Source: a virus
IMG/VR virus record: IMGVR_UViG_3300027754_000127
Coordinates: 1 to 52,889 of that record
Length of the DNA: 52,889 nucleotides
Strand: one strand, 5' to 3'
Numbering within the stretch: position 1 is the first letter of the stretch; each line of letters begins with the position of its first letter. Of this stretch, positions 1-52,889 are shown in pieces. Under the pieces are notes generated by a model. That model had not been told where the DNA came from and did not search any database. It saw nothing but the letters and a program-made list of their open reading frames with translations. Position numbers and translations under genes: made by a program.

Positions 1-750
1 GGATGGCATTCAACAATCAAAGCTGGAGATGATTCAACAATCAATGCTGGATGGCATTCAACAATCAAAGCTGGAGATGATTCAACAATCAATGCTGGAG
101 ATGATTCAACAATCAATGCTGGAGGTGGTTCAACAATCAATGCTGGAGGTGGTTCAACAATCAATGCTGGAGGTGGTTCAACAATCAATGCTGGAGATGA
201 TTCAGTCATCACTGCAAAAGGCAAGGAAATTGTGATAGTGAATCGAAATATCTTTGAGGTAATTCTACCAAAACTAGGTGATATAATCCAAATATGCCCT
301 TATGGAATTTCTGGTCATTTAGTCAATGGATTAAAAGATGGCATTCCTCATATTATTGCAGATGGTATTTTGTCAAAAGTTGTTAGCAAAAAAGGTAATA
401 TCTACAAAGTAATCAATCATGGTGAAACTAAAAAAACTTATTTAATCAAATCGGGTGATAAATATTCTCACGGCAAAACTTTGAAGGAAGCTAAAGATAG
501 TTTAATTTATAAGCTGGCAGATAGAGACACAAGCAAATACGAAGATTTAACTTTAAAAAGTATTTTAACAAAAGATCAGGCAATTGTTTGTTATATAACA
601 ATCACTGGGGCTTGTGCATTAGGGACAAAGTATTTTGTAGAAAGACAAGAGAAGCTAAAAACCAAATATTCAATTAAAGAAATTATTGAGGCGACAAAAG
701 GTCAATATGGCAATGATTCTTTTGCCAAGTTTTTTAATTATAAATCTTAA
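1..750 (+). CDS. Octapeptide-repeat protein, C-terminal part (gene continues from 52599)
   Basis: The frame is open from the first base, so this is the 3' part of the gene that starts at 52599. The first ~75 residues are tandem octads of the type STINAGDD, STIKAGWH and STINAGGG, as expected for a beta-solenoid and similar in style to the AGxGSTxTA repeats of bacterial ice-nucleation proteins. The last ~170 residues are non-repetitive, with a segment HGKTLKEAK, then RDTSKYEDL and TGACALGTKYF; I recall this domain from the C-termini of other phage repeat proteins, without a known function. A GTG at 232 lies in the same frame and is unlikely to be the true start. Virion or adhesion roles are only guesses. 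Confidence 0.8.
   Translation, partial: GWHSTIKAGDDSTINAGWHSTIKAGDDSTINAGDDSTINAGGGSTINAGGGSTINAGGGSTINAGDDSVITAKGKEIVIVNRNIFEVILPKLGDIIQICPYGISGHLVNGLKDGIPHIIADGILSKVVSKKGNIYKVINHGETKKTYLIKSGDKYSHGKTLKEAKDSLIYKLADRDTSKYEDLTLKSILTKDQAIVCYITITGACALGTKYFVERQEKLKTKYSIKEIIEATKGQYGNDSFAKFFNYKS
10..111 (+). repeat. Terminal direct repeat, left copy (102 bp)
   Basis: Identical to 52788-52889 over 102 bases. It lies inside the octad-coding array, and both copies are in the same codon phase and octad register. Collapsing the two copies keeps the repeat protein intact, whereas joining the ends directly would leave one octad three residues short. It is best read as the overlap of a circular assembly. 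True terminal redundancy, or mis-collapse of the octad array, cannot be excluded. Confidence 0.85.
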
Positions 751-792
751 AAAAAATATAAAAATGACAACATTAACAAAAAAACCAAACAA

Positions 793-960
793 ATGCTAAT
801 TATGAACAAATACAAATTTACTAAAAAATCTAAGCTGGAAGAATTGCGTGCAGATTTAGATTTAATTAAATTATCAGCTCCATCAAAAAAACGCACGCAC
901 GCCATGATTTTGATTAATGCCAAAATAATGGAACAAGAAAATGTTAATAATAAAAAATAA
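793..960 (+). CDS. Small hypothetical protein (55 aa)
   Basis: An open frame of 55 residues fills the gap between the repeat protein and the helicase. It is lysine-rich with a predicted helix (KLEELRADLDLIKL) and then a basic stretch (SKKRTHA). A second ATG four codons in (802) is an equally good start. No family is recognised. Tight packing between neighbours on the same strand supports it being a gene. Confidence 0.5.
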   Translation: MLIMNKYKFTKKSKLEELRADLDLIKLSAPSKKRTHAMILINAKIMEQENVNNKK

Positions 961-982
961 CAACAACTTTTAAGATAAAATT

Positions 983-2350
983 ATGAACTATGAAGAATTT
1001 ATCAAGTCAAAACAACATAGCATTGGGGATTTTGGTTTTGAAGCAAATTATATACCTGAAATTGCTTTTGATTTTCAAGCGCATATTATAGAAAAAGCTA
1101 TCAAAAAAGGAAAAATTGCTATTTTTGCAGATACAGGATTAGGCAAAACACTAATCCAAGTTTCTATTGCTCAAAATTTAGTTAATCACACTAATAAAAA
1201 AGTATTGATTTTAACACCGCTGGCGGTTGCTTTTCAATTTATTTTAGAAGCTGAAAAATTAGGAATTGACGATATTGAATATTCTAAAGATGGTAAGCAC
1301 TCAAAAAAGATTGTAATTTGTAATTATGAGAGGCTACATTATTTTGACTCAAATGATTTTATCGGCGTAATTTGTGATGAAAGTTCAATTCTAAAAAACT
1401 TTGACGGAGCAATAAAAGGCAAGATTACTAATTTTGTTAAAAAAATACCTTATAGATTTTTAAGTACAGCAACACCAAGCCCTAATGATTTTATAGAACT
1501 AGGAACCTCAAGCGAGGCTTTGGGTTACATGGGTTATATGGATATGCTGGGAAAGTTTTTTAAGAATAATCAAAATTCAGTAGATTCAAATAATCGAAAT
1601 ATTGGAGAAAAATTCTACTTAAAACCTCACGCTGAAAAAGATTTTTTTTCTTGGGTAAATCAATGGTCAATCATGATTAAGATGCCTAGTGATTTGGGCT
1701 TTAACAATGAAAGATACAAATTGCCAAATTTAATCACAAATACTCATATCATAAAAAATCAATCAATGTTTGATATTGACGGGCAAATGTGTTTATTTAC
1801 ACCAATTTCAAAAACTATGACAGAGGTTAGATTAGAACAAAAACAAACAGAAAAACAAAGATGCGAGAAGGCTGTTGAGTTAGCTAGTGATAAAACTTCT
1901 GTTTATTGGTGCAACACTAATGATGAAAGTTCTTATTTGAGGGAAATGGATAAAGGAGCAGTAGAAATAATTGGTAGCCAATCTATTGAAAAAAAAGAAG
2001 AAATACTGATGGCTTTTGCAAAAGGTCAAATTAAAAGAATTATTACTAAAGCAAAAATTACTTCTTTTGGTTTAAATTGGCAACATTGCAATCACTCGGT
2101 ATTCTTTCCAACTTGGAGTTATGAACAGTATTATCAAGCTATTAGACGCTTTTGGAGATTTGGACAAGAAAATGATGTTGTTATTGATTTAGTTTTATCA
2201 GATGGACAAGAAAGAGTAATGAAGGCTTTGCAGCAAAAGACAAAAAAAGCAATAGAGCTTCATGAAAAATTAACTGAAAATGTTAATGGCGTGTTTGTTG
2301 ATTCAAAAAAAGAATTTAACAAACAAATTATTAAACCTTTATTTATATAA
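983..2350 (+). CDS. SNF2-family DEAD/DEAH-like helicase
   Basis: A 455-residue superfamily 2 ATPase of the SNF2 type. Visible motifs are Walker A TGLGKT (residues 51-56), motif II DESS (132-135), motif III STATP (161-165) and motif VI QAIRRFWRFGQ (385-395), the SNF2 arginine-finger motif. The protein is compact, with no extra DNA-recognition domain. Its stop is two bases before the next start, and that next gene is a DNA methyltransferase; this helicase-methyltransferase pair recurs in phages. It probably remodels or translocates on DNA during replication, modification or anti-restriction. The exact role is inferred. Confidence 0.85.
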   Translation: MNYEEFIKSKQHSIGDFGFEANYIPEIAFDFQAHIIEKAIKKGKIAIFADTGLGKTLIQVSIAQNLVNHTNKKVLILTPLAVAFQFILEAEKLGIDDIEYSKDGKHSKKIVICNYERLHYFDSNDFIGVICDESSILKNFDGAIKGKITNFVKKIPYRFLSTATPSPNDFIELGTSSEALGYMGYMDMLGKFFKNNQNSVDSNNRNIGEKFYLKPHAEKDFFSWVNQWSIMIKMPSDLGFNNERYKLPNLITNTHIIKNQSMFDIDGQMCLFTPISKTMTEVRLEQKQTEKQRCEKAVELASDKTSVYWCNTNDESSYLREMDKGAVEIIGSQSIEKKEEILMAFAKGQIKRIITKAKITSFGLNWQHCNHSVFFPTWSYEQYYQAIRRFWRFGQENDVVIDLVLSDGQERVMKALQQKTKKAIELHEKLTENVNGVFVDSKKEFNKQIIKPLFI

Positions 2351-2352
2351 TT

Positions 2353-3375
2353 ATGAAAACAGAAAACAAAGTAAAAGACCAAGTTGTAACAGAAAATTAC
2401 GCTATTTATAATAGCGACTGTATGCTGGTAATGCCTACCTTAAAAGATGAAAGTATTGATTTGTCAGTATATAGTCCTCCATTCGCTGGATTGTACAATT
2501 ATTCAAGTTCAGAAAATGATTTTTCTAATTGCACAAGCAAAGAACAATTTTTAGATCAATATGAATTTCTAATTAAAGAAATTTCAAGAGTTACAAAGTC
2601 GGGAAGAATAACAGCCGTACATTGTGCAGATGTGTTTGATAATACTTGTCGACTTTGGGATTTTCCAAATGAGATAATTAAGCTGCATACAAAATACGGT
2701 TTTGAATATCGTAACCGAATAACAATTTGGAAAGAGCCTTTAAAGGTCAGAATGAGAACTATGGTACAATCTTTAATGCACAAGTTCATTGTTGAAGATA
2801 GTACAAAATGCTTTACGGCTATGCCTGATTATGTTTTAGTTTTCACAAAAAAAGGTGAAAATTTAGTTCCTGTTACTCATCAGTTTGGAATTAATCATTA
2901 TGCTGGTGAAATACCAATTTTACCTAATATATTAAGAGCGTGGAACAATGCCCACGGATCTAAATTAAATGAGGTTGAATTGTGGGATCATTTAAAAAAT
3001 ATAAATGAATCAAAATCAATAACTAAACTGAATCATTACATCTGGCAGCGTTACGCTTCGAGTGTTTGGGATGATATTAGAATTGATAATGTGTTACCGT
3101 TTAGAGATTCAAAAGAAGAAGATGACGAGAAACATGTACACCCTTTGCAACTAGATGTTATTGATAGGATTGTAGAATTATATTCAAATCCTAATGAAGT
3201 TGTTTTAACTCCATTTATGGGAGTAGGTAGTGAGGTTTTTAGTCCTGTTTCTATGGGTCGTAAAGCAATAGGAATTGAATTAAAAGATAGCTATTTTAAG
3301 CAAGCAAAATTAAATCTTGAGGAAGCTATTAAGAGATTTAAGAATAAAGAAATCAAACAGTCATCTTTATTCTAA
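2353..3375 (+). CDS. DNA methyltransferase (N4-cytosine/N6-adenine type)
   Basis: A 340-residue class I methyltransferase with the catalytic motif IV SPPF (41-44) near the N-terminus and the SAM-binding motif I-like PFMGVGSE near residue 290. This order is that of beta-class amino-methyltransferases. SPPF favours N4-cytosine, although N6-adenine enzymes with S/N-PP-Y/F exist. It follows the SNF2 helicase by two bases and its stop overlaps the next gene by one base (TAATG). The likely role is protection of phage DNA from host restriction. No cognate nuclease is adjacent, so this is an orphan enzyme rather than a restriction-modification pair. Confidence 0.85.
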   Translation: MKTENKVKDQVVTENYAIYNSDCMLVMPTLKDESIDLSVYSPPFAGLYNYSSSENDFSNCTSKEQFLDQYEFLIKEISRVTKSGRITAVHCADVFDNTCRLWDFPNEIIKLHTKYGFEYRNRITIWKEPLKVRMRTMVQSLMHKFIVEDSTKCFTAMPDYVLVFTKKGENLVPVTHQFGINHYAGEIPILPNILRAWNNAHGSKLNEVELWDHLKNINESKSITKLNHYIWQRYASSVWDDIRIDNVLPFRDSKEEDDEKHVHPLQLDVIDRIVELYSNPNEVVLTPFMGVGSEVFSPVSMGRKAIGIELKDSYFKQAKLNLEEAIKRFKNKEIKQSSLF

Positions 3376-3584
3376 TGCAAAGCAAAAAACAATCACTAAT
3401 TGAAGCTATCATAAATGTTGGCTCTGGCTTCCTGCTTTCAATTGCCACTTGGAAGCTGATAATCACGCCTATTTTTGGGATTGAGGCTAATAATGGACAA
3501 GTTGCAATTATTAGTGGCATATTCACTGTTTTATCAATAATCCGCTCTTATTTTTGGCGGAGAATTTTTAATAAGTTTAAATAA
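3375..3584 (+). CDS. Small two-helix membrane protein, DUF7220-like
   Basis: A 69-residue protein with two hydrophobic segments (about 10-32 and 43-58) and a basic tail ending SYFWRRIFNKFK. The pattern SLIEAIxNVxxGF, then FTVLSIIRSYxxRRxFN, fits the DUF7220 family of small phage membrane proteins as I remember it. It starts one base inside the methyltransferase stop, so translation is probably coupled. Its function is unknown. Confidence 0.75.
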   Translation: MQSKKQSLIEAIINVGSGFLLSIATWKLIITPIFGIEANNGQVAIISGIFTVLSIIRSYFWRRIFNKFK

Positions 3585-3593
3585 AATCAATAT

Positions 3594-3812
3594 ATGAAAG
3601 GTAAAATATTTAACGAACAAGAAACAATGGAACTTATGGCTCGCAATGCGGCAGGCAATGGTTTTGACGCTGGTTATTTTTACGCATTAGAAGGATTAAA
3701 ATTAGCAATTTTATCAACTGGAAAAACAGAGGCAACCATTAGTGTAAAACTTATCGATGAAATGATTTCTGAGACAAAAAAACAATTGGAGGCAACGAAG
3801 CATGAAGGGTAA
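3594..3812 (+). CDS. Hypothetical protein (72 aa)
   Basis: A 72-residue, mostly helical protein. The N-terminus MKGKIFNEQE resembles that of the next gene (MKGKVFTAQE), so the two may share a translation-start region by duplication. Its end overlaps the next gene by 11 bases. No family is recognised. Confidence 0.65.
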   Translation: MKGKIFNEQETMELMARNAAGNGFDAGYFYALEGLKLAILSTGKTEATISVKLIDEMISETKKQLEATKHEG

Positions 3813-4359
3813 AGTTTTTACAGCACAAGAAGTGCAAGCATTGATTGCGGGGAATAAAACGCAATTCAGGGAGGTGATTAAGCCACAACCAATTCAGCCA
3901 GAAAGTTTTTCTGATGCTTATTTTGATTGCTACAACAAAGGCAATCAATGGAATTGGTGGACAAAAGACAATAAACAACTTCTAGGTCAAATTGTTAAAT
4001 GCCCCTACCAAGCAGGACAAAAGATTTTTTGCAAAGAGAGTTTTAATATATTTGCTGATCAAGTTTATTATAAACAAAGCTTAGTTGATGCTCAAAGATA
4101 TTTTTGGAAACCAGTCAAACACATGAAGCAAGAACACTCACGCCTAACACTGCTAATAAAAGAGATTAAAGTGGAAAAGCTTTCTGAGATTAGTGACGAG
4201 GATGCGATTGCGGAGGGAATTAATCCAAATACAACCACAAATATTAACAATTATTTTAGAAATCTTTGGAACGCAACCCACAAAAAACCAGAAGAGAAGT
4301 TTGAAGCTAATCCTTGGGTTTGGGTTCTTGAATTTGAACTGGTAAAGAATAATTTATGA
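3802..4359 (+). CDS. ASCH-like phage 'morphogenetic' protein
   Basis: 185 residues with the layout of the ASCH-like proteins often found in phage early regions. There is an N-terminal segment around REVIKPQPIQP, a central KCPYQAGQKIFCKESF, then RLTLLIKEIKVEKLSEIS-DEDAIAEGI, and a C-terminal NPWVWVLEFEL. ASCH domains bind nucleic acid or RNA bases, but the phage proteins have no settled role. It overlaps the previous gene by 11 bases and the next by four (ATGA), so it belongs to the same operon. Confidence 0.75.
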   Translation: MKGKVFTAQEVQALIAGNKTQFREVIKPQPIQPESFSDAYFDCYNKGNQWNWWTKDNKQLLGQIVKCPYQAGQKIFCKESFNIFADQVYYKQSLVDAQRYFWKPVKHMKQEHSRLTLLIKEIKVEKLSEISDEDAIAEGINPNTTTNINNYFRNLWNATHKKPEEKFEANPWVWVLEFELVKNNL

Positions 4360-4529
4360 ACTATGAATTTAAGATTGCAGGCGTAATTTTCAAGATTTAC
4401 AACCTACCTGCTGGCAAGAAAAGTGAAGCTAAGAGACGAGCTAGATTTTGGCTTAGAGATTGTTTCAATGTAGGAAAGGATGATAAGCTTTATTCATTCT
4501 CAAGCATTGAACAGTTGCCCAAAATCTAG
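4356..4529 (+). CDS. Small basic hypothetical protein (57 aa)
   Basis: A 57-residue frame starting at the ATGA overlap with the ASCH-like gene. It is rich in Lys and Arg in the middle (GKKSEAKRRARFW). It is the last gene of this rightward run; the next open frames are on the opposite strand and converge on its 3' end with a four-base overlap. No family is recognised. Confidence 0.6.
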   Translation: MNYEFKIAGVIFKIYNLPAGKKSEAKRRARFWLRDCFNVGKDDKLYSFSSIEQLPKI

Positions 4530-4600
4530 CCGTGAGCAACGCCAACACAAAGACAAAGCTCTTCTTCGTGTTGGCAGGTGGGGCAGGTTTTGTTAGTCAT
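4526..4600 (-). CDS. Cysteine-rich micro-ORF (24 aa)
   Basis: A minus-strand frame starting MTNKTCPTC and ending CLCVGVAHG, with two CxxC-like pairs that could bind zinc. It overlaps the end of the preceding minus-strand ORF by eight bases, which suggests coupled translation. It is too short to be certain. Confidence 0.35.
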   Translation of the reverse strand: MTNKTCPTCQHEEELCLCVGVAHG

Positions 4601-4739
4601 TGTATTTCCTTAGATAAATTAATAAAAATAAACAGGCCCCACCAATCACAGATCCAATAAACGCACCAATTCCACAAAAATAAAGTTGCGCCACAGTCAA
4701 AAGTATTGTCAAGATAATCAATTTAATATTTTTGTTCAT
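4593..4739 (-). CDS. Small membrane protein (48 aa)
   Basis: A minus-strand frame of 48 residues, nearly all hydrophobic: two apolar stretches (about 6-20 and 22-43) joined by a short glycine-containing turn, ending LRKYND. It sits downstream of the HTH-like gene at 4755-4949 in a small leftward unit. The function is unknown. A membrane location is inferred from composition. Confidence 0.5.
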   Translation of the reverse strand: MNKNIKLIILTILLTVAQLYFCGIGAFIGSVIGGACLFLLIYLRKYND

Positions 4740-4754
4740 TACCCACCTCGCCAA

Positions 4755-4949
4755 TTAAATAATCTTTTTTTGTTTGTTTCTACTTAATCCGTAAATTTTG
4801 CTAATTTTGCGGAAAGTCCATTGACTAAGTTTAAAAATCCTTTGTAAATCTTTAATTGTGTAAACATAGTTAAATTCATTTTTAGAATTGTAACCGTAAA
4901 TAAATTGATCCCGAAATTTGTCGTCAACTAATATGATTTTTTTTGGCAT
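4755..4949 (-). CDS. Putative HTH DNA-binding regulator (64 aa)
   Basis: A 64-residue basic protein. The C-terminal half (YTIKDLQRIFKLSQWTFRKIS) has the helix-turn-helix spacing of small phage regulators, and the tail SRNKQKKII is basic. It is divergent from the rightward gene at 5221 across a 271-bp AT-rich region with repeated motifs, the usual position for a repressor of its own divergent promoters. The regulator role is inferred. Confidence 0.55.
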   Translation of the reverse strand: MPKKIILVDDKFRDQFIYGYNSKNEFNYVYTIKDLQRIFKLSQWTFRKISKIYGLSRNKQKKII

Positions 4950-5220
4950 AATCTTTTAATTTTAAGTTAAAAAAGAATTTTAAAACATTGTAATAAAATT
5001 GTCAAGTAATAATAAATATTGATATTTTCAATAAGTGATATAAAATAATCACCTTGATTTTAAAGGCTTAAACCGCTTTTTTAAAAAATTGTAATAAAAT
5101 TGCAATAAAATTGTGTACAATTAAAAATAGTTACCTTAGAATCCTCAATAACAAATTGAAATTAATTATTAAGTAAATTTGTTTAGTAAATCAGTTTATT
5201 AACAATCTAAATTATAAAAT
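4950..5220. promoter_or_regulatory. Divergent control region with repeated 15-mers
   Basis: Non-coding and very AT-rich, between a leftward HTH-like gene and a rightward operon. The 15-mer ATTGTAATAAAATTG occurs at 4987-5001 and 5088-5102, and a shortened copy GCAATAAAATTG follows directly at 5102-5113. A motif TTTTAAAGGCTT at ~5057-5070 resembles one near the promoters at 45.3 and 48.4 kb. The 15-mers are candidate operators. I could not fix one confident -35/-10 pair here. Confidence 0.5.
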
Positions 5221-5727
5221 ATGAAAATCACCCCCGAAAACATTAATTCTATGGTGGATTATTGCATTCAAAATAAAGTCCGTTTTTCTGCATTTTACTA
5301 TCCTGATAATTCTATTTTTAAAGATTCGAAAGAATCAATAGATTTTGAAATTACTTTACAAGGTCAAGAAAGAGGCGAGAGGAAAGTTAAAGTTTTTTCT
5401 ACACAAGAGATCAGATACGAAGTTGAGGTCTATGAGGGGAGTTATAGGGATAATGAATTTGTTATTGCCCAGCTAGAAAACGGCAAAGAATTTGAGGCCA
5501 ATAATTATCGGGAGTTAGAAAATAACATTGTTGATTTTTATTCTGCTAATGATGCGGATACATTTCCAGAGATAAACAATTTATCTTATATTGATGGTCA
5601 TAAAGTAAAGTTCCAAAAGAATGATGACTTGCAAGATAAAATTAATAAAGCCAAGAAAGAATTGGAAGAAAATGACGGATCAGATTTAATACAAGATTAT
5701 AGAGAAATAATAACAATATTAACTTAA
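5221..5727 (+). CDS. Hypothetical acidic protein (168 aa)
   Basis: First gene of the rightward recombination operon. It is acidic, with a beta-rich middle (EITLQGQERGERKVKVFS) and a charged C-terminal helix (DKINKAKKELEEN). No family is recognised. Its place before a DUF1351-like protein and the Bet recombinase suggests an early gene. Confidence 0.65.
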   Translation: MKITPENINSMVDYCIQNKVRFSAFYYPDNSIFKDSKESIDFEITLQGQERGERKVKVFSTQEIRYEVEVYEGSYRDNEFVIAQLENGKEFEANNYRELENNIVDFYSANDADTFPEINNLSYIDGHKVKFQKNDDLQDKINKAKKELEENDGSDLIQDYREIITILT

Positions 5728-5739
5728 AAGCTTAAAACA

Positions 5740-6615
5740 ATGACAAACGAAATTACAATTTACGATATTAAAATTCCAACTCAAAGAGAGGAGGTTTGTA
5801 ACCGAGACAATATTAACAGATTGCTTGATAATATTAAGGCACTTAAAAACAATGTCCTAAAGTTTGATACCAAAGAAGACATTAAAGAATCTAAACAATT
5901 CAAAACTAATGCAAATAAGTTCATTAAGGAATTTAAAGAGTTTTGTGATCCTCTAGAAGAAGAGGGTAGGATTATTGCCAAGACTAGAAGCGAAGTTAAG
6001 TTGACACTTGAAAAGATTGTTGAGGAAAAACTTGCTCCCCTTGTCGAAAGGGAGGAAAAGTTAAAAGTCATTAAGAATAATTTATTTATTCCTAGTCTAA
6101 ATATTGATTCTTGCGTTGCTAAAAAAACCAACTTGATTTTACTTAACAGCTATGATTGGTTCGGATTGAAAGATGAGGCTTTGCCTTTGATTAATCAATC
6201 AATAACTTTCCTTGATAATGAGCTTTTGGGTTTTGAAAAAGCCGCAAAAGAGAAGGCTGATGCAGAGGAAAAACAAAGATTAGAAAAAGAAAATCTAATC
6301 AAAGAACAAGCTAAACTTGAGGCAGAAAAAGCGGCGGCTAATGCAATTGCAGAAGCTAATAAAAGAGCCGAGAATGCAGAGGCAGAAGCTAAAAGAAAAG
6401 TTGAGCAGGAAGCTAAGGATAAAGCTAATGCAGAAGCTAAATTGAAAGCGGAAGAGGAAGTTAAAACTAAAAACAAAGACCACCAAGCTAAAATCCATAA
6501 TGAGATATTGGAAGATTTGCTGAAATATTTTGACAAAATAAATGAAGAGCAAGCCAAAGATATTATTAGATTATTTGCTTCTGGCAAGATTAGAAACCTT
6601 AAAATTACCTACTAA
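5740..6615 (+). CDS. DUF1351-like coiled-coil protein
   Basis: 291 residues. The N-terminal ~110 residues are helical and charged (NANKFIKEFKEFCDPLEEEGR). Residues ~155-245 are a long Ala/Glu/Lys coiled coil, and a short globular end follows (DIIRLFASGKIRNLKI). This plan fits DUF1351-type phage proteins that are usually encoded beside RecT/Bet or RecE genes, as here. They are assumed to help recombination, but no activity is established. The coiled coil creates long open frames on the opposite strand, which are not genes. Confidence 0.65.
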   Translation: MTNEITIYDIKIPTQREEVCNRDNINRLLDNIKALKNNVLKFDTKEDIKESKQFKTNANKFIKEFKEFCDPLEEEGRIIAKTRSEVKLTLEKIVEEKLAPLVEREEKLKVIKNNLFIPSLNIDSCVAKKTNLILLNSYDWFGLKDEALPLINQSITFLDNELLGFEKAAKEKADAEEKQRLEKENLIKEQAKLEAEKAAANAIAEANKRAENAEAEAKRKVEQEAKDKANAEAKLKAEEEVKTKNKDHQAKIHNEILEDLLKYFDKINEEQAKDIIRLFASGKIRNLKITY

Positions 6616-6651
6616 TGGACTGGCAACAATATTAACTTTAATTAAAAAAAT

Positions 6652-6930
6652 ATGAAAATAGTAATAAATACTTCCTTTGGTGGATTCTGTTTATCAAAAG
6701 AAGCCTATAAATTTTTAGGATTAGAATGCAAGGAAGATAAAATTGGTGATTTATTTGATAATGATAGAACCAATCCTAAATTGATTGAATGTGTGGAACA
6801 ATTGGGAGAAACGGCAAGTGGACCCTATAGTGAACTTAAAATAGTTGAAATACCTGATGGTGTTCAATACACCATTAAAGATTATGATGGAATGGAACAC
6901 ATTGCAGAATTACATAGAACTTGGAGATAA
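6652..6930 (+). CDS. Conserved phage hypothetical protein (92 aa)
   Basis: A 92-residue protein that begins MKIVINTSFGGFCLSKEAY, a start I recall from many phage genomes (the MKIVIN-x-x-x-GGF-x-LS family), and ends in a DGMEHIAELHRTWR-type helix. The start follows an A-rich leader with no clear Shine-Dalgarno sequence. It lies in the recombination operon. The function is unknown. Confidence 0.75.
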   Translation: MKIVINTSFGGFCLSKEAYKFLGLECKEDKIGDLFDNDRTNPKLIECVEQLGETASGPYSELKIVEIPDGVQYTIKDYDGMEHIAELHRTWR

Positions 6931-6934
6931 TTTT

Positions 6935-7027
6935 ATGGACGAAGAATACAACGAATTACAACAATATTACTACGAAATGGCAGGCTCGTTTGAGTGTGCT
7001 GAAACTAAAGGAGAAAACAATGACTGA
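6935..7027 (+). CDS. Micro-ORF coupled to the recombinase gene (30 aa)
   Basis: 30 residues (MDEEYNELQQYYYEMAG...), acidic and tyrosine-rich. Its stop overlaps the start at 7020 (ATGACTGA). The Shine-Dalgarno of that downstream start lies inside this frame, as in translational coupling. No family is recognised. Confidence 0.45.
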   Translation: MDEEYNELQQYYYEMAGSFECAETKGENND

Positions 7028-8030
7028 CGCAACAGATGATTTAGAAGACCAAGAATTTAAAAGAAGTTTGCCACCTAAATATGATTCGCAAGGTCAGCCT
7101 TGGAGCAATTGGGATCGAATTAAACACGAAGAACTTAATAAAAAACCAATAAAGGAGAAAACAATGAGTAAAGAATTACAAGTAATAAATTTTAATGAAG
7201 ACCAAGTTAAACTAATTAAATCACAGATTGCCCCAAAAGCAACTGATAGCGAATTGCAATTGTTCTTATATCAGGCAGAAAGAACTGGCTTAGATCCGCT
7301 TACTCGTCAAATCTATGCTATTCACAGAGCTTGCAAAGAGAATGTTAACGGCGCATGGGTTTGGGTTAATAAAATGTCAATCCAGACTTCAATTGATGGT
7401 TTCAGAGTTATTGCAGAAAGAAGCGGCGATTATGCTGGACAAGATGAGCCTATTTTTACAGAAGAGGGCGCAAAGCTAATTTCATGCAAGGTCGCAGTCT
7501 ATCGTTTCCGTGGCGATGTGCGCTATCCTGCTGCTGTTGGTGTTGCTTATTGGTCGGAGTATGTTCAAACCGATAAAGAGAACAACCCGTCTGGATTGTG
7601 GAAAAAGATGCCTCACACAATGCTTGCAAAAGTAGCAGAAGCTCTAGCGTTAAGAAAAGCATATCCACAAGATTTAAGTGGACTTTATACTGGTGATGAG
7701 ATGGCACAAGCTGAACCACCATTACAATCAGAGCCAGTTGATAAAACACCTAAAAACCAATTTAGTGGATTAGCAGAAGTCGCAGATGAAGATATGAAAG
7801 CAACCCAAAAAGCGGCAAATGAAGCTGATTTTAGGATAATTAAAAATTTGGTGGAAAACGCAGAAAGTTTAGAGGTTTTAGCTGAAATATGGACAGAAAA
7901 GAAAAAAGAAATAAACCGTCTCAATAAATATGCAAATGATTTATATCTAATGTTGGCAGATGCTAAAGATGTAATGAAGAATGCTTTTGAAGAAATAGCG
8001 AAAATGGATGAAGCTAGCAATTTTAACTAA
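7020..8030 (+). CDS. bet: Phage recombination protein Bet (RecT/Red-beta superfamily)
   Basis: A single-strand annealing protein for recombination-dependent replication and repair. The conserved core has GLDPLTRQIYAIHR, then SIDGFRVIAERSGDYAGQDEP, WKKMPHTMLAKVAEALALRK and FPQ-like YPQDLSGLYTGDEM, the classic Bet pattern. Two starts have the same ribosome-binding context, AAAGGAGAAAACAATG: 7020 (336 aa) and 7164 (288 aa, MSKELQVINF, which matches the usual family start). Residues 1-48 of the long form look like a separate small protein fused in frame. The C-terminal ~90 residues are a variable helical tail. SSB, the usual partner, is encoded at 11768. Confidence 0.92.
   Translation: MTDATDDLEDQEFKRSLPPKYDSQGQPWSNWDRIKHEELNKKPIKEKTMSKELQVINFNEDQVKLIKSQIAPKATDSELQLFLYQAERTGLDPLTRQIYAIHRACKENVNGAWVWVNKMSIQTSIDGFRVIAERSGDYAGQDEPIFTEEGAKLISCKVAVYRFRGDVRYPAAVGVAYWSEYVQTDKENNPSGLWKKMPHTMLAKVAEALALRKAYPQDLSGLYTGDEMAQAEPPLQSEPVDKTPKNQFSGLAEVADEDMKATQKAANEADFRIIKNLVENAESLEVLAEIWTEKKKEINRLNKYANDLYLMLADAKDVMKNAFEEIAKMDEASNFN
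7152..7166 (+). promoter_or_regulatory. Second, duplicated ribosome-binding site inside bet
   Basis: AAAGGAGAAAACAATG precedes both the ATG at 7020 and the ATG at 7164, which are in the same frame. The inner site would give a 288-residue Bet of normal length. It could allow two isoforms, or be the relic of a gene fusion. Confidence 0.6.
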
Positions 8031-8045
8031 ATGGCAAAGTAAATA

Positions 8046-8207
8046 ATGACAAAAACAAATGAATTACCAAAAGTAGGGGAAAGATATAGGTATAAAGAAG
8101 TCCCAGAAGAAGTATCAAACTGTTGCGGATATGCAATAACCGAGAATACTGATCTTTGCGGTAAATGCGGTGAACATTGCGGGGTTGAAATTTTGGAGGA
8201 TGAGTGA
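8046..8207 (+). CDS. Zinc-ribbon micro-protein (53 aa)
   Basis: 53 residues with a cysteine cluster: NCCGYAITENTDLCGKCGEHC. The CC...CxxC...C pattern suggests a zinc ribbon. The stop overlaps the GTG start of the next gene by four bases. The function is unknown; such proteins are common near phage recombination genes. Confidence 0.6.
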   Translation: MTKTNELPKVGERYRYKEVPEEVSNCCGYAITENTDLCGKCGEHCGVEILEDE

Positions 8208-8626
8208 AACTAGTTTTTAGCGGCCAAGAAGAAGATAAAAAAAAATTCTGTAATCAAGTTTATTTTGAATCCATAGCTTTTTGCCAAAAAGGGGAATTTG
8301 AAGTTGAATTTAAGAAGGTAACTGAAAGCGGGACATTAGAGCCATATGCTGGCTATTGGCGTTTAGCTACTAATCTTGCGCCGTATGTTCAAGAGCAATA
8401 TGGTGAAATATGTGATAAGGATTTTGTAAGTAATTTGGCTAAACTTGGGGCAGGTTATTCTAAAAAGGTTAGTAAATCAGTAGTTCCTAAAAGCCTAACT
8501 AAGGCAACTAAGGAAGAAATGGGGATATTGATTGAACAGCTTTACAAAATGTGTGAGTTCTTTGGGATGAGTGATTATGAATTAACTAGTTCAGAAACTA
8601 GGGCAATGTTTGAATATTATAAATAA
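8204..8626 (+). CDS. Hypothetical protein, weakly NinB-like (140 aa)
   Basis: Starts at GTG (8204), overlapping the previous stop. The order AGYWRLATNLAPYVQ, then a central LTKATKEEMGILIEQLYKMCEFFGM, and a terminal SSETRAMFEYYK recalls NinB-type recombination proteins (a YW near the N-terminal third and an E-rich helix before the C-terminus). I regard that as a weak structural guess. Its position after bet is consistent with recombination. Confidence 0.6.
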   Translation: MKLVFSGQEEDKKKFCNQVYFESIAFCQKGEFEVEFKKVTESGTLEPYAGYWRLATNLAPYVQEQYGEICDKDFVSNLAKLGAGYSKKVSKSVVPKSLTKATKEEMGILIEQLYKMCEFFGMSDYELTSSETRAMFEYYK

Positions 8627-8636
8627 AGGAAAAATT

Positions 8637-8843
8637 ATGAAAAATGACGGAATTGAATGGTTTATTTTGTTCTTTTTGGTGTGGATAACGGGGTGTATAA
8701 TATGGGGCCTTATGGACGAGCTACAGCAAAAAAGAGTAAATGGTCATGCAATAGAATGTATTGATGGTATTACTTATTTTGTTGGAAGAACAGTTACACC
8801 ACAAGTTGACCAGAATAATAAGCCAGTATTGTGTAATTTTTAA
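8637..8843 (+). CDS. Small single-pass membrane protein (68 aa)
   Basis: Start chosen at 8637 because AAAGGA lies at the correct distance. An earlier in-frame ATG at 8610 overlaps the previous gene. Residues 6-25 (IEWFILFFLVWITGCIIWGL) form one transmembrane segment, followed by a ~40-residue polar domain with DGITYFVGRTVTPQ. No family is recognised. Confidence 0.55.
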   Translation: MKNDGIEWFILFFLVWITGCIIWGLMDELQQKRVNGHAIECIDGITYFVGRTVTPQVDQNNKPVLCNF

Positions 8844-8864
8844 GTTAATTATAAAGATTTGAAA

Positions 8865-8951
8865 ATGATTTATAAGGATAGAGCCTTGAAGGGAAAGGAC
8901 TTAGAGCGATATTTCTTGGTTAAAAATTATTGTGAAGAAAAGTTAAATTAA
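8865..8951 (+). CDS. Possible micro-ORF (28 aa)
   Basis: A 28-residue charged peptide (MIYKDRALKGKDLERYF...). It is open between two better genes, but there is no clear ribosome-binding site. Low confidence. Confidence 0.25.
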   Translation: MIYKDRALKGKDLERYFLVKNYCEEKLN

Positions 8952-9008
8952 TTGTTGCTATTAATAAAATTTGTTGCTAATATCCAATATTAACTTAATA
9001 AATTTACT

Positions 9009-9302
9009 ATGAATAATTTAAACAGAATCTTAAAACACATAAGAGTTTTTAACAAACTAACCCAACAACAGCTTGAAGAAAAAACAGGCATTGACAGGGC
9101 TTATGTTTCAGAAATTGAGAGCGGCAAAAAAGTTCCTTCAATTGAAGTTTTGGAAAAATACGCAACTGCTTTTGATATTCCTAAATCGGCTATTTTACTT
9201 TTTGCTGAGAACTATGAGGAAAAAGTCGGATTTAAAAATTCTCTCAAAAAAGGATTAACAGGAACGGCTTTAAAGTTTTTGAATTGGATCGTTAAAGAGT
9301 AA
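9009..9302 (+). CDS. Cro/CI-like XRE-family regulator
   Basis: 97 residues. Residues ~5-60 form the five-helix XRE fold: ILKHIRVFNKLTQQQLEEKTG, then the recognition helix DRAYVSEIESGKKVPSIEVL. A C-terminal basic segment follows, with KKGLTGTALKFLNWIVKE. There is no protease-like C-terminal domain, so it is Cro-like or a small activator rather than a full CI. It sits mid-operon on the same strand as its neighbours, so it may time the middle genes. Its operator is not identified. Confidence 0.85.
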   Translation: MNNLNRILKHIRVFNKLTQQQLEEKTGIDRAYVSEIESGKKVPSIEVLEKYATAFDIPKSAILLFAENYEEKVGFKNSLKKGLTGTALKFLNWIVKE

Positions 9303-9355
9303 AGGGGATAGCTCAAGAGTTTTTTGGGCTTTTAGTAAAGTATTTAAATAAAATT

Positions 9356-9529
9356 ATGTCAGTATCTAAATTTGTAATAGTCTTAGTAATCGTTTTTATC
9401 TTATCTCTAATAAGTGCAATGTTTGTAGTTGAAGGAAATAGAAAACCGAAAATGATAAAATGTATCTCAGAAAGTAAGACTTATGAAACTTACAGATTTT
9501 TGGTTCGTAATGGAATTTATGATAATTAA
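9356..9529 (+). CDS. Small N-anchored membrane protein (57 aa)
   Basis: Residues 5-26 are strongly hydrophobic (KFVIVLVIVFILSLISAMFVV), followed by a short polar tail. This fits an inner-membrane anchor with an external tail. It overlaps the next ORF by 11 bases. The function is unknown. Confidence 0.45.
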   Translation: MSVSKFVIVLVIVFILSLISAMFVVEGNRKPKMIKCISESKTYETYRFLVRNGIYDN

Positions 9530-9728
9530 TCTCGCAGAAATCCGCCAAAAGAAAGAGGAAGAAGCAAGAATAAAAGTTGAAGCACAGGCAAAATTAAAAG
9601 AGATGAAGAGTGTTAGTGGTGATGATTATAATTATAAGTTTTTCCAGCTAGTGGATTTGTTTATGAGCCAGAATTATCCCTGCTGGTCGGTTAAGTGGGA
9701 TAAGTTTATTAACGAGAATTGGAGATAG
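9519..9728 (+). CDS. Hypothetical protein (69 aa)
   Basis: Start taken at MIINLAEIRQ (9519); an upstream in-frame ATG at 9483 lies inside the preceding ORF. A charged helix KVEAQAKLKEM is followed by a C-terminal WSVKWDKFINENWR. The KVEAQAKL coding stretch is repeated in the next ORF. Confidence 0.45.
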   Translation: MIINLAEIRQKKEEEARIKVEAQAKLKEMKSVSGDDYNYKFFQLVDLFMSQNYPCWSVKWDKFINENWR

Positions 9729-9731
9729 GAA

Positions 9732-9833
9732 ATGATTGTAAAAATTAAAGTAGAAGCACAGGCAAAATTAGAAGAGCAATCGGAAGAGACTCAAAAAGCT
9801 ATTTCTGAATTATTGGGAGGGGAAAATGAGTAA
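9732..9833 (+). CDS. Micro-ORF sharing a repeat with its neighbour (33 aa)
   Basis: 33 residues, MIVKIKVEAQAKLEEQ..., acidic and helical. About 24 bases of coding sequence (GAAGCACAGGCAAAATTA plus flanks) are nearly identical to those in the upstream ORF, which suggests partial tandem duplication. It overlaps the next start by eight bases, with a GGGAGGGG-type ribosome-binding site for that next gene inside it. Confidence 0.4.
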   Translation: MIVKIKVEAQAKLEEQSEETQKAISELLGGENE

Positions 9834-10146
9834 AAAATATTATTATACAGATGCTATAGTTGCTCTTTATATGATGAAGGAGTTTGGGGTTGAGTTTTAC
9901 GTCGATAGAAGTGACGGTATAAGCGGACTGAATAGTCACAACATACACACAGCTGATAAAACAAAAGTATCTTTAGAAGAATATTTTAAAGAAAATAATA
10001 ATAACATCTTTTTAATCCTAGAAGACTCACAGGACTTAGCGTTTACTGTAAAAAAAGAATCAGAACATATTTTTGAGCCAACAGAACCAGAAATTATTAT
10101 GAGAGACAACAAACACTTCTTTGCACCATTAAAAAAAGAAGTTTAA
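9826..10146 (+). CDS. Hypothetical protein (106 aa)
   Basis: Preceded by a strong GGGAGGGG ribosome-binding site. The sequence is mixed alpha/beta with a low-complexity NNNN and an acidic C-terminal third (EPTEPEIIMRD). No family is recognised. Confidence 0.6.
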   Translation: MSKKYYYTDAIVALYMMKEFGVEFYVDRSDGISGLNSHNIHTADKTKVSLEEYFKENNNNIFLILEDSQDLAFTVKKESEHIFEPTEPEIIMRDNKHFFAPLKKEV

Positions 10147-10213
10147 CAGAATCCCTTAGGGGTTAGATCGCTTGATCGCAATTATTAACTTAAAATTTAA
10201 AAACAAAGGAAAT

Positions 10214-10942
10214 ATGGATAGAGAAATAAATATTGAATTAGAAAATAAAAATTTATCGGATAGTTTTAAATCTAAATATTTTTTAGAAATGCAATGTAAA
10301 TCGGAGGCGGAACAAAATATTTTTTATAATAGTTTCCTATTGGATTATTTAACTAATGAATACAGTTTTTTAAAAAACTCCGAAGATATTAATATTAAAA
10401 GATGGGATGATTACCTCAATGATTTGAGGACTTTTATTAAAAATAAATTGGGTGGATATGAAATTAAGCATCGGAATAATTATCGGAATAATTTCAAAAG
10501 TTCTAAAGAACCAATATATCATGCTCATGATAAAACGGATTATATTAACCATTTTATTAGAGAGTTAAATAAAGATTTAACTCTACCAGTTCATCATATT
10601 TTTATTAAGGATAGCTTAGATGGGTTGGATAAATATTTACTATATTATGATTACAGTAACACACGTCCTGAATTTGTTACATTTTGCACTAGAGTAGTAT
10701 TCAAGAATAAAGATGTTTTAATATTCTTTTTAGAAGAAATCATAATGGGATTGATTCGTAAAGATGAGATAATATTAAAGATGTTGGGTCATTCAAGTGT
10801 TTATGATCAAGACATTAGAGAAAAAATATTGCGAGAAATTGTAGAAGACATGAATCGTGCTGATGACGCAAAAGATGAAAGAGATAGGGAGTTAGCAATA
10901 GAACATCAAAGAAAAAAGAAAGATTGTTTTTTTGGGCTTTAA
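10214..10942 (+). CDS. Hypothetical protein (242 aa)
   Basis: The ATG at 10214 has AAAGGA seven bases upstream and is preferred to a TTG at 10172. The protein is hydrophilic, mostly alpha-helical and rich in Asn, Asp and Tyr, with a charged C-terminal helix (MNRADDAKDERDRELAIE) ending KKKDCFFGL. No motif I can assign. It lies between the regulatory block and the GapR-like gene. Confidence 0.6.
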   Translation: MDREINIELENKNLSDSFKSKYFLEMQCKSEAEQNIFYNSFLLDYLTNEYSFLKNSEDINIKRWDDYLNDLRTFIKNKLGGYEIKHRNNYRNNFKSSKEPIYHAHDKTDYINHFIRELNKDLTLPVHHIFIKDSLDGLDKYLLYYDYSNTRPEFVTFCTRVVFKNKDVLIFFLEEIIMGLIRKDEIILKMLGHSSVYDQDIREKILREIVEDMNRADDAKDERDRELAIEHQRKKKDCFFGL

Positions 10943-10967
10943 TTATTAATTTAAAATTTAAAATATT

Positions 10968-11207
10968 ATGGGATTTTTAAAAATAGAAAATGTTTTAATT
11001 ATTGGAGGTCTTGCTTTGTGGATAATTGAAACCGCTTATTTTGGTTGCGATCTTAAACCAATAAACAATGTGGAAAGGTTATTGGATTGCCTCAGTATGA
11101 TTATGATTGGGATTGGTATGTTCCTTAGTTGGGCAAATCAACCAAAAATTAACAAGATTACTATAAAACTCGACGAATCTTTTTTTATAAACTTAATGAG
11201 GCTTTAA
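10968..11207 (+). CDS. Small two-pass membrane protein (79 aa)
   Basis: Two apolar segments (about residues 8-24 and 40-56) around a short polar loop containing CDLKPINN, then a charged tail. It ends one base before the GapR-like gene starts. The function is unknown. Confidence 0.55.
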   Translation: MGFLKIENVLIIGGLALWIIETAYFGCDLKPINNVERLLDCLSMIMIGIGMFLSWANQPKINKITIKLDESFFINLMRL

Positions 11208-11480
11208 ATGACAAATAACATAGGACACAACAACCCAGATCACTTAAAACAAATAGCCTCTGGTATTAAAACGTTATTAGAGGAGCAAGATAAAATTAAA
11301 CTTGATATCATAGATAAATACGCAGAAGCTAAAAGTGCTGGCTTTGACGCATCTTTGATTAGAAAAGTTATTGCAGAAGAAAGAAAAAGAGATAAAAACC
11401 CAGAATTATTTGATGAGCAGCAAGACTTGTTTGGTTTTTATGCTGAAAAAATTGCCCCAACACTTATAAAAAGGAAATAA
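11208..11480 (+). CDS. GapR-like DNA-binding protein (DUF2312)
   Basis: 90 residues with the DUF2312 signature: a helix LKQIASGIKTLLEEQDKIKLDI, then IDKYAEAKSAGFDASLIRKVI, and a terminal LFGFYAEKI. In Caulobacter the family member GapR binds overtwisted AT-rich DNA and supports replication. The family is found mainly in Alphaproteobacteria and their phages, which makes this the best host clue in the window. It may coat or relax phage DNA ahead of forks. Its end overlaps the next ORF start (TAATG). Confidence 0.85.
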   Translation: MTNNIGHNNPDHLKQIASGIKTLLEEQDKIKLDIIDKYAEAKSAGFDASLIRKVIAEERKRDKNPELFDEQQDLFGFYAEKIAPTLIKRK

Positions 11481-11620
11481 TGAAAGAAAATGAAATAATT
11501 ATAAAAAACTTATTGACTAAGGAAATTTTAGAAGTATTGAAAAAATATGGCATAACTAAGGATAATGATATAACAAAGGATTTTAAAAAATTAATTAATA
11601 AAATCCATTTTCCAGAATAA
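11480..11620 (+). CDS. Small hypothetical protein (46 aa)
   Basis: A 46-residue helical, lysine-rich peptide whose ATG overlaps the GapR-like stop by one base, so it is probably co-translated. It is followed by a terminator-like hairpin at 11669. No family is recognised. Confidence 0.5.
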   Translation: MKENEIIIKNLLTKEILEVLKKYGITKDNDITKDFKKLINKIHFPE

Positions 11621-11668
11621 CCTCTAACTAATTTTAAAACTGCTTAGGATTGAAGTGCTATAGTTTTT

Positions 11669-11698
11669 GCTGACTTGGTTAAGTTAGCTGGTTTTTTT
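11669..11698 (+). terminator. Rho-independent terminator before ssb
   Basis: GCTGACTT (11669-11676), loop GGTT, then AAGTTAGC (11681-11688): eight pairs including one G-U. TGG and seven T (11692-11698) follow. It separates the operon ending at 11620 from ssb. Confidence 0.75.
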
Positions 11699-11767
11699 CA
11701 TAGCCAAAGCAAAGAAAAATCCATTTTAATAATTAAAAAAATAATATTAATCAAAAAAGGAATAAAA

Positions 11768-12235
11768 ATGGCAAACTCTGTTAATCGTGTAATAATTTTA
11801 GGACATTTAGGTCAAAACCCAGATATTAAACAAAACCCAAACGGAGATCCAATAACCAATATTTCAGTAGCAACTTCTGAAAGCTGGAAAGGAAAAGATG
11901 GTGAAAAACAAACAAAAACTGAATGGCACAAAGTTGTTTTATTTGGCCGTTCTGCTAAGTTCTGTGCTGATTACGCTAAAAAAGGTAATCAAGTTTATCT
12001 TGAAGGTAAATTAACAACTCACAAATGGACTGATAAACAAGGTGTTGAAAAGTACACAACCGAAATTTCAGTTGATGGTTTTAGTGGGGATTTTAAGATT
12101 ATCAGTTGCAAAGATAAGGAAGATGGTAGTATTGAAATAACAACAAAGACAGTTGATAAACATAATGCGGCGAAGGCTAATTCTTATGTTAAGGAACAAG
12201 AAGACTTAGATTTGGACGACACAATTCCATTTTAG
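11768..12235 (+). CDS. ssb: Single-stranded DNA-binding protein
   Basis: 155 residues of OB-fold SSB: MANSVNRVIILGHLGQNPDIK, then TEWHKVVLFGRSAKFCADY and the strand YLEGKLTTHKWTDKQG. The C-terminal tip DLDDTIPF is the acidic DxxIPF tail that binds host and phage replication proteins. The start at 11768 has AAAAAGGA upstream and matches the family. An upstream in-frame extension to 11675 would run through the terminator and is rejected. It works with Bet in recombination-dependent replication. Confidence 0.95.
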   Translation: MANSVNRVIILGHLGQNPDIKQNPNGDPITNISVATSESWKGKDGEKQTKTEWHKVVLFGRSAKFCADYAKKGNQVYLEGKLTTHKWTDKQGVEKYTTEISVDGFSGDFKIISCKDKEDGSIEITTKTVDKHNAAKANSYVKEQEDLDLDDTIPF

Positions 12236-12309
12236 AATGGTATTCATCATTGACAAATAAAGGTTAAATCATTAATATTAAAATTATTATTAATTTAACC
12301 TTCTCCAAA

Positions 12310-12774
12310 ATGAAACAATGTTTTAAATGTCAAACCACAAAACCACTAACAGATTTTTACAAACATCCTCGAATGTTTGATGGATATTTGAATAAGTGCA
12401 AAGAGTGTAATAAAAAAGATGTTAGAGGTAATAGGAAGGATAAAGTAAGTTATTACAGAGAATATGATAGGTTAAGAGGTAATAGAATTACTAAAGAAAA
12501 AATCAAAGAACGAGATTTAAAATATCCAGCTAAAAAACTTGCCCTAACCTTAATACATAACTTATTAAGAGCCAAAAAGATTTCTAGGCAACCTTGTGAG
12601 GAGTGCGGATCGGTTCAGTATGTCCACGCTCATCACGATGATTATTTAAAACCTTTCAATGTGAGATGGTTATGTGCCGCTCATCACTCACAATGGCATA
12701 AGAAATTTGGCGAGGCTAAAAATGGTAGTGTGAGAATTGAAGATTTAAAGATTAGAAGCATAACTCAATTCTGA
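12310..12774 (+). CDS. Zinc-finger HNH endonuclease-like protein
   Basis: 154 residues. An N-terminal zinc knuckle (CFKCQTTKPLTDFYKH...CKECNKK) is followed by a basic linker. The C-terminal half holds CEECGSVQYVHAHHDDY and WLCAAHHSQWH, which matches HNH-type ββα-metal folds of phage endonucleases. It could be a free-standing homing-type nuclease or a DNA-processing nuclease. No intron is visible around it. Confidence 0.75.
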   Translation: MKQCFKCQTTKPLTDFYKHPRMFDGYLNKCKECNKKDVRGNRKDKVSYYREYDRLRGNRITKEKIKERDLKYPAKKLALTLIHNLLRAKKISRQPCEECGSVQYVHAHHDDYLKPFNVRWLCAAHHSQWHKKFGEAKNGSVRIEDLKIRSITQF

Positions 12775-12798
12775 TTTTAACTAAACTAATTTAAATTT

Positions 12799-13119
12799 AT
12801 GACTAAAACACTAACTGAACTAACATCAGAATACTACGCTCTAATCAGTGGAGATCATCATAAGGATAGAGATTGCCATTTTTATATCCAAAAGACTTAC
12901 AGCTATAGTAACGAACCGTATTGGAAATTTCTTTATTATGGATATTGCTGGGAGGTGGAGGACTTTTTTACGGATGAGAGGAATATTGAAAAATATAAAT
13001 ATCTAAGAGATGATCATTCAGAATTCCCACGGAGACAAACTGAACAAGAAGCAGAGCAAGATATGCGAAACTTTTTGGAGTGGACAATAAAAAATGAACA
13101 GGAGAGAGAGATTGAGTAG
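12799..13119 (+). CDS. Hypothetical protein (106 aa), source of a duplicated 3' end
   Basis: A 106-residue acidic protein with EPYWKFLYYGYCWEVEDFF. The next gene has a related KPYWRFL segment, so they may be distant paralogues. Its last ~75 bases are repeated at 13457-13530. No family is recognised. Confidence 0.6.
   Translation: MTKTLTELTSEYYALISGDHHKDRDCHFYIQKTYSYSNEPYWKFLYYGYCWEVEDFFTDERNIEKYKYLRDDHSEFPRRQTEQEAEQDMRNFLEWTIKNEQEREIE
13023..13096 (+). repeat. Direct repeat, first copy (~74 bp)
   Basis: Almost identical to 13457-13530 (offset 434 bases), with identity unbroken over about 50 bases. It encodes the C-terminal FPRRQTEQEAEQDMRNFLEW of the 12799 gene. Confidence 0.85.
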
Positions 13120-13477
13120 AATAATTTTTAAAAAACACGAAAATTCTAGGATTTATGAAGTTAATCCTTTACATAGGAAAACAAAGCCATATTGGAGATT
13201 TCTAGTTGCTAATAGTGCGTTTTATTATATGAAAGATAGAGGTCAAGGCGCAACAAACGGAACAATGTGGGCAGGAAGATATGGCGTGATTGACAAATAT
13301 GATTATGTAGAAATATTAAAAAACATAAGGTATGTACACCCAAAACCACAAAAAAGAATATTAAATAATGGGGTTTGCAGATGGTGGCTAGATTATAGAT
13401 TGTGTCAATTTAAAAAAAAGAAAATGCAAGCAATAACAATCAATAATTTACCTAAAATTTCCACGGAGACAAACTGA
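13094..13477 (+). CDS. Hypothetical basic protein (127 aa) between direct repeats
   Basis: Overlaps the previous gene by 26 bases. It is basic and aromatic-rich: KPYWRFLVANSAFYYMKDRG, then WAGRYGVIDKYDY and CRWWLDYRLCQF. The last residues (KISTETN) read into the second copy of the 74-bp repeat in another frame, so the present C-terminus was probably created by the duplication. No family is recognised. Confidence 0.55.
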   Translation: MNRRERLSRIIFKKHENSRIYEVNPLHRKTKPYWRFLVANSAFYYMKDRGQGATNGTMWAGRYGVIDKYDYVEILKNIRYVHPKPQKRILNNGVCRWWLDYRLCQFKKKKMQAITINNLPKISTETN

Positions 13478-13530
13478 ACAAGAAGCAGAGCAAGATATGC
13501 GAAACTTTTTAGAGTGGATAACAAAAAATG
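13457..13530 (+). repeat. Direct repeat, second copy (~74 bp)
   Basis: Second copy of 13023-13096, with about four to eight scattered differences, mostly at the 3' edge. Confidence 0.85.
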
Positions 13531-13555
13531 AAAATCAGGTTACTAAAGATGAGTA
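13457..13555 (+). pseudogene. Truncated 3' copy of the 12799-13119 gene
   Basis: This frame reads FPRRQTEQEAEQDMRNFLEW, then ITKNENQVTKDE and a stop, so it is the C-terminal piece of the 12799 gene with a different tail and no start codon of its own. It fits insertion of the 13094-13477 segment into, or tandem duplication of, an ancestral gene end. Confidence 0.65.
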
Positions 13556-13989
13556 AATATAAAAATAAAAGAGTATCAGGATTTGATAGCTCTAAAGAGG
13601 CTAAGCGATTTGGGGAATTGGAAATCCAAGAAGCAATCGTAAAGAAAATTAAACCTTTGTCAGTTAATGACTGTTGGCAAGGGAAACGATTTAAAACTCC
13701 AGAATATAAAAGTTACGAGCAAGAATTGCTTTTAACTTTGCCAAAGATAAACCTACCTAAACCACCTTTTGAAATTTATTTTGAGTTTGGTTTTTCTAAT
13801 GTAATGTCGGATTGGGATAATCCAGTTAAACCACTTCAAGATATTTTGCAGAAGAAATATGGCTTTAATGATAAAGACATTTACAGAGCAGTTGTAGACA
13901 AAGTGATGGTTAAAAAAGGAGAAGAATATTTTAAAGTAAAAATATTTCAAAAGGTGGTTAATGACATTATAGTTGCTTTTAAAGCCTAG
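13549..13989 (+). CDS. rusA: RusA-like Holliday junction resolvase with a DUF1064-like N-terminus
   Basis: Residues ~32-146 are RusA-like: KPLSVNDCWQGKRFKTPEY, then the metal-binding region SDWDNPVKPLQDILQKKYGF and DKDIYRAVVDKVMVKKGEEY. It would cut branched DNA made by Bet/SSB recombination before packaging. Residues 1-26 (MSKYKNKRVSGFDSSKEAKRF) look like the opening of DUF1064 phage nucleases (KYxNKxV...FDSxxEAxR), as if two neighbouring genes had been fused. The start at 13549 is chosen for this match; 13528 is an alternative. Confidence 0.85.
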   Translation: MSKYKNKRVSGFDSSKEAKRFGELEIQEAIVKKIKPLSVNDCWQGKRFKTPEYKSYEQELLLTLPKINLPKPPFEIYFEFGFSNVMSDWDNPVKPLQDILQKKYGFNDKDIYRAVVDKVMVKKGEEYFKVKIFQKVVNDIIVAFKA

Positions 13990-14009
13990 AGAATTACTAT
14001 CCTTTTTAA

Positions 14010-14048
14010 GGAATATACACCGACTGTATATTCCGACCTTTTAGTCGG
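14010..14048 (+). promoter_or_regulatory. Tandem hairpins with a competing loop
   Basis: First hairpin: GGAATATACA (14010-14019), loop CCGAC, then TGTATATTCC (14025-14034), ten perfect pairs. Second: CCGAC (14033-14037), loop CTTTTA, then GTCGG (14044-14048), followed by GGTTCTTTCT. The loop of the first is the same CCGAC that pairs in the second, so the two arrangements exclude each other. It lies between rusA and an HNH gene and may act as terminator or attenuator. Confidence 0.65.
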
Positions 14049-14077
14049 GGTTCTTTCTAATTAGAATTAAGGTTTAT

Positions 14078-14707
14078 ATGACAAACAAATCTCAAATACC
14101 AGATATTGCTGGTAAAAAATATTCAAAACTAACAGCCATCAGTTTTTGTTACTCTAAATCACAAATACATTATTGGCTTTTTAATTGTGATTGTGGAAAT
14201 AATAAGATTCTTCGTAAGAATGAAGTAAAGTGTGGAAGAACAAGAAGTTGTGGCTGTTTAATGCGTAAATATCCATCAGATACTACTAAATCAAAATCCT
14301 ACCATACTTGGCAATCTATGAGAGATAGATGTTTCAATAGTAAGAATTCAAGATATGCAAGTTATGGAGGTCGTGGAATCAAAGTTTGTGATAAATGGTT
14401 AAAGTTTGAAAACTTTCTAGAAGATATGGGACAGCCACCAAGTCCCAAACACTCAATTGATAGGATTAATAATGATGGTGATTATGAACCATCAAATTGT
14501 AGATGGTCTAACAATACTGAACAAACCAGAAACCAATCAAGTAATATTAGAATAGAATATTTAGGGGTCATTCGTAATTTAAGCGAGTGGTGTGAAATTC
14601 TAGGATTAAATTATAGCACTACCTACAATAGATTAATTACTCTTAATTGGGAGTCTTCTAAAGCTCTTTCGTTTCCAACAAGGAAAATGACAAAAACTAT
14701 ATTCTGA
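14078..14707 (+). CDS. Phage HNH (AP2/NUMOD-type) endonuclease
   Basis: 209 residues. The N-terminal third is a zinc-ribbon-like part with CDCGNNKILRKNEV and RSCGCLMRK. The central catalytic region has SYHTWQSMRDRCFN, YGGRGIKVCDKW, FENFLEDMG and HSIDRINNDGDYEPSNCRW. This HNH pattern is very common in free-standing phage homing endonucleases. The C-terminus (LSEWCEILGLNYSTTYNRL) is a NUMOD-like helix-turn-helix. It is the last gene of the left rightward operon, just before a tRNA-like locus. Confidence 0.88.
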   Translation: MTNKSQIPDIAGKKYSKLTAISFCYSKSQIHYWLFNCDCGNNKILRKNEVKCGRTRSCGCLMRKYPSDTTKSKSYHTWQSMRDRCFNSKNSRYASYGGRGIKVCDKWLKFENFLEDMGQPPSPKHSIDRINNDGDYEPSNCRWSNNTEQTRNQSSNIRIEYLGVIRNLSEWCEILGLNYSTTYNRLITLNWESSKALSFPTRKMTKTIF

Positions 14708-14912
14708 TTATTTATTTTTAGAGATATAACAACTAAATTATGACTATGAAAAGTATTGATATAGCTAAAGACATAGCCTATCTATGCAAATTTTGGAAAA
14801 AATAAATAAAAATAAAGAAATTGAAAATAATTAAAAAAGTTGTTGACTTTAATTTTTAAATCGAAATAATCATCATAATACTAAAAATAAATCGTGAATA
14901 AATATTTAAACA
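14708..14912 (+). other. AT-rich intergenic segment
   Basis: Only a 21-codon frame at 14740-14805 (MTMKSIDIAKDIAYLCKFWKK) is open, and it has no clear support. TTGACTTTAATTTTTAAATCGAAATAATC at about 14844-14872 could contain a weak rightward promoter in front of the tRNA-like locus. Confidence 0.3.
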
Positions 14913-14913
14913 A

Positions 14914-15141
14914 AATGTTGTGGCGGAATAGGTAGACGCTTAATTTAGCAATATAAGAAAAACACTTTTACAGCGATTTTGCTGGAGTTATTGCTTTCGG
15001 TTTTTTCATGCAAAGTGCAAATCTTTGCCAACACTAGTTTTATAAATATTTATAAGGCAATTTGGGTAGAGGCGTTTTTATAGAGCGTTAGGGTCATTCC
15101 CCTTGGCTAGTTCGATTCTAGCAATTGCAGTGGCAACAATT
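14914..15141 (+). ncRNA. tRNA-Leu-like composite RNA locus
   Basis: The 5' part TGGCGGAATAGGTAGACGC (14921-14939) is a near-perfect class II (leucine) tRNA D-arm, GCG/CGC paired. About 165 bases later, 15106-15122 is a perfect T-arm (GCTAG, loop TTCGATT, CTAGC). The outer ends can pair (GTTG at 14917-14920 with CAAC at 15134-15137, extendable), and GACGCTT (14935-14941) pairs with GAGCGTT (15083-15089). No continuous cloverleaf with an anticodon arm can be drawn. Options are a tRNA with an intron-like insertion, a tmRNA-like molecule, or a decayed tRNA pair. No CCA is encoded. Confidence 0.45.
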
Positions 15142-15290
15142 CTTAAAGAAATAGCTATCGGGGCTTATCTTAAACTAATAACCCTGATGGGAGCAACTAA
15201 ACAACAAAGAAAATTTTAATGTATCCGAATTCGATTACATTAAAAACTAATCAGGAACAAATGCTTTTTCTATTTCAACTAAGAAGTGGA
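15142..15290. other. Convergent intergenic segment with inverted repeats
   Basis: ATCGGGG (~15158-15164) can pair with CCCTGAT (~15182-15188). Further on, AATGTATCCGAA / TTCGATTACATT (~15219-15242) is a 24-bp palindrome with two mismatches. Rightward and leftward transcription meet here, so bidirectional termination or an operator are both possible. I see no gene. Confidence 0.35.
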
Positions 15291-15446
15291 CTAAACAAAC
15301 CAACTCCAAACCCACCAACTAAGCACTAAATCTAAAGGAATAAACATCCATATTTTTCTAGGGAGCAATTTGTTAATTTCAATATTGTTTCTTTTGATCT
15401 GAGCCAGTTCATTATCGTAATACCGCCCAACCAATAACATTATCAT
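15291..15446 (-). CDS. Small C-terminally anchored membrane peptide
   Basis: About 51 residues if started at the ATG at 15446 (an upstream ATG at 15485 is also in frame). The C-terminus KIWMFIPLDLVLSWWVWSWF is a tryptophan-rich membrane segment, closely parallel to that of the peptide at 16080-16175 (QYWMFMPLTIVLCAWFFTWF). It overlaps the 15412-15567 ORF in another frame. It is probably an envelope-acting peptide; the role is unknown. Confidence 0.45.
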   Translation of the reverse strand: MIMLLVGRYYDNELAQIKRNNIEINKLLPRKIWMFIPLDLVLSWWVWSWFV

Positions 15447-15567
15447 ATATTGATTTTGTTGGATTGGTAAATTGTTTAAACGCAATCACATTAACATTAT
15501 CAGAATCTTTGGATCCGAGCGTGGAATCTTGATAATTTGATTTATCTAAAAAATTATTATTTTTCAT
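15412..15567 (-). CDS. Small hypothetical protein (51 aa)
   Basis: A polar 51-residue frame (MKNNNFLDKSNYQDSTLGSK...), upstream of and overlapping the membrane peptide. No family is recognised. Support is only its open frame and operon position. Confidence 0.35.
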   Translation of the reverse strand: MKNNNFLDKSNYQDSTLGSKDSDNVNVIAFKQFTNPTKSIYDNVIGWAVLR

Positions 15568-15671
15568 TGTTTTTTATTCATTGGGAATTTCTTTTTATAA
15601 TCTGTGAAGTTCATATAATAGGCTATTAAGTTAATAATAGAGCTATTATAGAGATGATTATTTTTTGTTCT

Positions 15672-16067
15672 TTAGTCGCACCAGCTAGATTTTGTTTCTC
15701 CGTGATATTCTTTTGCTAATCCTTTGTCAATCATTAATTGCGATAGGCTTTTTCCATTAATAAAAACATTTCCCAAAACTCTTCCGCCGTATTTATCCCA
15801 CTTAACTATTTTATAGGTAATTTTATTTTTAGAGTTATTAATCAATCCATCAACAAATAATTTAGCCTCTTGTGCTTTAGATTTTTCTAAATCACAACTC
15901 CCTTTTATTTCTGGGGTGTCAATATCTATCAATCTTATTGATAGTGGTAAATTTGCTAAATCAGGCTTATTGTTTATAATTAAAATAGTATCCCCGTCAA
16001 TAACTTTAAAATTATCGGCATTAGCATTAGCGGATATGAGTAAAAGCAGAAATATATATTTTTTCAT
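15672..16067 (-). CDS. Secreted staphylococcal-nuclease-like (SNase) protein
   Basis: 131 residues. Residues 1-17 are a signal peptide (MKKYIFLLLLISANANA), so the protein is exported to the periplasm or outside. The SNase fold is seen in FKVIDGDTILI, SIRLIDIDTPEIKG, the catalytic-type EAKLFVDGL, and DKYGGRVLGNVFINGKSLSQLMI, ending GLAKEYHGE. It would degrade nucleic acid outside the cytoplasm, perhaps host DNA at lysis or incoming competing DNA. It sits in the leftward envelope/lysis cassette. Confidence 0.88.
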   Translation of the reverse strand: MKKYIFLLLLISANANADNFKVIDGDTILIINNKPDLANLPLSIRLIDIDTPEIKGSCDLEKSKAQEAKLFVDGLINNSKNKITYKIVKWDKYGGRVLGNVFINGKSLSQLMIDKGLAKEYHGETKSSWCD

Positions 16068-16079
16068 TTTTGTTTTTGA

Positions 16080-16175
16080 TTAAATAAACCAAGTAAAAAA
16101 CCAAGCACAAAGCACTATAGTTAAAGGCATAAACATCCAGTATTGTTTGAAAAAATCTTTTATTTTATTGAGCAT
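16080..16175 (-). CDS. 31-residue tryptophan-rich membrane peptide
   Basis: An amphipathic start MLNKIKDFFKQYW, then one membrane segment ending AWFFTWFI. It shares the pattern WMFxPLxxVLxxWxxxWF with the C-terminus of the 15291-15446 product. It overlaps the end of the DUF5675 gene by 16 bases. Size and placement among lysis genes make an accessory holin or lysis-timing peptide possible. Confidence 0.5.
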   Translation of the reverse strand: MLNKIKDFFKQYWMFMPLTIVLCAWFFTWFI

Positions 16176-16609
16176 AAAGTTCTATCGCTGGTAATTTCTA
16201 AATCAAACTCTTCTGGCAAGTCTTTTTTTAATTCGTCACAAGTCTTTTTTGAGTCGATCAAAAAGAATTTATAAATTTTGTTTTTATGCTTAATGTCATT
16301 AACAATCTTTTCCCCTAAAGCTACGCATCCCAATAATTCATCAATAGTATTAGCTTGATGAACTTCTATATTAAATCGATTAGGAACATTTTGGATTGAG
16401 AAATATTGAAATTTTCCTGTGTAGTCTTTCTTTACTTTGTAAATGCCTTCAGGAATACATCCAGAATCATTTTGGGGAGTTTGTTTATTGTCTGGTTTGT
16501 TGCCGTTTTCTGGGCGTTCTAGGGTCAGGCATAGGCGATTTCCATTGAAGAGCCACTTACCTAAAGTACCCTCTTTGTGATAGTTAGTTCTTATTTGAGT
16601 TATTTTCAT
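16160..16609 (-). CDS. DUF5675 family protein, lysis-cassette associated
   Basis: 149 residues. It has the DUF5675 order: an N-terminal EGTLGKWLF...LTLERP, then DSGCIPEGIYKVKKDY and FNIEVHQANTIDELLGCVALG. The H...N...GC block resembles L,D-transpeptidase-like folds, so a cell-wall-related activity is suspected but not proven. It lies next to the spanin pair, and its 5' end overlaps the o-spanin stop by four bases. It may be the phage's wall-active lysis factor, since no other clear endolysin is adjacent. Confidence 0.75.
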   Translation of the reverse strand: MKITQIRTNYHKEGTLGKWLFNGNRLCLTLERPENGNKPDNKQTPQNDSGCIPEGIYKVKKDYTGKFQYFSIQNVPNRFNIEVHQANTIDELLGCVALGEKIVNDIKHKNKIYKFFLIDSKKTCDELKKDLPEEFDLEITSDRTLCSIK

Positions 16610-16911
16610 TTTTTATTTAAATTATCAAATTCTTTCCAGCAAAGTTGTTTTTCTTTATCCGTAGCTTTGCATTCGCATTTTTTAGTTGCTGCACTAGCTT
16701 CAATAAATTTAAATAATTCAATTGAGTTATTTTTAATTTTTTTCATTTCATTTTTTACCGATTCACTTTGGGGCAAAGGTAAAGCTAAATCACAATAATT
16801 ATTTATTATCATCGTCTGAACAGCCCCAGACCCAGCACAAGAATTTATCAACATAATCATCATGAACATTAAGAATAGCGATAATTTGCTTTTGTTTTTG
16901 TTGAATTTCAT
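16606..16911 (-). CDS. Rz1: Outer-membrane spanin subunit, Rz1-like lipoprotein
   Basis: Start chosen at 16911 (MKFNKNKSKLSLFLMFMMIM). A lipobox INSC then gives a lipidated Cys, followed by a proline-containing segment (LALPLPQSES) and a Cys-rich tail. The gene begins inside the upstream membrane-anchored gene in a different frame (overlap 16799-16911), the classic Rz/Rz1 nesting. With its partner it would fuse inner and outer membranes in the last lysis step. At ~100 residues it is longer than lambda Rz1. Confidence 0.75.
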   Translation of the reverse strand: MKFNKNKSKLSLFLMFMMIMLINSCAGSGAVQTMIINNYCDLALPLPQSESVKNEMKKIKNNSIELFKFIEASAATKKCECKATDKEKQLCWKEFDNLNKK

Positions 16912-17083
16912 TGGTTGATTTTTGATTATTAATAACAATATCTTTTTGTATTGATTTTTCTTGCAATTGTTCAATTTTAATTTCATTTTTACCAGCTTCC
17001 TTTGATTTGCTGGCTACCAAAAAAATAATAAATATTACAAATATTGCTAATCCTGTATATAAATATCGTTTTATTATACTCAT
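16799..17083 (-). CDS. Rz: Inner-membrane spanin subunit, Rz-like
   Basis: 94 residues. One N-terminal membrane anchor (YLYTGLAIFVIFIIFLVAS) is followed by a periplasmic coiled coil (KIEQLQEKSIQKDIVINNQK...QQKQKQIIAIL) and a short C-terminus with two Cys. This type II topology, plus a lipoprotein gene nested out of frame in its 3' half, marks an i-spanin. It supports a Gram-negative host. Confidence 0.75.
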   Translation of the reverse strand: MSIIKRYLYTGLAIFVIFIIFLVASKSKEAGKNEIKIEQLQEKSIQKDIVINNQKSTNEIQQKQKQIIAILNVHDDYVDKFLCWVWGCSDDDNK

Positions 17084-17091
17084 TATTTAAG

Positions 17092-17262
17092 TTAAAAATT
17101 TGTTTTTATCACATATTCAAAAAATAAAATTGCAGCAGTTATTGCAAAAATAACCAATGCAGCAGAAACCCCGATAGATAAACATTTTACCAAAAAAGAC
17201 ATGTCAGTTTTTGGGATTTTGTTCATAATATTGTTTGCTAAATTACATTCATCTTTTTTCAT
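17092..17262 (-). CDS. Holin candidate, small membrane protein (56 aa)
   Basis: A charged N-terminus (MKKDECNLANN...), then one long apolar segment, residues ~29-50 (CLSIGVSAALVIFAITAAIL), and a short basic end. It lies directly upstream of the spanin pair in the same leftward unit, the usual holin position. A single membrane segment would make it a class III-type holin or pinholin. The assignment is by context only. Confidence 0.5.
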   Translation of the reverse strand: MKKDECNLANNIMNKIPKTDMSFLVKCLSIGVSAALVIFAITAAILFFEYVIKTNF

Positions 17263-17267
17263 ATTTG

Positions 17268-17834
17268 TTATAAATTAAAATTATAGTTAAAGCCCAAAGA
17301 AAATCCTTTTTTTAAATTAAATTCTTTTTTTGGAGCAACCAAACCAAAAGTAAATGAAAGGTTTTTGTTATAAAAATAATTTCCAACAACCCCATAAAGC
17401 AAACTAGATTGATTACTTTGACCAGCCAATGTATTTTTTAAATAAAGTTTTTTTTCAAAATTAACATTAGAGATAAATATACTTGGTATAAATTGCTTTA
17501 TTTGATAGCCCAACAAAAAAGTATCTACTATAATTTTGTTTTTGTTTAAATACACATCTCCGCTTTTTTTGCTAATAATTTCCTGATTGTGAGACCGAAG
17601 AAATAAACGATTAGTAAAAATACCAATTACAATAGGCAAATTTTGATCCATTTTATAACTTAAGCCCACATTAATACTGGGTGATTTAAAATACTCATTA
17701 TTGTTGAAATAATAATCTGGATCATCAATATTTAAAATATTTATAGATGCGCCAAGCACTAAATTAGTATTTTTACTATAAACTGGAAAACTAATAAAAA
17801 ACAATAAAAAACTTAAAAATAATTTATTTCTCAT
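17268..17834 (-). CDS. Phage-encoded outer-membrane beta-barrel protein
   Basis: 188 residues with a signal peptide (MRNKLFLSFLLFFISFPVYS). The mature part has alternating amphipathic strands (TNLVLGASINIL, SINVGLSYKM, FTFGLVAPKK) and ends FSLGFNYNFNL, resembling the terminal strand that barrels use for Bam-dependent insertion. A phage-made outer-membrane protein could mask a receptor, alter the surface of infected cells or help lysis. No specific family is recognised. Confidence 0.6.
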   Translation of the reverse strand: MRNKLFLSFLLFFISFPVYSKNTNLVLGASINILNIDDPDYYFNNNEYFKSPSINVGLSYKMDQNLPIVIGIFTNRLFLRSHNQEIISKKSGDVYLNKNKIIVDTFLLGYQIKQFIPSIFISNVNFEKKLYLKNTLAGQSNQSSLLYGVVGNYFYNKNLSFTFGLVAPKKEFNLKKGFSLGFNYNFNL

Positions 17835-18033
17835 TTTTTAATTTTTCTATTTCCTGTTTTATCAAAGTTACGACATCTACTGATAAAGCTTTAATATGTG
17901 CATTCATTCTCTCTATCTGATTCGACATTTTTGTTAATTCCTCTTTTGCAGCTGCTTTAATTGAATACTTAAGAAAAATCAAAAAACATATAATCAAAAT
18001 TAAAATTACAAATAAATCAATAATATTAATCAT
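17824..18033 (-). CDS. Small membrane-anchored coiled-coil protein (69 aa)
   Basis: One N-terminal apolar segment (IIDLFVILILIICFLIFL), then a charged coiled coil (EELTKMSNQIERMNAHIKAL). It overlaps both neighbours by a few bases, so it belongs to a tightly packed membrane operon. The shape recalls an i-spanin or holin partner, but no lipoprotein gene is nested here. Confidence 0.55.
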   Translation of the reverse strand: MINIIDLFVILILIICFLIFLKYSIKAAAKEELTKMSNQIERMNAHIKALSVDVVTLIKQEIEKLKNEK

Positions 18034-18710
18034 AAATTATCCTTTGTTATTCTAAATAAATTTAATAATAAGCTGTTTTTTATTTGATCGGAACAAATTG
18101 ATGATGAATCATCCGCAAAAGATAAGCTAAAAATATAAACTAAATTATATCTAAAATCTTTGACCAAAATATAGTGAATTTTTGTTAATTTAAAATTGGT
18201 TAATTTAATTATTTGATTTAATAATAAAGGAGTATATTTATCACAAGCTGCTTGATTATCTTTTATATCGCAATTGTATAAAGTACCATCTTTTTCCTTA
18301 GAAAAATAATTATAATCATCAAATCCAATATCGTAATTATCTAAATAAGTTTTGTTTTTTAATATTAATGATGATGGGCAATAACCATCGTTTGGTTCAA
18401 GACATCCCAAAACCTCAACAAAACTCATTTTTTTTGTGTCAAGAGAAATTTTATTATCATCAAAAACCATCCAGCTTATAAAACTATTTTTTCCGCAAAC
18501 TTGTACAATTTCGCTCATTCTATTCCTTATAATAGAATGGTTTTTATTTTCTTGAAAATATTTGTTTTTTAAATAAAATTCTGCAAACAACATATAAAAA
18601 ATCATCAAAACTATTCCAGTTTTAACCAAACTTAAAATGTTTTGTTTTTTACAAAAATTAAAAATTCTTAAAATTAATTCTATTAATATTTTTATATTAA
18701 CTAAATTCAA
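18030..18710 (-). CDS. Single-pass membrane protein with Cys-rich external domain
   Basis: 226 residues. A hydrophobic segment near residues 28-46 (VKTGIVLMIFYMLFAEFYL) anchors a ~175-residue domain with several cysteines (VQVCGKNSF, LGCLEPNDGYC, LYNCDIKDNQAAC, SICSD), typical of disulphide-bonded periplasmic proteins. No family is recognised. It overlaps the peptidase-like gene and the coiled-coil gene by four bases each, so all three are co-translated. Confidence 0.55.
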   Translation of the reverse strand: MNLVNIKILIELILRIFNFCKKQNILSLVKTGIVLMIFYMLFAEFYLKNKYFQENKNHSIIRNRMSEIVQVCGKNSFISWMVFDDNKISLDTKKMSFVEVLGCLEPNDGYCPSSLILKNKTYLDNYDIGFDDYNYFSKEKDGTLYNCDIKDNQAACDKYTPLLLNQIIKLTNFKLTKIHYILVKDFRYNLVYIFSLSFADDSSSICSDQIKNSLLLNLFRITKDNL

Positions 18711-19246
18711 TTAAGCCTCCGCCACTTATTACAAAAATTAGGAGATTTTATTAATATTTTTTTTAGTTCAGCGGGTGTAGGGATATCTTTTGGTTTTTCT
18801 ATTAAACCAATCATTACTAATCCATTCATTGCCTGTTCAGAACAAATAATGCTATCAGAATTTTGATCTAAATTATGTATAAATTGATTTTTATCAAAAG
18901 GAGAAATAACGGCCCCAGTAGAATCGTACTTTTTGCCAACGCAAGATTTATTATATTTAGATAAATTTTCAACCCAGATATCATCAGGGCTATTTATAAT
19001 ATCTATACAATGTATTTTTGCGCCATTTGTTGCAAATTTTTTTATCCAATCTTCATATTTTATTAATTCTATTTTTTCACCACCAACATTTAAAACATAA
19101 TCGTTACAATAACTTGCGACATGCTCCACACTACTGCTGGTTGCAATCTGAATAATATATTTTAGAGGTTTGGTAAATAAAGTTTTAAATCGAAAAGGAG
19201 AACTTACGAACAAAACACTTATCTTGGTACTTGGTTTATTTAACAT
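18707..19246 (-). CDS. Permuted NlpC/P60 (YiiX-like) peptidase
   Basis: 179 residues in the order of circularly permuted papain-like enzymes: the catalytic-type His comes first (SSVEHVASYCNDYVL, H42), then GKKYDSTGAVISPF, then the Cys in DSIICSEQAMNGL (C135), and a late TPAEL. Such YiiX/YebB-like proteins are frequent in phages and are thought to cut peptide or amide bonds in peptidoglycan or lipoproteins. No signal peptide is evident. Placed between the tail fibre module and membrane genes, it could be a lysis or entry enzyme. Confidence 0.72.
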   Translation of the reverse strand: MLNKPSTKISVLFVSSPFRFKTLFTKPLKYIIQIATSSSVEHVASYCNDYVLNVGGEKIELIKYEDWIKKFATNGAKIHCIDIINSPDDIWVENLSKYNKSCVGKKYDSTGAVISPFDKNQFIHNLDQNSDSIICSEQAMNGLVMIGLIEKPKDIPTPAELKKILIKSPNFCNKWRRLN

Positions 19247-19261
19247 AAGTTATTATAATTA

Positions 19262-19795
19262 TTAAAACAATAAAATTTGATTCAATCTATAGCCGATTTT
19301 GAAATCATATTTTTCAATTTCTTCAATTGTTTTTAAAATTGCAATCGCTTTTCCGTGAATTTTTTTCGCTTTAAAATTTGCGTCAACTAACGCACCGATG
19401 TAAAGCCGAATCCCGATTAGAGCTGTCAAGTTTAACGGCATCTCAATCCCGTTTTGATACAACCATTTTGGATCGGCTTCGCCCTGCATTTTTTTAAAAT
19501 TTAACAAAGAAATTTGCTCATCAAGCAAATAACGAGTTTCAACGTCCACGCTAATTTTTGTTGAAGCACCATTTGCAAGTTTAATTGTAAAAATTTTCAC
19601 GGATTCGCTTGCGTGAAAATCATTTAATTCAGCAAGTTTTTTATCTTTTGCTTCTTTTAAATAATCAAACTTTTCATACTCCCCACCATTTTTAATCCAT
19701 TCTTGAATTTTTTGATAGTCGGTATTTTGTGAATCATTTGGAATAAACATTCCCGTTAATTGAAATCCGTTTTTTAATTCTTTTAAATTTTTCAT
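19262..19795 (-). CDS. DUF4376-like tail-fibre-associated protein
   Basis: 177 residues. The C-terminal half (DYLKEAKDKKLAELNDFHAS, then VETRYLLDEQISLLN...NLTALIGIRLYIG) is the helical repeat typical of DUF4376 proteins found directly downstream of phage tail fibres. They are thought to help fibre folding or attachment. It follows the fibre gene by seven bases. Confidence 0.72.
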   Translation of the reverse strand: MKNLKELKNGFQLTGMFIPNDSQNTDYQKIQEWIKNGGEYEKFDYLKEAKDKKLAELNDFHASESVKIFTIKLANGASTKISVDVETRYLLDEQISLLNFKKMQGEADPKWLYQNGIEMPLNLTALIGIRLYIGALVDANFKAKKIHGKAIAILKTIEEIEKYDFKIGYRLNQILLF

Positions 19796-19802
19796 AAATT
19801 TT

Positions 19803-21029
19803 TTAAAGTTCGCTTATTGCAGAGTATTGAAAAAATAAATTTGTAAGTGTAGTTGCTGTTGTTGGACCAACATAAAAACCATCCTCAGCAGGATTATAAG
19901 AAGTTCCATCAATATCTATAGATCCAGTTGAAATTTTACCCGCAACTCCAGTTATTGGACTAAACAAGGTAATTGTCGGATTTGCTCGTTTTGTGACTTT
20001 AAAATAAACTGGACATAAATTCTGTTGAGCATTTTGACTGGAAAAGGCTCTTGATCCAATAGAAGTTAATGATCCTGCGACTGCTGATTGGTTATAAGTT
20101 TTCTCGTAATATCTTTGACATAACCTTAACTCATCAGCAAAAAATCTATGTTCAAAAGGAGTTGGTGCTAAATTTTTTTCAAGTTGGACCAAACTTAAAG
20201 TTCCAGTTCCAAATTCAATATTTAAATTTGTTCCGCCAGTTGCACTGCCAGTAATGCCACTTGCTCCATAAGAACCAGCCCCTATTTTTCCTTGAGCAGT
20301 GCCTGACCAAGAAAGGCAATAAGTATTTGAAACTAAATTATTACCCTCTATTACTTGTATTAGACTTCCTGCTGATATAGTAAGAGTTGTAATATTATTT
20401 GATGTTGCAAATGTATATGTGCAACCAGAGGCACCAGCTTTCCATCTATCATGACCATAAGACCCTGCGGTTAAAACTACTGTTCCACTCACAACTCTTT
20501 GGTTTATACTAAAATTGCCATTAATAATAACATTTTTGTTTGGCGTAAGGTAAGCAACGCCTTGGTTGGTGGCGGTGGCTGGTCTAATATCTTGAACCAA
20601 AACAAACGAAGTTCCATTATATCTAAACGTACAATCTTTTGTTGTTAGAATATCGCCAGCTGTTAAATCAGTTGAACCATCTTCTTTTTTAAGGTTTTTA
20701 GAACCAGCCCCATTAACATTTACAGTTGAAGCCCCAGAGTTAGCATTACCCGCACGGAATCTAATAGTCATTCCAGTAAAATAGGCTATTGTAGCACTTA
20801 CGGGATTGGTAAAAGAAGCAGCTAGAGTTAGAACATAAGCATCTGCTGCTCCGCTGTCTATGTAGAAGTTATTAGCGGCATATCTTGAAACTCCAATTGA
20901 AACTTGATTTAAAACTGCATCAGAAGAAGTTTGCCCAGAAGATGTTTGAACTGCCTCTAATTCTATTGTCATTTGGTTAAGTTCAGTGGCAGATACAGTA
21001 TTGCCATTTATTTTTGATACTATGTCCAT
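19803..21029 (-). CDS. Tail fibre / receptor-binding protein
   Basis: 408 residues. The N-terminal ~60 residues probably bind the baseplate (TELNQMTIELEAVQ). A Ser/Thr/Gly-rich beta region follows (NANSGASTVNVNG, ATNQGVAYLTP), and then a carbohydrate-binding-like part starting NVIINGNFSINQR with HDRWKAG. The segment TPFEHRFFADELRLCQRYYEK is typical of phage fibre C-terminal domains. Its place after the gp48-like baseplate gene and before the DUF4376 gene agrees. This is the likely host-range determinant. Confidence 0.82.
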   Translation of the reverse strand: MDIVSKINGNTVSATELNQMTIELEAVQTSSGQTSSDAVLNQVSIGVSRYAANNFYIDSGAADAYVLTLAASFTNPVSATIAYFTGMTIRFRAGNANSGASTVNVNGAGSKNLKKEDGSTDLTAGDILTTKDCTFRYNGTSFVLVQDIRPATATNQGVAYLTPNKNVIINGNFSINQRVVSGTVVLTAGSYGHDRWKAGASGCTYTFATSNNITTLTISAGSLIQVIEGNNLVSNTYCLSWSGTAQGKIGAGSYGASGITGSATGGTNLNIEFGTGTLSLVQLEKNLAPTPFEHRFFADELRLCQRYYEKTYNQSAVAGSLTSIGSRAFSSQNAQQNLCPVYFKVTKRANPTITLFSPITGVAGKISTGSIDIDGTSYNPAEDGFYVGPTTATTLTNLFFQYSAISEL

Positions 21030-21030
21030 A

Positions 21031-21654
21031 TTATAAAATGTAATTAAAAACTATTGTTGTGTTTGCAGGCTTTAATTCTCTAAATAAACATTCCAAAACA
21101 GAACCTCCACCATCACAAAGCGTAAATGGAAGCACTAATGGAAATACTGAAATAGGGGCTAAACTTGTTGGCATATTTACAATCATTGTAAATCTTGCTT
21201 GCTTAGGGTTTGCAAATAAAGTAAATGGCAATGTTAATGGAAAAGTTCCATATTCTATGCCATTACTAATCTCAACTGTATATCCGAATAAAGCCGCTAA
21301 ATCTATAAAATCTTGCTCCGTTAAAACTCCTAAACTTCTTAATTTTATCAAAACTTGATTTCTCCTCTCATCGATAGAAAGGAAAGTAGTTTGATTAAAA
21401 CAATCATCTGGTAGCCCTACCGCACCCTCCCACAAAGCCATATAATTAGGGTCATTTGTAGTTAAGATATTAGTTCCATCCCAAACACTTTGAAATAAAG
21501 CATCAACTCTTTGAAACTCACCAGCCAAACCCATAAACATTTTATAAAGGTTTGATCCTATAATGTTTTTATTCGTAGCTAAACGGTCATTAAGGAAATA
21601 TTGCCCTAATGCCTGTTGGTGTTCTTCAACTGTATGTGCTTGAAAATTAGGCAT
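21031..21654 (-). CDS. Mu gp48-like (YmfQ/DUF2313) baseplate wedge protein
   Basis: 207 residues of the YmfQ/DUF2313 type: an N-terminal HQQALGQYFLNDRLATNK, central FQRVDALFQSVWDGTNILT and LWEGAVGLPDDCF, then RRNQVLIKLRSLGVLTEQDFIDLAALFGYTV. In Mu the equivalent gp48 links the baseplate wedge to fibres. The start abuts the gp47-like stop. Confidence 0.88.
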   Translation of the reverse strand: MPNFQAHTVEEHQQALGQYFLNDRLATNKNIIGSNLYKMFMGLAGEFQRVDALFQSVWDGTNILTTNDPNYMALWEGAVGLPDDCFNQTTFLSIDERRNQVLIKLRSLGVLTEQDFIDLAALFGYTVEISNGIEYGTFPLTLPFTLFANPKQARFTMIVNMPTSLAPISVFPLVLPFTLCDGGGSVLECLFRELKPANTTIVFNYIL

Positions 21655-23199
21655 TTATACAAAATTTATTGTTCCAAGAGTCCCTATTTCATTCAATCCA
21701 ATAGTCGTATCTGCCGAAGGTAGTGATAATGTGTAAATAGGAACATTGCCGTTGCCGTCTATTGTTTGAGAAATTATTGCATTTAGGTCAGTAAGTTTAA
21801 CATTTTCTCCAACATTGTTTGAAATCTTAAAGAAATCAGTTAGTGAGCTAGTCAAAGCAGTTTGCATCGCTGTTGTGTTTGGGCTTAGGCTTGAAAAAGT
21901 AATGGCAATTGGAATGGCGGTTGGGGCAGATACAATCACATCATCATTATTCATATGAGCTGGCTTAATTTCTAAGATTTTATCTTTTACAGTATTAACT
22001 TCGGTCGAAGAAGGGATACTTAAATCATCATTATCACGAGTGAAAATTATTCTAACTTGCCCTTCTTCAACATAAGAATAAGAGGCTGTGATAGTGCCTG
22101 TGGCAGGGGTTGTTGGGCTTCCACTAACTACATAAGTAAAAGTATTAGCGTCTATAACAATAACTCTTTTTTGAACAACATTATATTGAGATTGAACAGC
22201 TCCAACTACTGTAACATAACTTCCATCAACAAGTCCGTGGGCGGTAGAAGTAGCAGTAGCTATTTGTCCGTTTCTTGTGATTGAAGAGATAGAAATTCCA
22301 GCAGAAGTAGTGTCAGGAGAAAATACCCAAACCCTCGTAACGCCAGTAATTGTCTTGGCTTGTCCGATTAAGGCATTAGTATTAAAGAATGAGAAAGGAA
22401 ATTGAATACGATATAAAACTCTTGCTCTGTATGAAGTAGCACTTTCTTGATCTGCTCCACCAGAAATCTCACCAAAATTAACAAAAGCACTATTATTTGC
22501 TCCAGAAATAGGGCTAGATAAAGTAAGAACTCCACCAGCAGTAATATTAGTAGCTGCTCCTTGAGTATTTGAATTAACCACTACACTAGCGGTTGTCCAT
22601 TGAGCAATTAAAGTGCCAGTAGGTGAGCCAGCAGTTCCAGCTTGAGTAAATTGAACTTGAGTTAAGGAAGTAACAGTAATTCTAACATTAGTAGCATTAA
22701 AATCAGTTGGTGTAGCACCAGTTATGGAAATAGTAATTCCGCTTGCTAATCCGTGAGCAGAAGCAAAATTTACAGTTACAGTTGACCCAGTCCTAGACAT
22801 AGAGGAAATTGAGACTGTATTTAATGCAATAGTTGTGTCGGATTGAGTAGTATAAACTAGGCCAGAGGCACTTTGTAAGGTAGTTCCAGAAGGAATTAAA
22901 GTTGTGGAAGTTCCGCTCAAAACAATAGTACCAGAAGAACCAACGGCGGGATTTTTAGTTATTCCATAAATATTACCCCATCTTGCGACATAAGCCTCCG
23001 AGGCAGTTTGAATAAAGAACTCATTAATCATCAGAGTAATCTTTTGATAATTATCGTAAATTCTACTAGCTACGGCTTTAAGTATTGAGGCTAAATATGA
23101 GGTAGGTAAAAATGCTCCGCTATCAGGAATCTGTGCGGTAAAGTCCGATACTAATCTATTATATACTTCCTTCTTATTTGAAGGTAAATTTGATGCCAT
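21655..23199 (-). CDS. Mu gp47-like (baseplate J) protein with inserted repeat modules
   Basis: 514 residues. The N-terminus (SYLASILKAVASRIYDNYQ, AYVARWGNIYGITKNPA) and the C-terminal SYRARVLYRIQFPFSFFN, TGVTRVWVFSP and VNTVKDKILEIKPAHMN are baseplate-J-like wedge features. Two related ~75-residue beta modules are inserted: SISSMSRTGSTVTVNFASAH and SISSITRNGQIATATSTAHG, each with an xHGL-G-x-V pattern and ending TGT(L/I). Similar modules occur in the 33120-34481 product. The modules make it longer than typical baseplate J proteins. Confidence 0.88.
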   Translation of the reverse strand: MASNLPSNKKEVYNRLVSDFTAQIPDSGAFLPTSYLASILKAVASRIYDNYQKITLMINEFFIQTASEAYVARWGNIYGITKNPAVGSSGTIVLSGTSTTLIPSGTTLQSASGLVYTTQSDTTIALNTVSISSMSRTGSTVTVNFASAHGLASGITISITGATPTDFNATNVRITVTSLTQVQFTQAGTAGSPTGTLIAQWTTASVVVNSNTQGAATNITAGGVLTLSSPISGANNSAFVNFGEISGGADQESATSYRARVLYRIQFPFSFFNTNALIGQAKTITGVTRVWVFSPDTTSAGISISSITRNGQIATATSTAHGLVDGSYVTVVGAVQSQYNVVQKRVIVIDANTFTYVVSGSPTTPATGTITASYSYVEEGQVRIIFTRDNDDLSIPSSTEVNTVKDKILEIKPAHMNNDDVIVSAPTAIPIAITFSSLSPNTTAMQTALTSSLTDFFKISNNVGENVKLTDLNAIISQTIDGNGNVPIYTLSLPSADTTIGLNEIGTLGTINFV

Positions 23200-23213
23200 T
23201 CGCTGTGGTGAAG

Positions 23214-23666
23214 CTATGTGTTATTTACAGTATTAATCCATAAGTCATAATATTGCACAAATTCTGTGTTATCATTTCTTATTGCAACGATCTTAATTCC
23301 TAAAGCCTCTTTGTCAACTATTTTATATACCTCAATATTAATTTCTTTTGCAATTCCTTTAGTTATATAATGTTCGAATCCCTCTTCCAAAATGTTTTCC
23401 AAAAGATTATTCACTTCATTATCTAAAGCAGATTGATAAACCGTCCAAACCAAAGAGCCTTGTTCAAATCCATCATCGTTTAGTTCGTTTCCAATCCAAC
23501 CACCTCTTGATCTTGGGTCTTCAATCGTTTCATCTCTTTTTTGGCAGAAAATTGTCATCAGAAATGAAGTCTCAAGTCCTTCCGTTAAGGTAAAATCACC
23601 ATTAGTGAAGGAAATATCATAATTTCCATTATCATCTTTAGTTAATTTTAAATCTTTTATTGACAT
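23214..23666 (-). CDS. Mu gp46-like baseplate protein (GP46 family)
   Basis: 150 residues with DISFTNGDFTLTEGLETSFLM and KRDETIEDPRSRGGWIGNEL, the GP46-family core of Mu-type baseplates (gpW/gp25-related). It forms the inner wedge that touches the sheath-tube hub. It lies in the expected gp45-gp46-gp47 order. Confidence 0.88.
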   Translation of the reverse strand: MSIKDLKLTKDDNGNYDISFTNGDFTLTEGLETSFLMTIFCQKRDETIEDPRSRGGWIGNELNDDGFEQGSLVWTVYQSALDNEVNNLLENILEEGFEHYITKGIAKEINIEVYKIVDKEALGIKIVAIRNDNTEFVQYYDLWINTVNNT

Positions 23667-23685
23667 AAATAAAATTTTTTTTATA

Positions 23686-23753
23686 TTTTAATTAAGAAGT
23701 TGGGGCGGAATTTCCCCACGATGGCTTCTTAGGCGTAGTAGACTTAAAAACTA
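23686..23753 (-). promoter_or_regulatory. Two intercistronic hairpins
   Basis: Read leftward: GTAGTAG (loop TTTTTAAGT) CTACTAC, then TGGGG (loop AAATTCCG) CCCCA. They occupy the 87-bp gap between the spike and gp46-like genes, with stop codons of the upstream frame in the first stem. They may tune expression or mRNA stability. No U-run follows directly. Confidence 0.5.
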
Positions 23754-24299
23754 CTACGATATTAATCCGTGAGCTTGCAATCTAGCTTTCAAAGCAATAA
23801 TTGCAGTTCTAGCTTCTGCATCAATAACAGCACCACCCGAAGGATTTGAAACTGACGCACCTTGGCTTCCAACTACTTTAATATTATTTACTTTTAAAAC
23901 TCCACCTAAATTTATATCTTGACTAAAATTACCCTCTGGCGTGGTAACGGTTATTTTCTGGTCGCCAGTCGCTTCAATTAAAATTGAGCCATCTTGTTTT
24001 AAATAAACTTTATTTCCCTTTGCTCCATAGATAATTTTTTCTCCTTGTTGAATTAAAGGGGCGTTATCTATGTCGTAAGGCATCACATAATTCATTCCAT
24101 ATTCGCAACCAATCTGAAAAACCACACATTGATCTCCAACAGCAGGGCAGGCATTATCTCCTGTTAGATAGATTAAAACCCCCTCTTCTATGTCTTGACA
24201 AGTTGGGTCTTGGAATTGAACTCGTATTCTTCCAAGTTCTCCAACAAATTCTAATTTTATAATTTCTGCTATACGGATATTATTCATCTTTTGGAACAA
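23754..24299 (-). CDS. Mu gp45-like baseplate spike protein
   Basis: 181 residues. The N-terminal OB-like domain (RIRVQFQDPTCQDIEEGVLIYL, GDQCVVFQIGC) is followed by a beta-helical shaft with the repeats KGNKVYLKQDGSILIEA and QKITVTTPEGNFSQDINLGGV, and the tail SVSNPSGGAVID. This is the membrane-piercing spike type of Mu and P2. No apex HxH iron motif is obvious. It overlaps the gp44-like gene by 20 bases. Confidence 0.82.
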   Translation of the reverse strand: MFQKMNNIRIAEIIKLEFVGELGRIRVQFQDPTCQDIEEGVLIYLTGDNACPAVGDQCVVFQIGCEYGMNYVMPYDIDNAPLIQQGEKIIYGAKGNKVYLKQDGSILIEATGDQKITVTTPEGNFSQDINLGGVLKVNNIKVVGSQGASVSNPSGGAVIDAEARTAIIALKARLQAHGLIS

Positions 24300-25509
24300 A
24301 TGCGGATTGATTTTTACCTCTTTTTCCTCTTTTGATTTTTATTTCAAAAACAGAATCGGTGTAAGATAAAGGATCGACTAAAGTCATTTCGCTTTTAGTT
24401 CCGCTCATATCTTTTTTATATTTTATGGACTTAATTAATAAATTTTTATCAACATCATTTTGAGAATCATAAACAGAAACTAACTGATTAATTCTCCACA
24501 AAGGATTCTTTGAAAAGTCTAAACCTTGAATTTCATTTAAGTTCTGTCTCCAGCCATAAACAGAACAATTATATTCAAATGATCTCGCTCTGCGAATATT
24601 ACATTCCCATTCTGCTCTTTTGGCGCAGTTTGCAGGGCTTAAATTTGAAACATTATCTAAAAATTTTCTAGTTTTTCTTATCTCACCATCATAAAAAATA
24701 CCTGAATACTGAACGGCGTTATCTTTTAAAGTATCGGGCAATTTTTCTTCCGCAGCAATAGTCTTGGAAACTGTTGGTGAAATATTTGTTCCACTAGAAA
24801 GAATTTTATACTCATAATATCTGCGAGAATCATCACGAACAACATTAGGGTCTATAATGTTATTTCTTAAATTAGGGTTGTTAGCAAAAGTATCATTCAC
24901 TAAAATTGTGAGTGCTTTTTCTTGTCCTATTTTTCTAATAATAACATTTCCACTTCCATCAGTTCCTATAACTAACCTTCTTTTATCAGCTAGTCTTTGG
25001 ATTAAATTATAAGCACTTTCATCTTTGCCAAAACCAATACTTTCGTTTGTTTGGAATTTCTCAATATCACCATATTCATTAATCACAGAGACTTGGGATT
25101 GTTGTAATTCTCTCTGAAGTCCAATAATTTTATTTTTAGAGACAATCTCATAACCTGTCTGAGTCAAAAGTTTTTCTAAAATCTCTAAAAATTCAATTGG
25201 GGTTTTGAAAGTTTTGTTTGAAACACGACTATCTGCAAAATCACAAAGTTTATCCCTGCCAGAAATTTGTAAATTAACGCTATCTTTAGAACAGGTTTTT
25301 CTTTGTTTCTCGATAAAACCAGTAAGCATTGTTTCGCCATCAATCTTAACTTTGATTGCTTTTCCTTGAGTAATCGACTCATTACTTTCGACAGGAATAT
25401 TGATTCCAATATCAAAAGAAAATCCAAAAGTATCTAGGTCAGTGTCAATATTAACACTTTTAAAAGTTTGGAAAACCTTGCCGTCAATGTCTACTGTAAG
25501 GATATTCAT
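24280..25509 (-). CDS. Mu gp44-like baseplate hub (late control D type)
   Basis: 409 residues. The gpP/gpD-type hub signature includes GKAIKVKIDGETMLTGFIEK, VNLQISGRDKLCDFADS, ESAYNLIQRLADKRRLVI and later RWRINQLVSVYDSQN-like WRINQLVSVYDSQNDVDKNLLIKS (shown in part). The hub centres the baseplate and holds the spike encoded just downstream. It overlaps the gpN-like gene by four bases. Confidence 0.85.
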   Translation of the reverse strand: MNILTVDIDGKVFQTFKSVNIDTDLDTFGFSFDIGINIPVESNESITQGKAIKVKIDGETMLTGFIEKQRKTCSKDSVNLQISGRDKLCDFADSRVSNKTFKTPIEFLEILEKLLTQTGYEIVSKNKIIGLQRELQQSQVSVINEYGDIEKFQTNESIGFGKDESAYNLIQRLADKRRLVIGTDGSGNVIIRKIGQEKALTILVNDTFANNPNLRNNIIDPNVVRDDSRRYYEYKILSSGTNISPTVSKTIAAEEKLPDTLKDNAVQYSGIFYDGEIRKTRKFLDNVSNLSPANCAKRAEWECNIRRARSFEYNCSVYGWRQNLNEIQGLDFSKNPLWRINQLVSVYDSQNDVDKNLLIKSIKYKKDMSGTKSEMTLVDPLSYTDSVFEIKIKRGKRGKNQSAFVPKDE

Positions 25510-26747
25510 TGAGATAATGCGGTTATATTACCAGAAATAAAACAAGGGTCTTCTACTGCGTTAAGGGCATTTAACTCATCCGAACGAGTGCTGTCGCCGT
25601 AAAGATTATAAGCCAAAACAGCAGTTGGAATTAAGTTTGTTCTTAAAGAGACATAATAAGGCAAAGTAGCTCTTGCGTTCTGTAAAAGAAGTCTGTTTTG
25701 CGTTCTCATTTCTTGAAGGTCATAATAAACATCTTCATTAACAGAGTCGGGGTCTAAAGTCTCGAATGCTTCATTTAGCCTAGCAAGCATTGAGTCAATA
25801 TCGCTTTGGGAGGTAAAAGTAATATTGGTCGTAGCAAGGTAAGCTATTGTAAGGCACGCAACATCAGTATAATTAGCCAAAGCAATTTTATTGGTATTTA
25901 ACTGGGTAATTAAAGCGGAGCTTCCAGTGATTTTAGTTCTATCACTCGATCCAAATATCTGTAAAACAATATTGGTCATTATATTAAAATCATCCGTAAT
26001 AGTAGCAATACTATTATAAATAGTCGTAAATCTTCTAGCTAAGTTCGTTGGTGTTTGCATCAAGGTAATAATCGAGGAGCTTAAATCCTTAATGTCAGCA
26101 CTAAAAGCCGCTACTTCATCAGCCACTCCGTTCGTAGTAGAAACAACATTATTAATCGTTTGGGTATTTTCTTGAAGAGAATCTCTTCCTTGGTTCCAAA
26201 GTTCTATATTTTTATTGTAATAATCCAATGCTTGACCAAGAATTGATTCATTATTCCCAAAAGTTTTATCGTAAAGATTAGCCAAGAATCCTTGATTGCC
26301 TTCGGTAGAAGTTGGGAAGATATTTAAAGTGCTTTCTAAGAATGTAATCCTAAAACCAACAACTCCGTTTTCAGTGATAAAGTCTTCACTCATTGAAGCT
26401 GGCTGTGGAACTACTTTTTTCTTGCCTAATGTAGGGTGAGTTAAAACTCCAATGCCTTGTGTTTCAAGGGCTTTCATTAAAGCATTTCTTGATCTCTTAT
26501 AAGCAGAGGCGGTTGTTTCTTGAATCTCAATATCTAAAACATATTTGCCAGAATTTTTACCCAAGTCTTCAACATAGCGATTATCAGAATTAGGATATTC
26601 GTGGACTACTGTTTTTCTGCCAAGTTCAGGCATTTCTGCATTTCTTGCATAGAATCTAACGGTCTTTCCGCCGATTGCATAACTTGCTCTATAAAATGAA
26701 CTTAATACTGTCATCTTTGCCCCGCTATTACTGTTGATGGTCGCCAC
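25506..26747 (-). CDS. DNA circularisation protein N-like (Mu gpN, tail/baseplate)
   Basis: 413 residues. The N-terminal ~130 residues fit the 'DNA circularisation protein N-terminus' family: SSFYRASYAIGGKTVRFYAR, PELGRKTVVHEYPNSD and YVEDLGKNSGKYVLDIEI, then HPTLGKKKVVPQPASMSEDF. The rest is a long helical domain (residues ~180-400). In Mu this protein is part of the tail hub; the family name is historical. It overlaps the tape measure 3' end by 37 bases. Confidence 0.85.
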   Translation of the reverse strand: MATINSNSGAKMTVLSSFYRASYAIGGKTVRFYARNAEMPELGRKTVVHEYPNSDNRYVEDLGKNSGKYVLDIEIQETTASAYKRSRNALMKALETQGIGVLTHPTLGKKKVVPQPASMSEDFITENGVVGFRITFLESTLNIFPTSTEGNQGFLANLYDKTFGNNESILGQALDYYNKNIELWNQGRDSLQENTQTINNVVSTTNGVADEVAAFSADIKDLSSSIITLMQTPTNLARRFTTIYNSIATITDDFNIMTNIVLQIFGSSDRTKITGSSALITQLNTNKIALANYTDVACLTIAYLATTNITFTSQSDIDSMLARLNEAFETLDPDSVNEDVYYDLQEMRTQNRLLLQNARATLPYYVSLRTNLIPTAVLAYNLYGDSTRSDELNALNAVEDPCFISGNITALSQ

Positions 26748-28462
26748 ATAGACATATTAGGTTGGCTTGTCTGAACACTAAAGAAGTCTGGCATATTTTC
26801 TGTTGTGATTTTTACTATTACTTCTTGTGGTTTTTGAGGAATATTATTTTGTTGGGCATTATTCTGCATTGATGGTGCGCTAAAATAGTAGTTCTTCCAG
26901 TCTCTCATAGCCTGTCTACCTAATTCTTTTTCTCCCATTGCTCCAGCTACTGCAACTTCGCCAAGCATACTAGCAGTTTTAAATGGGGCTTTTATTAGTT
27001 CACCAGTTCCGTCAACCATAACATCTTTTAATCCACCAGCCATTCCTTTTACAATCTTAAATAATTTGCTATCGCCGAAAGCATTATCCATTATTGTAAA
27101 TGATTCAGTAATAGTTTTGATTGAGGTTACTGATTGATTTATAGCATCAGTCAATCCCCTAATCGCACCTATTTGTAAGTCGTATGTGCTTATTCCTAAT
27201 GTAGAAGCGAGTTGTTGACCTGCCGTAGATAATCTGTTTTCTTCACCTTGCATCTTAAATGATTTTTCAATCATTTCTTTACCAAACTTTTCATTAATAA
27301 CTTTTATTAATTCTCTTAGCATCAAATCAGAGCTTAGTTTGCCAGTTGCCATTGATTTTATAAATTCAGTGGAGGCATTTTGCATTGTTATATCTTTCCG
27401 CCCTCCTTTTTGAGCTAGTCTAAAAAATGCTTCGTGCAACATCGGTTTAATACCAGGTAATTGCTGCGTTTGTAAGTTGATCTCTTGAGCCTGTAAAGTT
27501 TGTTTAGTCAGCATTTGTTGGAATGCGACCATAGTATCTTGAATAGCAGGTCCTTTCAAACCTAATAAACTTCCATAACCACCAATATTTTCTACCAATC
27601 CTCTAGCTAGTGAAGCATCAGTTTTTCCACCAGTTCCCAACATTTGAACATAAGAAGGAGCAATATCGTTAAAACTTAAACCATATTTATTTGATACTCC
27701 TTTTATGTAATCTATTTCAGATTGGGCCGTGGCTTTTTCCAGTCCTTTAACATTTGGAATTAAGGCAGATAACGAAGCTCGCAAGGAATCCATTTGAACT
27801 GTTGTATCGTGAACATATTTGACTGATCTTCCAACTGTGTAAGCTGCTCCTGCAAAACCTAAACCAGAGGCAACACTACTCATAGAACCAAAGCCATTAC
27901 CTAGTAATCCACCAGCAACTCCATATTTAACACCAAATTCTTTTGGGGTTTTTTCAATACTTTCAAATTTACCAAGTTGATTATTAAATGCAACTTTAGT
28001 AAATGCTCCAGATGGTGCTAACATAGCACTAGAAACATTCATTCTAGTGGCTCTTATCCTATTTCCAAAAATTCTTTCTTCCTGAATCTTGACTCGAGAT
28101 AAAGTATTTACTGCCTGTTTATTTAGGAGTTGTTTTTGAGATAAGGTTTTAAGATTTGTTGCTCCTGCAATAGCATTATCTTTTTCAGCTAACGAAGCGG
28201 CTTTTGTAGTCTTAGCAATGTTGCTTTTGAGGAATAAAGTCTTTGATAGCCCGATTCTTTCTTCGTGCATCCATTGCTTATGCTGCCTCCATTCTTCTTG
28301 TTGGATTTTAGAATAATTTATTCGTGCTTTACGAGTTTTTTCTTCTTGTTCGGTAAATTTCTTTGTAGACTTGCCAACAGAATTGAGACTGTCATTGAAT
28401 TTCTTGATATTATCAGAATAACCATCAAGGACTTCTAATATGTAGGATATTTTGTCGCTCAT
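26711..28462 (-). CDS. Tail tape measure protein
   Basis: 583 residues. Charged coiled-coil N-terminus (KKFTEQEEKTRKARINYSKI), then an apolar glycine-rich region around 185-215 (GGLLGNGFGSMSSVASGLGF), then the tape-measure domain DSLRASLSALIPNVKG...YVQMLGTGGKTDASLARGL. It sets tail length; its size suggests a short-to-medium contractile tail. Its ATG overlaps the stop of the frameshifted chaperone product (ATGA at 28459-28462), with an AAAAGGAGAGG ribosome-binding site. Confidence 0.88.
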   Translation of the reverse strand: MSDKISYILEVLDGYSDNIKKFNDSLNSVGKSTKKFTEQEEKTRKARINYSKIQQEEWRQHKQWMHEERIGLSKTLFLKSNIAKTTKAASLAEKDNAIAGATNLKTLSQKQLLNKQAVNTLSRVKIQEERIFGNRIRATRMNVSSAMLAPSGAFTKVAFNNQLGKFESIEKTPKEFGVKYGVAGGLLGNGFGSMSSVASGLGFAGAAYTVGRSVKYVHDTTVQMDSLRASLSALIPNVKGLEKATAQSEIDYIKGVSNKYGLSFNDIAPSYVQMLGTGGKTDASLARGLVENIGGYGSLLGLKGPAIQDTMVAFQQMLTKQTLQAQEINLQTQQLPGIKPMLHEAFFRLAQKGGRKDITMQNASTEFIKSMATGKLSSDLMLRELIKVINEKFGKEMIEKSFKMQGEENRLSTAGQQLASTLGISTYDLQIGAIRGLTDAINQSVTSIKTITESFTIMDNAFGDSKLFKIVKGMAGGLKDVMVDGTGELIKAPFKTASMLGEVAVAGAMGEKELGRQAMRDWKNYYFSAPSMQNNAQQNNIPQKPQEVIVKITTENMPDFFSVQTSQPNMSMWRPSTVIAGQR

Positions 28463-28958
28463 CTGCCTCTCCTTTTAGATTCGTTTTCAGCTTTTTCTTG
28501 TGCGGCTTTTGCTTTTTGATGTTCAGTTTGATTGTCTTTTATAGCTATATCAAACCATTCAAAAAGTTCGGGAAAAGGCATATCTTTAATATCATTGTAA
28601 GAGAACGGACTATGTTTTAAAAAGCTATAAATAGATTCTTTAAACTTCCGCCTTTCTACTCTATTGGTGAGAAAGGCTGTGTGTCTAAAAAATTTGCGTG
28701 ATACTCCTTATGTAGAATTTTAGCTGTTCTATATTCCATTGATTCCACTTTAATTTTTCCTTCTTGGATAGGAGAAATATATCCTTTTTGACAAAGGAAT
28801 TTTAAAATAGTATAGGAATTTGTTTCATCAATAGAATCTATTTCACAAAACTTAAGAGCAAACATTTTAACTTTGTTTGTTTTCTGTAAAGTTCCATTTT
28901 TATCAAAGTATTCACTTTCAGATAAAAGCTCGTATTCTTTTTCTTTTAAAAGTTCCAT
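28459..28958 (-). CDS. Tail assembly chaperone, -1 frameshift fusion (gpGT-like)
   Basis: The 100-residue frame ending at 28656 continues in the -1 frame to a TGA at 28459-28461, giving a fused product of 166 residues. The extension reads TAFLTNRVERRKFKESIYSF, then LKHSPFSYNDIKDMPFPELF, and a charged tail ending KRRGR. It has no usable start codon of its own. Position (between tube and tape measure), slippery site and downstream stem are exactly those of gpG/gpGT-type chaperones. The extension would bind the tube protein while the N-terminal part binds the tape measure. Confidence 0.85.
28650..28692 (-). promoter_or_regulatory. Programmed -1 ribosomal frameshift signal
   Basis: The slippery heptamer T TTT TTA (minus strand, 28692-28686) is in the zero frame (AAT TTT TTA). 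After an 8-nt spacer (GACACACA) comes an 8-bp perfect stem GCCTTTCT (28677-28670) / AGAAAGGC (28657-28650) with a 12-nt loop. The zero-frame stop TAG (28658-28656) lies at the loop-stem edge. All three parts of a canonical signal are present at normal spacing. Confidence 0.88.
28656..28958 (-). CDS. Tail assembly chaperone, zero-frame product (gpG/Mu gp41-like)
   Basis: 100 residues, acidic and helical: ESEYFDKNGTLQKTNKVKMF, then CEIDSIDETNSYTILKFLCQ and MEYRTAKILHKEYHANF. The gene lies directly after the tail tube gene (one base apart). The short form is expected to be made in large excess over the frameshifted form and to coat the tape measure during tail assembly. The assignment rests mainly on position and the recoding signal. 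Confidence 0.82.
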   Translation of the reverse strand: MELLKEKEYELLSESEYFDKNGTLQKTNKVKMFALKFCEIDSIDETNSYTILKFLCQKGYISPIQEGKIKVESMEYRTAKILHKEYHANFLDTQPFSPIE

Positions 28959-28959
28959 A

Positions 28960-29361
28960 TTAATTAGTTAAAATTGCTGGTTGAGATTCAAATGAAATAG
29001 AGATAACCCCATCAGGAGAGTCATTAAATTCAATTTTATTCATTACAGAAGCGTTGTTAAATAGAATAGTTTGTCCAACTCCATCTGGCTCAATGACAAT
29101 TTGATTGTTTCCATTATTAGCGTGCAAATTACTAATAAGAACTCTTGGATCAGAATCAGTATCAGAATCGGAAACTAAAATATCAAAACTACACATACCT
29201 TTTTTTGTTTCTAGATTAGCATAAGGAATAGTTTGAACAGTATTACCAGAAACTTGGGTTCTAGTTGTTGTTTCAGGTAATCCTAAATCATATTTTAGAC
29301 TTCCTTGAAGAAAGAAGATATTAGATCCATTAATGGATATTTTTTTATTTGTATAAGCCAT
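28960..29361 (-). CDS. Tail tube protein (Mu gpM-like)
   Basis: 133 residues, beta-rich: NKKISINGSNIFFLQGSLKY, then VSGNTVQTIPYANLETKKGM, and the end DGVISISFESQPAIL. Size, composition and place between sheath and chaperone match the Mu-type tail tube, which stacks as rings around the tape measure. Confidence 0.82.
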   Translation of the reverse strand: MAYTNKKISINGSNIFFLQGSLKYDLGLPETTTRTQVSGNTVQTIPYANLETKKGMCSFDILVSDSDTDSDPRVLISNLHANNGNNQIVIEPDGVGQTILFNNASVMNKIEFNDSPDGVISISFESQPAILTN

Positions 29362-29362
29362 A

Positions 29363-30898
29363 TTATAATTGTGGTGTTAAATCAAAAGTTAAAGAATCTA
29401 ATTGACCCATCAAGTTAAACACCATAGAGCCACTAACTGCACCAGTAGCAGTGTTCACAGTCACTACTAAATTTTGTTTAAATTCATTCAATAAAGTGTC
29501 CGAATATTGAAGAACATTGTAAGGAAATTTAGTAAGGTCAATATAAAGACCAACTATGTAAGCTCTGATTGTTTTTTCATTTGCATAACGAGCTAATGTA
29601 TTATCAGGAGTATCACCAGCAGTTAATCCAGCTTGTGCATAGTAATTTTTAAGATTGGTCATAATATAGGCTCTGGCAGTTGTTGCACAGTCGCTTTTAT
29701 TTAGAGTTTGGTAAGTATAACCGTCAGCAGTTGGAGTAGCTTGTTTATAAGCAGACATCCAAAGTTTATTAGTCACTGCAACAGTTCCACTTTCATCCAT
29801 ACTTAAAGTTGATATACCTAAATCACCCAAACCTTCAATTTCATCAAGGGTAAATCCTTTACCAGCAGCAATGGTAGCAAAGTTATTGAGCTTCATATTT
29901 GAGTAAGGAATACCAGCAGTAAAATATCCACCTCTGTTATTTTCACTCATCATAAATGAGCTAATAGAAGCGTTATTTTTAAGTCTTAAAGTTCTAAGAG
30001 CAGCAATATAAGCAGGAATTGTGTAATCTAATTCTGGCATTGAACCACCTTTATAATCAGCGTCATTTACAAGTTTAACACCAATATAAGTGATGACCTT
30101 AGAAGCTAAAGTTGCTGGAGCTGCAGCTGTTTGAAGATTAGCATAAGTATCAGTCTTAGCAACAATACCAACACCATCTAAAATTTGGTTTCTAGTGTTA
30201 AACTTAGCTTCTAAATGAGTTTTAATAGTGGATAAGAAAGCTACAGGAGAAATAATATCGTATCTTGAAGCATCAATTTTAGTTAAGATGCCAGTCAAGG
30301 TTGGATCAGTTGCACCAGAAGTAAAAACAGTAGTAGTTTGGGTAACTCCGCTTGGTAAAGATTCAACTTGAATAGTAATTCTATTTCCTTCTGTTCCTTT
30401 GTTTTTAGCGGTGAAGGTTACTGTTCCAGTAGAGTTTGCTGCTGTAACTGGCGAATTGCTATCAGCGGTAATCGCTGTAACTAGATCATTACCAATAGTT
30501 GTTGCAGTAGATGAAGTAGTTGTCGCAATAGCGTATCTGTTTTTAGTGTAAGAACCAACTGTCACATATAAAGTTCCTGCCGCAGGACTAGAAGCTGCAA
30601 AAGCAACCGAACCAGTAGCAGCAACACCAGAACCATTGTCAGAAACGATAATTGCATCTAGTCTAGTTTGTGAATTTATTGCTTTAAAAATGTCAATCAT
30701 CAAATGACCAATAGAACCTGCACCACAAAGTGCTTTACCAGTCCCTAGTTCGTTCGAGATATTTGTGACTAATGCTCCAGAAGTGAAAGACCCTGCACTT
30801 GTTCCTTGTGCAAGAATAAGTGGAATACGATCAGAAGGAGCTATGTTGGTAAGTTTAGAAACTAAATTAGCTTCCGTGATTGGGAAAGTGCCTGCCAT
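29363..30898 (-). CDS. Contractile tail sheath protein (Mu gpL-like)
   Basis: 511 residues. The N-terminus SDRIPLILAQGTSAGSFTSG matches the sheath N-arm region. A threonine/serine-rich inserted beta domain (~100-195) carries GTLYVTVGSYTKNRYAIATT. The C-terminal core holds YDIISPVAFLSTIKTHLEAK, LRTLRLKNNASISSFMM and NEKTIRAYIVGLYIDLTKFP. It makes the outer contractile cylinder and defines this phage as a myovirus. Confidence 0.88.
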   Translation of the reverse strand: MAGTFPITEANLVSKLTNIAPSDRIPLILAQGTSAGSFTSGALVTNISNELGTGKALCGAGSIGHLMIDIFKAINSQTRLDAIIVSDNGSGVAATGSVAFAASSPAAGTLYVTVGSYTKNRYAIATTTSSTATTIGNDLVTAITADSNSPVTAANSTGTVTFTAKNKGTEGNRITIQVESLPSGVTQTTTVFTSGATDPTLTGILTKIDASRYDIISPVAFLSTIKTHLEAKFNTRNQILDGVGIVAKTDTYANLQTAAAPATLASKVITYIGVKLVNDADYKGGSMPELDYTIPAYIAALRTLRLKNNASISSFMMSENNRGGYFTAGIPYSNMKLNNFATIAAGKGFTLDEIEGLGDLGISTLSMDESGTVAVTNKLWMSAYKQATPTADGYTYQTLNKSDCATTARAYIMTNLKNYYAQAGLTAGDTPDNTLARYANEKTIRAYIVGLYIDLTKFPYNVLQYSDTLLNEFKQNLVVTVNTATGAVSGSMVFNLMGQLDSLTFDLTPQL

Positions 30899-30926
30899 AA
30901 TATGTTTTTGTGATGAAAAACAATCT

Positions 30927-31121
30927 CTATTTTTTCTTGCCTTGAGCCAGAGATTTTAACTCAAAGTGATTTTTGTTTTCTTCAATAAATCTTAACTGTT
31001 CATACCAGAGAGAATCCGTAGGAACTCCATCTTGGTCAACTTGAATAAAAATTGAAGTATTAGCTTTATACCATTTTTTCTTGATATAAAAGTCTTTTAA
31101 AAATTTTAATTCTGCTTCCAT
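30927..31121 (-). CDS. Small tail-cluster protein (64 aa), possibly DUF2635-like
   Basis: A 64-residue basic protein, first gene of the tail transcription unit, directly upstream of the sheath. Mu has a small DUF2635 protein (gp38) at this place. The central VDQDGVPTDSLWYEQLRFIE is weakly similar to the G-x-VP...W-x-R-R-L pattern. It lies ~100 bases downstream of the conserved late element. Confidence 0.5.
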   Translation of the reverse strand: MEAELKFLKDFYIKKKWYKANTSIFIQVDQDGVPTDSLWYEQLRFIEENKNHFELKSLAQGKKK

Positions 31122-31172
31122 AATATATTTTGTTGCGGCAATGTGGTGATTGCCTAGCTGTGGTGAAGTTGT

Positions 31173-31200
31173 TTGACATTTAAGATATATTTTTTAAACT
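31173..31200 (+). promoter_or_regulatory. Candidate sigma-70 promoter for terL
   Basis: TTGACA (31173-31178), 16-bp spacer, TAAACT (31195-31200), rightward, about 49 bases before the GTG of the large terminase gene. The -10 end touches the start of the conserved leftward element. Confidence 0.5.
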
Positions 31201-31234
31201 TAGCAAGACAAAACTATTGTTAGTAATAACAAAT
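31200..31234 (-). promoter_or_regulatory. Conserved late control element, copy 1
   Basis: Two blocks are shared with 40084-40118 at the same 20-bp start-to-start spacing: TTAGCAAGACAAA (31200-31212) and TTAGTAATAACAAAT (31220-31234), plus-strand reading. The second block includes the inverted repeat TTGTTA-GTAA-TAACAA. It lies ~80-115 bases upstream of the leftward tail operon. Confidence 0.65.
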
Positions 31235-31248
31235 AACCAATTGCCTCA

Positions 31249-32718
31249 GTGTTAAACCAAAAAACCCTAGATAAGATTATCCAAGATAGCCAGAATGAGT
31301 CTCTTCGTGGAAGTTTTAGAGATTATTTTAAAAAGTTCGCTTATCCTTTTATCCATCCTGGAAATAAATTAGTTGATACTTGGAGTATTGATTGCTTGTG
31401 TGAATATGGTCAAGCCTTAGCGGATGGTGATATAAAGAGATTAATCATAAACATTCCTCCTGGACTTTTAAAGTCCACAATTTTCTCTTCTGCGCTTCCT
31501 TCTTATATTCTAGGACGAACACCTTATGAGAAAATCTTTGCAATTTCAAATAAAGAAAATCTAGTTAATCGTAATATCGGTTGGACTAAAAGAATTACTG
31601 AAACAAGCGGTTTTAAAACTATGTTTCCAGAATTTAAACCAGACGACAGAAAGAATACTGAAACTCACTTTAGAACTACTAAAGGTGGAGAAATGCAGGG
31701 TTTTGCTACGGAAGGAAACATTACTGGTGAGCGTGCAAATTATCTATTCTTTGATGACTATATGTCTTCTACAATGATGCAGTCAGACACCACCAGAGAT
31801 AGATTGTTAAGTAAATATGATGATACTTTTGAACGAAGAGCGGATGTTATTAGAAACTGTATTGCTATTATTGAACAAAGGCTCGGTGTAAGCGATTTGA
31901 CAGGATTCTTACTTAGAACTAGAAAAGGTGAATATGAGCATTTATGCCTTCCTGTAGAATTTGAGGAGAAGAAGTTTTTTTATATTGGCAATTTCAAAAA
32001 AGAAGTTGATAAAGGGGATTTACTTGCTCCCGAGTTATTGACAAGGGAAAAAGTTGATCTACTCAAAAATAGAATTGTTGATACTGAAACTGGCATTGCA
32101 AATGGTAAGCAGATATATTTTACACAGTATATGCAAAAACCAGTTGCAGAAGGTGGAAATATGGTTGATATGAAATGGTTCCAAAGATTTGATCTTTCAC
32201 AAGTTCCTTTTATGGAGTTTGATAGTGTTTATGTAAGTGCCGATACTGCCCAGAAAGTAAAAGAAATAAATGACCCTTCTGGCTTCCTCAAATTTGGTGT
32301 CAAGGGTTCTTCAATTTATTTAATTGATAGATATAACAAAAGAGCGATATACCAAGATACAAAGGCAAATTTACTTATGTTTGCTGGCAAATTTCCTTCT
32401 GCTCATAAAATTTTAATTGAAGATGCAAATACAGGTTCTTCATTGATCCAAGAACTTCAAAAAGAATGCAGTTATGGAATCATTCCAATTTCTCACGGAG
32501 GAATTAAAAAAGAAATCCGTTTTTATAATTCTACTGGTGCAATGGCAAATGGAAATATCTACCTTCCTAAAGAAGCAACTTGGTTATTTGATTTTGAAGA
32601 GTCGTTAATGCAGTTTCCTAATGCTTCTCACGATGAAGATGCGGATTGTCTGGCTCAATACCTTCTGTGGTTTAAGAATAATTCAGTTGATTGGGAAAAG
32701 ATGTTTATGGTCTTCTAA
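31249..32718 (+). CDS. terL: Terminase large subunit
   Basis: 489 residues, GTG start. The ATPase domain has Walker A-like NIPPGLLKST (residues 68-77), Walker B NYLFFDDYMS (~164-173) and the coupling region KYDDTFERRA. The C-terminal RNase H-like nuclease has VYVSADTAQK (~330), ILIEDANTGSSLIQEL and a late HDEDADCLAQYLLW, which supply the acidic metal ligands. It packages DNA into the HK97-type head. Unusually, it stands alone on the plus strand between two leftward operons and is about 12 kb from terS. Confidence 0.93.
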   Translation: MLNQKTLDKIIQDSQNESLRGSFRDYFKKFAYPFIHPGNKLVDTWSIDCLCEYGQALADGDIKRLIINIPPGLLKSTIFSSALPSYILGRTPYEKIFAISNKENLVNRNIGWTKRITETSGFKTMFPEFKPDDRKNTETHFRTTKGGEMQGFATEGNITGERANYLFFDDYMSSTMMQSDTTRDRLLSKYDDTFERRADVIRNCIAIIEQRLGVSDLTGFLLRTRKGEYEHLCLPVEFEEKKFFYIGNFKKEVDKGDLLAPELLTREKVDLLKNRIVDTETGIANGKQIYFTQYMQKPVAEGGNMVDMKWFQRFDLSQVPFMEFDSVYVSADTAQKVKEINDPSGFLKFGVKGSSIYLIDRYNKRAIYQDTKANLLMFAGKFPSAHKILIEDANTGSSLIQELQKECSYGIIPISHGGIKKEIRFYNSTGAMANGNIYLPKEATWLFDFEESLMQFPNASHDEDADCLAQYLLWFKNNSVDWEKMFMVF

Positions 32719-32883
32719 AAGATGCTCTAAATCTTCTAGTCTAAAATTTCTATAGTTTGGCATTGCATCTTGTTCCATTGCTAATTTTATTCTTTTACTT
32801 TCTTTTTGTCTAGTTGTTCCAAACTTTTTATAGTAATTATCAATTAACTTCTTTGATAATTCTTTGTTGTCTAAGCGTTTCAT
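32683..32883 (-). CDS. Small hypothetical protein (66 aa)
   Basis: Start set at MKRLDNKELSKK (32883), which clears the upstream gene; a longer in-frame start exists at 32928. It is charged and helical, ending LEDLEHLLEDHKHLFPIN. Its 3' end overlaps the end of terL by 36 bases, tail to tail. Antisense pairing there could matter, or the ORF may be only partly real. Confidence 0.45.
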   Translation of the reverse strand: MKRLDNKELSKKLIDNYYKKFGTTRQKESKRIKLAMEQDAMPNYRNFRLEDLEHLLEDHKHLFPIN

Positions 32884-32884
32884 A

Positions 32885-33115
32885 TTAGAAAGTATTGTAA
32901 AGTTGCTTAAGATTAAGTTCATTAACAAGAGTTTTTTCGTTTATTCTTGTTATTGTAGCTTTTAAACATTTGATCGCTTCTTCTTGTGGAACTTTCTCTA
33001 GTGTTGCCCAATTTTTACAGGCTTCTAATTCTTTTTTTCTTAAATCACTTTTTATTTCTTTTGAATAAGAAATTGAAGGGAAAAGTAAAAATGGAATGAT
33101 TAATAGTTTTTTCAT
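32885..33115 (-). CDS. Small secreted protein (76 aa)
   Basis: Start set at MKKLLIIPFLLFPSISYS (33115), a clean signal peptide; an earlier ATG would overlap the upstream gene. The mature part is ~58 residues with two cysteines (EACKNWATLE, AIKCLKATI), probably a disulphide-bonded periplasmic helical hairpin. Lying inside the head-tail operon, it is an oddity. No family is recognised. Confidence 0.55.
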   Translation of the reverse strand: MKKLLIIPFLLFPSISYSKEIKSDLRKKELEACKNWATLEKVPQEEAIKCLKATITRINEKTLVNELNLKQLYNTF

Positions 33116-33119
33116 AGTT

Positions 33120-34481
33120 TTAATTTTGTTGGTCAACATCTCCCGCAATATTCATAACTGATCCATTAAAATCAGGATTAAGAATATTAAAGTCAAATTC
33201 TCTAAAGGCAAATACATCATCAGGATCAATAGCATCAGTTTGATTAAACCAGCAAGATGCTTGAAAGGTGTATTGATGAACATAATACGACCCATTGGAC
33301 ATAACTTTTCCTCCTCTTACATACATTAATCCAGAATATCTAGTTTGAGATAAACCGCTTTCTGGTTGAAATCCTAGCAATGCTTTAAGAAAAAATGTCC
33401 TATATGATTGAGCTAAATCCTTTGTCCTTGCATAAAGCAATTCGTCATTAGATTCTCCGCAAGGAATAAAAATCAGAATAACAAGATTCTGATATATATT
33501 TTGCCTTATGTCATTTCCTGATTGATAAGTTGAGATGCCATCTGTTTTTGTATTTTGATCTTTACTACCATTTTCATCTTCAGTAACAACAAATATCCAT
33601 TTTCTTGATTGATTTGGTTCGCAATCACTTTGAAAAAATTGTAATGATCTTTCGAAATCTTCTTGTCCACCAATAGTTGGGTCAGTTCTTGTAGTCATTA
33701 CTCCTTGTGCTGGCGTTCCTAAAGTTGAATCGCAAGCATAGGTAAAAGAAGTTGTGGTAGGAACGGTTAAAATTGTTTTATATCCATTATATCCAGCTTT
33801 ATATGAACTTAATTGGGTGATTGTTCCAGTTGCAGGCGTAGTTGGGTTATTAGCTACTTCAAAAATAAAAGTGTTAGAATTAATCAACTGCCTAACTTTC
33901 ATCACTTTGCCAAAAGCGTGAGTTCCATTTTCTTCTGTTCCAAAAACTGTGTAAGTGAAGGTAGTGGTAGATGGAACGCTAACTAGGGTAGTTTTTTTAT
34001 TATAAACTTCTGGGGTAATTCCTGTTAATTCAACTTCAATATTAGAATTAAGAATATATCCGTGAGGGGTTTTAGTTGTAACGGTTGCAGTAGACCCAGA
34101 AATAGTGATTGATTCAATTTCTATGGAAGGTGCGGCGAGGCAATTATCTCTATCAGTGTAAAGAGTTTTTATTCCATTATAGTCAGTTTGATTAGCTCCA
34201 CTAATTTCAACAGTTTTAGTGCCTCTGATAAGTGGGTGCGGAGCAGAAGTAATGGCTAAAGCGTAGTCTCCGTTTCTGGTCAGAGAGGAAATGACGACTG
34301 GAACTTTTGATCCATTAATTAAAACTTTATTACCGACAGCTAATTGGTGGGCAACATTCGTAGTAGCGGTTGCAGTGCTTGCACTTCTTGTTAAGGAAGT
34401 TATGGAAGTATTTTTTGTGAAGTCTCCTGTGTATCTAGGAAGGACTGCTTTTAGTTGATTAACTATTTGTTCTGCTTGCAT
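33120..34481 (-). CDS. Putative tail terminator with inserted beta-repeat modules
   Basis: 453 residues. The N-terminal ~20 residues (MQAEQIVNQLKAVLPRY) and the C-terminal ~180 (QEDFERSLQFFQSDCEPNQS, RKWIFVVTEDENGSK, then ELLYARTKDLAQSYRTFFLK and YVHQYTFQASCWFN) fit a tail-terminator/neck protein at this gene position. Between them are about four modules of the kind SITSLTRSASTATATTNVAH and IESITISGSTATVTTKTPHG, related to those inside the baseplate J gene (SISSITRNGQIATATSTAHG). The modules more than double the size expected of a terminator. Confidence 0.65.
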   Translation of the reverse strand: MQAEQIVNQLKAVLPRYTGDFTKNTSITSLTRSASTATATTNVAHQLAVGNKVLINGSKVPVVISSLTRNGDYALAITSAPHPLIRGTKTVEISGANQTDYNGIKTLYTDRDNCLAAPSIEIESITISGSTATVTTKTPHGYILNSNIEVELTGITPEVYNKKTTLVSVPSTTTFTYTVFGTEENGTHAFGKVMKVRQLINSNTFIFEVANNPTTPATGTITQLSSYKAGYNGYKTILTVPTTTSFTYACDSTLGTPAQGVMTTRTDPTIGGQEDFERSLQFFQSDCEPNQSRKWIFVVTEDENGSKDQNTKTDGISTYQSGNDIRQNIYQNLVILIFIPCGESNDELLYARTKDLAQSYRTFFLKALLGFQPESGLSQTRYSGLMYVRGGKVMSNGSYYVHQYTFQASCWFNQTDAIDPDDVFAFREFDFNILNPDFNGSVMNIAGDVDQQN

Positions 34482-34488
34482 TTACTAA

Positions 34489-34920
34489 TCAATTTGGGTT
34501 TTTAATTAATTTTTCTATTTTTTCCAAAAATTCATCTGGTATAGAATAAAAATCTAAAAAAGAATAACCATCGCTTATTTTTAATAAATAAAATTCATTT
34601 TTATTGATTGAGAATTTTATAAATTGACCATAAAAATCATCATCATTGTCAATCCAAACACTATAAACTCTATGTGGCTCGATTACTTCAACAGTATTAA
34701 AAACTTTCCCTTGCAATTCTTTAAAAATTACTCTTTTTGAAAAAGAAGCTACAAAGTCCCTAATCTCTTCAATTGAAGATTTAACAATTTCTACAGGGTC
34801 TTGTTTTTTATCTATAAGAGGATATTTTAACGATAATTTCGCAAGTGCTTCATTTCGTAATAGCTGCCCTTCTTTTATCTCATCTTCTATAAAATAAGTT
34901 TTTATCATAAATAATTTCAT
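34489..34920 (-). CDS. Hypothetical structural-region protein (143 aa)
   Basis: An acidic mixed alpha/beta protein with IKSSIEEIRDFVASF-like helices and the strands RVYSVWIDNDDDFYGQFIKF and EFYLLKISDGYSF. It lies between the gp10-like neck gene and the terminator candidate, so it is perhaps a neck-associated factor. No family is recognised. A 10-bp inverted repeat overlapping a degenerate late element precedes it. Confidence 0.6.
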   Translation of the reverse strand: MKLFMIKTYFIEDEIKEGQLLRNEALAKLSLKYPLIDKKQDPVEIVKSSIEEIRDFVASFSKRVIFKELQGKVFNTVEVIEPHRVYSVWIDNDDDFYGQFIKFSINKNEFYLLKISDGYSFLDFYSIPDEFLEKIEKLIKNPN

Positions 34921-34929
34921 ATTAAGGTT

Positions 34930-34960
34930 AATAATTAGTCATAATAAATAACTAATTATT
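34930..34960 (-). promoter_or_regulatory. Inverted repeat overlapping a degenerate late element
   Basis: AATAATTAGT (34930-34939) and ACTAATTATT (34951-34960) are perfectly complementary across an 11-base loop. Inside it, TTAGTCATAATAAAT (34935-34949) matches the conserved element TTAGTRATAACAAAY at 13 of 15 positions. It sits ten bases upstream of the 34489-34920 start. Confidence 0.5.
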
Positions 34961-34968
34961 AAAAGCAA

Positions 34969-35439
34969 CTACTTTTTTGAGGTGTCAATTCCTTGTTTGA
35001 TATTATTGATGATATTGCCACGAGATTGTTTGATAGGGCGGATTAGATTATTTCTTGGGGCAACATAAGCTCCTTGTCCATTAACTCCACCTTTTTCTTG
35101 GATTCCTGCGTAAGGAGTGTTGGCGGATATTTCCAGTCTGTCCGTTCCTAGAGTTTTTCCTCTCACGCTTCTCGCCAATTGTCCGTCCAATATTGCAGAG
35201 CTTTGACCTCCAGATGAATTTGAGGCTTGGTGGTTAATGTATCGTTTTTTTCTTTTAACGATGATTGGGTAAATTCTACCTGTTTTAGGTTTGTTCATTT
35301 CATCTTTGATAAGTCCGCCACTTGTGGAATTAGGAACCCCAGCTAATTCTATGGAACTTTTTTGTAGTCCTGATTTAATTCCTGCTTTGATGAGTTTATC
35401 TAAATTAAAAATAGATTTAGGAATCTTTAACTTGCTCAT
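34969..35439 (-). CDS. HK97 gp10-like neck / tail-completion protein
   Basis: 156 residues. The pattern KPKTGRIYPIIVKRKKRYINHQAS, then LDGQLARSVRGKTLGTDRLE and ANTPYAGIQEKGGVNGQG (each quoted in part), is that of HK97 gp10-type proteins (TGRxY...HxAS...L..S...YA...E.GG). These occupy the neck between head and tail. It overlaps the head-closure gene by four bases. Confidence 0.8.
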   Translation of the reverse strand: MSKLKIPKSIFNLDKLIKAGIKSGLQKSSIELAGVPNSTSGGLIKDEMNKPKTGRIYPIIVKRKKRYINHQASNSSGGQSSAILDGQLARSVRGKTLGTDRLEISANTPYAGIQEKGGVNGQGAYVAPRNNLIRPIKQSRGNIINNIKQGIDTSKK

Positions 35440-35831
35440 ATTCTAGTATTAACTAAGTCAGAACTTCCTCTAATAGAGCATTTAAGGACTATCGTTTCAT
35501 ATTTGCCTTCAAGGTTTGGGATAATCTCTACAATCTCGTAATTATTTCCATCAAACTGCAAGATATGAGTTTTATTTACTTTGACTGAATCATAGCGAAT
35601 GTAGAAATGATCGGTAATTTTCCCAATCATATTCACGCCATCAAAAATCTCTTCTCCATTTACGGATTTTTGCATTGCCCACATAGAAGCAACCAAAGAA
35701 AGGTTCAGGTTTGGATCAACAGCGGTGGTGTTTGTAGCTTGTTTTGTCTTCTTATAAATTGAGATATAAGAACGCATATTTCCTATGCAGGTCTTAGATG
35801 GTTTTGATTTAATTCTAGCGCAATTTCCCAT
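35436..35831 (-). CDS. Head closure / head-tail adaptor (SPP1 gp16-like)
   Basis: 131 residues. The fold pattern SMWAMQKSVNGEEIFDGVNM, FYIRYDSVKVNKTHILQFDG and NNYEIVEIIPNLEGKYETIV is the small beta-barrel head-closure family. It plugs the connector after DNA packaging and accepts the tail. It touches the gp6-like connector gene. Confidence 0.8.
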   Translation of the reverse strand: MGNCARIKSKPSKTCIGNMRSYISIYKKTKQATNTTAVDPNLNLSLVASMWAMQKSVNGEEIFDGVNMIGKITDHFYIRYDSVKVNKTHILQFDGNNYEIVEIIPNLEGKYETIVLKCSIRGSSDLVNTRI

Positions 35832-36472
35832 TAGAAATCTACAATTTTATATTGGTCAAATAGTTGCATTGAAGCCATCATATCTGTCATATTGGCACAA
35901 TCTCCTCTGTTTTCGTATAAGTAAGAAATCATTTGAAGCAAAGCATTTTGAATATCGACGGGAATATCAGAATTAGAAATTCCAAATCCAGCAACAAAAG
36001 TAATAGCTACTACTTGTTTCTTAACATCAACTTCTGGAAAATTCTTATTATTCACAAGATAAATAGCTGAATAATCAGGAAGGTCGGTAAAATAATAATC
36101 ATTAGCGGACCAAGTTGTCAAAACTCCATCTATGTAATATTTAATGTGGGTGATTGATTGTAGTTTTGATCTTCTTAGAACAATTCCGTTGTCATTATAC
36201 TTAGGAAGTAAGGGGCTTACACCAGAATAATAATCAAGTGAATTGTGAGAAGGAAATTTGTCTAGGTAAGTTTTGTAAGTCTTGTTAATTAAATCTCTAC
36301 CAGTGGCTTTTTCAAAATATGCAGCAACCGATTTAATCAAAGCCGTGATTAAATTATCATCAACGGAAAGGCTACTAGGAACTTTCAAATAATCCTTAAC
36401 ACTTTGTAAGTCTAAAGGTAGAACCGAAGCCCCAGTAACCAATATATAGTTAATTGGTTGCTGGAATATCAT
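35831..36472 (-). CDS. Head-tail connector (HK97 gp6-like adaptor)
   Basis: 213 residues. It begins with the gp6-like signature LDLQSVKDYLKVPSSLSVDD, then NLITALIKSVAAYFEKATGR, and has a later helix DIQNALLQMISYLYENRGD. This adaptor forms the ring under the portal. The gene order connector - closure - gp10-like is the standard one. Confidence 0.88.
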   Translation of the reverse strand: MIFQQPINYILVTGASVLPLDLQSVKDYLKVPSSLSVDDNLITALIKSVAAYFEKATGRDLINKTYKTYLDKFPSHNSLDYYSGVSPLLPKYNDNGIVLRRSKLQSITHIKYYIDGVLTTWSANDYYFTDLPDYSAIYLVNNKNFPEVDVKKQVVAITFVAGFGISNSDIPVDIQNALLQMISYLYENRGDCANMTDMMASMQLFDQYKIVDF

Positions 36473-36473
36473 T

Positions 36474-36836
36474 TTAGTTTTTTGATTTTGTTGCCAAAGT
36501 AATTACTGCTGGATTAGTAGCTTGGATAGTTCCTGATACAATCTTTAAGAATCTAACCGAAGATAAATCTATAGTAGTTCCTAAAGTGTAATAACTGCTA
36601 GTCGTAACCGTAGAAGAAATTGCGCTACCAGTGCTTAAAACCTTAATTGGTTTGTAAGTTCCAGTAAGTGAATCTGATCCTTGAAAAGTTAAAGCAGTTC
36701 CAGTTAAATTTGCATCAGTAATTAAGCCAACTAATGTAGTGCCATAAAAGTCAACTGCATTAGAGACTGTTTGTCCAACAGCAATAGTAACACTAAGGTC
36801 AAAATTTGTTCTTGCTTGAAAATCTTTTGAAGCCAT
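36474..36836 (-). CDS. Small beta-rich structural protein (120 aa)
   Basis: Threonine- and serine-rich with predicted strands (NFDLSVTIAVGQTVSNAVDF, ALTFQGSDSLTGTYKPIKVL). It lies among capsid-proximal genes and is probably a virion decoration or head fibre component. No specific family is recognised. Confidence 0.6.
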   Translation of the reverse strand: MASKDFQARTNFDLSVTIAVGQTVSNAVDFYGTTLVGLITDANLTGTALTFQGSDSLTGTYKPIKVLSTGSAISSTVTTSSYYTLGTTIDLSSVRFLKIVSGTIQATNPAVITLATKSKN

Positions 36837-37273
36837 TATGCTAATGTAATTTCAATTGTGAATACAGTTTTTACTGTGCCAGTAGAACCGCCATCAGTAG
36901 TTAGTGTAATTAAATCACCAGCAGCAACTGTATTTAAGGCAGTTGGAGTACAAGAATCAATATCGCCAGCAGCAGAACCAGAAAAAGCTACAGTAATTGA
37001 ACCATTAGTGATTGCAACACCATTAATATTGCTTGTAACGATAGAGTTTGCACCAGAAATAGCTCCGTTAATTACGGAATAAATCTTAGAGATAGTTCCT
37101 GCAAATGGAGCAACAACATAACAAGAAGAAGCAGTTGAAATATCAGCTAATTCTACATTAGTAGATCTTTTTTTAAGATTAACACCAGCAGCATTTTCTA
37201 CTGTTCCGCCCAATACAAGAATATTGTCTCCATTGGCTTTGGCTGGTTTAAGATAATTTTTAGTTTCTGGCAT
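36836..37273 (-). CDS. Probable head decoration protein (145 aa)
   Basis: Beta-rich and low in charge: LVLGGTVENAAGVNLKKRST, YVVAPFAGTISKIYSVINGA and ALNTVAAGDLITLTTDGGST. This composition, with N-rich turns, is typical of capsid decoration or fibre proteins. It overlaps the 120-aa gene by one base. Confidence 0.6.
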   Translation of the reverse strand: MPETKNYLKPAKANGDNILVLGGTVENAAGVNLKKRSTNVELADISTASSCYVVAPFAGTISKIYSVINGAISGANSIVTSNINGVAITNGSITVAFSGSAAGDIDSCTPTALNTVAAGDLITLTTDGGSTGTVKTVFTIEITLA

Positions 37274-37277
37274 ATAT

Positions 37278-37580
37278 TTATTTTTTATATTTCTTGTTAG
37301 TAATTCTAATTTCTTTTACTTCTTCAGTAGCTTCAGTTGATTGCTCAATTACTGGTTCTTCAACTTTATTTTCAGGAGAATTAAAAATAGCTTTATTTTC
37401 AAATTTTGGTAACATTTTTTCCTCTTTAACTTCCTCAGCGAATCCTTTATTATCAAAAGCCCATTTTAGAAAGTGGGGAGTTAATCTCGTATCTTTCTCT
37501 AAAACTTCACCCTCTTTAAAGTCAGCAACATTATGACCATCAATAGAGGCTTTAAAATTTTTTAAAATTCTTATTTTCAT
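37278..37580 (-). CDS. Hypothetical protein of the capsid operon (100 aa)
   Basis: The first ~50 residues (KIRILKNFKASIDGHNVADF, EGEVLEKDTRLTPHF) look like a small beta/SH3-type domain often seen in phage head operons. The rest is an acidic, low-complexity tail (EEPVIEQSTEATEEVKE). The function is unknown. Confidence 0.6.
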   Translation of the reverse strand: MKIRILKNFKASIDGHNVADFKEGEVLEKDTRLTPHFLKWAFDNKGFAEEVKEEKMLPKFENKAIFNSPENKVEEPVIEQSTEATEEVKEIRITNKKYKK

Positions 37581-37594
37581 AAATATATGAGTAA

Positions 37595-37620
37595 ATAAGG
37601 GGGATTTTACTCCCCCCTAT
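37595..37620 (-). terminator. G/C hairpin downstream of the capsid genes
   Basis: AGGGGGA and TCCCCCCT pair around TTTTAC between the 37624-38037 and 37278-37580 genes. This is the strongest GC stem in an AT-rich operon. Reading leftward the stem is followed by TTATTTACT, so it may be a leaky terminator or an mRNA-stabilising structure that keeps capsid mRNA abundant. Confidence 0.5.
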
Positions 37621-37623
37621 AAA

Positions 37624-38037
37624 TTAAGCATTATTAGTAGTAGGAGCATTCAAAGGATAACCTAAGATTGCAATTACACTAAAGATTGCTGCACCTGTAT
37701 TATTAGCTGGAGTAATGGTCATTCTATTGTATCTTTTAGAACCATTATAACCAATTTCACGCAGTTTGTTGTCTGCGGCAAATGTAAAGCTAGCTTGTGC
37801 TTCAGTTCCCAAAAGGAAATCATCAGCAACAGCAGCGTAAGTTACATTGTCGTCAGAATCTTCTACTAAAACAGTAAAGGTAGCATCAGCATCAGCCAAA
37901 GAACCAATAGTGATTACATATTTTAGAGCGTCAAAACCAACCAAATCAACAACTGTACACACTTGTGCAGTATTGTCGGTTACGGAAGCTGGGGCAAGAA
38001 CTTGCTTCTCTTGTAGAGTAGTATAAATATCGTACAT
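37624..38037 (-). CDS. Head-associated protein downstream of major capsid (137 aa)
   Basis: 137 residues: YTTLQEKQVLAPASVTDNTA, then ITIGSLADADATFTVLVEDS and KRYNRMTITPANNTGAAIFS. Proteins with a 'VEDSDDN' strand and '(K)RYxRxTITPAxNT' directly downstream of HK97 capsids are a common head-associated type. A decoration role is likely. It follows the capsid gene by 18 bases. Confidence 0.68.
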   Translation of the reverse strand: MYDIYTTLQEKQVLAPASVTDNTAQVCTVVDLVGFDALKYVITIGSLADADATFTVLVEDSDDNVTYAAVADDFLLGTEAQASFTFAADNKLREIGYNGSKRYNRMTITPANNTGAAIFSVIAILGYPLNAPTTNNA

Positions 38038-38055
38038 TTTATATATTATTTAAGG

Positions 38056-39231
38056 TTAAGCAGAAATTTTTAATTTAGCGAATGCTTCTGCAAGCTTCAC
38101 TAATCCAGCAACTCTACGAATGAAAGTATATTCAATGATGCCTTCTCTTTTTTGAGTAACTTCGTCTCTAATAACTCTCATATCCATACCAGTTCCAGCA
38201 GCATAACCTCTTGCGAAGTCAGCAAAAACAACTGGATAAGTGCCAGCAGCAATATCAGGTAAGTTAGGAACTTCTAGGTAAGCAAAGCCGTTGATAGTAT
38301 TTGGAATACCAGCAACTAGATTACCAGGCTGCCATAATGGTTTACCAACACCGTCTTCTTGAGCCAACAAAGTAGCTCTAGTTAAACGATTGAAAGCATA
38401 GATTGGATTATAACCAGTTTTCAATTGACCAGTTAAAAGAGTCATTGATCTCCAAGTGATTGCATCAGCTACGCCAGAATTTAATTCTTGAGTAACTACA
38501 CCAGAAGCCATATAACCTTGCAATTGAGTAGGACTAGCAGTTCCATTGGTAATTTGTTCACCCAAAAGAACAGCGAATGCTTCTGCAACATCTTGTTGAA
38601 TTTGGTCAGCAATAGAAACGCCAGCATCTTGTAATTCTTCAATAGTTACAGGAACAGTCACTTGCATTTTTTTCAAAGTCAAAAGCTGTTCACCATATTT
38701 AGAATTAGATAGACTATCTTGCTTACCTTCACCAACCATAGTTGCGGTCAAAAGAGTATTTCTAATTGGAAGTCTAGTGGTTTTAGCACCAACTTTCATA
38801 AAATTAATGACCTTGCTATAATTAGAAATTTCAGTAATTTTCTTAGTAATATCAGTTGAGAATGCTTCAGGAACTAAAGCACCGCCATCAATTAAAGAGT
38901 CAGTGCGAAGATATTTTTTATCAATTTCTGACATACCTTTAATGTCTGATCTTAAAAAAGCATCAAAAGCCTTCATTTCAGCTTTACCTTCTTCTGATTT
39001 ACCATTGTAATCAGCTCTTAGTAAAATAGCTTCACGAGCCTTTGCTTCATTTTCAAACTCTACACGAGCTTTTTTCTCAGTTTCAAGTTCTTTAACCAAA
39101 TCTTGGTTTTTCTTTTCTTGAGCTTCAATAAAAGAAGTAACTTGTGTAGTAACTTCTGTATTGTTAGTTCTTACTGATTCTTGGAGAGCTTTTACAGCTT
39201 CCATCAGATTTTGTGGTGAAAAATCTTTCAT
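38056..39231 (-). CDS. HK97-fold major capsid protein
   Basis: 391 residues. The N-terminal ~105 residues are a coiled-coil delta domain (NQDLVKELETEKKARVEFEN) that acts as scaffold and should be cleaved by the protease encoded upstream. The mature shell domain begins near YLRTDSLIDGGALVPEAFST and includes NFMKVGAKTTRLPIRNTLLT, VTVPVTIEELQDAGVSIADQ, AITWRSMTLLTGQLK and the C-terminal VIRDEVTQKREGIIEYTFIR. It is clearly an HK97-type capsid. Confidence 0.92.
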   Translation of the reverse strand: MKDFSPQNLMEAVKALQESVRTNNTEVTTQVTSFIEAQEKKNQDLVKELETEKKARVEFENEAKAREAILLRADYNGKSEEGKAEMKAFDAFLRSDIKGMSEIDKKYLRTDSLIDGGALVPEAFSTDITKKITEISNYSKVINFMKVGAKTTRLPIRNTLLTATMVGEGKQDSLSNSKYGEQLLTLKKMQVTVPVTIEELQDAGVSIADQIQQDVAEAFAVLLGEQITNGTASPTQLQGYMASGVVTQELNSGVADAITWRSMTLLTGQLKTGYNPIYAFNRLTRATLLAQEDGVGKPLWQPGNLVAGIPNTINGFAYLEVPNLPDIAAGTYPVVFADFARGYAAGTGMDMRVIRDEVTQKREGIIEYTFIRRVAGLVKLAEAFAKLKISA

Positions 39232-39240
39232 AATATTTAT

Positions 39241-40032
39241 TTAATTAAAATTTATTCCGCTTTTAAGCGAAGTTAATATGTTGCTAAACGCAATTTGATC
39301 CGCCGCATCACGCAACGCTTTAATACTTTCCTCAAGTTCAACATCACATTGATCTTTTTTGGAAAATTCTTTTACTTTTGAAATAAGTGTCTTTGCTTCC
39401 TTACTAGAAAACCCACTTTCTTTCAAAGTTGTTTCAATATCTTTAAGAGAGTTTATCTCACTTAAGTTTTTATCTTGTTTTTCAGAATTTAAAATGTCGT
39501 TAATTTCCATTTTTTCTGCTTCGTCTAGGTCTTCAATCATAGATTTAATTGCAGTAAGCCTTGCTTTGTCGTTCATTGGGAAAGTAACTACTGAACCTTC
39601 CATAAGTTTAGACTTTTTAATAACTCGGCATCTTTTTCCGTCCATAGTTTTCATCTCGCAGTCTTTCTGATCCACGCCATAACCAACGGAGAAGCCAGAA
39701 ATATCACCATTTTTAAGATTTGCATACTTTTCAGCAGCGTTAGGAACTAGATAATTCTGAGTGATTGGATCACGCATCAGGTTAAATTTAGCATCAACCA
39801 TCTTAAGACCGTATTGGTCAGGCTCAATTCTAAATTTTCCAATTGGTTTTTTTGTGTCGTGATCAGCTAAGAGAGGATAAAACTTTCCAGCTGGTTCTTC
39901 GGAGAAGGCTTTAGCGTCAAAGATGTCGTTTCCAAAGTCAATGTTGTTAAATGCGGCAACATATCCTTCAAAAGAACCATCTTCTTGCAGGCTTTTAATC
40001 TCTAGTGTGAATTGTTTATAGTTTATGTCCAT
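39241..40032 (-). CDS. Prohead protease (HK97 gp4-like, S78)
   Basis: 263 residues. The serine protease domain has the catalytic-type His in PLLADHDTKKPIGKF (H58) and Ser in GDISGFSVGYG (S112). The fold start GSFEGYVAAFNNIDFGNDIF is typical. A C-terminal charged helical tail of ~100 residues may act as an internal scaffold or inhibitor. It cleaves the capsid delta domain during maturation. It is the first gene of its leftward unit, behind late element copy 2. Confidence 0.9.
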   Translation of the reverse strand: MDINYKQFTLEIKSLQEDGSFEGYVAAFNNIDFGNDIFDAKAFSEEPAGKFYPLLADHDTKKPIGKFRIEPDQYGLKMVDAKFNLMRDPITQNYLVPNAAEKYANLKNGDISGFSVGYGVDQKDCEMKTMDGKRCRVIKKSKLMEGSVVTFPMNDKARLTAIKSMIEDLDEAEKMEINDILNSEKQDKNLSEINSLKDIETTLKESGFSSKEAKTLISKVKEFSKKDQCDVELEESIKALRDAADQIAFSNILTSLKSGINFN

Positions 40033-40083
40033 AAGTGGTGAATATGGTTGAAATTATTTTAAATAAACATTGCTTTTAATTTC

Positions 40084-40118
40084 TTAGCAAGATAAATTTA
40101 CTATTGGTAATAACAAAC
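40084..40118 (-). promoter_or_regulatory. Conserved late control element, copy 2
   Basis: TTAGCAAGATAAA (40084-40096) and TTGGTAATAACAAAC (40104-40118), the same two blocks and the same spacing as at 31200-31234. It lies 52-86 bases upstream of the protease start and also just before the rightward 40128 gene. Confidence 0.65.
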
Positions 40119-40127
40119 TACTAATTT

Positions 40128-40358
40128 ATGGCAAGAACAGGAAAATCAGAAGAGTTTATTTTTGTAAAAAAATTTGATAGATTTTTCCCAATTCTTCATA
40201 AACAAGGTAAAATAAAAGAACCCAATAGAGATGCTTTTATGGAATATATTGGTCTTAATAAAAATAGCTGGAAAAACTTTAAAAAAACTGGGATTAAAAA
40301 GATTTATTATGTGGTTCTTGAATTATTAGAGAAAGCATATCCTAAAAAGCCCTTATAG
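40128..40358 (+). CDS. Small basic hypothetical protein (76 aa)
   Basis: A lysine-rich 76-residue protein (MARTGKSEEFIFVKKFDRFF, then YIGLNKNSWKNFKKTGIKKI). The second half could be a small helix-turn-helix, but I cannot place it. It is the first gene of a short rightward island, and its last ten bases overlap the tRNA-Thr gene. Confidence 0.55.
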   Translation: MARTGKSEEFIFVKKFDRFFPILHKQGKIKEPNRDAFMEYIGLNKNSWKNFKKTGIKKIYYVVLELLEKAYPKKPL

Positions 40359-40419
40359 TTAAGTGATATAACGATTGCCTTGTAAGCATTAGTTCCTAGT
40401 TTGATTCTGGGTGAGGGCA
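40349..40419 (+). tRNA. tRNA-Thr (anticodon TGT)
   Basis: Acceptor GCCCTTA (40349-40355) pairs with TGAGGGC (40412-40418). D-arm GTTA/TAAC, anticodon loop CTTGTAA (anticodon TGT) with one T-T mismatch in its stem, and T-arm CCTAG-TTTGATT-CTGGG. The D-loop AGTGATA lacks the usual GG, no CCA is encoded, and the 5' end overlaps an ORF, so it may be partly degenerate. Confidence 0.7.
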
Positions 40420-40427
40420 ACAATTTA

Positions 40428-40503
40428 GTCAACTTAGCTGATGTGGTCATAGCGGCAGTTTGAAGAACTGTTGAACTTAGTTCGATTCTAAGAGTTGATA
40501 CCA
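40428..40503 (+). tRNA. tRNA-Phe (anticodon GAA)
   Basis: A complete cloverleaf: acceptor GTCAACT/AGTTGAT, D-arm GCTG/TAGC with GTGG in the loop, anticodon arm GCAGT-TTGAAGA-ACTGT, T-arm CTTAG-TTCGATT-CTAAG, discriminator A and encoded CCA (40501-40503). Confidence 0.9.
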
Positions 40504-40504
40504 T

Positions 40505-40579
40505 TGCGGAGTAAATCATTGGCAGATTATTTGCCTCATAAGCAAAAAGTAGGTGGTTCAATTCCACCCTCCGCAACCA
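40505..40579 (+). tRNA. tRNA with anticodon CAT (Met, or Ile after modification)
   Basis: A complete cloverleaf one base after tRNA-Phe: acceptor TGCGGAG/CTCCGCA, D-arm AATC/GATT, anticodon arm TTTGC-CTCATAA-GCAAA, T-arm GGTGG-TTCAATT-CCACC, discriminator A and encoded CCA (40577-40579). The first T-A acceptor pair is not that of an initiator tRNA. Elongator Met or lysidine-modified Ile cannot be told apart by eye. Confidence 0.88.
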
Positions 40580-40593
40580 AATAAATAAAAATT

Positions 40594-40971
40594 ATGAAAA
40601 CCCAATATAAATTAGAAACATTCACTAGCTTTGGTTTAGAATATTTCTGTAATATCAGTTTAGTTATGTGTCAAGCTAGAACAGAATTACCTAATTATGT
40701 TTCATTTTCAGAAGAAACTCTAAAGAAGTTGGTTGTTCAAATTGGCTGTATGGGTGAGTTTGTTATTGATTTAACTCATAAATCCTTCTGTCAAACGCCT
40801 TATCGTATAGATAATTCCCTAGAATTTGGAATAATTGAGGCTGTAAAGAAAAATATTTCTATTATTGATGAAATTGAAAAAAATGCTGCGGAAGCTTTTA
40901 TTATGGCAGACTTCACATTAAGTCCGAAAGAAAAGAAATTAAGAATTAAAACTAGAAGAGAAAATGTATAA
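40594..40971 (+). CDS. Hypothetical protein (125 aa)
   Basis: 125 residues starting right after the tRNA cluster: MKTQYKLETFTSFGLEYFCN, then EETLKKLVVQIGCMGEFVID, and a helical C-terminus (NISIIDEIEKNAAEAFIMAD) with a basic end. No family is recognised. Confidence 0.6.
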   Translation: MKTQYKLETFTSFGLEYFCNISLVMCQARTELPNYVSFSEETLKKLVVQIGCMGEFVIDLTHKSFCQTPYRIDNSLEFGIIEAVKKNISIIDEIEKNAAEAFIMADFTLSPKEKKLRIKTRRENV

Positions 40972-41095
40972 TCTAACTCGTGAAAACATATTAAATTGGG
41001 CTAAAATGCTTGATGTGCAAGTCAATAAGTATTGGAGTAATAAGAAAATTAAAGCTATTTGCCTTGAAAAACTTAAAAAAGTTGGAGATGTATGA
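40964..41095 (+). CDS. Small basic protein (43 aa)
   Basis: 43 residues: MYNLTRENILNWAKMLDVQV, then KYWSNKKIKAICLEKLKKVG. It overlaps the previous stop by eight bases and the next start by four (ATGA), which supports translation in a chain. No family is recognised. Confidence 0.5.
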   Translation: MYNLTRENILNWAKMLDVQVNKYWSNKKIKAICLEKLKKVGDV

Positions 41096-41295
41096 AAAAC
41101 TTAGTCAAATTTGTTTGTAGTAATGGTCACGAACTTAGCAGGTCAAAAGATAAATTTCTTATGACATTTGATGTAAAAGAAATTACTCACCCAAAATTAA
41201 AAAGTCTTAATCTCAAGAATGGGGATTATCTTAAAAAATGTCCTGATTGTAATGCCTCGACAATAATAACTAAGACAATTTGTGAAGAAAATTAA
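41092..41295 (+). CDS. Zinc-ribbon protein (67 aa)
   Basis: Two half-sites for zinc: VCSNGHELSRSKDK near the N-terminus and KKCPDCNAST near the C-terminus (C...H...CxxC). Probably a small nucleic-acid or protein-binding ribbon. It ends in a four-base tail-to-tail overlap with the portal gene. Confidence 0.6.
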   Translation: MKNLVKFVCSNGHELSRSKDKFLMTFDVKEITHPKLKSLNLKNGDYLKKCPDCNASTIITKTICEEN

Positions 41296-42989
41296 CCTTT
41301 TGCGTTTTGAATTTGTCTCCATTTAGAATTTGCCCAGCTTCTACCAGAGTTTCCGCCCCAAAGCATCCAAGCAATGTAATGATTTGATGGTTCGCCGTTA
41401 GGTTTTTTGTTTTTTCCTTCATTTACTCCGTGTCTAGCAAAGTAAGATACCATTCTTCCGATAGTTTTAGGGGTAAGATTTTCTCTTGATTTTAACTGAT
41501 TAGCTCTTGCAACTCCGATAGAAGTGCCACCTCTGCCGTATTTTTCTCTTAATTCTAATCCACGAGCAGCATTTCTTGCCATTCTTTCACTTGGAACTAA
41601 ACTAAGTGATTTCTCTTCTTCCATATCTTCTTCCTCGACATCGTCCTCTTCTCCAATACCTTGACTCATACCATTAGCAGCAACACCAAAGTTTTCACCC
41701 TCATCACCTGCAACAGCAACTTGGTTTCCATCAATATAGACTGCATTTCCACCAACATTAGTCTTAGGGCGATCCATATACTTCCTAATTTCATTAATTG
41801 TAAATACACCGCCCTTTTTAAGGGTGGAAATTGATTCAAACATACGAACTTGTAGAGCCATAATGGAGGACTTATCATAACCAATCTTGACTATTTCTTC
41901 TCGTGGGTAGAAATTTTGGTAGATAAAATGATAGTAAAAGTCGCAATACTTGTCTAAAAGAGGTAAAATAGCCTTATCATAAAAATAAAGGTTAGCTTCT
42001 TTAGTGGACGCAGCAGCCGCAAACTCACCTTCAACGGATGGAAGAGAAACATTGAAATTATTATAAATAGCAACCCTCATTCTTCGCATTAACTTCTCAA
42101 AGTCCATATCTTTAAGGTTCATATCCAAAGGAACGGCAGTAAATGGTATTCCCATCAATAAAACATTTCCAGTATTATTTACGCCACAGAAATTATTTTT
42201 AATATAATGTCTACTTTTTTCTAATTGATCTTGGGTTGGCATTGTTGTTCCTTCTTTGGGAGAAAACATCATCTTGGAAGACATCCCATTTTTTAGCAAA
42301 TTGGTATTATGAACAGAAGCTTGTAAATACTGGTTCATTTCCAACTCTACACTTTGTAGAGGTGAGTCTCCGTAAAGACAATTGTTTATAGGATTTGTGC
42401 TTGGCTCTTTGAAGTGTACAAGAACTCCGAATTTATCATCAACGAAAGCTTCAATCAATTGATTATTGAAGTTACGAATTAATCTTTTTGTGAAATATCT
42501 TTGCGTTCCATTTGATGTATAGTAGTAATGGTCCACATAGCCATTTGATCCTGCAACAGCGGTGACGAAATCGGGACGAAGATTAAAAACTTCGTTTGGT
42601 TGGTAGATTATTTTAGTTCCATCAGCGTTAAGAACTCCTGAAAGATAAATATAATTATTTCCAGTAGCGAGGTAATGAATAAAAGCTTCTTTGCGGTAGT
42701 CTATTCCTGTTTGTTGGAAGTTTGGTCTGGAAAACTTCTTAACAAAAGCATTATCTTGTTCGGGTTCTAAACCTTCCTCGCTCTCTTCGTAAGGTAAAAG
42801 CCTAATAGCTGAAGCCTCAGAAGCAATTTTTCCAATAGCATCACCAACAGGAGCTATCTGTGAGTAGTATCTTAAACCAACAGAAGGATTAGCAGAAAAA
42901 GAAAATGAATCGTAGTAGTCTCCAATCATCAGTGCATCATAAGCACCTTTTTTCTCATAGCCAAATTTACTTAGAACTTTTTGGAACAT
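41292..42989 (-). CDS. Portal protein with extra C-terminal domain
   Basis: 565 residues. Residues ~1-425 are HK97-type portal: LRYYSQIAPVGDAIGKIASE, EAFIHYLATGNNYIYLSG, VLVHFKEPSTNPINNCLYGD and RRMRVAIYNNFNVSLPSVEG. After an acidic linker (EEDDVEEEDMEEEK) comes a ~110-residue domain, SERMARNAARGLELREKYGR...PKTIGRMVSYFARHG...NHYIAWMLWGGNSGRSWA, which I know from other phage head proteins, usually free-standing or fused to proteases. The portal forms the DNA entry ring. Confidence 0.9.
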   Translation of the reverse strand: MFQKVLSKFGYEKKGAYDALMIGDYYDSFSFSANPSVGLRYYSQIAPVGDAIGKIASEASAIRLLPYEESEEGLEPEQDNAFVKKFSRPNFQQTGIDYRKEAFIHYLATGNNYIYLSGVLNADGTKIIYQPNEVFNLRPDFVTAVAGSNGYVDHYYYTSNGTQRYFTKRLIRNFNNQLIEAFVDDKFGVLVHFKEPSTNPINNCLYGDSPLQSVELEMNQYLQASVHNTNLLKNGMSSKMMFSPKEGTTMPTQDQLEKSRHYIKNNFCGVNNTGNVLLMGIPFTAVPLDMNLKDMDFEKLMRRMRVAIYNNFNVSLPSVEGEFAAAASTKEANLYFYDKAILPLLDKYCDFYYHFIYQNFYPREEIVKIGYDKSSIMALQVRMFESISTLKKGGVFTINEIRKYMDRPKTNVGGNAVYIDGNQVAVAGDEGENFGVAANGMSQGIGEEDDVEEEDMEEEKSLSLVPSERMARNAARGLELREKYGRGGTSIGVARANQLKSRENLTPKTIGRMVSYFARHGVNEGKNKKPNGEPSNHYIAWMLWGGNSGRSWANSKWRQIQNAKG

Positions 42990-43037
42990 AAATCTTTATT
43001 ATGGTGAAATAAAGCTAATTTAATAAAGGTTTTTAAC

Positions 43038-43249
43038 TTATTTGCAAGGGAATTCTTTTATAACCCTCTTAATATCCAAACAAACTCTTTCAGGTGGATA
43101 ATCTACGCCTTCAGCTTTCAAAGCCATAATTACTAAAGTTAAAGCTCCAGTAAGACTAGCTTGTAAATCAGATAAAGAATCTATTACATCTTCACACGAA
43201 TTTATTTACTCGATACCAACTCGGTTAATTTCTCCTCAAAGTCGCTCAT
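43038..43249 (-). pseudogene. Small frameshifted gene (two frames)
   Basis: Starts MSDFEEKLTELVSSK with a stop at 43202-43204. The -1 frame then continues NSCEDVIDSLSDLQASLTGA and ends KRVIKEFPCK at 43038, with no start codon. One extra A in the AAA run near 43205 would join them into ~72 residues. There is no recognisable slippery heptamer, so this is a real mutation or a sequencing error rather than programmed recoding. Confidence 0.5.
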
Positions 43250-43262
43250 ATTTAATTAAATT

Positions 43263-43820
43263 TTATCTTCTTAATATCTCAAATAAGTGAATATTCTTAG
43301 TGATATTTTTCTGATTTACAGCCTGATTAGTTTTATATCCAATATATCTACCAGACCAATTAGAGAAATATTTATCACTCAATTTCTGATTTGACATTAC
43401 TAATTCAAATAATCTATGAGTAATTTCTCCTTCCATTCCATAGAAAAATATAGTTTTTATTGAGTAAATATCATAAAGTAAATCAAGAATTTTCCCAAAA
43501 ATCTCACAAATTAAATTCATATCTTTACAGAAAGATATTAAACATAATTGTTCTATGGTCTGACTTGGCTTTTTAACGCTTAAATTAAAATAACCTAAAA
43601 TATCTTCAGGGCGAAAATCATTTACATCAGCCTTTTCTTTTATTGCCAAATATGTTAAGTTATTCCAATCAGTTCCTATAAATAATTCTCCGTTCATTGG
43701 AACGCCACTTTCTGAATAATTTTCAAAAAAATTAGGAAATTCTTGTAGTTTGATATTAACAGCTTTTTCTAATGAGAGACATTGCTTATTTCTAAGTAGG
43801 ACGATTTTGAATTTTGACAT
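43263..43820 (-). CDS. Hypothetical protein (185 aa)
   Basis: First gene of the leftward portal unit. Mixed alpha/beta: IKLQEFPNFFENYSESGVPM, GELFIGTDWNNLTYLAIKEK and ILDLLYDIYSIKTIFFYGME. It has some look of an acetyltransferase-like fold, but no diagnostic motif. Late element copy 3 lies 76 bases upstream. Confidence 0.6.
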   Translation of the reverse strand: MSKFKIVLLRNKQCLSLEKAVNIKLQEFPNFFENYSESGVPMNGELFIGTDWNNLTYLAIKEKADVNDFRPEDILGYFNLSVKKPSQTIEQLCLISFCKDMNLICEIFGKILDLLYDIYSIKTIFFYGMEGEITHRLFELVMSNQKLSDKYFSNWSGRYIGYKTNQAVNQKNITKNIHLFEILRR

Positions 43821-43895
43821 ATAGCGTAGATTTAAATTTCGGTTTTATTTGGGGATAAATTAATAATATTTACCACGAACTAATAGTCAAATTAA

Positions 43896-43910
43896 TTAGT
43901 GATAACAAAC
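43896..43910 (-). promoter_or_regulatory. Conserved late control element, copy 3 (one block)
   Basis: TTAGTGATAACAAAC matches the second block of copies 1 and 2. The first block is not recognisable at the expected spacing. It lies upstream of the leftward gene that starts at 43820. Confidence 0.5.
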
Positions 43911-44419
43911 TATTATTGCCATAGAGCCATATAAATAAAGGAAACAAAGACTATTGACAAATACAAAACAAAAGAAATATACTTGACAAAATCCTCAAAC
44001 AATGGGGGAATTCAAGGGGGAGGCAGCTAACTAGCTAGCATTTCTCGGAAGAGAAGCCGCAAAAACAAACAAACTGGAGGCAGCTTTATCCAGATAACTT
44101 CTTTCTTTTTTAAATCTTCCAAAAACTCCACCCTCAAACTCAAAAAATTTCTAAAAAATATTAAACTGAAATTCTATTTTCAAATTAGTTAAAAAACTGA
44201 TTTTGGAATAGGGGTGGGTATTCATCAATATTTAGGTCTGGTCTGGAAAAATTTATAAATATCTATTGGGTGTATATTGCATATAGGAGAGGGGGGTGTT
44301 TCGGCTTTTCAAACATAGGGGGTCCAATCATACGCACCAATCAACCCAATAAATACCTGCTTATTTTACATAATGTAGATTATGCAACCACCATCAAGCC
44401 AATCAACTAAAGGCTCCAG
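43911..44419. other. Non-coding region with G-tracts beside terS (possible packaging site)
   Basis: About 500 bases without a convincing gene. It is unusual for the genome in its G-runs: GGGGGAATTCAAGGGGGAGGC near 44003-44023 and GAGAGGGGGGTGTTTCGGC near 44287. The decamer GGAGGCAGCT occurs twice (about 44019 and 44074), and CTAACTAGCTAGC is palindromic. Its position at the 3' side of the small terminase gene fits a pac or cos region, but I see no defined cohesive end. Confidence 0.4.
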
Positions 44420-45031
44420 TTACCTAACAACTTCGCAATCACTTGACAATAAAGCCTCGCAAGAATCAATCACCATTCGCAACTGCTCTTTGTTTAGCTT
44501 CTTAACTAATGACTTGATTGCCAGCCAAGCTGTATCTGCGTTAACCTCTATAATAATGTTATTGGTATTCTCCAAGCTTGATCCTTTGAACTTAACAACA
44601 TTACTAATCATTGTAGCAACTCCTCTTGAGTCACGCATTTCCCTAACCACTCTCCCACCTTCATTTCCACCCCTCTCTACTACTTCGCTGTTGAAATCCA
44701 AATAGTCTTTTATTCTTTGTGAAATATTTGCATCATCAAGTCCTTTTGCGTTCAAATGCTCCCTAAGATTGCGTTCTTCTTTCTCAATTAAAGCCACTAC
44801 ATTAGACTTTTTAAGATTCTCGCTTGCACTCTCTGCTGCACTTGTCAAACTATATCCCGCACTAATTGCCGCCTGTGTTGCACTAACTGCGGTAGGTAAT
44901 AATTGAGCAAATCTTTTCTGTTTTATAGTAACCCTTTTTTCGGTTCCTCTTATTTTTCTTATTGACTCCCTATTACTTGCACGCTTTGCCGCTTTTCGCT
45001 CTGCTTCAGTCTTGTATTTTTTTGGTGGCAT
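44420..45031 (-). CDS. terS: Terminase small subunit
   Basis: 203 residues. A basic N-terminus (YKTEAERKAAKRASNRESIR) is followed by the DNA-binding part TIKQKRFAQLLPTAVSATQA, AISAGYSLTSAAESASENLK, SNVVALIEKEERNLRE, which fits the terminase_2-type helix-turn-helix (KQ-x-x-F...A-x-x-AGYS...A). The C-terminal half would form the oligomer and bind TerL. It is encoded about 12 kb from terL and on the opposite strand. Confidence 0.75.
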   Translation of the reverse strand: MPPKKYKTEAERKAAKRASNRESIRKIRGTEKRVTIKQKRFAQLLPTAVSATQAAISAGYSLTSAAESASENLKKSNVVALIEKEERNLREHLNAKGLDDANISQRIKDYLDFNSEVVERGGNEGGRVVREMRDSRGVATMISNVVKFKGSSLENTNNIIIEVNADTAWLAIKSLVKKLNKEQLRMVIDSCEALLSSDCEVVR

Positions 45032-45062
45032 TGTTTATTTTACTTGATTAATAAAAAAATCT

Positions 45063-45191
45063 ATTTTCCTACATTTTCCTACATTTTCCTTAAAGTCAAG
45101 CATTTTCTTACATAATTAAAAAGATAATATAACCCTTTTGACCTTTAAATTAAAGGCTGTAAAGGCTGTTATTTTACTTTCATTTTCCTAC
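45063..45191 (-). repeat. Iteron-like 10-bp repeats upstream of terS
   Basis: ATTTTCCTAC-type units stand in direct tandem at 45063-45072, 45073-45082 and 45083-45092 (last one ATTTTCCTTA), with further copies at 45102-45111 (ATTTTCTTAC) and 45182-45191 (ATTTTCCTAC), all in one orientation. A 10-bp period places them on one face of the helix. CCTTTAAATTAAAGG and tandem AAAGGCTGT lie between. They are candidate regulator sites for terS, or origin iterons. Confidence 0.6.
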
Positions 45192-45250
45192 ATAAAAAAT
45201 TAATTATTTCATCCCTAAAAATAAAATTGAATTTTTATTAAATAAATAGT

Positions 45251-45279
45251 TGACAAGTAAAACAATTTACCCTATTATA
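45251..45279 (+). promoter_or_regulatory. Sigma-70 promoter with AAAACAATTTAC in the spacer
   Basis: TTGACA (45251-45256), 17-bp spacer, TATTAT (45274-45279), rightward. The spacer holds GTAAA-ACAA-TTTAC, an inverted repeat placed where a repressor would block the polymerase. Confidence 0.75.
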
Positions 45280-45366
45280 ACTCTAATCTTTTTTGATTAT
45301 CTTTTTGAAGCCTGCATTTAAAGGCTTTACCAAGTAAATTTATTTCTAAATAAATAAACAATTTAC

Positions 45367-45394
45367 TTGACACAATCAAAAAAAGATTTATAAT
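45367..45394 (+). promoter_or_regulatory. Consensus sigma-70 promoter for the right early operon
   Basis: TTGACA (45367-45372), 16-bp spacer, TATAAT (45389-45394). Just upstream, AAGTAAA and CAATTTACTT flank an AT-rich stretch (about 45331-45368), the same CAATTTAC word as in the other two promoters. Start of transcription is expected near 45401, 40 bases before the 45441 gene. Confidence 0.8.
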
Positions 45395-45440
45395 CACTAA
45401 AGATTTAAAAACTTTTAACAACAACAAACAATTACAAATT

Positions 45441-45728
45441 ATGAAAATTGCAGAACCAATAACCTTCAAAAGAATTGATAATGATTCAAATGGTAATCCT
45501 CGTTATGTATTCCATTTTTTAGATCTCGCTTCAACATATGAAGAGGCTTTAAAAATTGCTAAAAAAATAGGAGGCAAGAGATTTAATAACAAACAATACG
45601 GCGGCGGCATTGTTATCCAATCTTACAACTTGGAACAGGCCTCTAAATCAATAAGAGAATTAGCAACTATTAATAACTCAAACAACTTTAAAACTTTAAA
45701 ATTATGGAAAACCTACAACAAAAAATAG
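45441..45728 (+). CDS. Conserved phage hypothetical protein (95 aa)
   Basis: 95 residues: FKRIDNDSNGNPRYVFHFLD, then YEEALKIAKKIGGKRFNNKQ and IVIQSYNLEQASKSI. The NGNPRYVxHF start with a later GG(K)R is a pattern I know from phage early regions. It is the first gene of the right operon, after two promoters, with the leader CTTTTAACAACAACAAAC (45412-45429). Confidence 0.7.
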   Translation: MKIAEPITFKRIDNDSNGNPRYVFHFLDLASTYEEALKIAKKIGGKRFNNKQYGGGIVIQSYNLEQASKSIRELATINNSNNFKTLKLWKTYNKK

Positions 45729-46132
45729 AAAATTTAAACAATCAATCAAATTACAATGAAGCGGCGGAATTGGCGGCCAATACTATGAAAATCAGAATTA
45801 AAAGAGAATGGCTGAAATATGATTATCATTTTGCAGGCGACAAATCGCAAAGGCATATTTTTAAAATCAAATTGTCAAGAAATAATAAATCTTTCTCTTT
45901 TAAGTTTGGGCAATCAATAAAAGACTACGCAAAAGAGCCTACCATTTATCAAATTTTATCCTGTCTTCAGAAGTGCGGGGTTGGAACTTTTGAAAACTTT
46001 TGCGGCGATTTTGGATATGATGAAGACTCAAGAAAAGCGGAGAAGATTTATAAATCAGTTTGTAGGGAGTTTTTAAACATGCAAAAACTTTTTAATGAGA
46101 AAGAGTTGGAAGTTTTGGCATTAATTCAATAA
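45704..46132 (+). CDS. Conserved phage hypothetical protein (142 aa)
   Basis: 142 residues. The core IYQILSCLQKCGVGTFENFC, then GDFGYDEDSRKAEKIYKSVC is a widespread phage early-protein motif (FCxDFGYDxDSRKAxxxY), of unknown function. It overlaps the previous gene by 25 bases. Confidence 0.72.
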   Translation: MENLQQKIENLNNQSNYNEAAELAANTMKIRIKREWLKYDYHFAGDKSQRHIFKIKLSRNNKSFSFKFGQSIKDYAKEPTIYQILSCLQKCGVGTFENFCGDFGYDEDSRKAEKIYKSVCREFLNMQKLFNEKELEVLALIQ

Positions 46133-46166
46133 TAATTTAAATAACTAAAAAAAATCAAAAATAATT

Positions 46167-46424
46167 ATGAAAAAATCAGAATTAAAAGTTTTAAAATCTG
46201 ATGCAGAAACATTGATTTTAAAAAAAGCAGGAAAACAAACGCTTGAATTATGGCAGACTACAAGGGGCAAGAAATTTGTTGTAAATACTGATGATTGGCA
46301 CAGCAACTGGGTTATTATTTATGATGATTTTACTTGGGCGGCTGATAATGAAAATATAAATGCGCCAATAAAAAATTTTTTACATAAAAACGGGGAAAAA
46401 CTTTTATCAACTAAAAAAATCTAA
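46167..46424 (+). CDS. Hypothetical protein (85 aa)
   Basis: 85 residues with WQTTRGKKFVVNTDDWHSNW and IYDDFTWAADNENINAP; probably a small beta-sheet domain. It starts without a Shine-Dalgarno sequence after an A-rich leader, like several genes of this operon. No family is recognised. Confidence 0.6.
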   Translation: MKKSELKVLKSDAETLILKKAGKQTLELWQTTRGKKFVVNTDDWHSNWVIIYDDFTWAADNENINAPIKNFLHKNGEKLLSTKKI

Positions 46425-46428
46425 AAAT

Positions 46429-46731
46429 ATGACAATTAGAAAAACTCTTAAAATCGAATTAAATGACGAACTAGGAACTTTTGAGAAGCAAATTAATCAT
46501 CGAAAAATCACCATAAAATGGTTAAAAGATAGAATCTTGAAATATGACTGGAAATATCAACACAATATTTTAAACCACAAAGATTTTTTGGTAATTTCAT
46601 TTAGTCGGGGTAATGATGCAAAAATTATTGATGGTTTTGATTTAGGTAATTTTATTAAAGAGTTAAAAAATCTTTGCAACGATCAAGAAAGCCCTTTTTT
46701 AAAAAAAACTAATCAAAATATTTGGCTCTAG
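46429..46731 (+). CDS. Hypothetical protein (100 aa)
   Basis: 100 residues with KWLKDRILKYDWKYQHNILN and FLVISFSRGNDAKIIDGFDL. The word YDWxYxHxxxxHKxFLVISFSRG resembles the YDYHFAGDKSQRHIFKIKLS stretch of the 45704 product, so the two may be related. The function is unknown. Confidence 0.6.
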   Translation: MTIRKTLKIELNDELGTFEKQINHRKITIKWLKDRILKYDWKYQHNILNHKDFLVISFSRGNDAKIIDGFDLGNFIKELKNLCNDQESPFLKKTNQNIWL

Positions 46732-46770
46732 GAGCTTTTACTTTTAACAACAACAAACTAAAAAAAATTT

Positions 46771-47799
46771 ATGAAAATAACAATTTTAACAAAAAATCTA
46801 AAAACTGCGCTTGAAAATTTAAGCGTAGTAATTGAAAAGCGGGTAAATCCACCAATTTTAAAAATGGTGAGATTTAAAACTTGGGAAAAAGATACAATTG
46901 AGCTAATGGCAAGCAATAAAGATCAAACCTTGAAAACTAGCCTGACTTGCAATATTTTAGAGGTGGGCGAGGGTTGTATTGATGCCGTTGGCTTGCTAGC
47001 GATATGCAAAAAAACAAAAGAAAGAATTTTAGAAATAGAAATTTTGGAAGAAGTTGCAACAATCAAAGCTGGTGAAGTTTTTTTGAAATTACAGGCTGGC
47101 TATTTTAGCGATTTTCCAATTTTAAGCGGTGATTTGCCAGAATTGGGAGAGGTGGCGGGGCTGGTTGGTGCTTTGGATTTTGTTAAAGAAGCAATTGCAA
47201 AAAACCCTGCAAGATATTATTTGAACGGAGCGAATTTAAAGAGCGTGGGCGATAATTTGGAGATTGTAGCGACTGATGGGCATATTTTGCTAAAAACTAT
47301 CCTAAAAAGTGATTTAAAACTTAATTGCATTATTCCACGGGAAACGGTTAAGACGATTTTAAAAGTTTTTGAAGGGAATTTAAAAATTGGTTGCGATAAA
47401 TCCAAAATCAAAATATCTAGCGGAGGTTATGAATTAATTTCCAAATTAATTGACGGCAACTTTCCTGAATATGAAAAAATTATCCCAAAAGGCGAAAAAG
47501 TTTTTCAATATGAAATTGATGGTAAAAAATTAAGTGAAGCAATCAAGCAAATAGAGCCAGAGGAAAAATTCAAAACGATTATATTTAAATTTGGGGAAAA
47601 ATTAGAGTTAGAAAGTAAATCAGGGAAAGCGTCTATTGATTGCGGCGGGGAAGAATTTTTGACAGCTTTTGAAGCAGGGCAAATTTTGAGAGTTTGTAAA
47701 ACCTTCAACAATTTCAAAATGAGCTTTATAAGCAGGGAATCTACGGCCTTGATTGAAAACGATTTCGGGCTTGGCGTGATTATGCCTTGTAGAATTTAA
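46771..47799 (+). CDS. dnaN: DNA polymerase III beta-clamp-like protein (DnaN)
   Basis: 342 residues, close to the ~370 of cellular clamps. Features of the three-domain clamp are RYYLNGANLKSVGDNLEIVA-TDGHILLK in the middle domain, IIPRETVKTILK, ELISKLIDGNFPEYEKIIP and the C-terminal ALIENDFGLGVIMPCRI (clamps end in xxMPMRL-like words). It would encircle DNA and tether a polymerase. No phage polymerase is visible, so it probably recruits host Pol III or repair factors. The 18-base leader CTTTTAACAACAACAAAC (46741-46758) is identical to that of the first gene in the operon. Confidence 0.85.
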   Translation: MKITILTKNLKTALENLSVVIEKRVNPPILKMVRFKTWEKDTIELMASNKDQTLKTSLTCNILEVGEGCIDAVGLLAICKKTKERILEIEILEEVATIKAGEVFLKLQAGYFSDFPILSGDLPELGEVAGLVGALDFVKEAIAKNPARYYLNGANLKSVGDNLEIVATDGHILLKTILKSDLKLNCIIPRETVKTILKVFEGNLKIGCDKSKIKISSGGYELISKLIDGNFPEYEKIIPKGEKVFQYEIDGKKLSEAIKQIEPEEKFKTIIFKFGEKLELESKSGKASIDCGGEEFLTAFEAGQILRVCKTFNNFKMSFISRESTALIENDFGLGVIMPCRI

Positions 47800-47856
47800 C
47801 TTGCTGGCGGACAAGTAAAAATCCGCCAAATTTATTAACTTAAAAAAAATAGAAAA

Positions 47857-48333
47857 ATGAATAAAGAAAAAATAAGAGCTTACAACGCAGCATATAGAAT
47901 TTTAAATCGTGAACGAATCAAAGAAAATTTAGAAGCTTTAAAAACAAATTTTAGCAAAATTGATTTAATGCTTTACAAAGAAAATCTAATTGATGGCGGC
48001 AATATATTTTACAATCAACCGAGGATTTTTTCTTTTGAGTTTAAAAATTTGGCTGGTGAATATCTAATCAATAAAGAAAATCAAAAATTTGTTAGCCAGC
48101 AATTCTTAGGCATATTTTTTACCAGAAATTATCTTGAGACTTGCGAAAAATTACAGCTAAAAAAAGGCAGCGAGTTTTATAAAATTAATAGGGAAACCGC
48201 TTTAATTGAAGAGGATAGCACTATTGATTTAATCTTGAGGATTATCGAAAGCAACAAAAAAGCTGGCAGGGCAAGGCAGTATATTTACACTAAAACTGGA
48301 GAGCGTGTTAATATTGAATTAACAAACAATTAA
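47857..48333 (+). CDS. Hypothetical protein (158 aa)
   Basis: 158 residues. Helical, basic N-terminus (KIRAYNAAYRILNRERIKEN), a central IFSFEFKNLAGEYLIN and the C-terminal RARQYIYTKTGERVNIEL. No family is recognised. It is followed by a hairpin and a new promoter, so it probably ends the first right-hand unit. Confidence 0.6.
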   Translation: MNKEKIRAYNAAYRILNRERIKENLEALKTNFSKIDLMLYKENLIDGGNIFYNQPRIFSFEFKNLAGEYLINKENQKFVSQQFLGIFFTRNYLETCEKLQLKKGSEFYKINRETALIEEDSTIDLILRIIESNKKAGRARQYIYTKTGERVNIELTNN

Positions 48334-48342
48334 CTATTGTTT
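48324..48342 (+). terminator. Hairpin at the end of the 47857 gene
   Basis: AAACAAT (48324-48330), loop TAACT, ATTGTTT (48336-48342): seven perfect A/T-rich pairs overlapping the stop codon. The following ATTATAAAAAG has no real U-run, so it is at best a weak terminator. Confidence 0.35.
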
Positions 48343-48444
48343 ATTATAAAAAGCTAGTTAAAATATCTGATGGCTTTGTTTAAAACCTTTTGAGGCTTAT
48401 ATTTAAAGGCTTCAAATTTATTTTAATAAATTGTTATTTTTTTC

Positions 48445-48473
48445 TTGCAATTAAAACAATTTACTATTAATAT
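48445..48473 (+). promoter_or_regulatory. Promoter with AAAACAATTTAC in the spacer
   Basis: TTGCAA (48445-48450), 17-bp spacer, TAATAT (48468-48473), about 40 bases before the 48513 gene. The spacer word TTAAAACAATTTAC matches that of the 45251 promoter. ATTTAAAGGCTTC just upstream (~48401) repeats a word found near the 45.3-kb promoters. Confidence 0.65.
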
Positions 48474-48512
48474 ATAAAAACCGCTTCAGTTATAATCTTT
48501 AATAAAAAAAAT

Positions 48513-48926
48513 ATGAAAATAAAAAAACAATTCTCCCTTGTTAATCAACATAATCAATGCCTCACTTATACCTATTTTGAAAAAAACGACCAGAAGAATT
48601 TGGGTTTAAATGGAACTTGCTATGAAACACACAAAACAAATTGGAAAGACCTTTATTGCTTTAAAAATGCCAAAAATCTAAGAAAAGAGTTTTTAAACGG
48701 AAAAATTTTTACAAGAATAGAATGCGGCTTAATGACAGTTTTTGGGGAGCCTACTAGCCCGTATATCTTCCAAAAAATCACCAATAACTGGGGTAAGAAA
48801 ATTTATAAATGGTTGATTGAAAATTATAAAAAGTTTGGGGGTAATGTTTTTTTGATTAGTGAAAAATTAACTACTAGGGACAGAAATTTAATTAATATTT
48901 TTCTTTTTGGAAAAACAACCCTTTAA
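48513..48926 (+). CDS. Hypothetical protein (137 aa)
   Basis: 137 residues: SLVNQHNQCLTYTYFEKNDQ, NWKDLYCFKNAKNLRKEFLN, then KIYKWLIENYKKFGGNVFLI. Mixed alpha/beta and aromatic-rich. No family is recognised. First gene after the 48445 promoter. Confidence 0.6.
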   Translation: MKIKKQFSLVNQHNQCLTYTYFEKNDQKNLGLNGTCYETHKTNWKDLYCFKNAKNLRKEFLNGKIFTRIECGLMTVFGEPTSPYIFQKITNNWGKKIYKWLIENYKKFGGNVFLISEKLTTRDRNLINIFLFGKTTL

Positions 48927-48930
48927 AAAT

Positions 48931-49128
48931 ATGGAAATTGGAACAAATTTAAATAAAAAATTAGAATTAGTAAGACAAGACATTAAAGAAATTGATGTAA
49001 AACTTTCTGTTTTATACAAAATTGAATCTTTAAATTCCATAAGAATTAACGATTTAACAGAAAAACAAAATTCTCTTAAAGAAGAAAGAGATTTGCTAAT
49101 TATCCGTATTAACAACTTAACAAACTAA
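48931..49128 (+). CDS. Small coiled-coil protein (65 aa)
   Basis: Start at MEIGTNLNKKLELVRQ (48931), just after the previous stop; an in-frame ATG at 48907 lies inside the preceding gene. Nearly the whole protein is a two-helix coiled coil (KEIDVKLSVLYKIE, SLKEERDLLIIRINN). Function unknown. Confidence 0.55.
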   Translation: MEIGTNLNKKLELVRQDIKEIDVKLSVLYKIESLNSIRINDLTEKQNSLKEERDLLIIRINNLTN

Positions 49129-49134
49129 AAAAAT

Positions 49135-49353
49135 ATGAAAATTAAAAATCAAGGAAAATTTAGTAAAGAAGCAATAGCAACAATGGCTTGCCATCTAGCT
49201 TTAGAAGAAGTAATGGATTTTGTTCAGGCAAAATTTCCTAACAAAGATCAAGAGTTTAAAAAAAAGCTAGTGTTGGCATTTATTAAAACTGATAGATTTT
49301 TAGAAAGAGGTCAAAGTTATATGTCTCTTTATTTAAATGAATTAAACAACTAA
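49135..49353 (+). CDS. Small helical protein (72 aa)
   Basis: 72 residues, KFSKEAIATMACHLALEEVM, then FKKKLVLAFIKTDRFLERGQ. Probably a small all-alpha protein. Its ATG follows the previous stop by six bases and an A-rich leader. No family is recognised. Confidence 0.55.
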   Translation: MKIKNQGKFSKEAIATMACHLALEEVMDFVQAKFPNKDQEFKKKLVLAFIKTDRFLERGQSYMSLYLNELNN

Positions 49354-49397
49354 AAAAATATGAAAAAAAATAACAATTGAATTTAAAAACTAAAACT

Positions 49398-49490
49398 ATG
49401 AAAAAACTTATAAATAAATTCCTTTACAATTTAAGAGAGGCCCGCCGTTTTAAGCGGGTTGCAAAACAATTTATTGATCAACTCAAATAA
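49398..49490 (+). CDS. Basic micro-ORF (30 aa)
   Basis: 30 residues: MKKLINKFLYNLREARRFKR, then VAKQFIDQLK. Amphipathic and strongly basic. The coding sequence contains a perfect hairpin CCCGC-CGTTTTAA-GCGGG (49441-49458), unusual GC for this region, so the locus may instead hold an RNA structure. Confidence 0.4.
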   Translation: MKKLINKFLYNLREARRFKRVAKQFIDQLK

Positions 49491-49498
49491 ATAAAAAT

Positions 49499-49657
49499 AT
49501 GAATAAATTATTGATTATAATTGTTTTAATGGCTTTTTTCTGCATTAAACAATTGCACGATTCAAAAATATACAAAGTTGAGTTTTTAACTCAAAAGGAT
49601 GCAGAATCCGAAAAGTTTTATAACTCAATTTTGGATACTTGGAATATTAACAATTAA
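49499..49657 (+). CDS. Small membrane-anchored protein (52 aa)
   Basis: The N-terminal apolar segment MNKLLIIIVLMAFFCIKQ is followed by a charged tail (TQKDAESEKFYNSILDTW). A signal anchor or lipoprotein-like peptide without a lipobox. Function unknown. Confidence 0.45.
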   Translation: MNKLLIIIVLMAFFCIKQLHDSKIYKVEFLTQKDAESEKFYNSILDTWNINN

Positions 49658-49681
49658 TTTTAACTTTAAACAAAAACTAAT

Positions 49682-49933
49682 ATGAAAAATAAAATACTTA
49701 TCGACTTAATTGAAGAAGCTTTTAAAACAAAGTCATTTGAAGAAAAGTCATTGGAAGATTGGCAGAAATTACAAAAATTGTATCAGGAAGCCGCCAAACT
49801 TGAGGTAAGCCGTAAAGGTTGGTTTGCGTTCTCCTTAAATGAAGAATCAGAAAAGAGCAATATTTTTAATCAAGATATGCTAGAAAAAACAAAGGACTAC
49901 AAACTTCAACAACAGCTAAATAACAATTCTTAA
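49682..49933 (+). CDS. Hypothetical acidic protein (83 aa)
   Basis: 83 residues, mainly helical (LIDLIEEAFKTKSFEEKSLE, DWQKLQKLYQEAAKLEVS), with a Gln/Asn tail. Its stop overlaps the next ATG by one base. No family is recognised. Confidence 0.55.
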   Translation: MKNKILIDLIEEAFKTKSFEEKSLEDWQKLQKLYQEAAKLEVSRKGWFAFSLNEESEKSNIFNQDMLEKTKDYKLQQQLNNNS

Positions 49934-50268
49934 TGACAAATAGAATTTTTTTAGCTCATGACATTATCAGAAACGACCAACAAATTGGACAAATATTTTT
50001 ATGCAATTATGAAGGTTTGCAATTTCCAAATATTGAATACAAAATCTTTGACAAAAGTAATTGGGGCAAGCGGATAATGTCAGAAGAATTGCCAAAATAT
50101 CTTGCCTCTTGCCGCCTAAAAGGAATAACAAAGCTAATTGCACAAGTTGAAGATAGCAACTTAGCCAGTATTAAGATTTTACAGAAAAACGGATTTATAC
50201 AAACTGCAAAATTTGATGAAGTGATTTGTTATATTTTGGATTTGAATTGGGTTGACTATGGCGCATAA
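49933..50268 (+). CDS. GNAT-type acetyltransferase-like protein
   Basis: 111 residues, shorter than a usual GNAT domain (~140). The second half has GITKLIAQVEDSNLASIKIL-QKNGFIQTAKFDEV, the NxASxxxxxKxGF motif of N-acetyltransferases. The middle WGKRIMSEELPKYLASC replaces the canonical Q/RxxGxG/A acetyl-CoA loop with WGKRI, so activity is uncertain. It may modify a host protein or be a degenerate fold. Confidence 0.65.
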   Translation: MTNRIFLAHDIIRNDQQIGQIFLCNYEGLQFPNIEYKIFDKSNWGKRIMSEELPKYLASCRLKGITKLIAQVEDSNLASIKILQKNGFIQTAKFDEVICYILDLNWVDYGA

Positions 50269-50320
50269 AATTATTATTTATTATTAAAAATCAATATTAT
50301 TAAAACTAAATTAGCAAATT

Positions 50321-50599
50321 ATGAAAAGTCGTTTTGAATATAAATGTATCCACTGCAAAAAGTTGATAGCGGCCTCAAATGTTCCACTTGAAGTGTCTAT
50401 TGTATGCTGGGAGTGTGATAATAAACATATTTTACAAATGAAAAAAAGAAAAGAAGAAAAACTAAATGTTGATCAAGATTATAAAAAAAATAAAGCAAAA
50501 GCTCGCCAAGAAATTATTGATAAAAAAAAGGCAGCTATAAAAGCTAAAAAAAGGTTTTATTACCAAAACCAATCAAGAAAATTTTTGATTGACTTCTAA
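50321..50599 (+). CDS. Zinc-ribbon plus basic coiled-coil protein (92 aa)
   Basis: KCIHCKKLIAASNVPLEVSI-VCWECDN gives a CxxC...CxxC ribbon. The C-terminal half is a long basic helix (KKNKAKARQEIIDKKKAAIK). It is probably a nucleic-acid-binding protein. The end of the gene overlaps the -35 box of the next promoter. Confidence 0.55.
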   Translation: MKSRFEYKCIHCKKLIAASNVPLEVSIVCWECDNKHILQMKKRKEEKLNVDQDYKKNKAKARQEIIDKKKAAIKAKKRFYYQNQSRKFLIDF

Positions 50600-50614
50600 T
50601 TTTTAGCCTATAAT
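50585..50614 (+). promoter_or_regulatory. Promoter for the nuclease-replication genes
   Basis: TTGATT (50585-50590), 18-bp spacer, TATAAT (50609-50614). Transcription should start near 50621, giving an ~84-nt leader with strong secondary structure. Confidence 0.6.
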
Positions 50615-50627
50615 ATACTTTTAACTT

Positions 50628-50702
50628 GTGCGGAAAGTTCAAATCAAATTTTTTATGGGGTATGGCCCGCACGCTGTATCCCGCCAAAATCAAATCGTGC
50701 GG
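50628..50702 (+). promoter_or_regulatory. Structured leader with mutually exclusive pairings (switch candidate)
   Basis: GTGCGG occurs at 50628-50633 and 50697-50702, and its complement CCGCAC at 50667-50672. The latter sits in the 14-base loop of a hairpin GGGGTA (50657-50662) / TATCCC (50677-50682). The loop can therefore form a pseudoknot with either GTGCGG copy; the second copy ends two bases before the ATG at 50705, so that pairing would hide the start. This is GC-rich against an AT-rich background. Confidence 0.55.
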
Positions 50703-50704
50703 CA

Positions 50705-51223
50705 ATGCAAATCACATTTTCAGAAAAAGAATTAGAAGGCTTCCTTTGTAAAGGCAAGAACCTAGAAAAATATTTAGGATTAAAATTTATCGCTCGTCAA
50801 GTTAATATCCCGCCCGCTGGAATAATTGACATTTTGGCTTATCACTTAAGATCAAAATGTTGGGTTATAATCGAACTACAAAAAGCAAATTTAGATGCTT
50901 ACGGTCTTATTCAAGGATTATCTTATTTAAGATTTTACAAAGACATAAAATCACATATAAGAACTTCCAAAATAAAAAGAAAGAGAAATTTTTGCTTACT
51001 ATTGGTTGGTAATTATCTTGATTTTTCTTTAGAAAAAGTTGTCAGACATTTTGATCTTGATGATGATTTTATAGATGAAGAGTCTATTTATTATACATTA
51101 TTTAATATTGAATTTGATAAGGGAATTGGTTTTGATTATTCTTCTCAAAGTCAAGCGACTTATGAAGAAAAAATAAATGAATTATCGGGAAATGGGGAAG
51201 TTAATAGGGTAAGTCCTTTATGA
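50705..51223 (+). CDS. PD-(D/E)XK-like nuclease (NucS/DUF91-type) candidate
   Basis: 172 residues. The core IIDILAYHLRSKCWVIIELQ-KANLDAYGLIQGLSYLRF has the arrangement of PD-(D/E)XK nucleases: Asp in 'IDILA', then Glu in 'VIIELQK', with the usual Lys two residues after Glu replaced by Gln and followed by Lys, then an alpha-helix with Tyr/Gln-rich contacts (YGLIQGLSYLRFY). It may be a DNA-end or mismatch-type nuclease, or an inactive relative. It overlaps the replication gene by four bases. Confidence 0.65.
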   Translation: MQITFSEKELEGFLCKGKNLEKYLGLKFIARQVNIPPAGIIDILAYHLRSKCWVIIELQKANLDAYGLIQGLSYLRFYKDIKSHIRTSKIKRKRNFCLLLVGNYLDFSLEKVVRHFDLDDDFIDEESIYYTLFNIEFDKGIGFDYSSQSQATYEEKINELSGNGEVNRVSPL

Positions 51224-51939
51224 AAGATAATTTAAAGAACACAGGATTTATAATTCTCGATAGAAAATTACAGGAAAACTGGCTTTGGTTGTCAGAGCCT
51301 TTTTCCAAAGCCCAAGCGTGGATTGATTTATTATTCTTGGCAAATCACAAGGAAAGCTCGTTTTTTTTGCGTGGAATAAAAATTGATGTTAAGAGGGGTC
51401 AATTAGCGAGAGGTGAAGATTCTCTAAGCAAAAGATGGAAGTGGTCAAGAAACAAGGTAAGAAGATTTTTAAAATTGCTTCAAACGGAACAACAAATAAA
51501 ACAACACACAAGCAATAAAATCAATATTATTGAAGTAATAAATTATAATTTATATCAAGAACGAAACAACAAAAAGGATAACAAAAAGACAACAGACGAA
51601 ACAGGAAACGATACACATACAAACAATGATAACAATGATAACAATGATAATAAAAAAGGTTTTACCCCCCCAACTTTAGAAGAAGTTAAAAACTATTGCC
51701 AAGAAAGATCAAACAATGTTGATGCAAATAAATTCTTAAATTTTTATGAATCAAAAGGATGGATGATTGGAAAGTCGAAAATGAAAGATTGGAAAGCTAG
51801 TGTTAGGACTTGGGAAAAACCAAAAGATCAAGAAGCGTCCAAATTCTCTCAATATCAACATGTAAAACCAACCAAGACCGACCACAACAAAGAAATTTTA
51901 CGCCAATTCATTAATGAAACAGGGGGAAACGATGAATAA
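51220..51939 (+). CDS. Phage replisome organiser-like replication protein
   Basis: 239 residues. The N-terminal winged-helix region GFIILDRKLQENWLWLSEPF, AQAWIDLLFLANHKESSFF, GIKIDVKRGQLARGEDSLSK-RWKWSRNKVRRFLKLL is the phage replisome-organiser/DnaD-like fold. A low-complexity linker follows (NNDNNDNNDN, from a 9-bp microsatellite at ~51625-51651). The C-terminal FTPPTLEEVKNYCQERSN, then FLNFYESKGWMIGKSKMKDW is the conserved end domain of such proteins. It should bind the origin and help load the host helicase. Confidence 0.82.
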   Translation: MKDNLKNTGFIILDRKLQENWLWLSEPFSKAQAWIDLLFLANHKESSFFLRGIKIDVKRGQLARGEDSLSKRWKWSRNKVRRFLKLLQTEQQIKQHTSNKINIIEVINYNLYQERNNKKDNKKTTDETGNDTHTNNDNNDNNDNKKGFTPPTLEEVKNYCQERSNNVDANKFLNFYESKGWMIGKSKMKDWKASVRTWEKPKDQEASKFSQYQHVKPTKTDHNKEILRQFINETGGNDE

Positions 51940-52594
51940 CCAAGAATTTGCAACAAGATTATTCGTAATTTTTGAAGATAGGGGTTTATCACTGCCAAGC
52001 ATAGACTGGGTAAAGTCATTATTTGAAAGATGTAAAGAAGTTCCTGACAAAGATTTATCTGGTGGATTTAACAAAGTGATGGATATTCCAGCCGTAGAAT
52101 GGAATAAAAATTATGGCTTTGGTGGGAAACCCCCAATTTCTGAATGGGTTGGATTTTTAACAGGACAAAAAACAAAGTCAATAGACACGATAGCGGCTTT
52201 AGAAGTGGCTAGAATTCTTGATTATGCAAGTTATTACTACGGCAACTCCGTTTGGTTTGATAATCCAACAACTAACGCCTGCGTTGAAGTTTATGGGGGT
52301 ATTGGCAAGATAGCTTGGGCGATTGATGAAACCAACGACAACAAAGAAGATGGGAAGTGGATTGCTAAAAACTTAAAGGAGATTTGGTTGCAATGCTACG
52401 ATGGAAAGAAGGAAAGAACTCAACCTTGCCTTGGCAGATCAAAACCTAAAATTTTTCACAAAGGAGAATTGATTGACCAACCAATAAAAATTGATTTTGT
52501 GGGTGATAAAACCAAGTATATTGCGATTGAAGAAAACCCGAAAGAAACAAATATTATCCTTTTACCAACCTTACCAACCTTTAAAAAAATATAA
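51932..52594 (+). CDS. DUF6475-like replication-associated protein
   Basis: Start at MNNQEFATRLFVIFED (51932) because GGGGG stands ~9 bases upstream and the ATGAATAA overlap with the previous stop suggests coupling; 51914 is the alternative. 220 residues with GFNKVMDIPAVEWNKNYGFG, KPPISEWVGFLTGQKT and VYGGIGKIAWAIDETND. The layout fits DUF6475 proteins found right after phage replication initiators, so a lambda P-like helper role is likely but inferred. Confidence 0.75.
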   Translation: MNNQEFATRLFVIFEDRGLSLPSIDWVKSLFERCKEVPDKDLSGGFNKVMDIPAVEWNKNYGFGGKPPISEWVGFLTGQKTKSIDTIAALEVARILDYASYYYGNSVWFDNPTTNACVEVYGGIGKIAWAIDETNDNKEDGKWIAKNLKEIWLQCYDGKKERTQPCLGRSKPKIFHKGELIDQPIKIDFVGDKTKYIAIEENPKETNIILLPTLPTFKKI

Positions 52595-52598
52595 AAAT

Positions 52599-52889
52599 AT
52601 GAACAAGTCAGAAATACAAACAAGAGTTTTTAAAAATGGTCAACCTTTAGATTTAACTAAATTTCAATGGGACGAAAAAGCCAAAACATTTTCAAGTGAT
52701 GAGGATAATCTGGTTCTAGATTTTGGATCAATTGATTATTCAACAATCAATGCTGGAGGTGGTTCAACAATCAATGCTGGAGGGAAATCAACAATCAAAG
52801 CTGGAGATGATTCAACAATCAATGCTGGATGGCATTCAACAATCAAAGCTGGAGATGATTCAACAATCAATGCTGGAGATGATTCAACA
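52599..52889 (+). CDS. Octapeptide-repeat protein, N-terminal part (continues at 1)
   Basis: ATG at 52599 after an A-rich leader. Residues 1-47 are non-repetitive (SEIQTRVFKNGQPLDLTKFQ, AKTFSSDEDNLVLDFGSIDY), then octads STINAGGG, STINAGGK, STIKAGDD and STINAGWH. The frame is open at the window end and continues in phase at base 1. After removal of the 102-bp overlap the whole protein would be about 312 residues with about ten octads. Two octads make a 16-residue coil, the repeat length of bacterial ice-nucleation proteins; each strand carries an STI triad. Role unknown. Confidence 0.8.
   Translation, partial: MNKSEIQTRVFKNGQPLDLTKFQWDEKAKTFSSDEDNLVLDFGSIDYSTINAGGGSTINAGGKSTIKAGDDSTINAGWHSTIKAGDDSTINAGDDST
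52788..52889 (+). repeat. Terminal direct repeat, right copy (102 bp)
   Basis: Identical to 10-111, and ends exactly at the window end. See the left copy. It supports a circular or terminally redundant genome. Confidence 0.85.

Follow-up and report, generated by a model that had tools for sequence, protein, structure and literature searches.

A probable -1 ribosomal frameshift yielding two tail-assembly chaperone forms in a Mu/P2-like phage

Introduction

Frameshifted chaperones are known in the tailed phages, and in lambda the slippery site is GGGAAAG. The lambda pair gpG/gpGT is built on a low-level -1 extension of the tail-assembly chaperone just before the tape-measure gene; according to the model of this system, many copies of the short form bind the tape measure, the extended form brings in the tube protein, and the ratio between the two follows from the rate of the shift (PMC5009743). 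The contractile-tailed phage P2 carries gpE and gpE+E' in its tail operon FETUD (PF06528 for E'), in the slot between tube and tape measure, and a -1 shift is annotated there at a T6 run (T_TTT_TTG). The E' part overlaps the start of the tape-measure gene and lacks a ribosome binding site (PMC3931495). Mu and the Mu-like tails (SfV orf13, SuMu, FluMu) follow the order sheath, tube, chaperone, tape measure, DNA circularisation and gpP, which in Mu are the sheath L, the tube M, gp41, gp42, N and P; SfV presents T_TTT_TTC and an open -1 extension, and Mu uses a -2 shift (PMC5009743, PMC2628397). Outside the phages, the gag-pol junction of HIV-1 combines the heptamer U UUU UUA with a stem-loop (PMC4373837).

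The stretch of DNA analysed here, called the window, is a virus contig of 52,889 bases with 32% GC, in which a minus-strand gene in the tail region very probably gives rise to two chaperone forms by ribosomal -1 slippage, judging from its sequence and that of its relatives. The principle is the same as in lambda gpG/gpGT, but the lambda tail is non-contractile and no sequence similarity to it was seen. The likeness to P2 covers the contractile tail, the slot, the extension lacking its own start and ending over the tape-measure start, and the extension profiles, which align; the differences are a TTTTTTA site with a strong simple hairpin, an extension of 75 aa and zero-frame proteins that have no detectable similarity. 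The gene order is identical to that of the Mu-like tails, although similarity to them was found only in the sheath and baseplate proteins, at ~22-38% identity, and the -2 shift of Mu differs from the -1 shift predicted here. Regarding HIV-1, the same heptamer and a stem-loop occur in unrelated genes, which represents convergent use. The features of the locus are collected in Table 1.

Table 1. Probable frameshift gene, its elements and the associated genes in the window
Feature	Position	Strand	Size and basis
Putative zero-frame tail-assembly chaperone ORF (gpE/gpG/gp41 position)	28656..28958	-	100 aa, 11.8 kDa; ORF translation, position, conservation
Slippery heptamer T_TTT_TTA	28686..28692	-	zero-frame phase AAT.TTT.TTA
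Spacer GACACACA	28678..28685	-	8 nt, heptamer to hairpin
Predicted stimulatory hairpin	28650..28677	-	perfect 8-bp stem GCCTTTCT/AGAAAGGC, 12-nt loop
-1 frame extension	28459..28686	-	75 codons + TGA; motif FSYNDIKDMPFPELFEW
Tape measure protein (TMP_3)	26711..28462	-	583 aa; PF20155 E 1e-11; phrog_973
Tail tube protein (candidate)	28960..29361	-	133 aa; by position; gene order as in Mu, SfV
Tail sheath protein	29363..30898	-	511 aa; phrog_165 tail sheath E 2.4e-46
Mu gpN-like DNA-circularisation / baseplate hub protein	25506..26747	-	PF07157 E 5.6e-16; phrog_184
Mu gpP-like baseplate hub protein	24280..25509	-	PF21683 E 3e-17; PF21929
Phage tRNA-Phe	40428-40503	+	would read P-site UUU during slippage

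Neighbouring Genes and Tail Type

On the minus strand, the genes follow the order sheath, tube slot, frameshift gene, TMP_3, Mu-N-like and gpP-like genes and, further on, Baseplate_J, so that the frameshift gene is found between the tail tube slot and the tape measure, the place of the chaperone. The tube candidate itself has no profile match in Pfam or PHROGs. Because of the sheath, tube, Mu-N-like and Mu gpP-like neighbours, the tail is contractile and Mu/P2-like, and the nearest counterpart is therefore the slot of P2 gpE/gpE+E' or Mu gp41, not lambda gpG/gpGT. The first-pass annotation had read the gene as a frameshifted chaperone of the gpG/gpGT type; the -1 frameshift in the chaperone slot is strongly supported by the site, the hairpin and the selection on the -1 frame, whereas lambda as the model gives way to the contractile neighbours. 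A view of the arrangement as unusual finds no support, as a frameshift is the expected state for this slot.

Several other genes of the window were noted in passing. A large-terminase-like gene (31249-32718, plus strand; Terminase_6C, E 1e-6) lies on the opposite strand between the sheath and the upstream structural genes, distant from the small terminase (44420-45031, minus strand). The portal protein (41292-42989, minus strand) is 47% identical to Roseobacter phage CRP-811 over residues 462-560, a match that spans features annotated as portal and as major capsid protein, and its portal domain is only ~25% identical to other phages. There is also a phage-encoded DNA polymerase III beta subunit (sliding clamp) at 46771-47799 on the plus strand (PF02767, E 7e-16; PF00712, E 5e-10).

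Anatomy of the Probable Frameshift Gene

The zero frame reads through the heptamer in the X_XXY_YYZ phase, as needed for a simultaneous -1 slip of two tRNAs, and the first base of the heptamer lies 37 nt before the end of the zero-frame stop codon. This stop, a TAG at 28658-28656, extends into the 3' arm of the hairpin. The -1 frame has no stop between 28707 and the TGA at 28461-28459, and this TGA shares bases with the tape-measure ATG at 28462 (ATGA). Upstream of the slip site the frame contains no ATG, GTG or TTG, and the sole standard start within it, ATG 28581, would leave a product of 40 aa. The fusion predicted for this gene has 166 aa and 19.87 kDa, of which 75 residues are encoded in the -1 frame and ~66 stand past the zero-frame stop, with a predicted junction ANFL-RHTAFLTNR (junction-spanning sequence YHANFLRHTAFL). 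Ordinary annotation of the lineage finds the short version only.

The zero-frame TTTTTTA, the 8-nt spacer, the perfect 8-bp stem, the 12-nt loop and the ATGA overlap described in the first-pass annotation were all recovered, at 28692-28650 and 28462, as was the fusion reading frame devoid of a start codon. The 66 residues that it gave for the extension hold for the part beyond the zero-frame stop but not for the whole -1-encoded part, and the mass of its ~19-kDa fusion is corrected to the value given above.

Chance Tests on Site and Fold

The inverted repeat with an 8-bp stem and a 12-nt loop is the only one of its kind in the window, and shuffled sequences yielded none. The folding energy of the hairpin region is -19.5 kcal/mol, while shuffled sequences average -11.8 (z -3.0), and the 40 nt starting 4 nt past the heptamer give a folding z of -3.3. 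In addition, every ORF of the window with 80 aa or more was scanned for an in-phase heptamer near its end together with a -1 extension of 30 aa or more, and the chaperone-slot gene alone has this combination with an extension that has no start of its own. The scan had a second match, 45441-45728 on the plus strand, where an in-phase TTTAAAA stands 34 nt before the end of the stop codon and the -1 frame enters the ORF 45704-46132 (plus strand), which has its own ATG at 45704; this pair is probably an ordinary overlap, though of possible frameshift shape.

Conservation in Relatives

Relatives of the whole fusion were found in six contigs by scans confirmed with tblastn, and a scan with the sheath reached 54 loci, many of them more distant. 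For the detailed comparison, 13 relatives were taken whose sheaths are 32-84% identical, with the near-duplicate contigs L035 and L036 in agreement. In every one of the 13, a canonical heptamer in phase stands 19-55 nt ahead of the stop of the gene between tube and tape measure, and the -1 frame continues without interruption to the tape-measure start. A survey also covered 39 prophage-like loci of genomes in which the sheath is related and the tape measure could be located; 24 of them combine a canonical heptamer in phase with a -1 extension that stays open up to the tape measure, again in the chaperone slot. Chance is excluded by this conserved arrangement together with the gene being the sole one of its kind among the window's ORFs of at least 80 aa. 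That the frame change could be what is left of a split gene, an error of sequencing or an accident is next to impossible: nothing speaks for it except the change of frame itself, whereas 13 further contigs and many prophages of related architectures share this relation of the two frames, and both parts of the gene are under purifying selection.

This selection can be seen in the codon changes (NG86), with dN/dS of 0.08-0.28 for the extension, calculated over the 64-70 codons past the zero-frame stop and with unsaturated dS only, and of 0.06-0.45, where calculable, for the zero-frame part upstream of the slip. Judged by these values, the -1 extension is under purifying selection. A comparison of both frames in relatives had been proposed beforehand as a check on the frameshift, and in it the -1 frame proves to be conserved as a protein, with dN/dS of ~0.1-0.3. 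The core of the extension, FTYxDIxNMPxPELFEW, is kept as far as L037, whose sheath is only 42% identical. The same conservation bears on the reading of the extension as a separate small protein, started by reinitiation at the in-frame ATG 28581 with no fusion made. A Met is present at this place in most relatives, but Trp and Phe replace it in L034 and L037, some of the best conserved residues (YSFLK..FTYNDI) stand upstream of that ATG, the ATG has no ribosome-binding site in front of it, and the slippery site and hairpin would be left unexplained, all of which makes reinitiation highly improbable.

As for the site itself, most relatives have TTTTTTA, L034 and L037 included, with TTTTTTG in L022 and L029, and the close group keeps one of these two heptamers, the spacer and the hairpin; among distant relatives, L031 and L032 have runs of T7-8 and L038 and L039 have AAATTTT. 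Slippage of the RNA polymerase on the T run, inserting a U, would produce the same fusion with no slip of the ribosome. Transcriptional slippage is a documented route to a new frame in bacteria, and both the homopolymeric T6 run of the window and the longer runs of L031 and L032 would suit it. T6 is, however, short for such slippage, the AAATTTT site of L038 and L039 is not homopolymeric, the conserved spacer and hairpin fit the stalling of ribosomes, and in P2 a T6 site of this kind is annotated as a translational -1 shift. Polymerase slippage is thus a very improbable source of the fusion, and ribosomal -1 slippage is the reading followed below.

Regarding the hairpin, the stem cells of seven distinct relatives are paired in 98%, a figure that drops to 52-68% if the partner is shifted by 1-3 columns. 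The changes among these seven sequences are one compensatory replacement of G-C by U-A and one of U-A by U-G, leaving six of the eight pairs invariant. Covariation of the stem is not significant in the seven sequences, as measures at least as high came up in 135 of 500 shuffles; there is little of it, the stem being double-coding and almost without variation. In L034 this position is occupied by a stem with another sequence, ACGAACTTA/TAAGTTCGT (z -4.9 on 50 nt), and the stems of L031, L032, L037, L038 and L039 are weak or non-significant at most of the lengths tested.

Identity of the Two Protein Parts

The extension of the window family aligns with a P2-E'-type extension profile, built from P2 E', SfV, Bordetella phage PBb001 and contigs, at an hhalign probability of 79% (E 1.6e-5, 41 columns). 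Its top Pfam lead is Phage_P2_GpE (PF06528), matched weakly by one of nine extension sequences (E 0.025, short of the family cut-off), with no match for the extension of the window itself, and a short PHROG family named 'tail protein' weakly matches four members. The zero-frame part, compared with P2 gpE and the Mu-like zero-frame chaperones, gives an hhalign probability of 0.1%. Its matches to Glyco_hydro_28 (E 0.004) and Penicillinase_R in the Pfam and PHROGs searches were dropped as chance-level. The AlphaFold2 model of the zero-frame protein (pLDDT 86) has two long strands with helices; Foldseek found no match for it in the PDB and, in a viral library, only an uncharacterised protein of Acinetobacter phage ME3 (E 0.005, TM 0.53), which is unconvincing. 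The gene is therefore named a tail-assembly chaperone by its position. The fusion has no tblastn match in 50,697 phage records, and the lineage appears, on this sequence comparison, to be far from isolated phages.

Translation Signals, tRNAs and Host

Shine-Dalgarno sequences are absent at 19 of the 20 gene starts checked, and the tape-measure gene alone is preceded by one, AAAGGAG, which lies inside the final part of the -1 extension and has similar purine runs as counterparts in close relatives. The same lack is seen in phages of hosts, such as Bacteroidota, that do not depend on Shine-Dalgarno sequences, and the frameshift of E. coli dnaX uses an internal stimulator resembling one. Since the structural genes are almost all devoid of such sequences, it is proposed, as an unlikely though conceivable refinement, that the frameshift could depend on the hairpin alone with no dnaX-type stimulator, perhaps being tuned by the phage tRNA-Phe. 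Two further elements were considered and set aside. An AAGGAG stands 11 nt before the slip site, and GGAGG or GGAG is found upstream of it in some relatives, but as a conserved stimulator it was rejected, being absent in L022, L024, L029 and L037. A pseudoknot between the loop AATAGA and a downstream TCTATT, noted by eye, has no counterpart in L021 and L022 and was treated as chance. The tRNA-Phe gene belongs to a cluster of three (Thr-TGT, Phe-GAA and Met-CAT; 40349-40579, plus strand); the structural genes lie on the other strand.

A genome scan with the fusion profile gave no match, and the closest match of the sheath profile is a contig of a Rickettsiales MAG, at 42%. This contig (L077) carries at 5868-6221 a chaperone with TTTTTTA and an extension that hardly differs from the one in the viral contig L037 (5546-5899), and it is possibly a prophage or a co-binned phage. 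Because of this near identity, the binning of the MAG may be unreliable.

Proposed Mechanism and Significance

We infer that slippage occurs, at some rate, and that the products act as chaperones. Most ribosomes would end at TAG 28658, releasing the short chaperone of 100 aa. A minority would stall at the hairpin 8 nt downstream with tRNA-Phe and tRNA-Leu on UUU-UUA, and both tRNAs would move one base back onto UUU-UUU, after which 75 further codons would be read to give the 166-aa fusion, of the E+E'/GT type. If the proteins work as in lambda, the short form would coat the tape measure and the extension would recruit tail-tube subunits, while the slippage rate would set the ratio of short form to fusion.

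The finding changes no concept. What is new is a divergent contractile-tailed lineage that would be using a frameshifted chaperone, and the extension profile FTYxDIxNMPxPELFEW could help to annotate the hidden frame that gene callers and family libraries miss.
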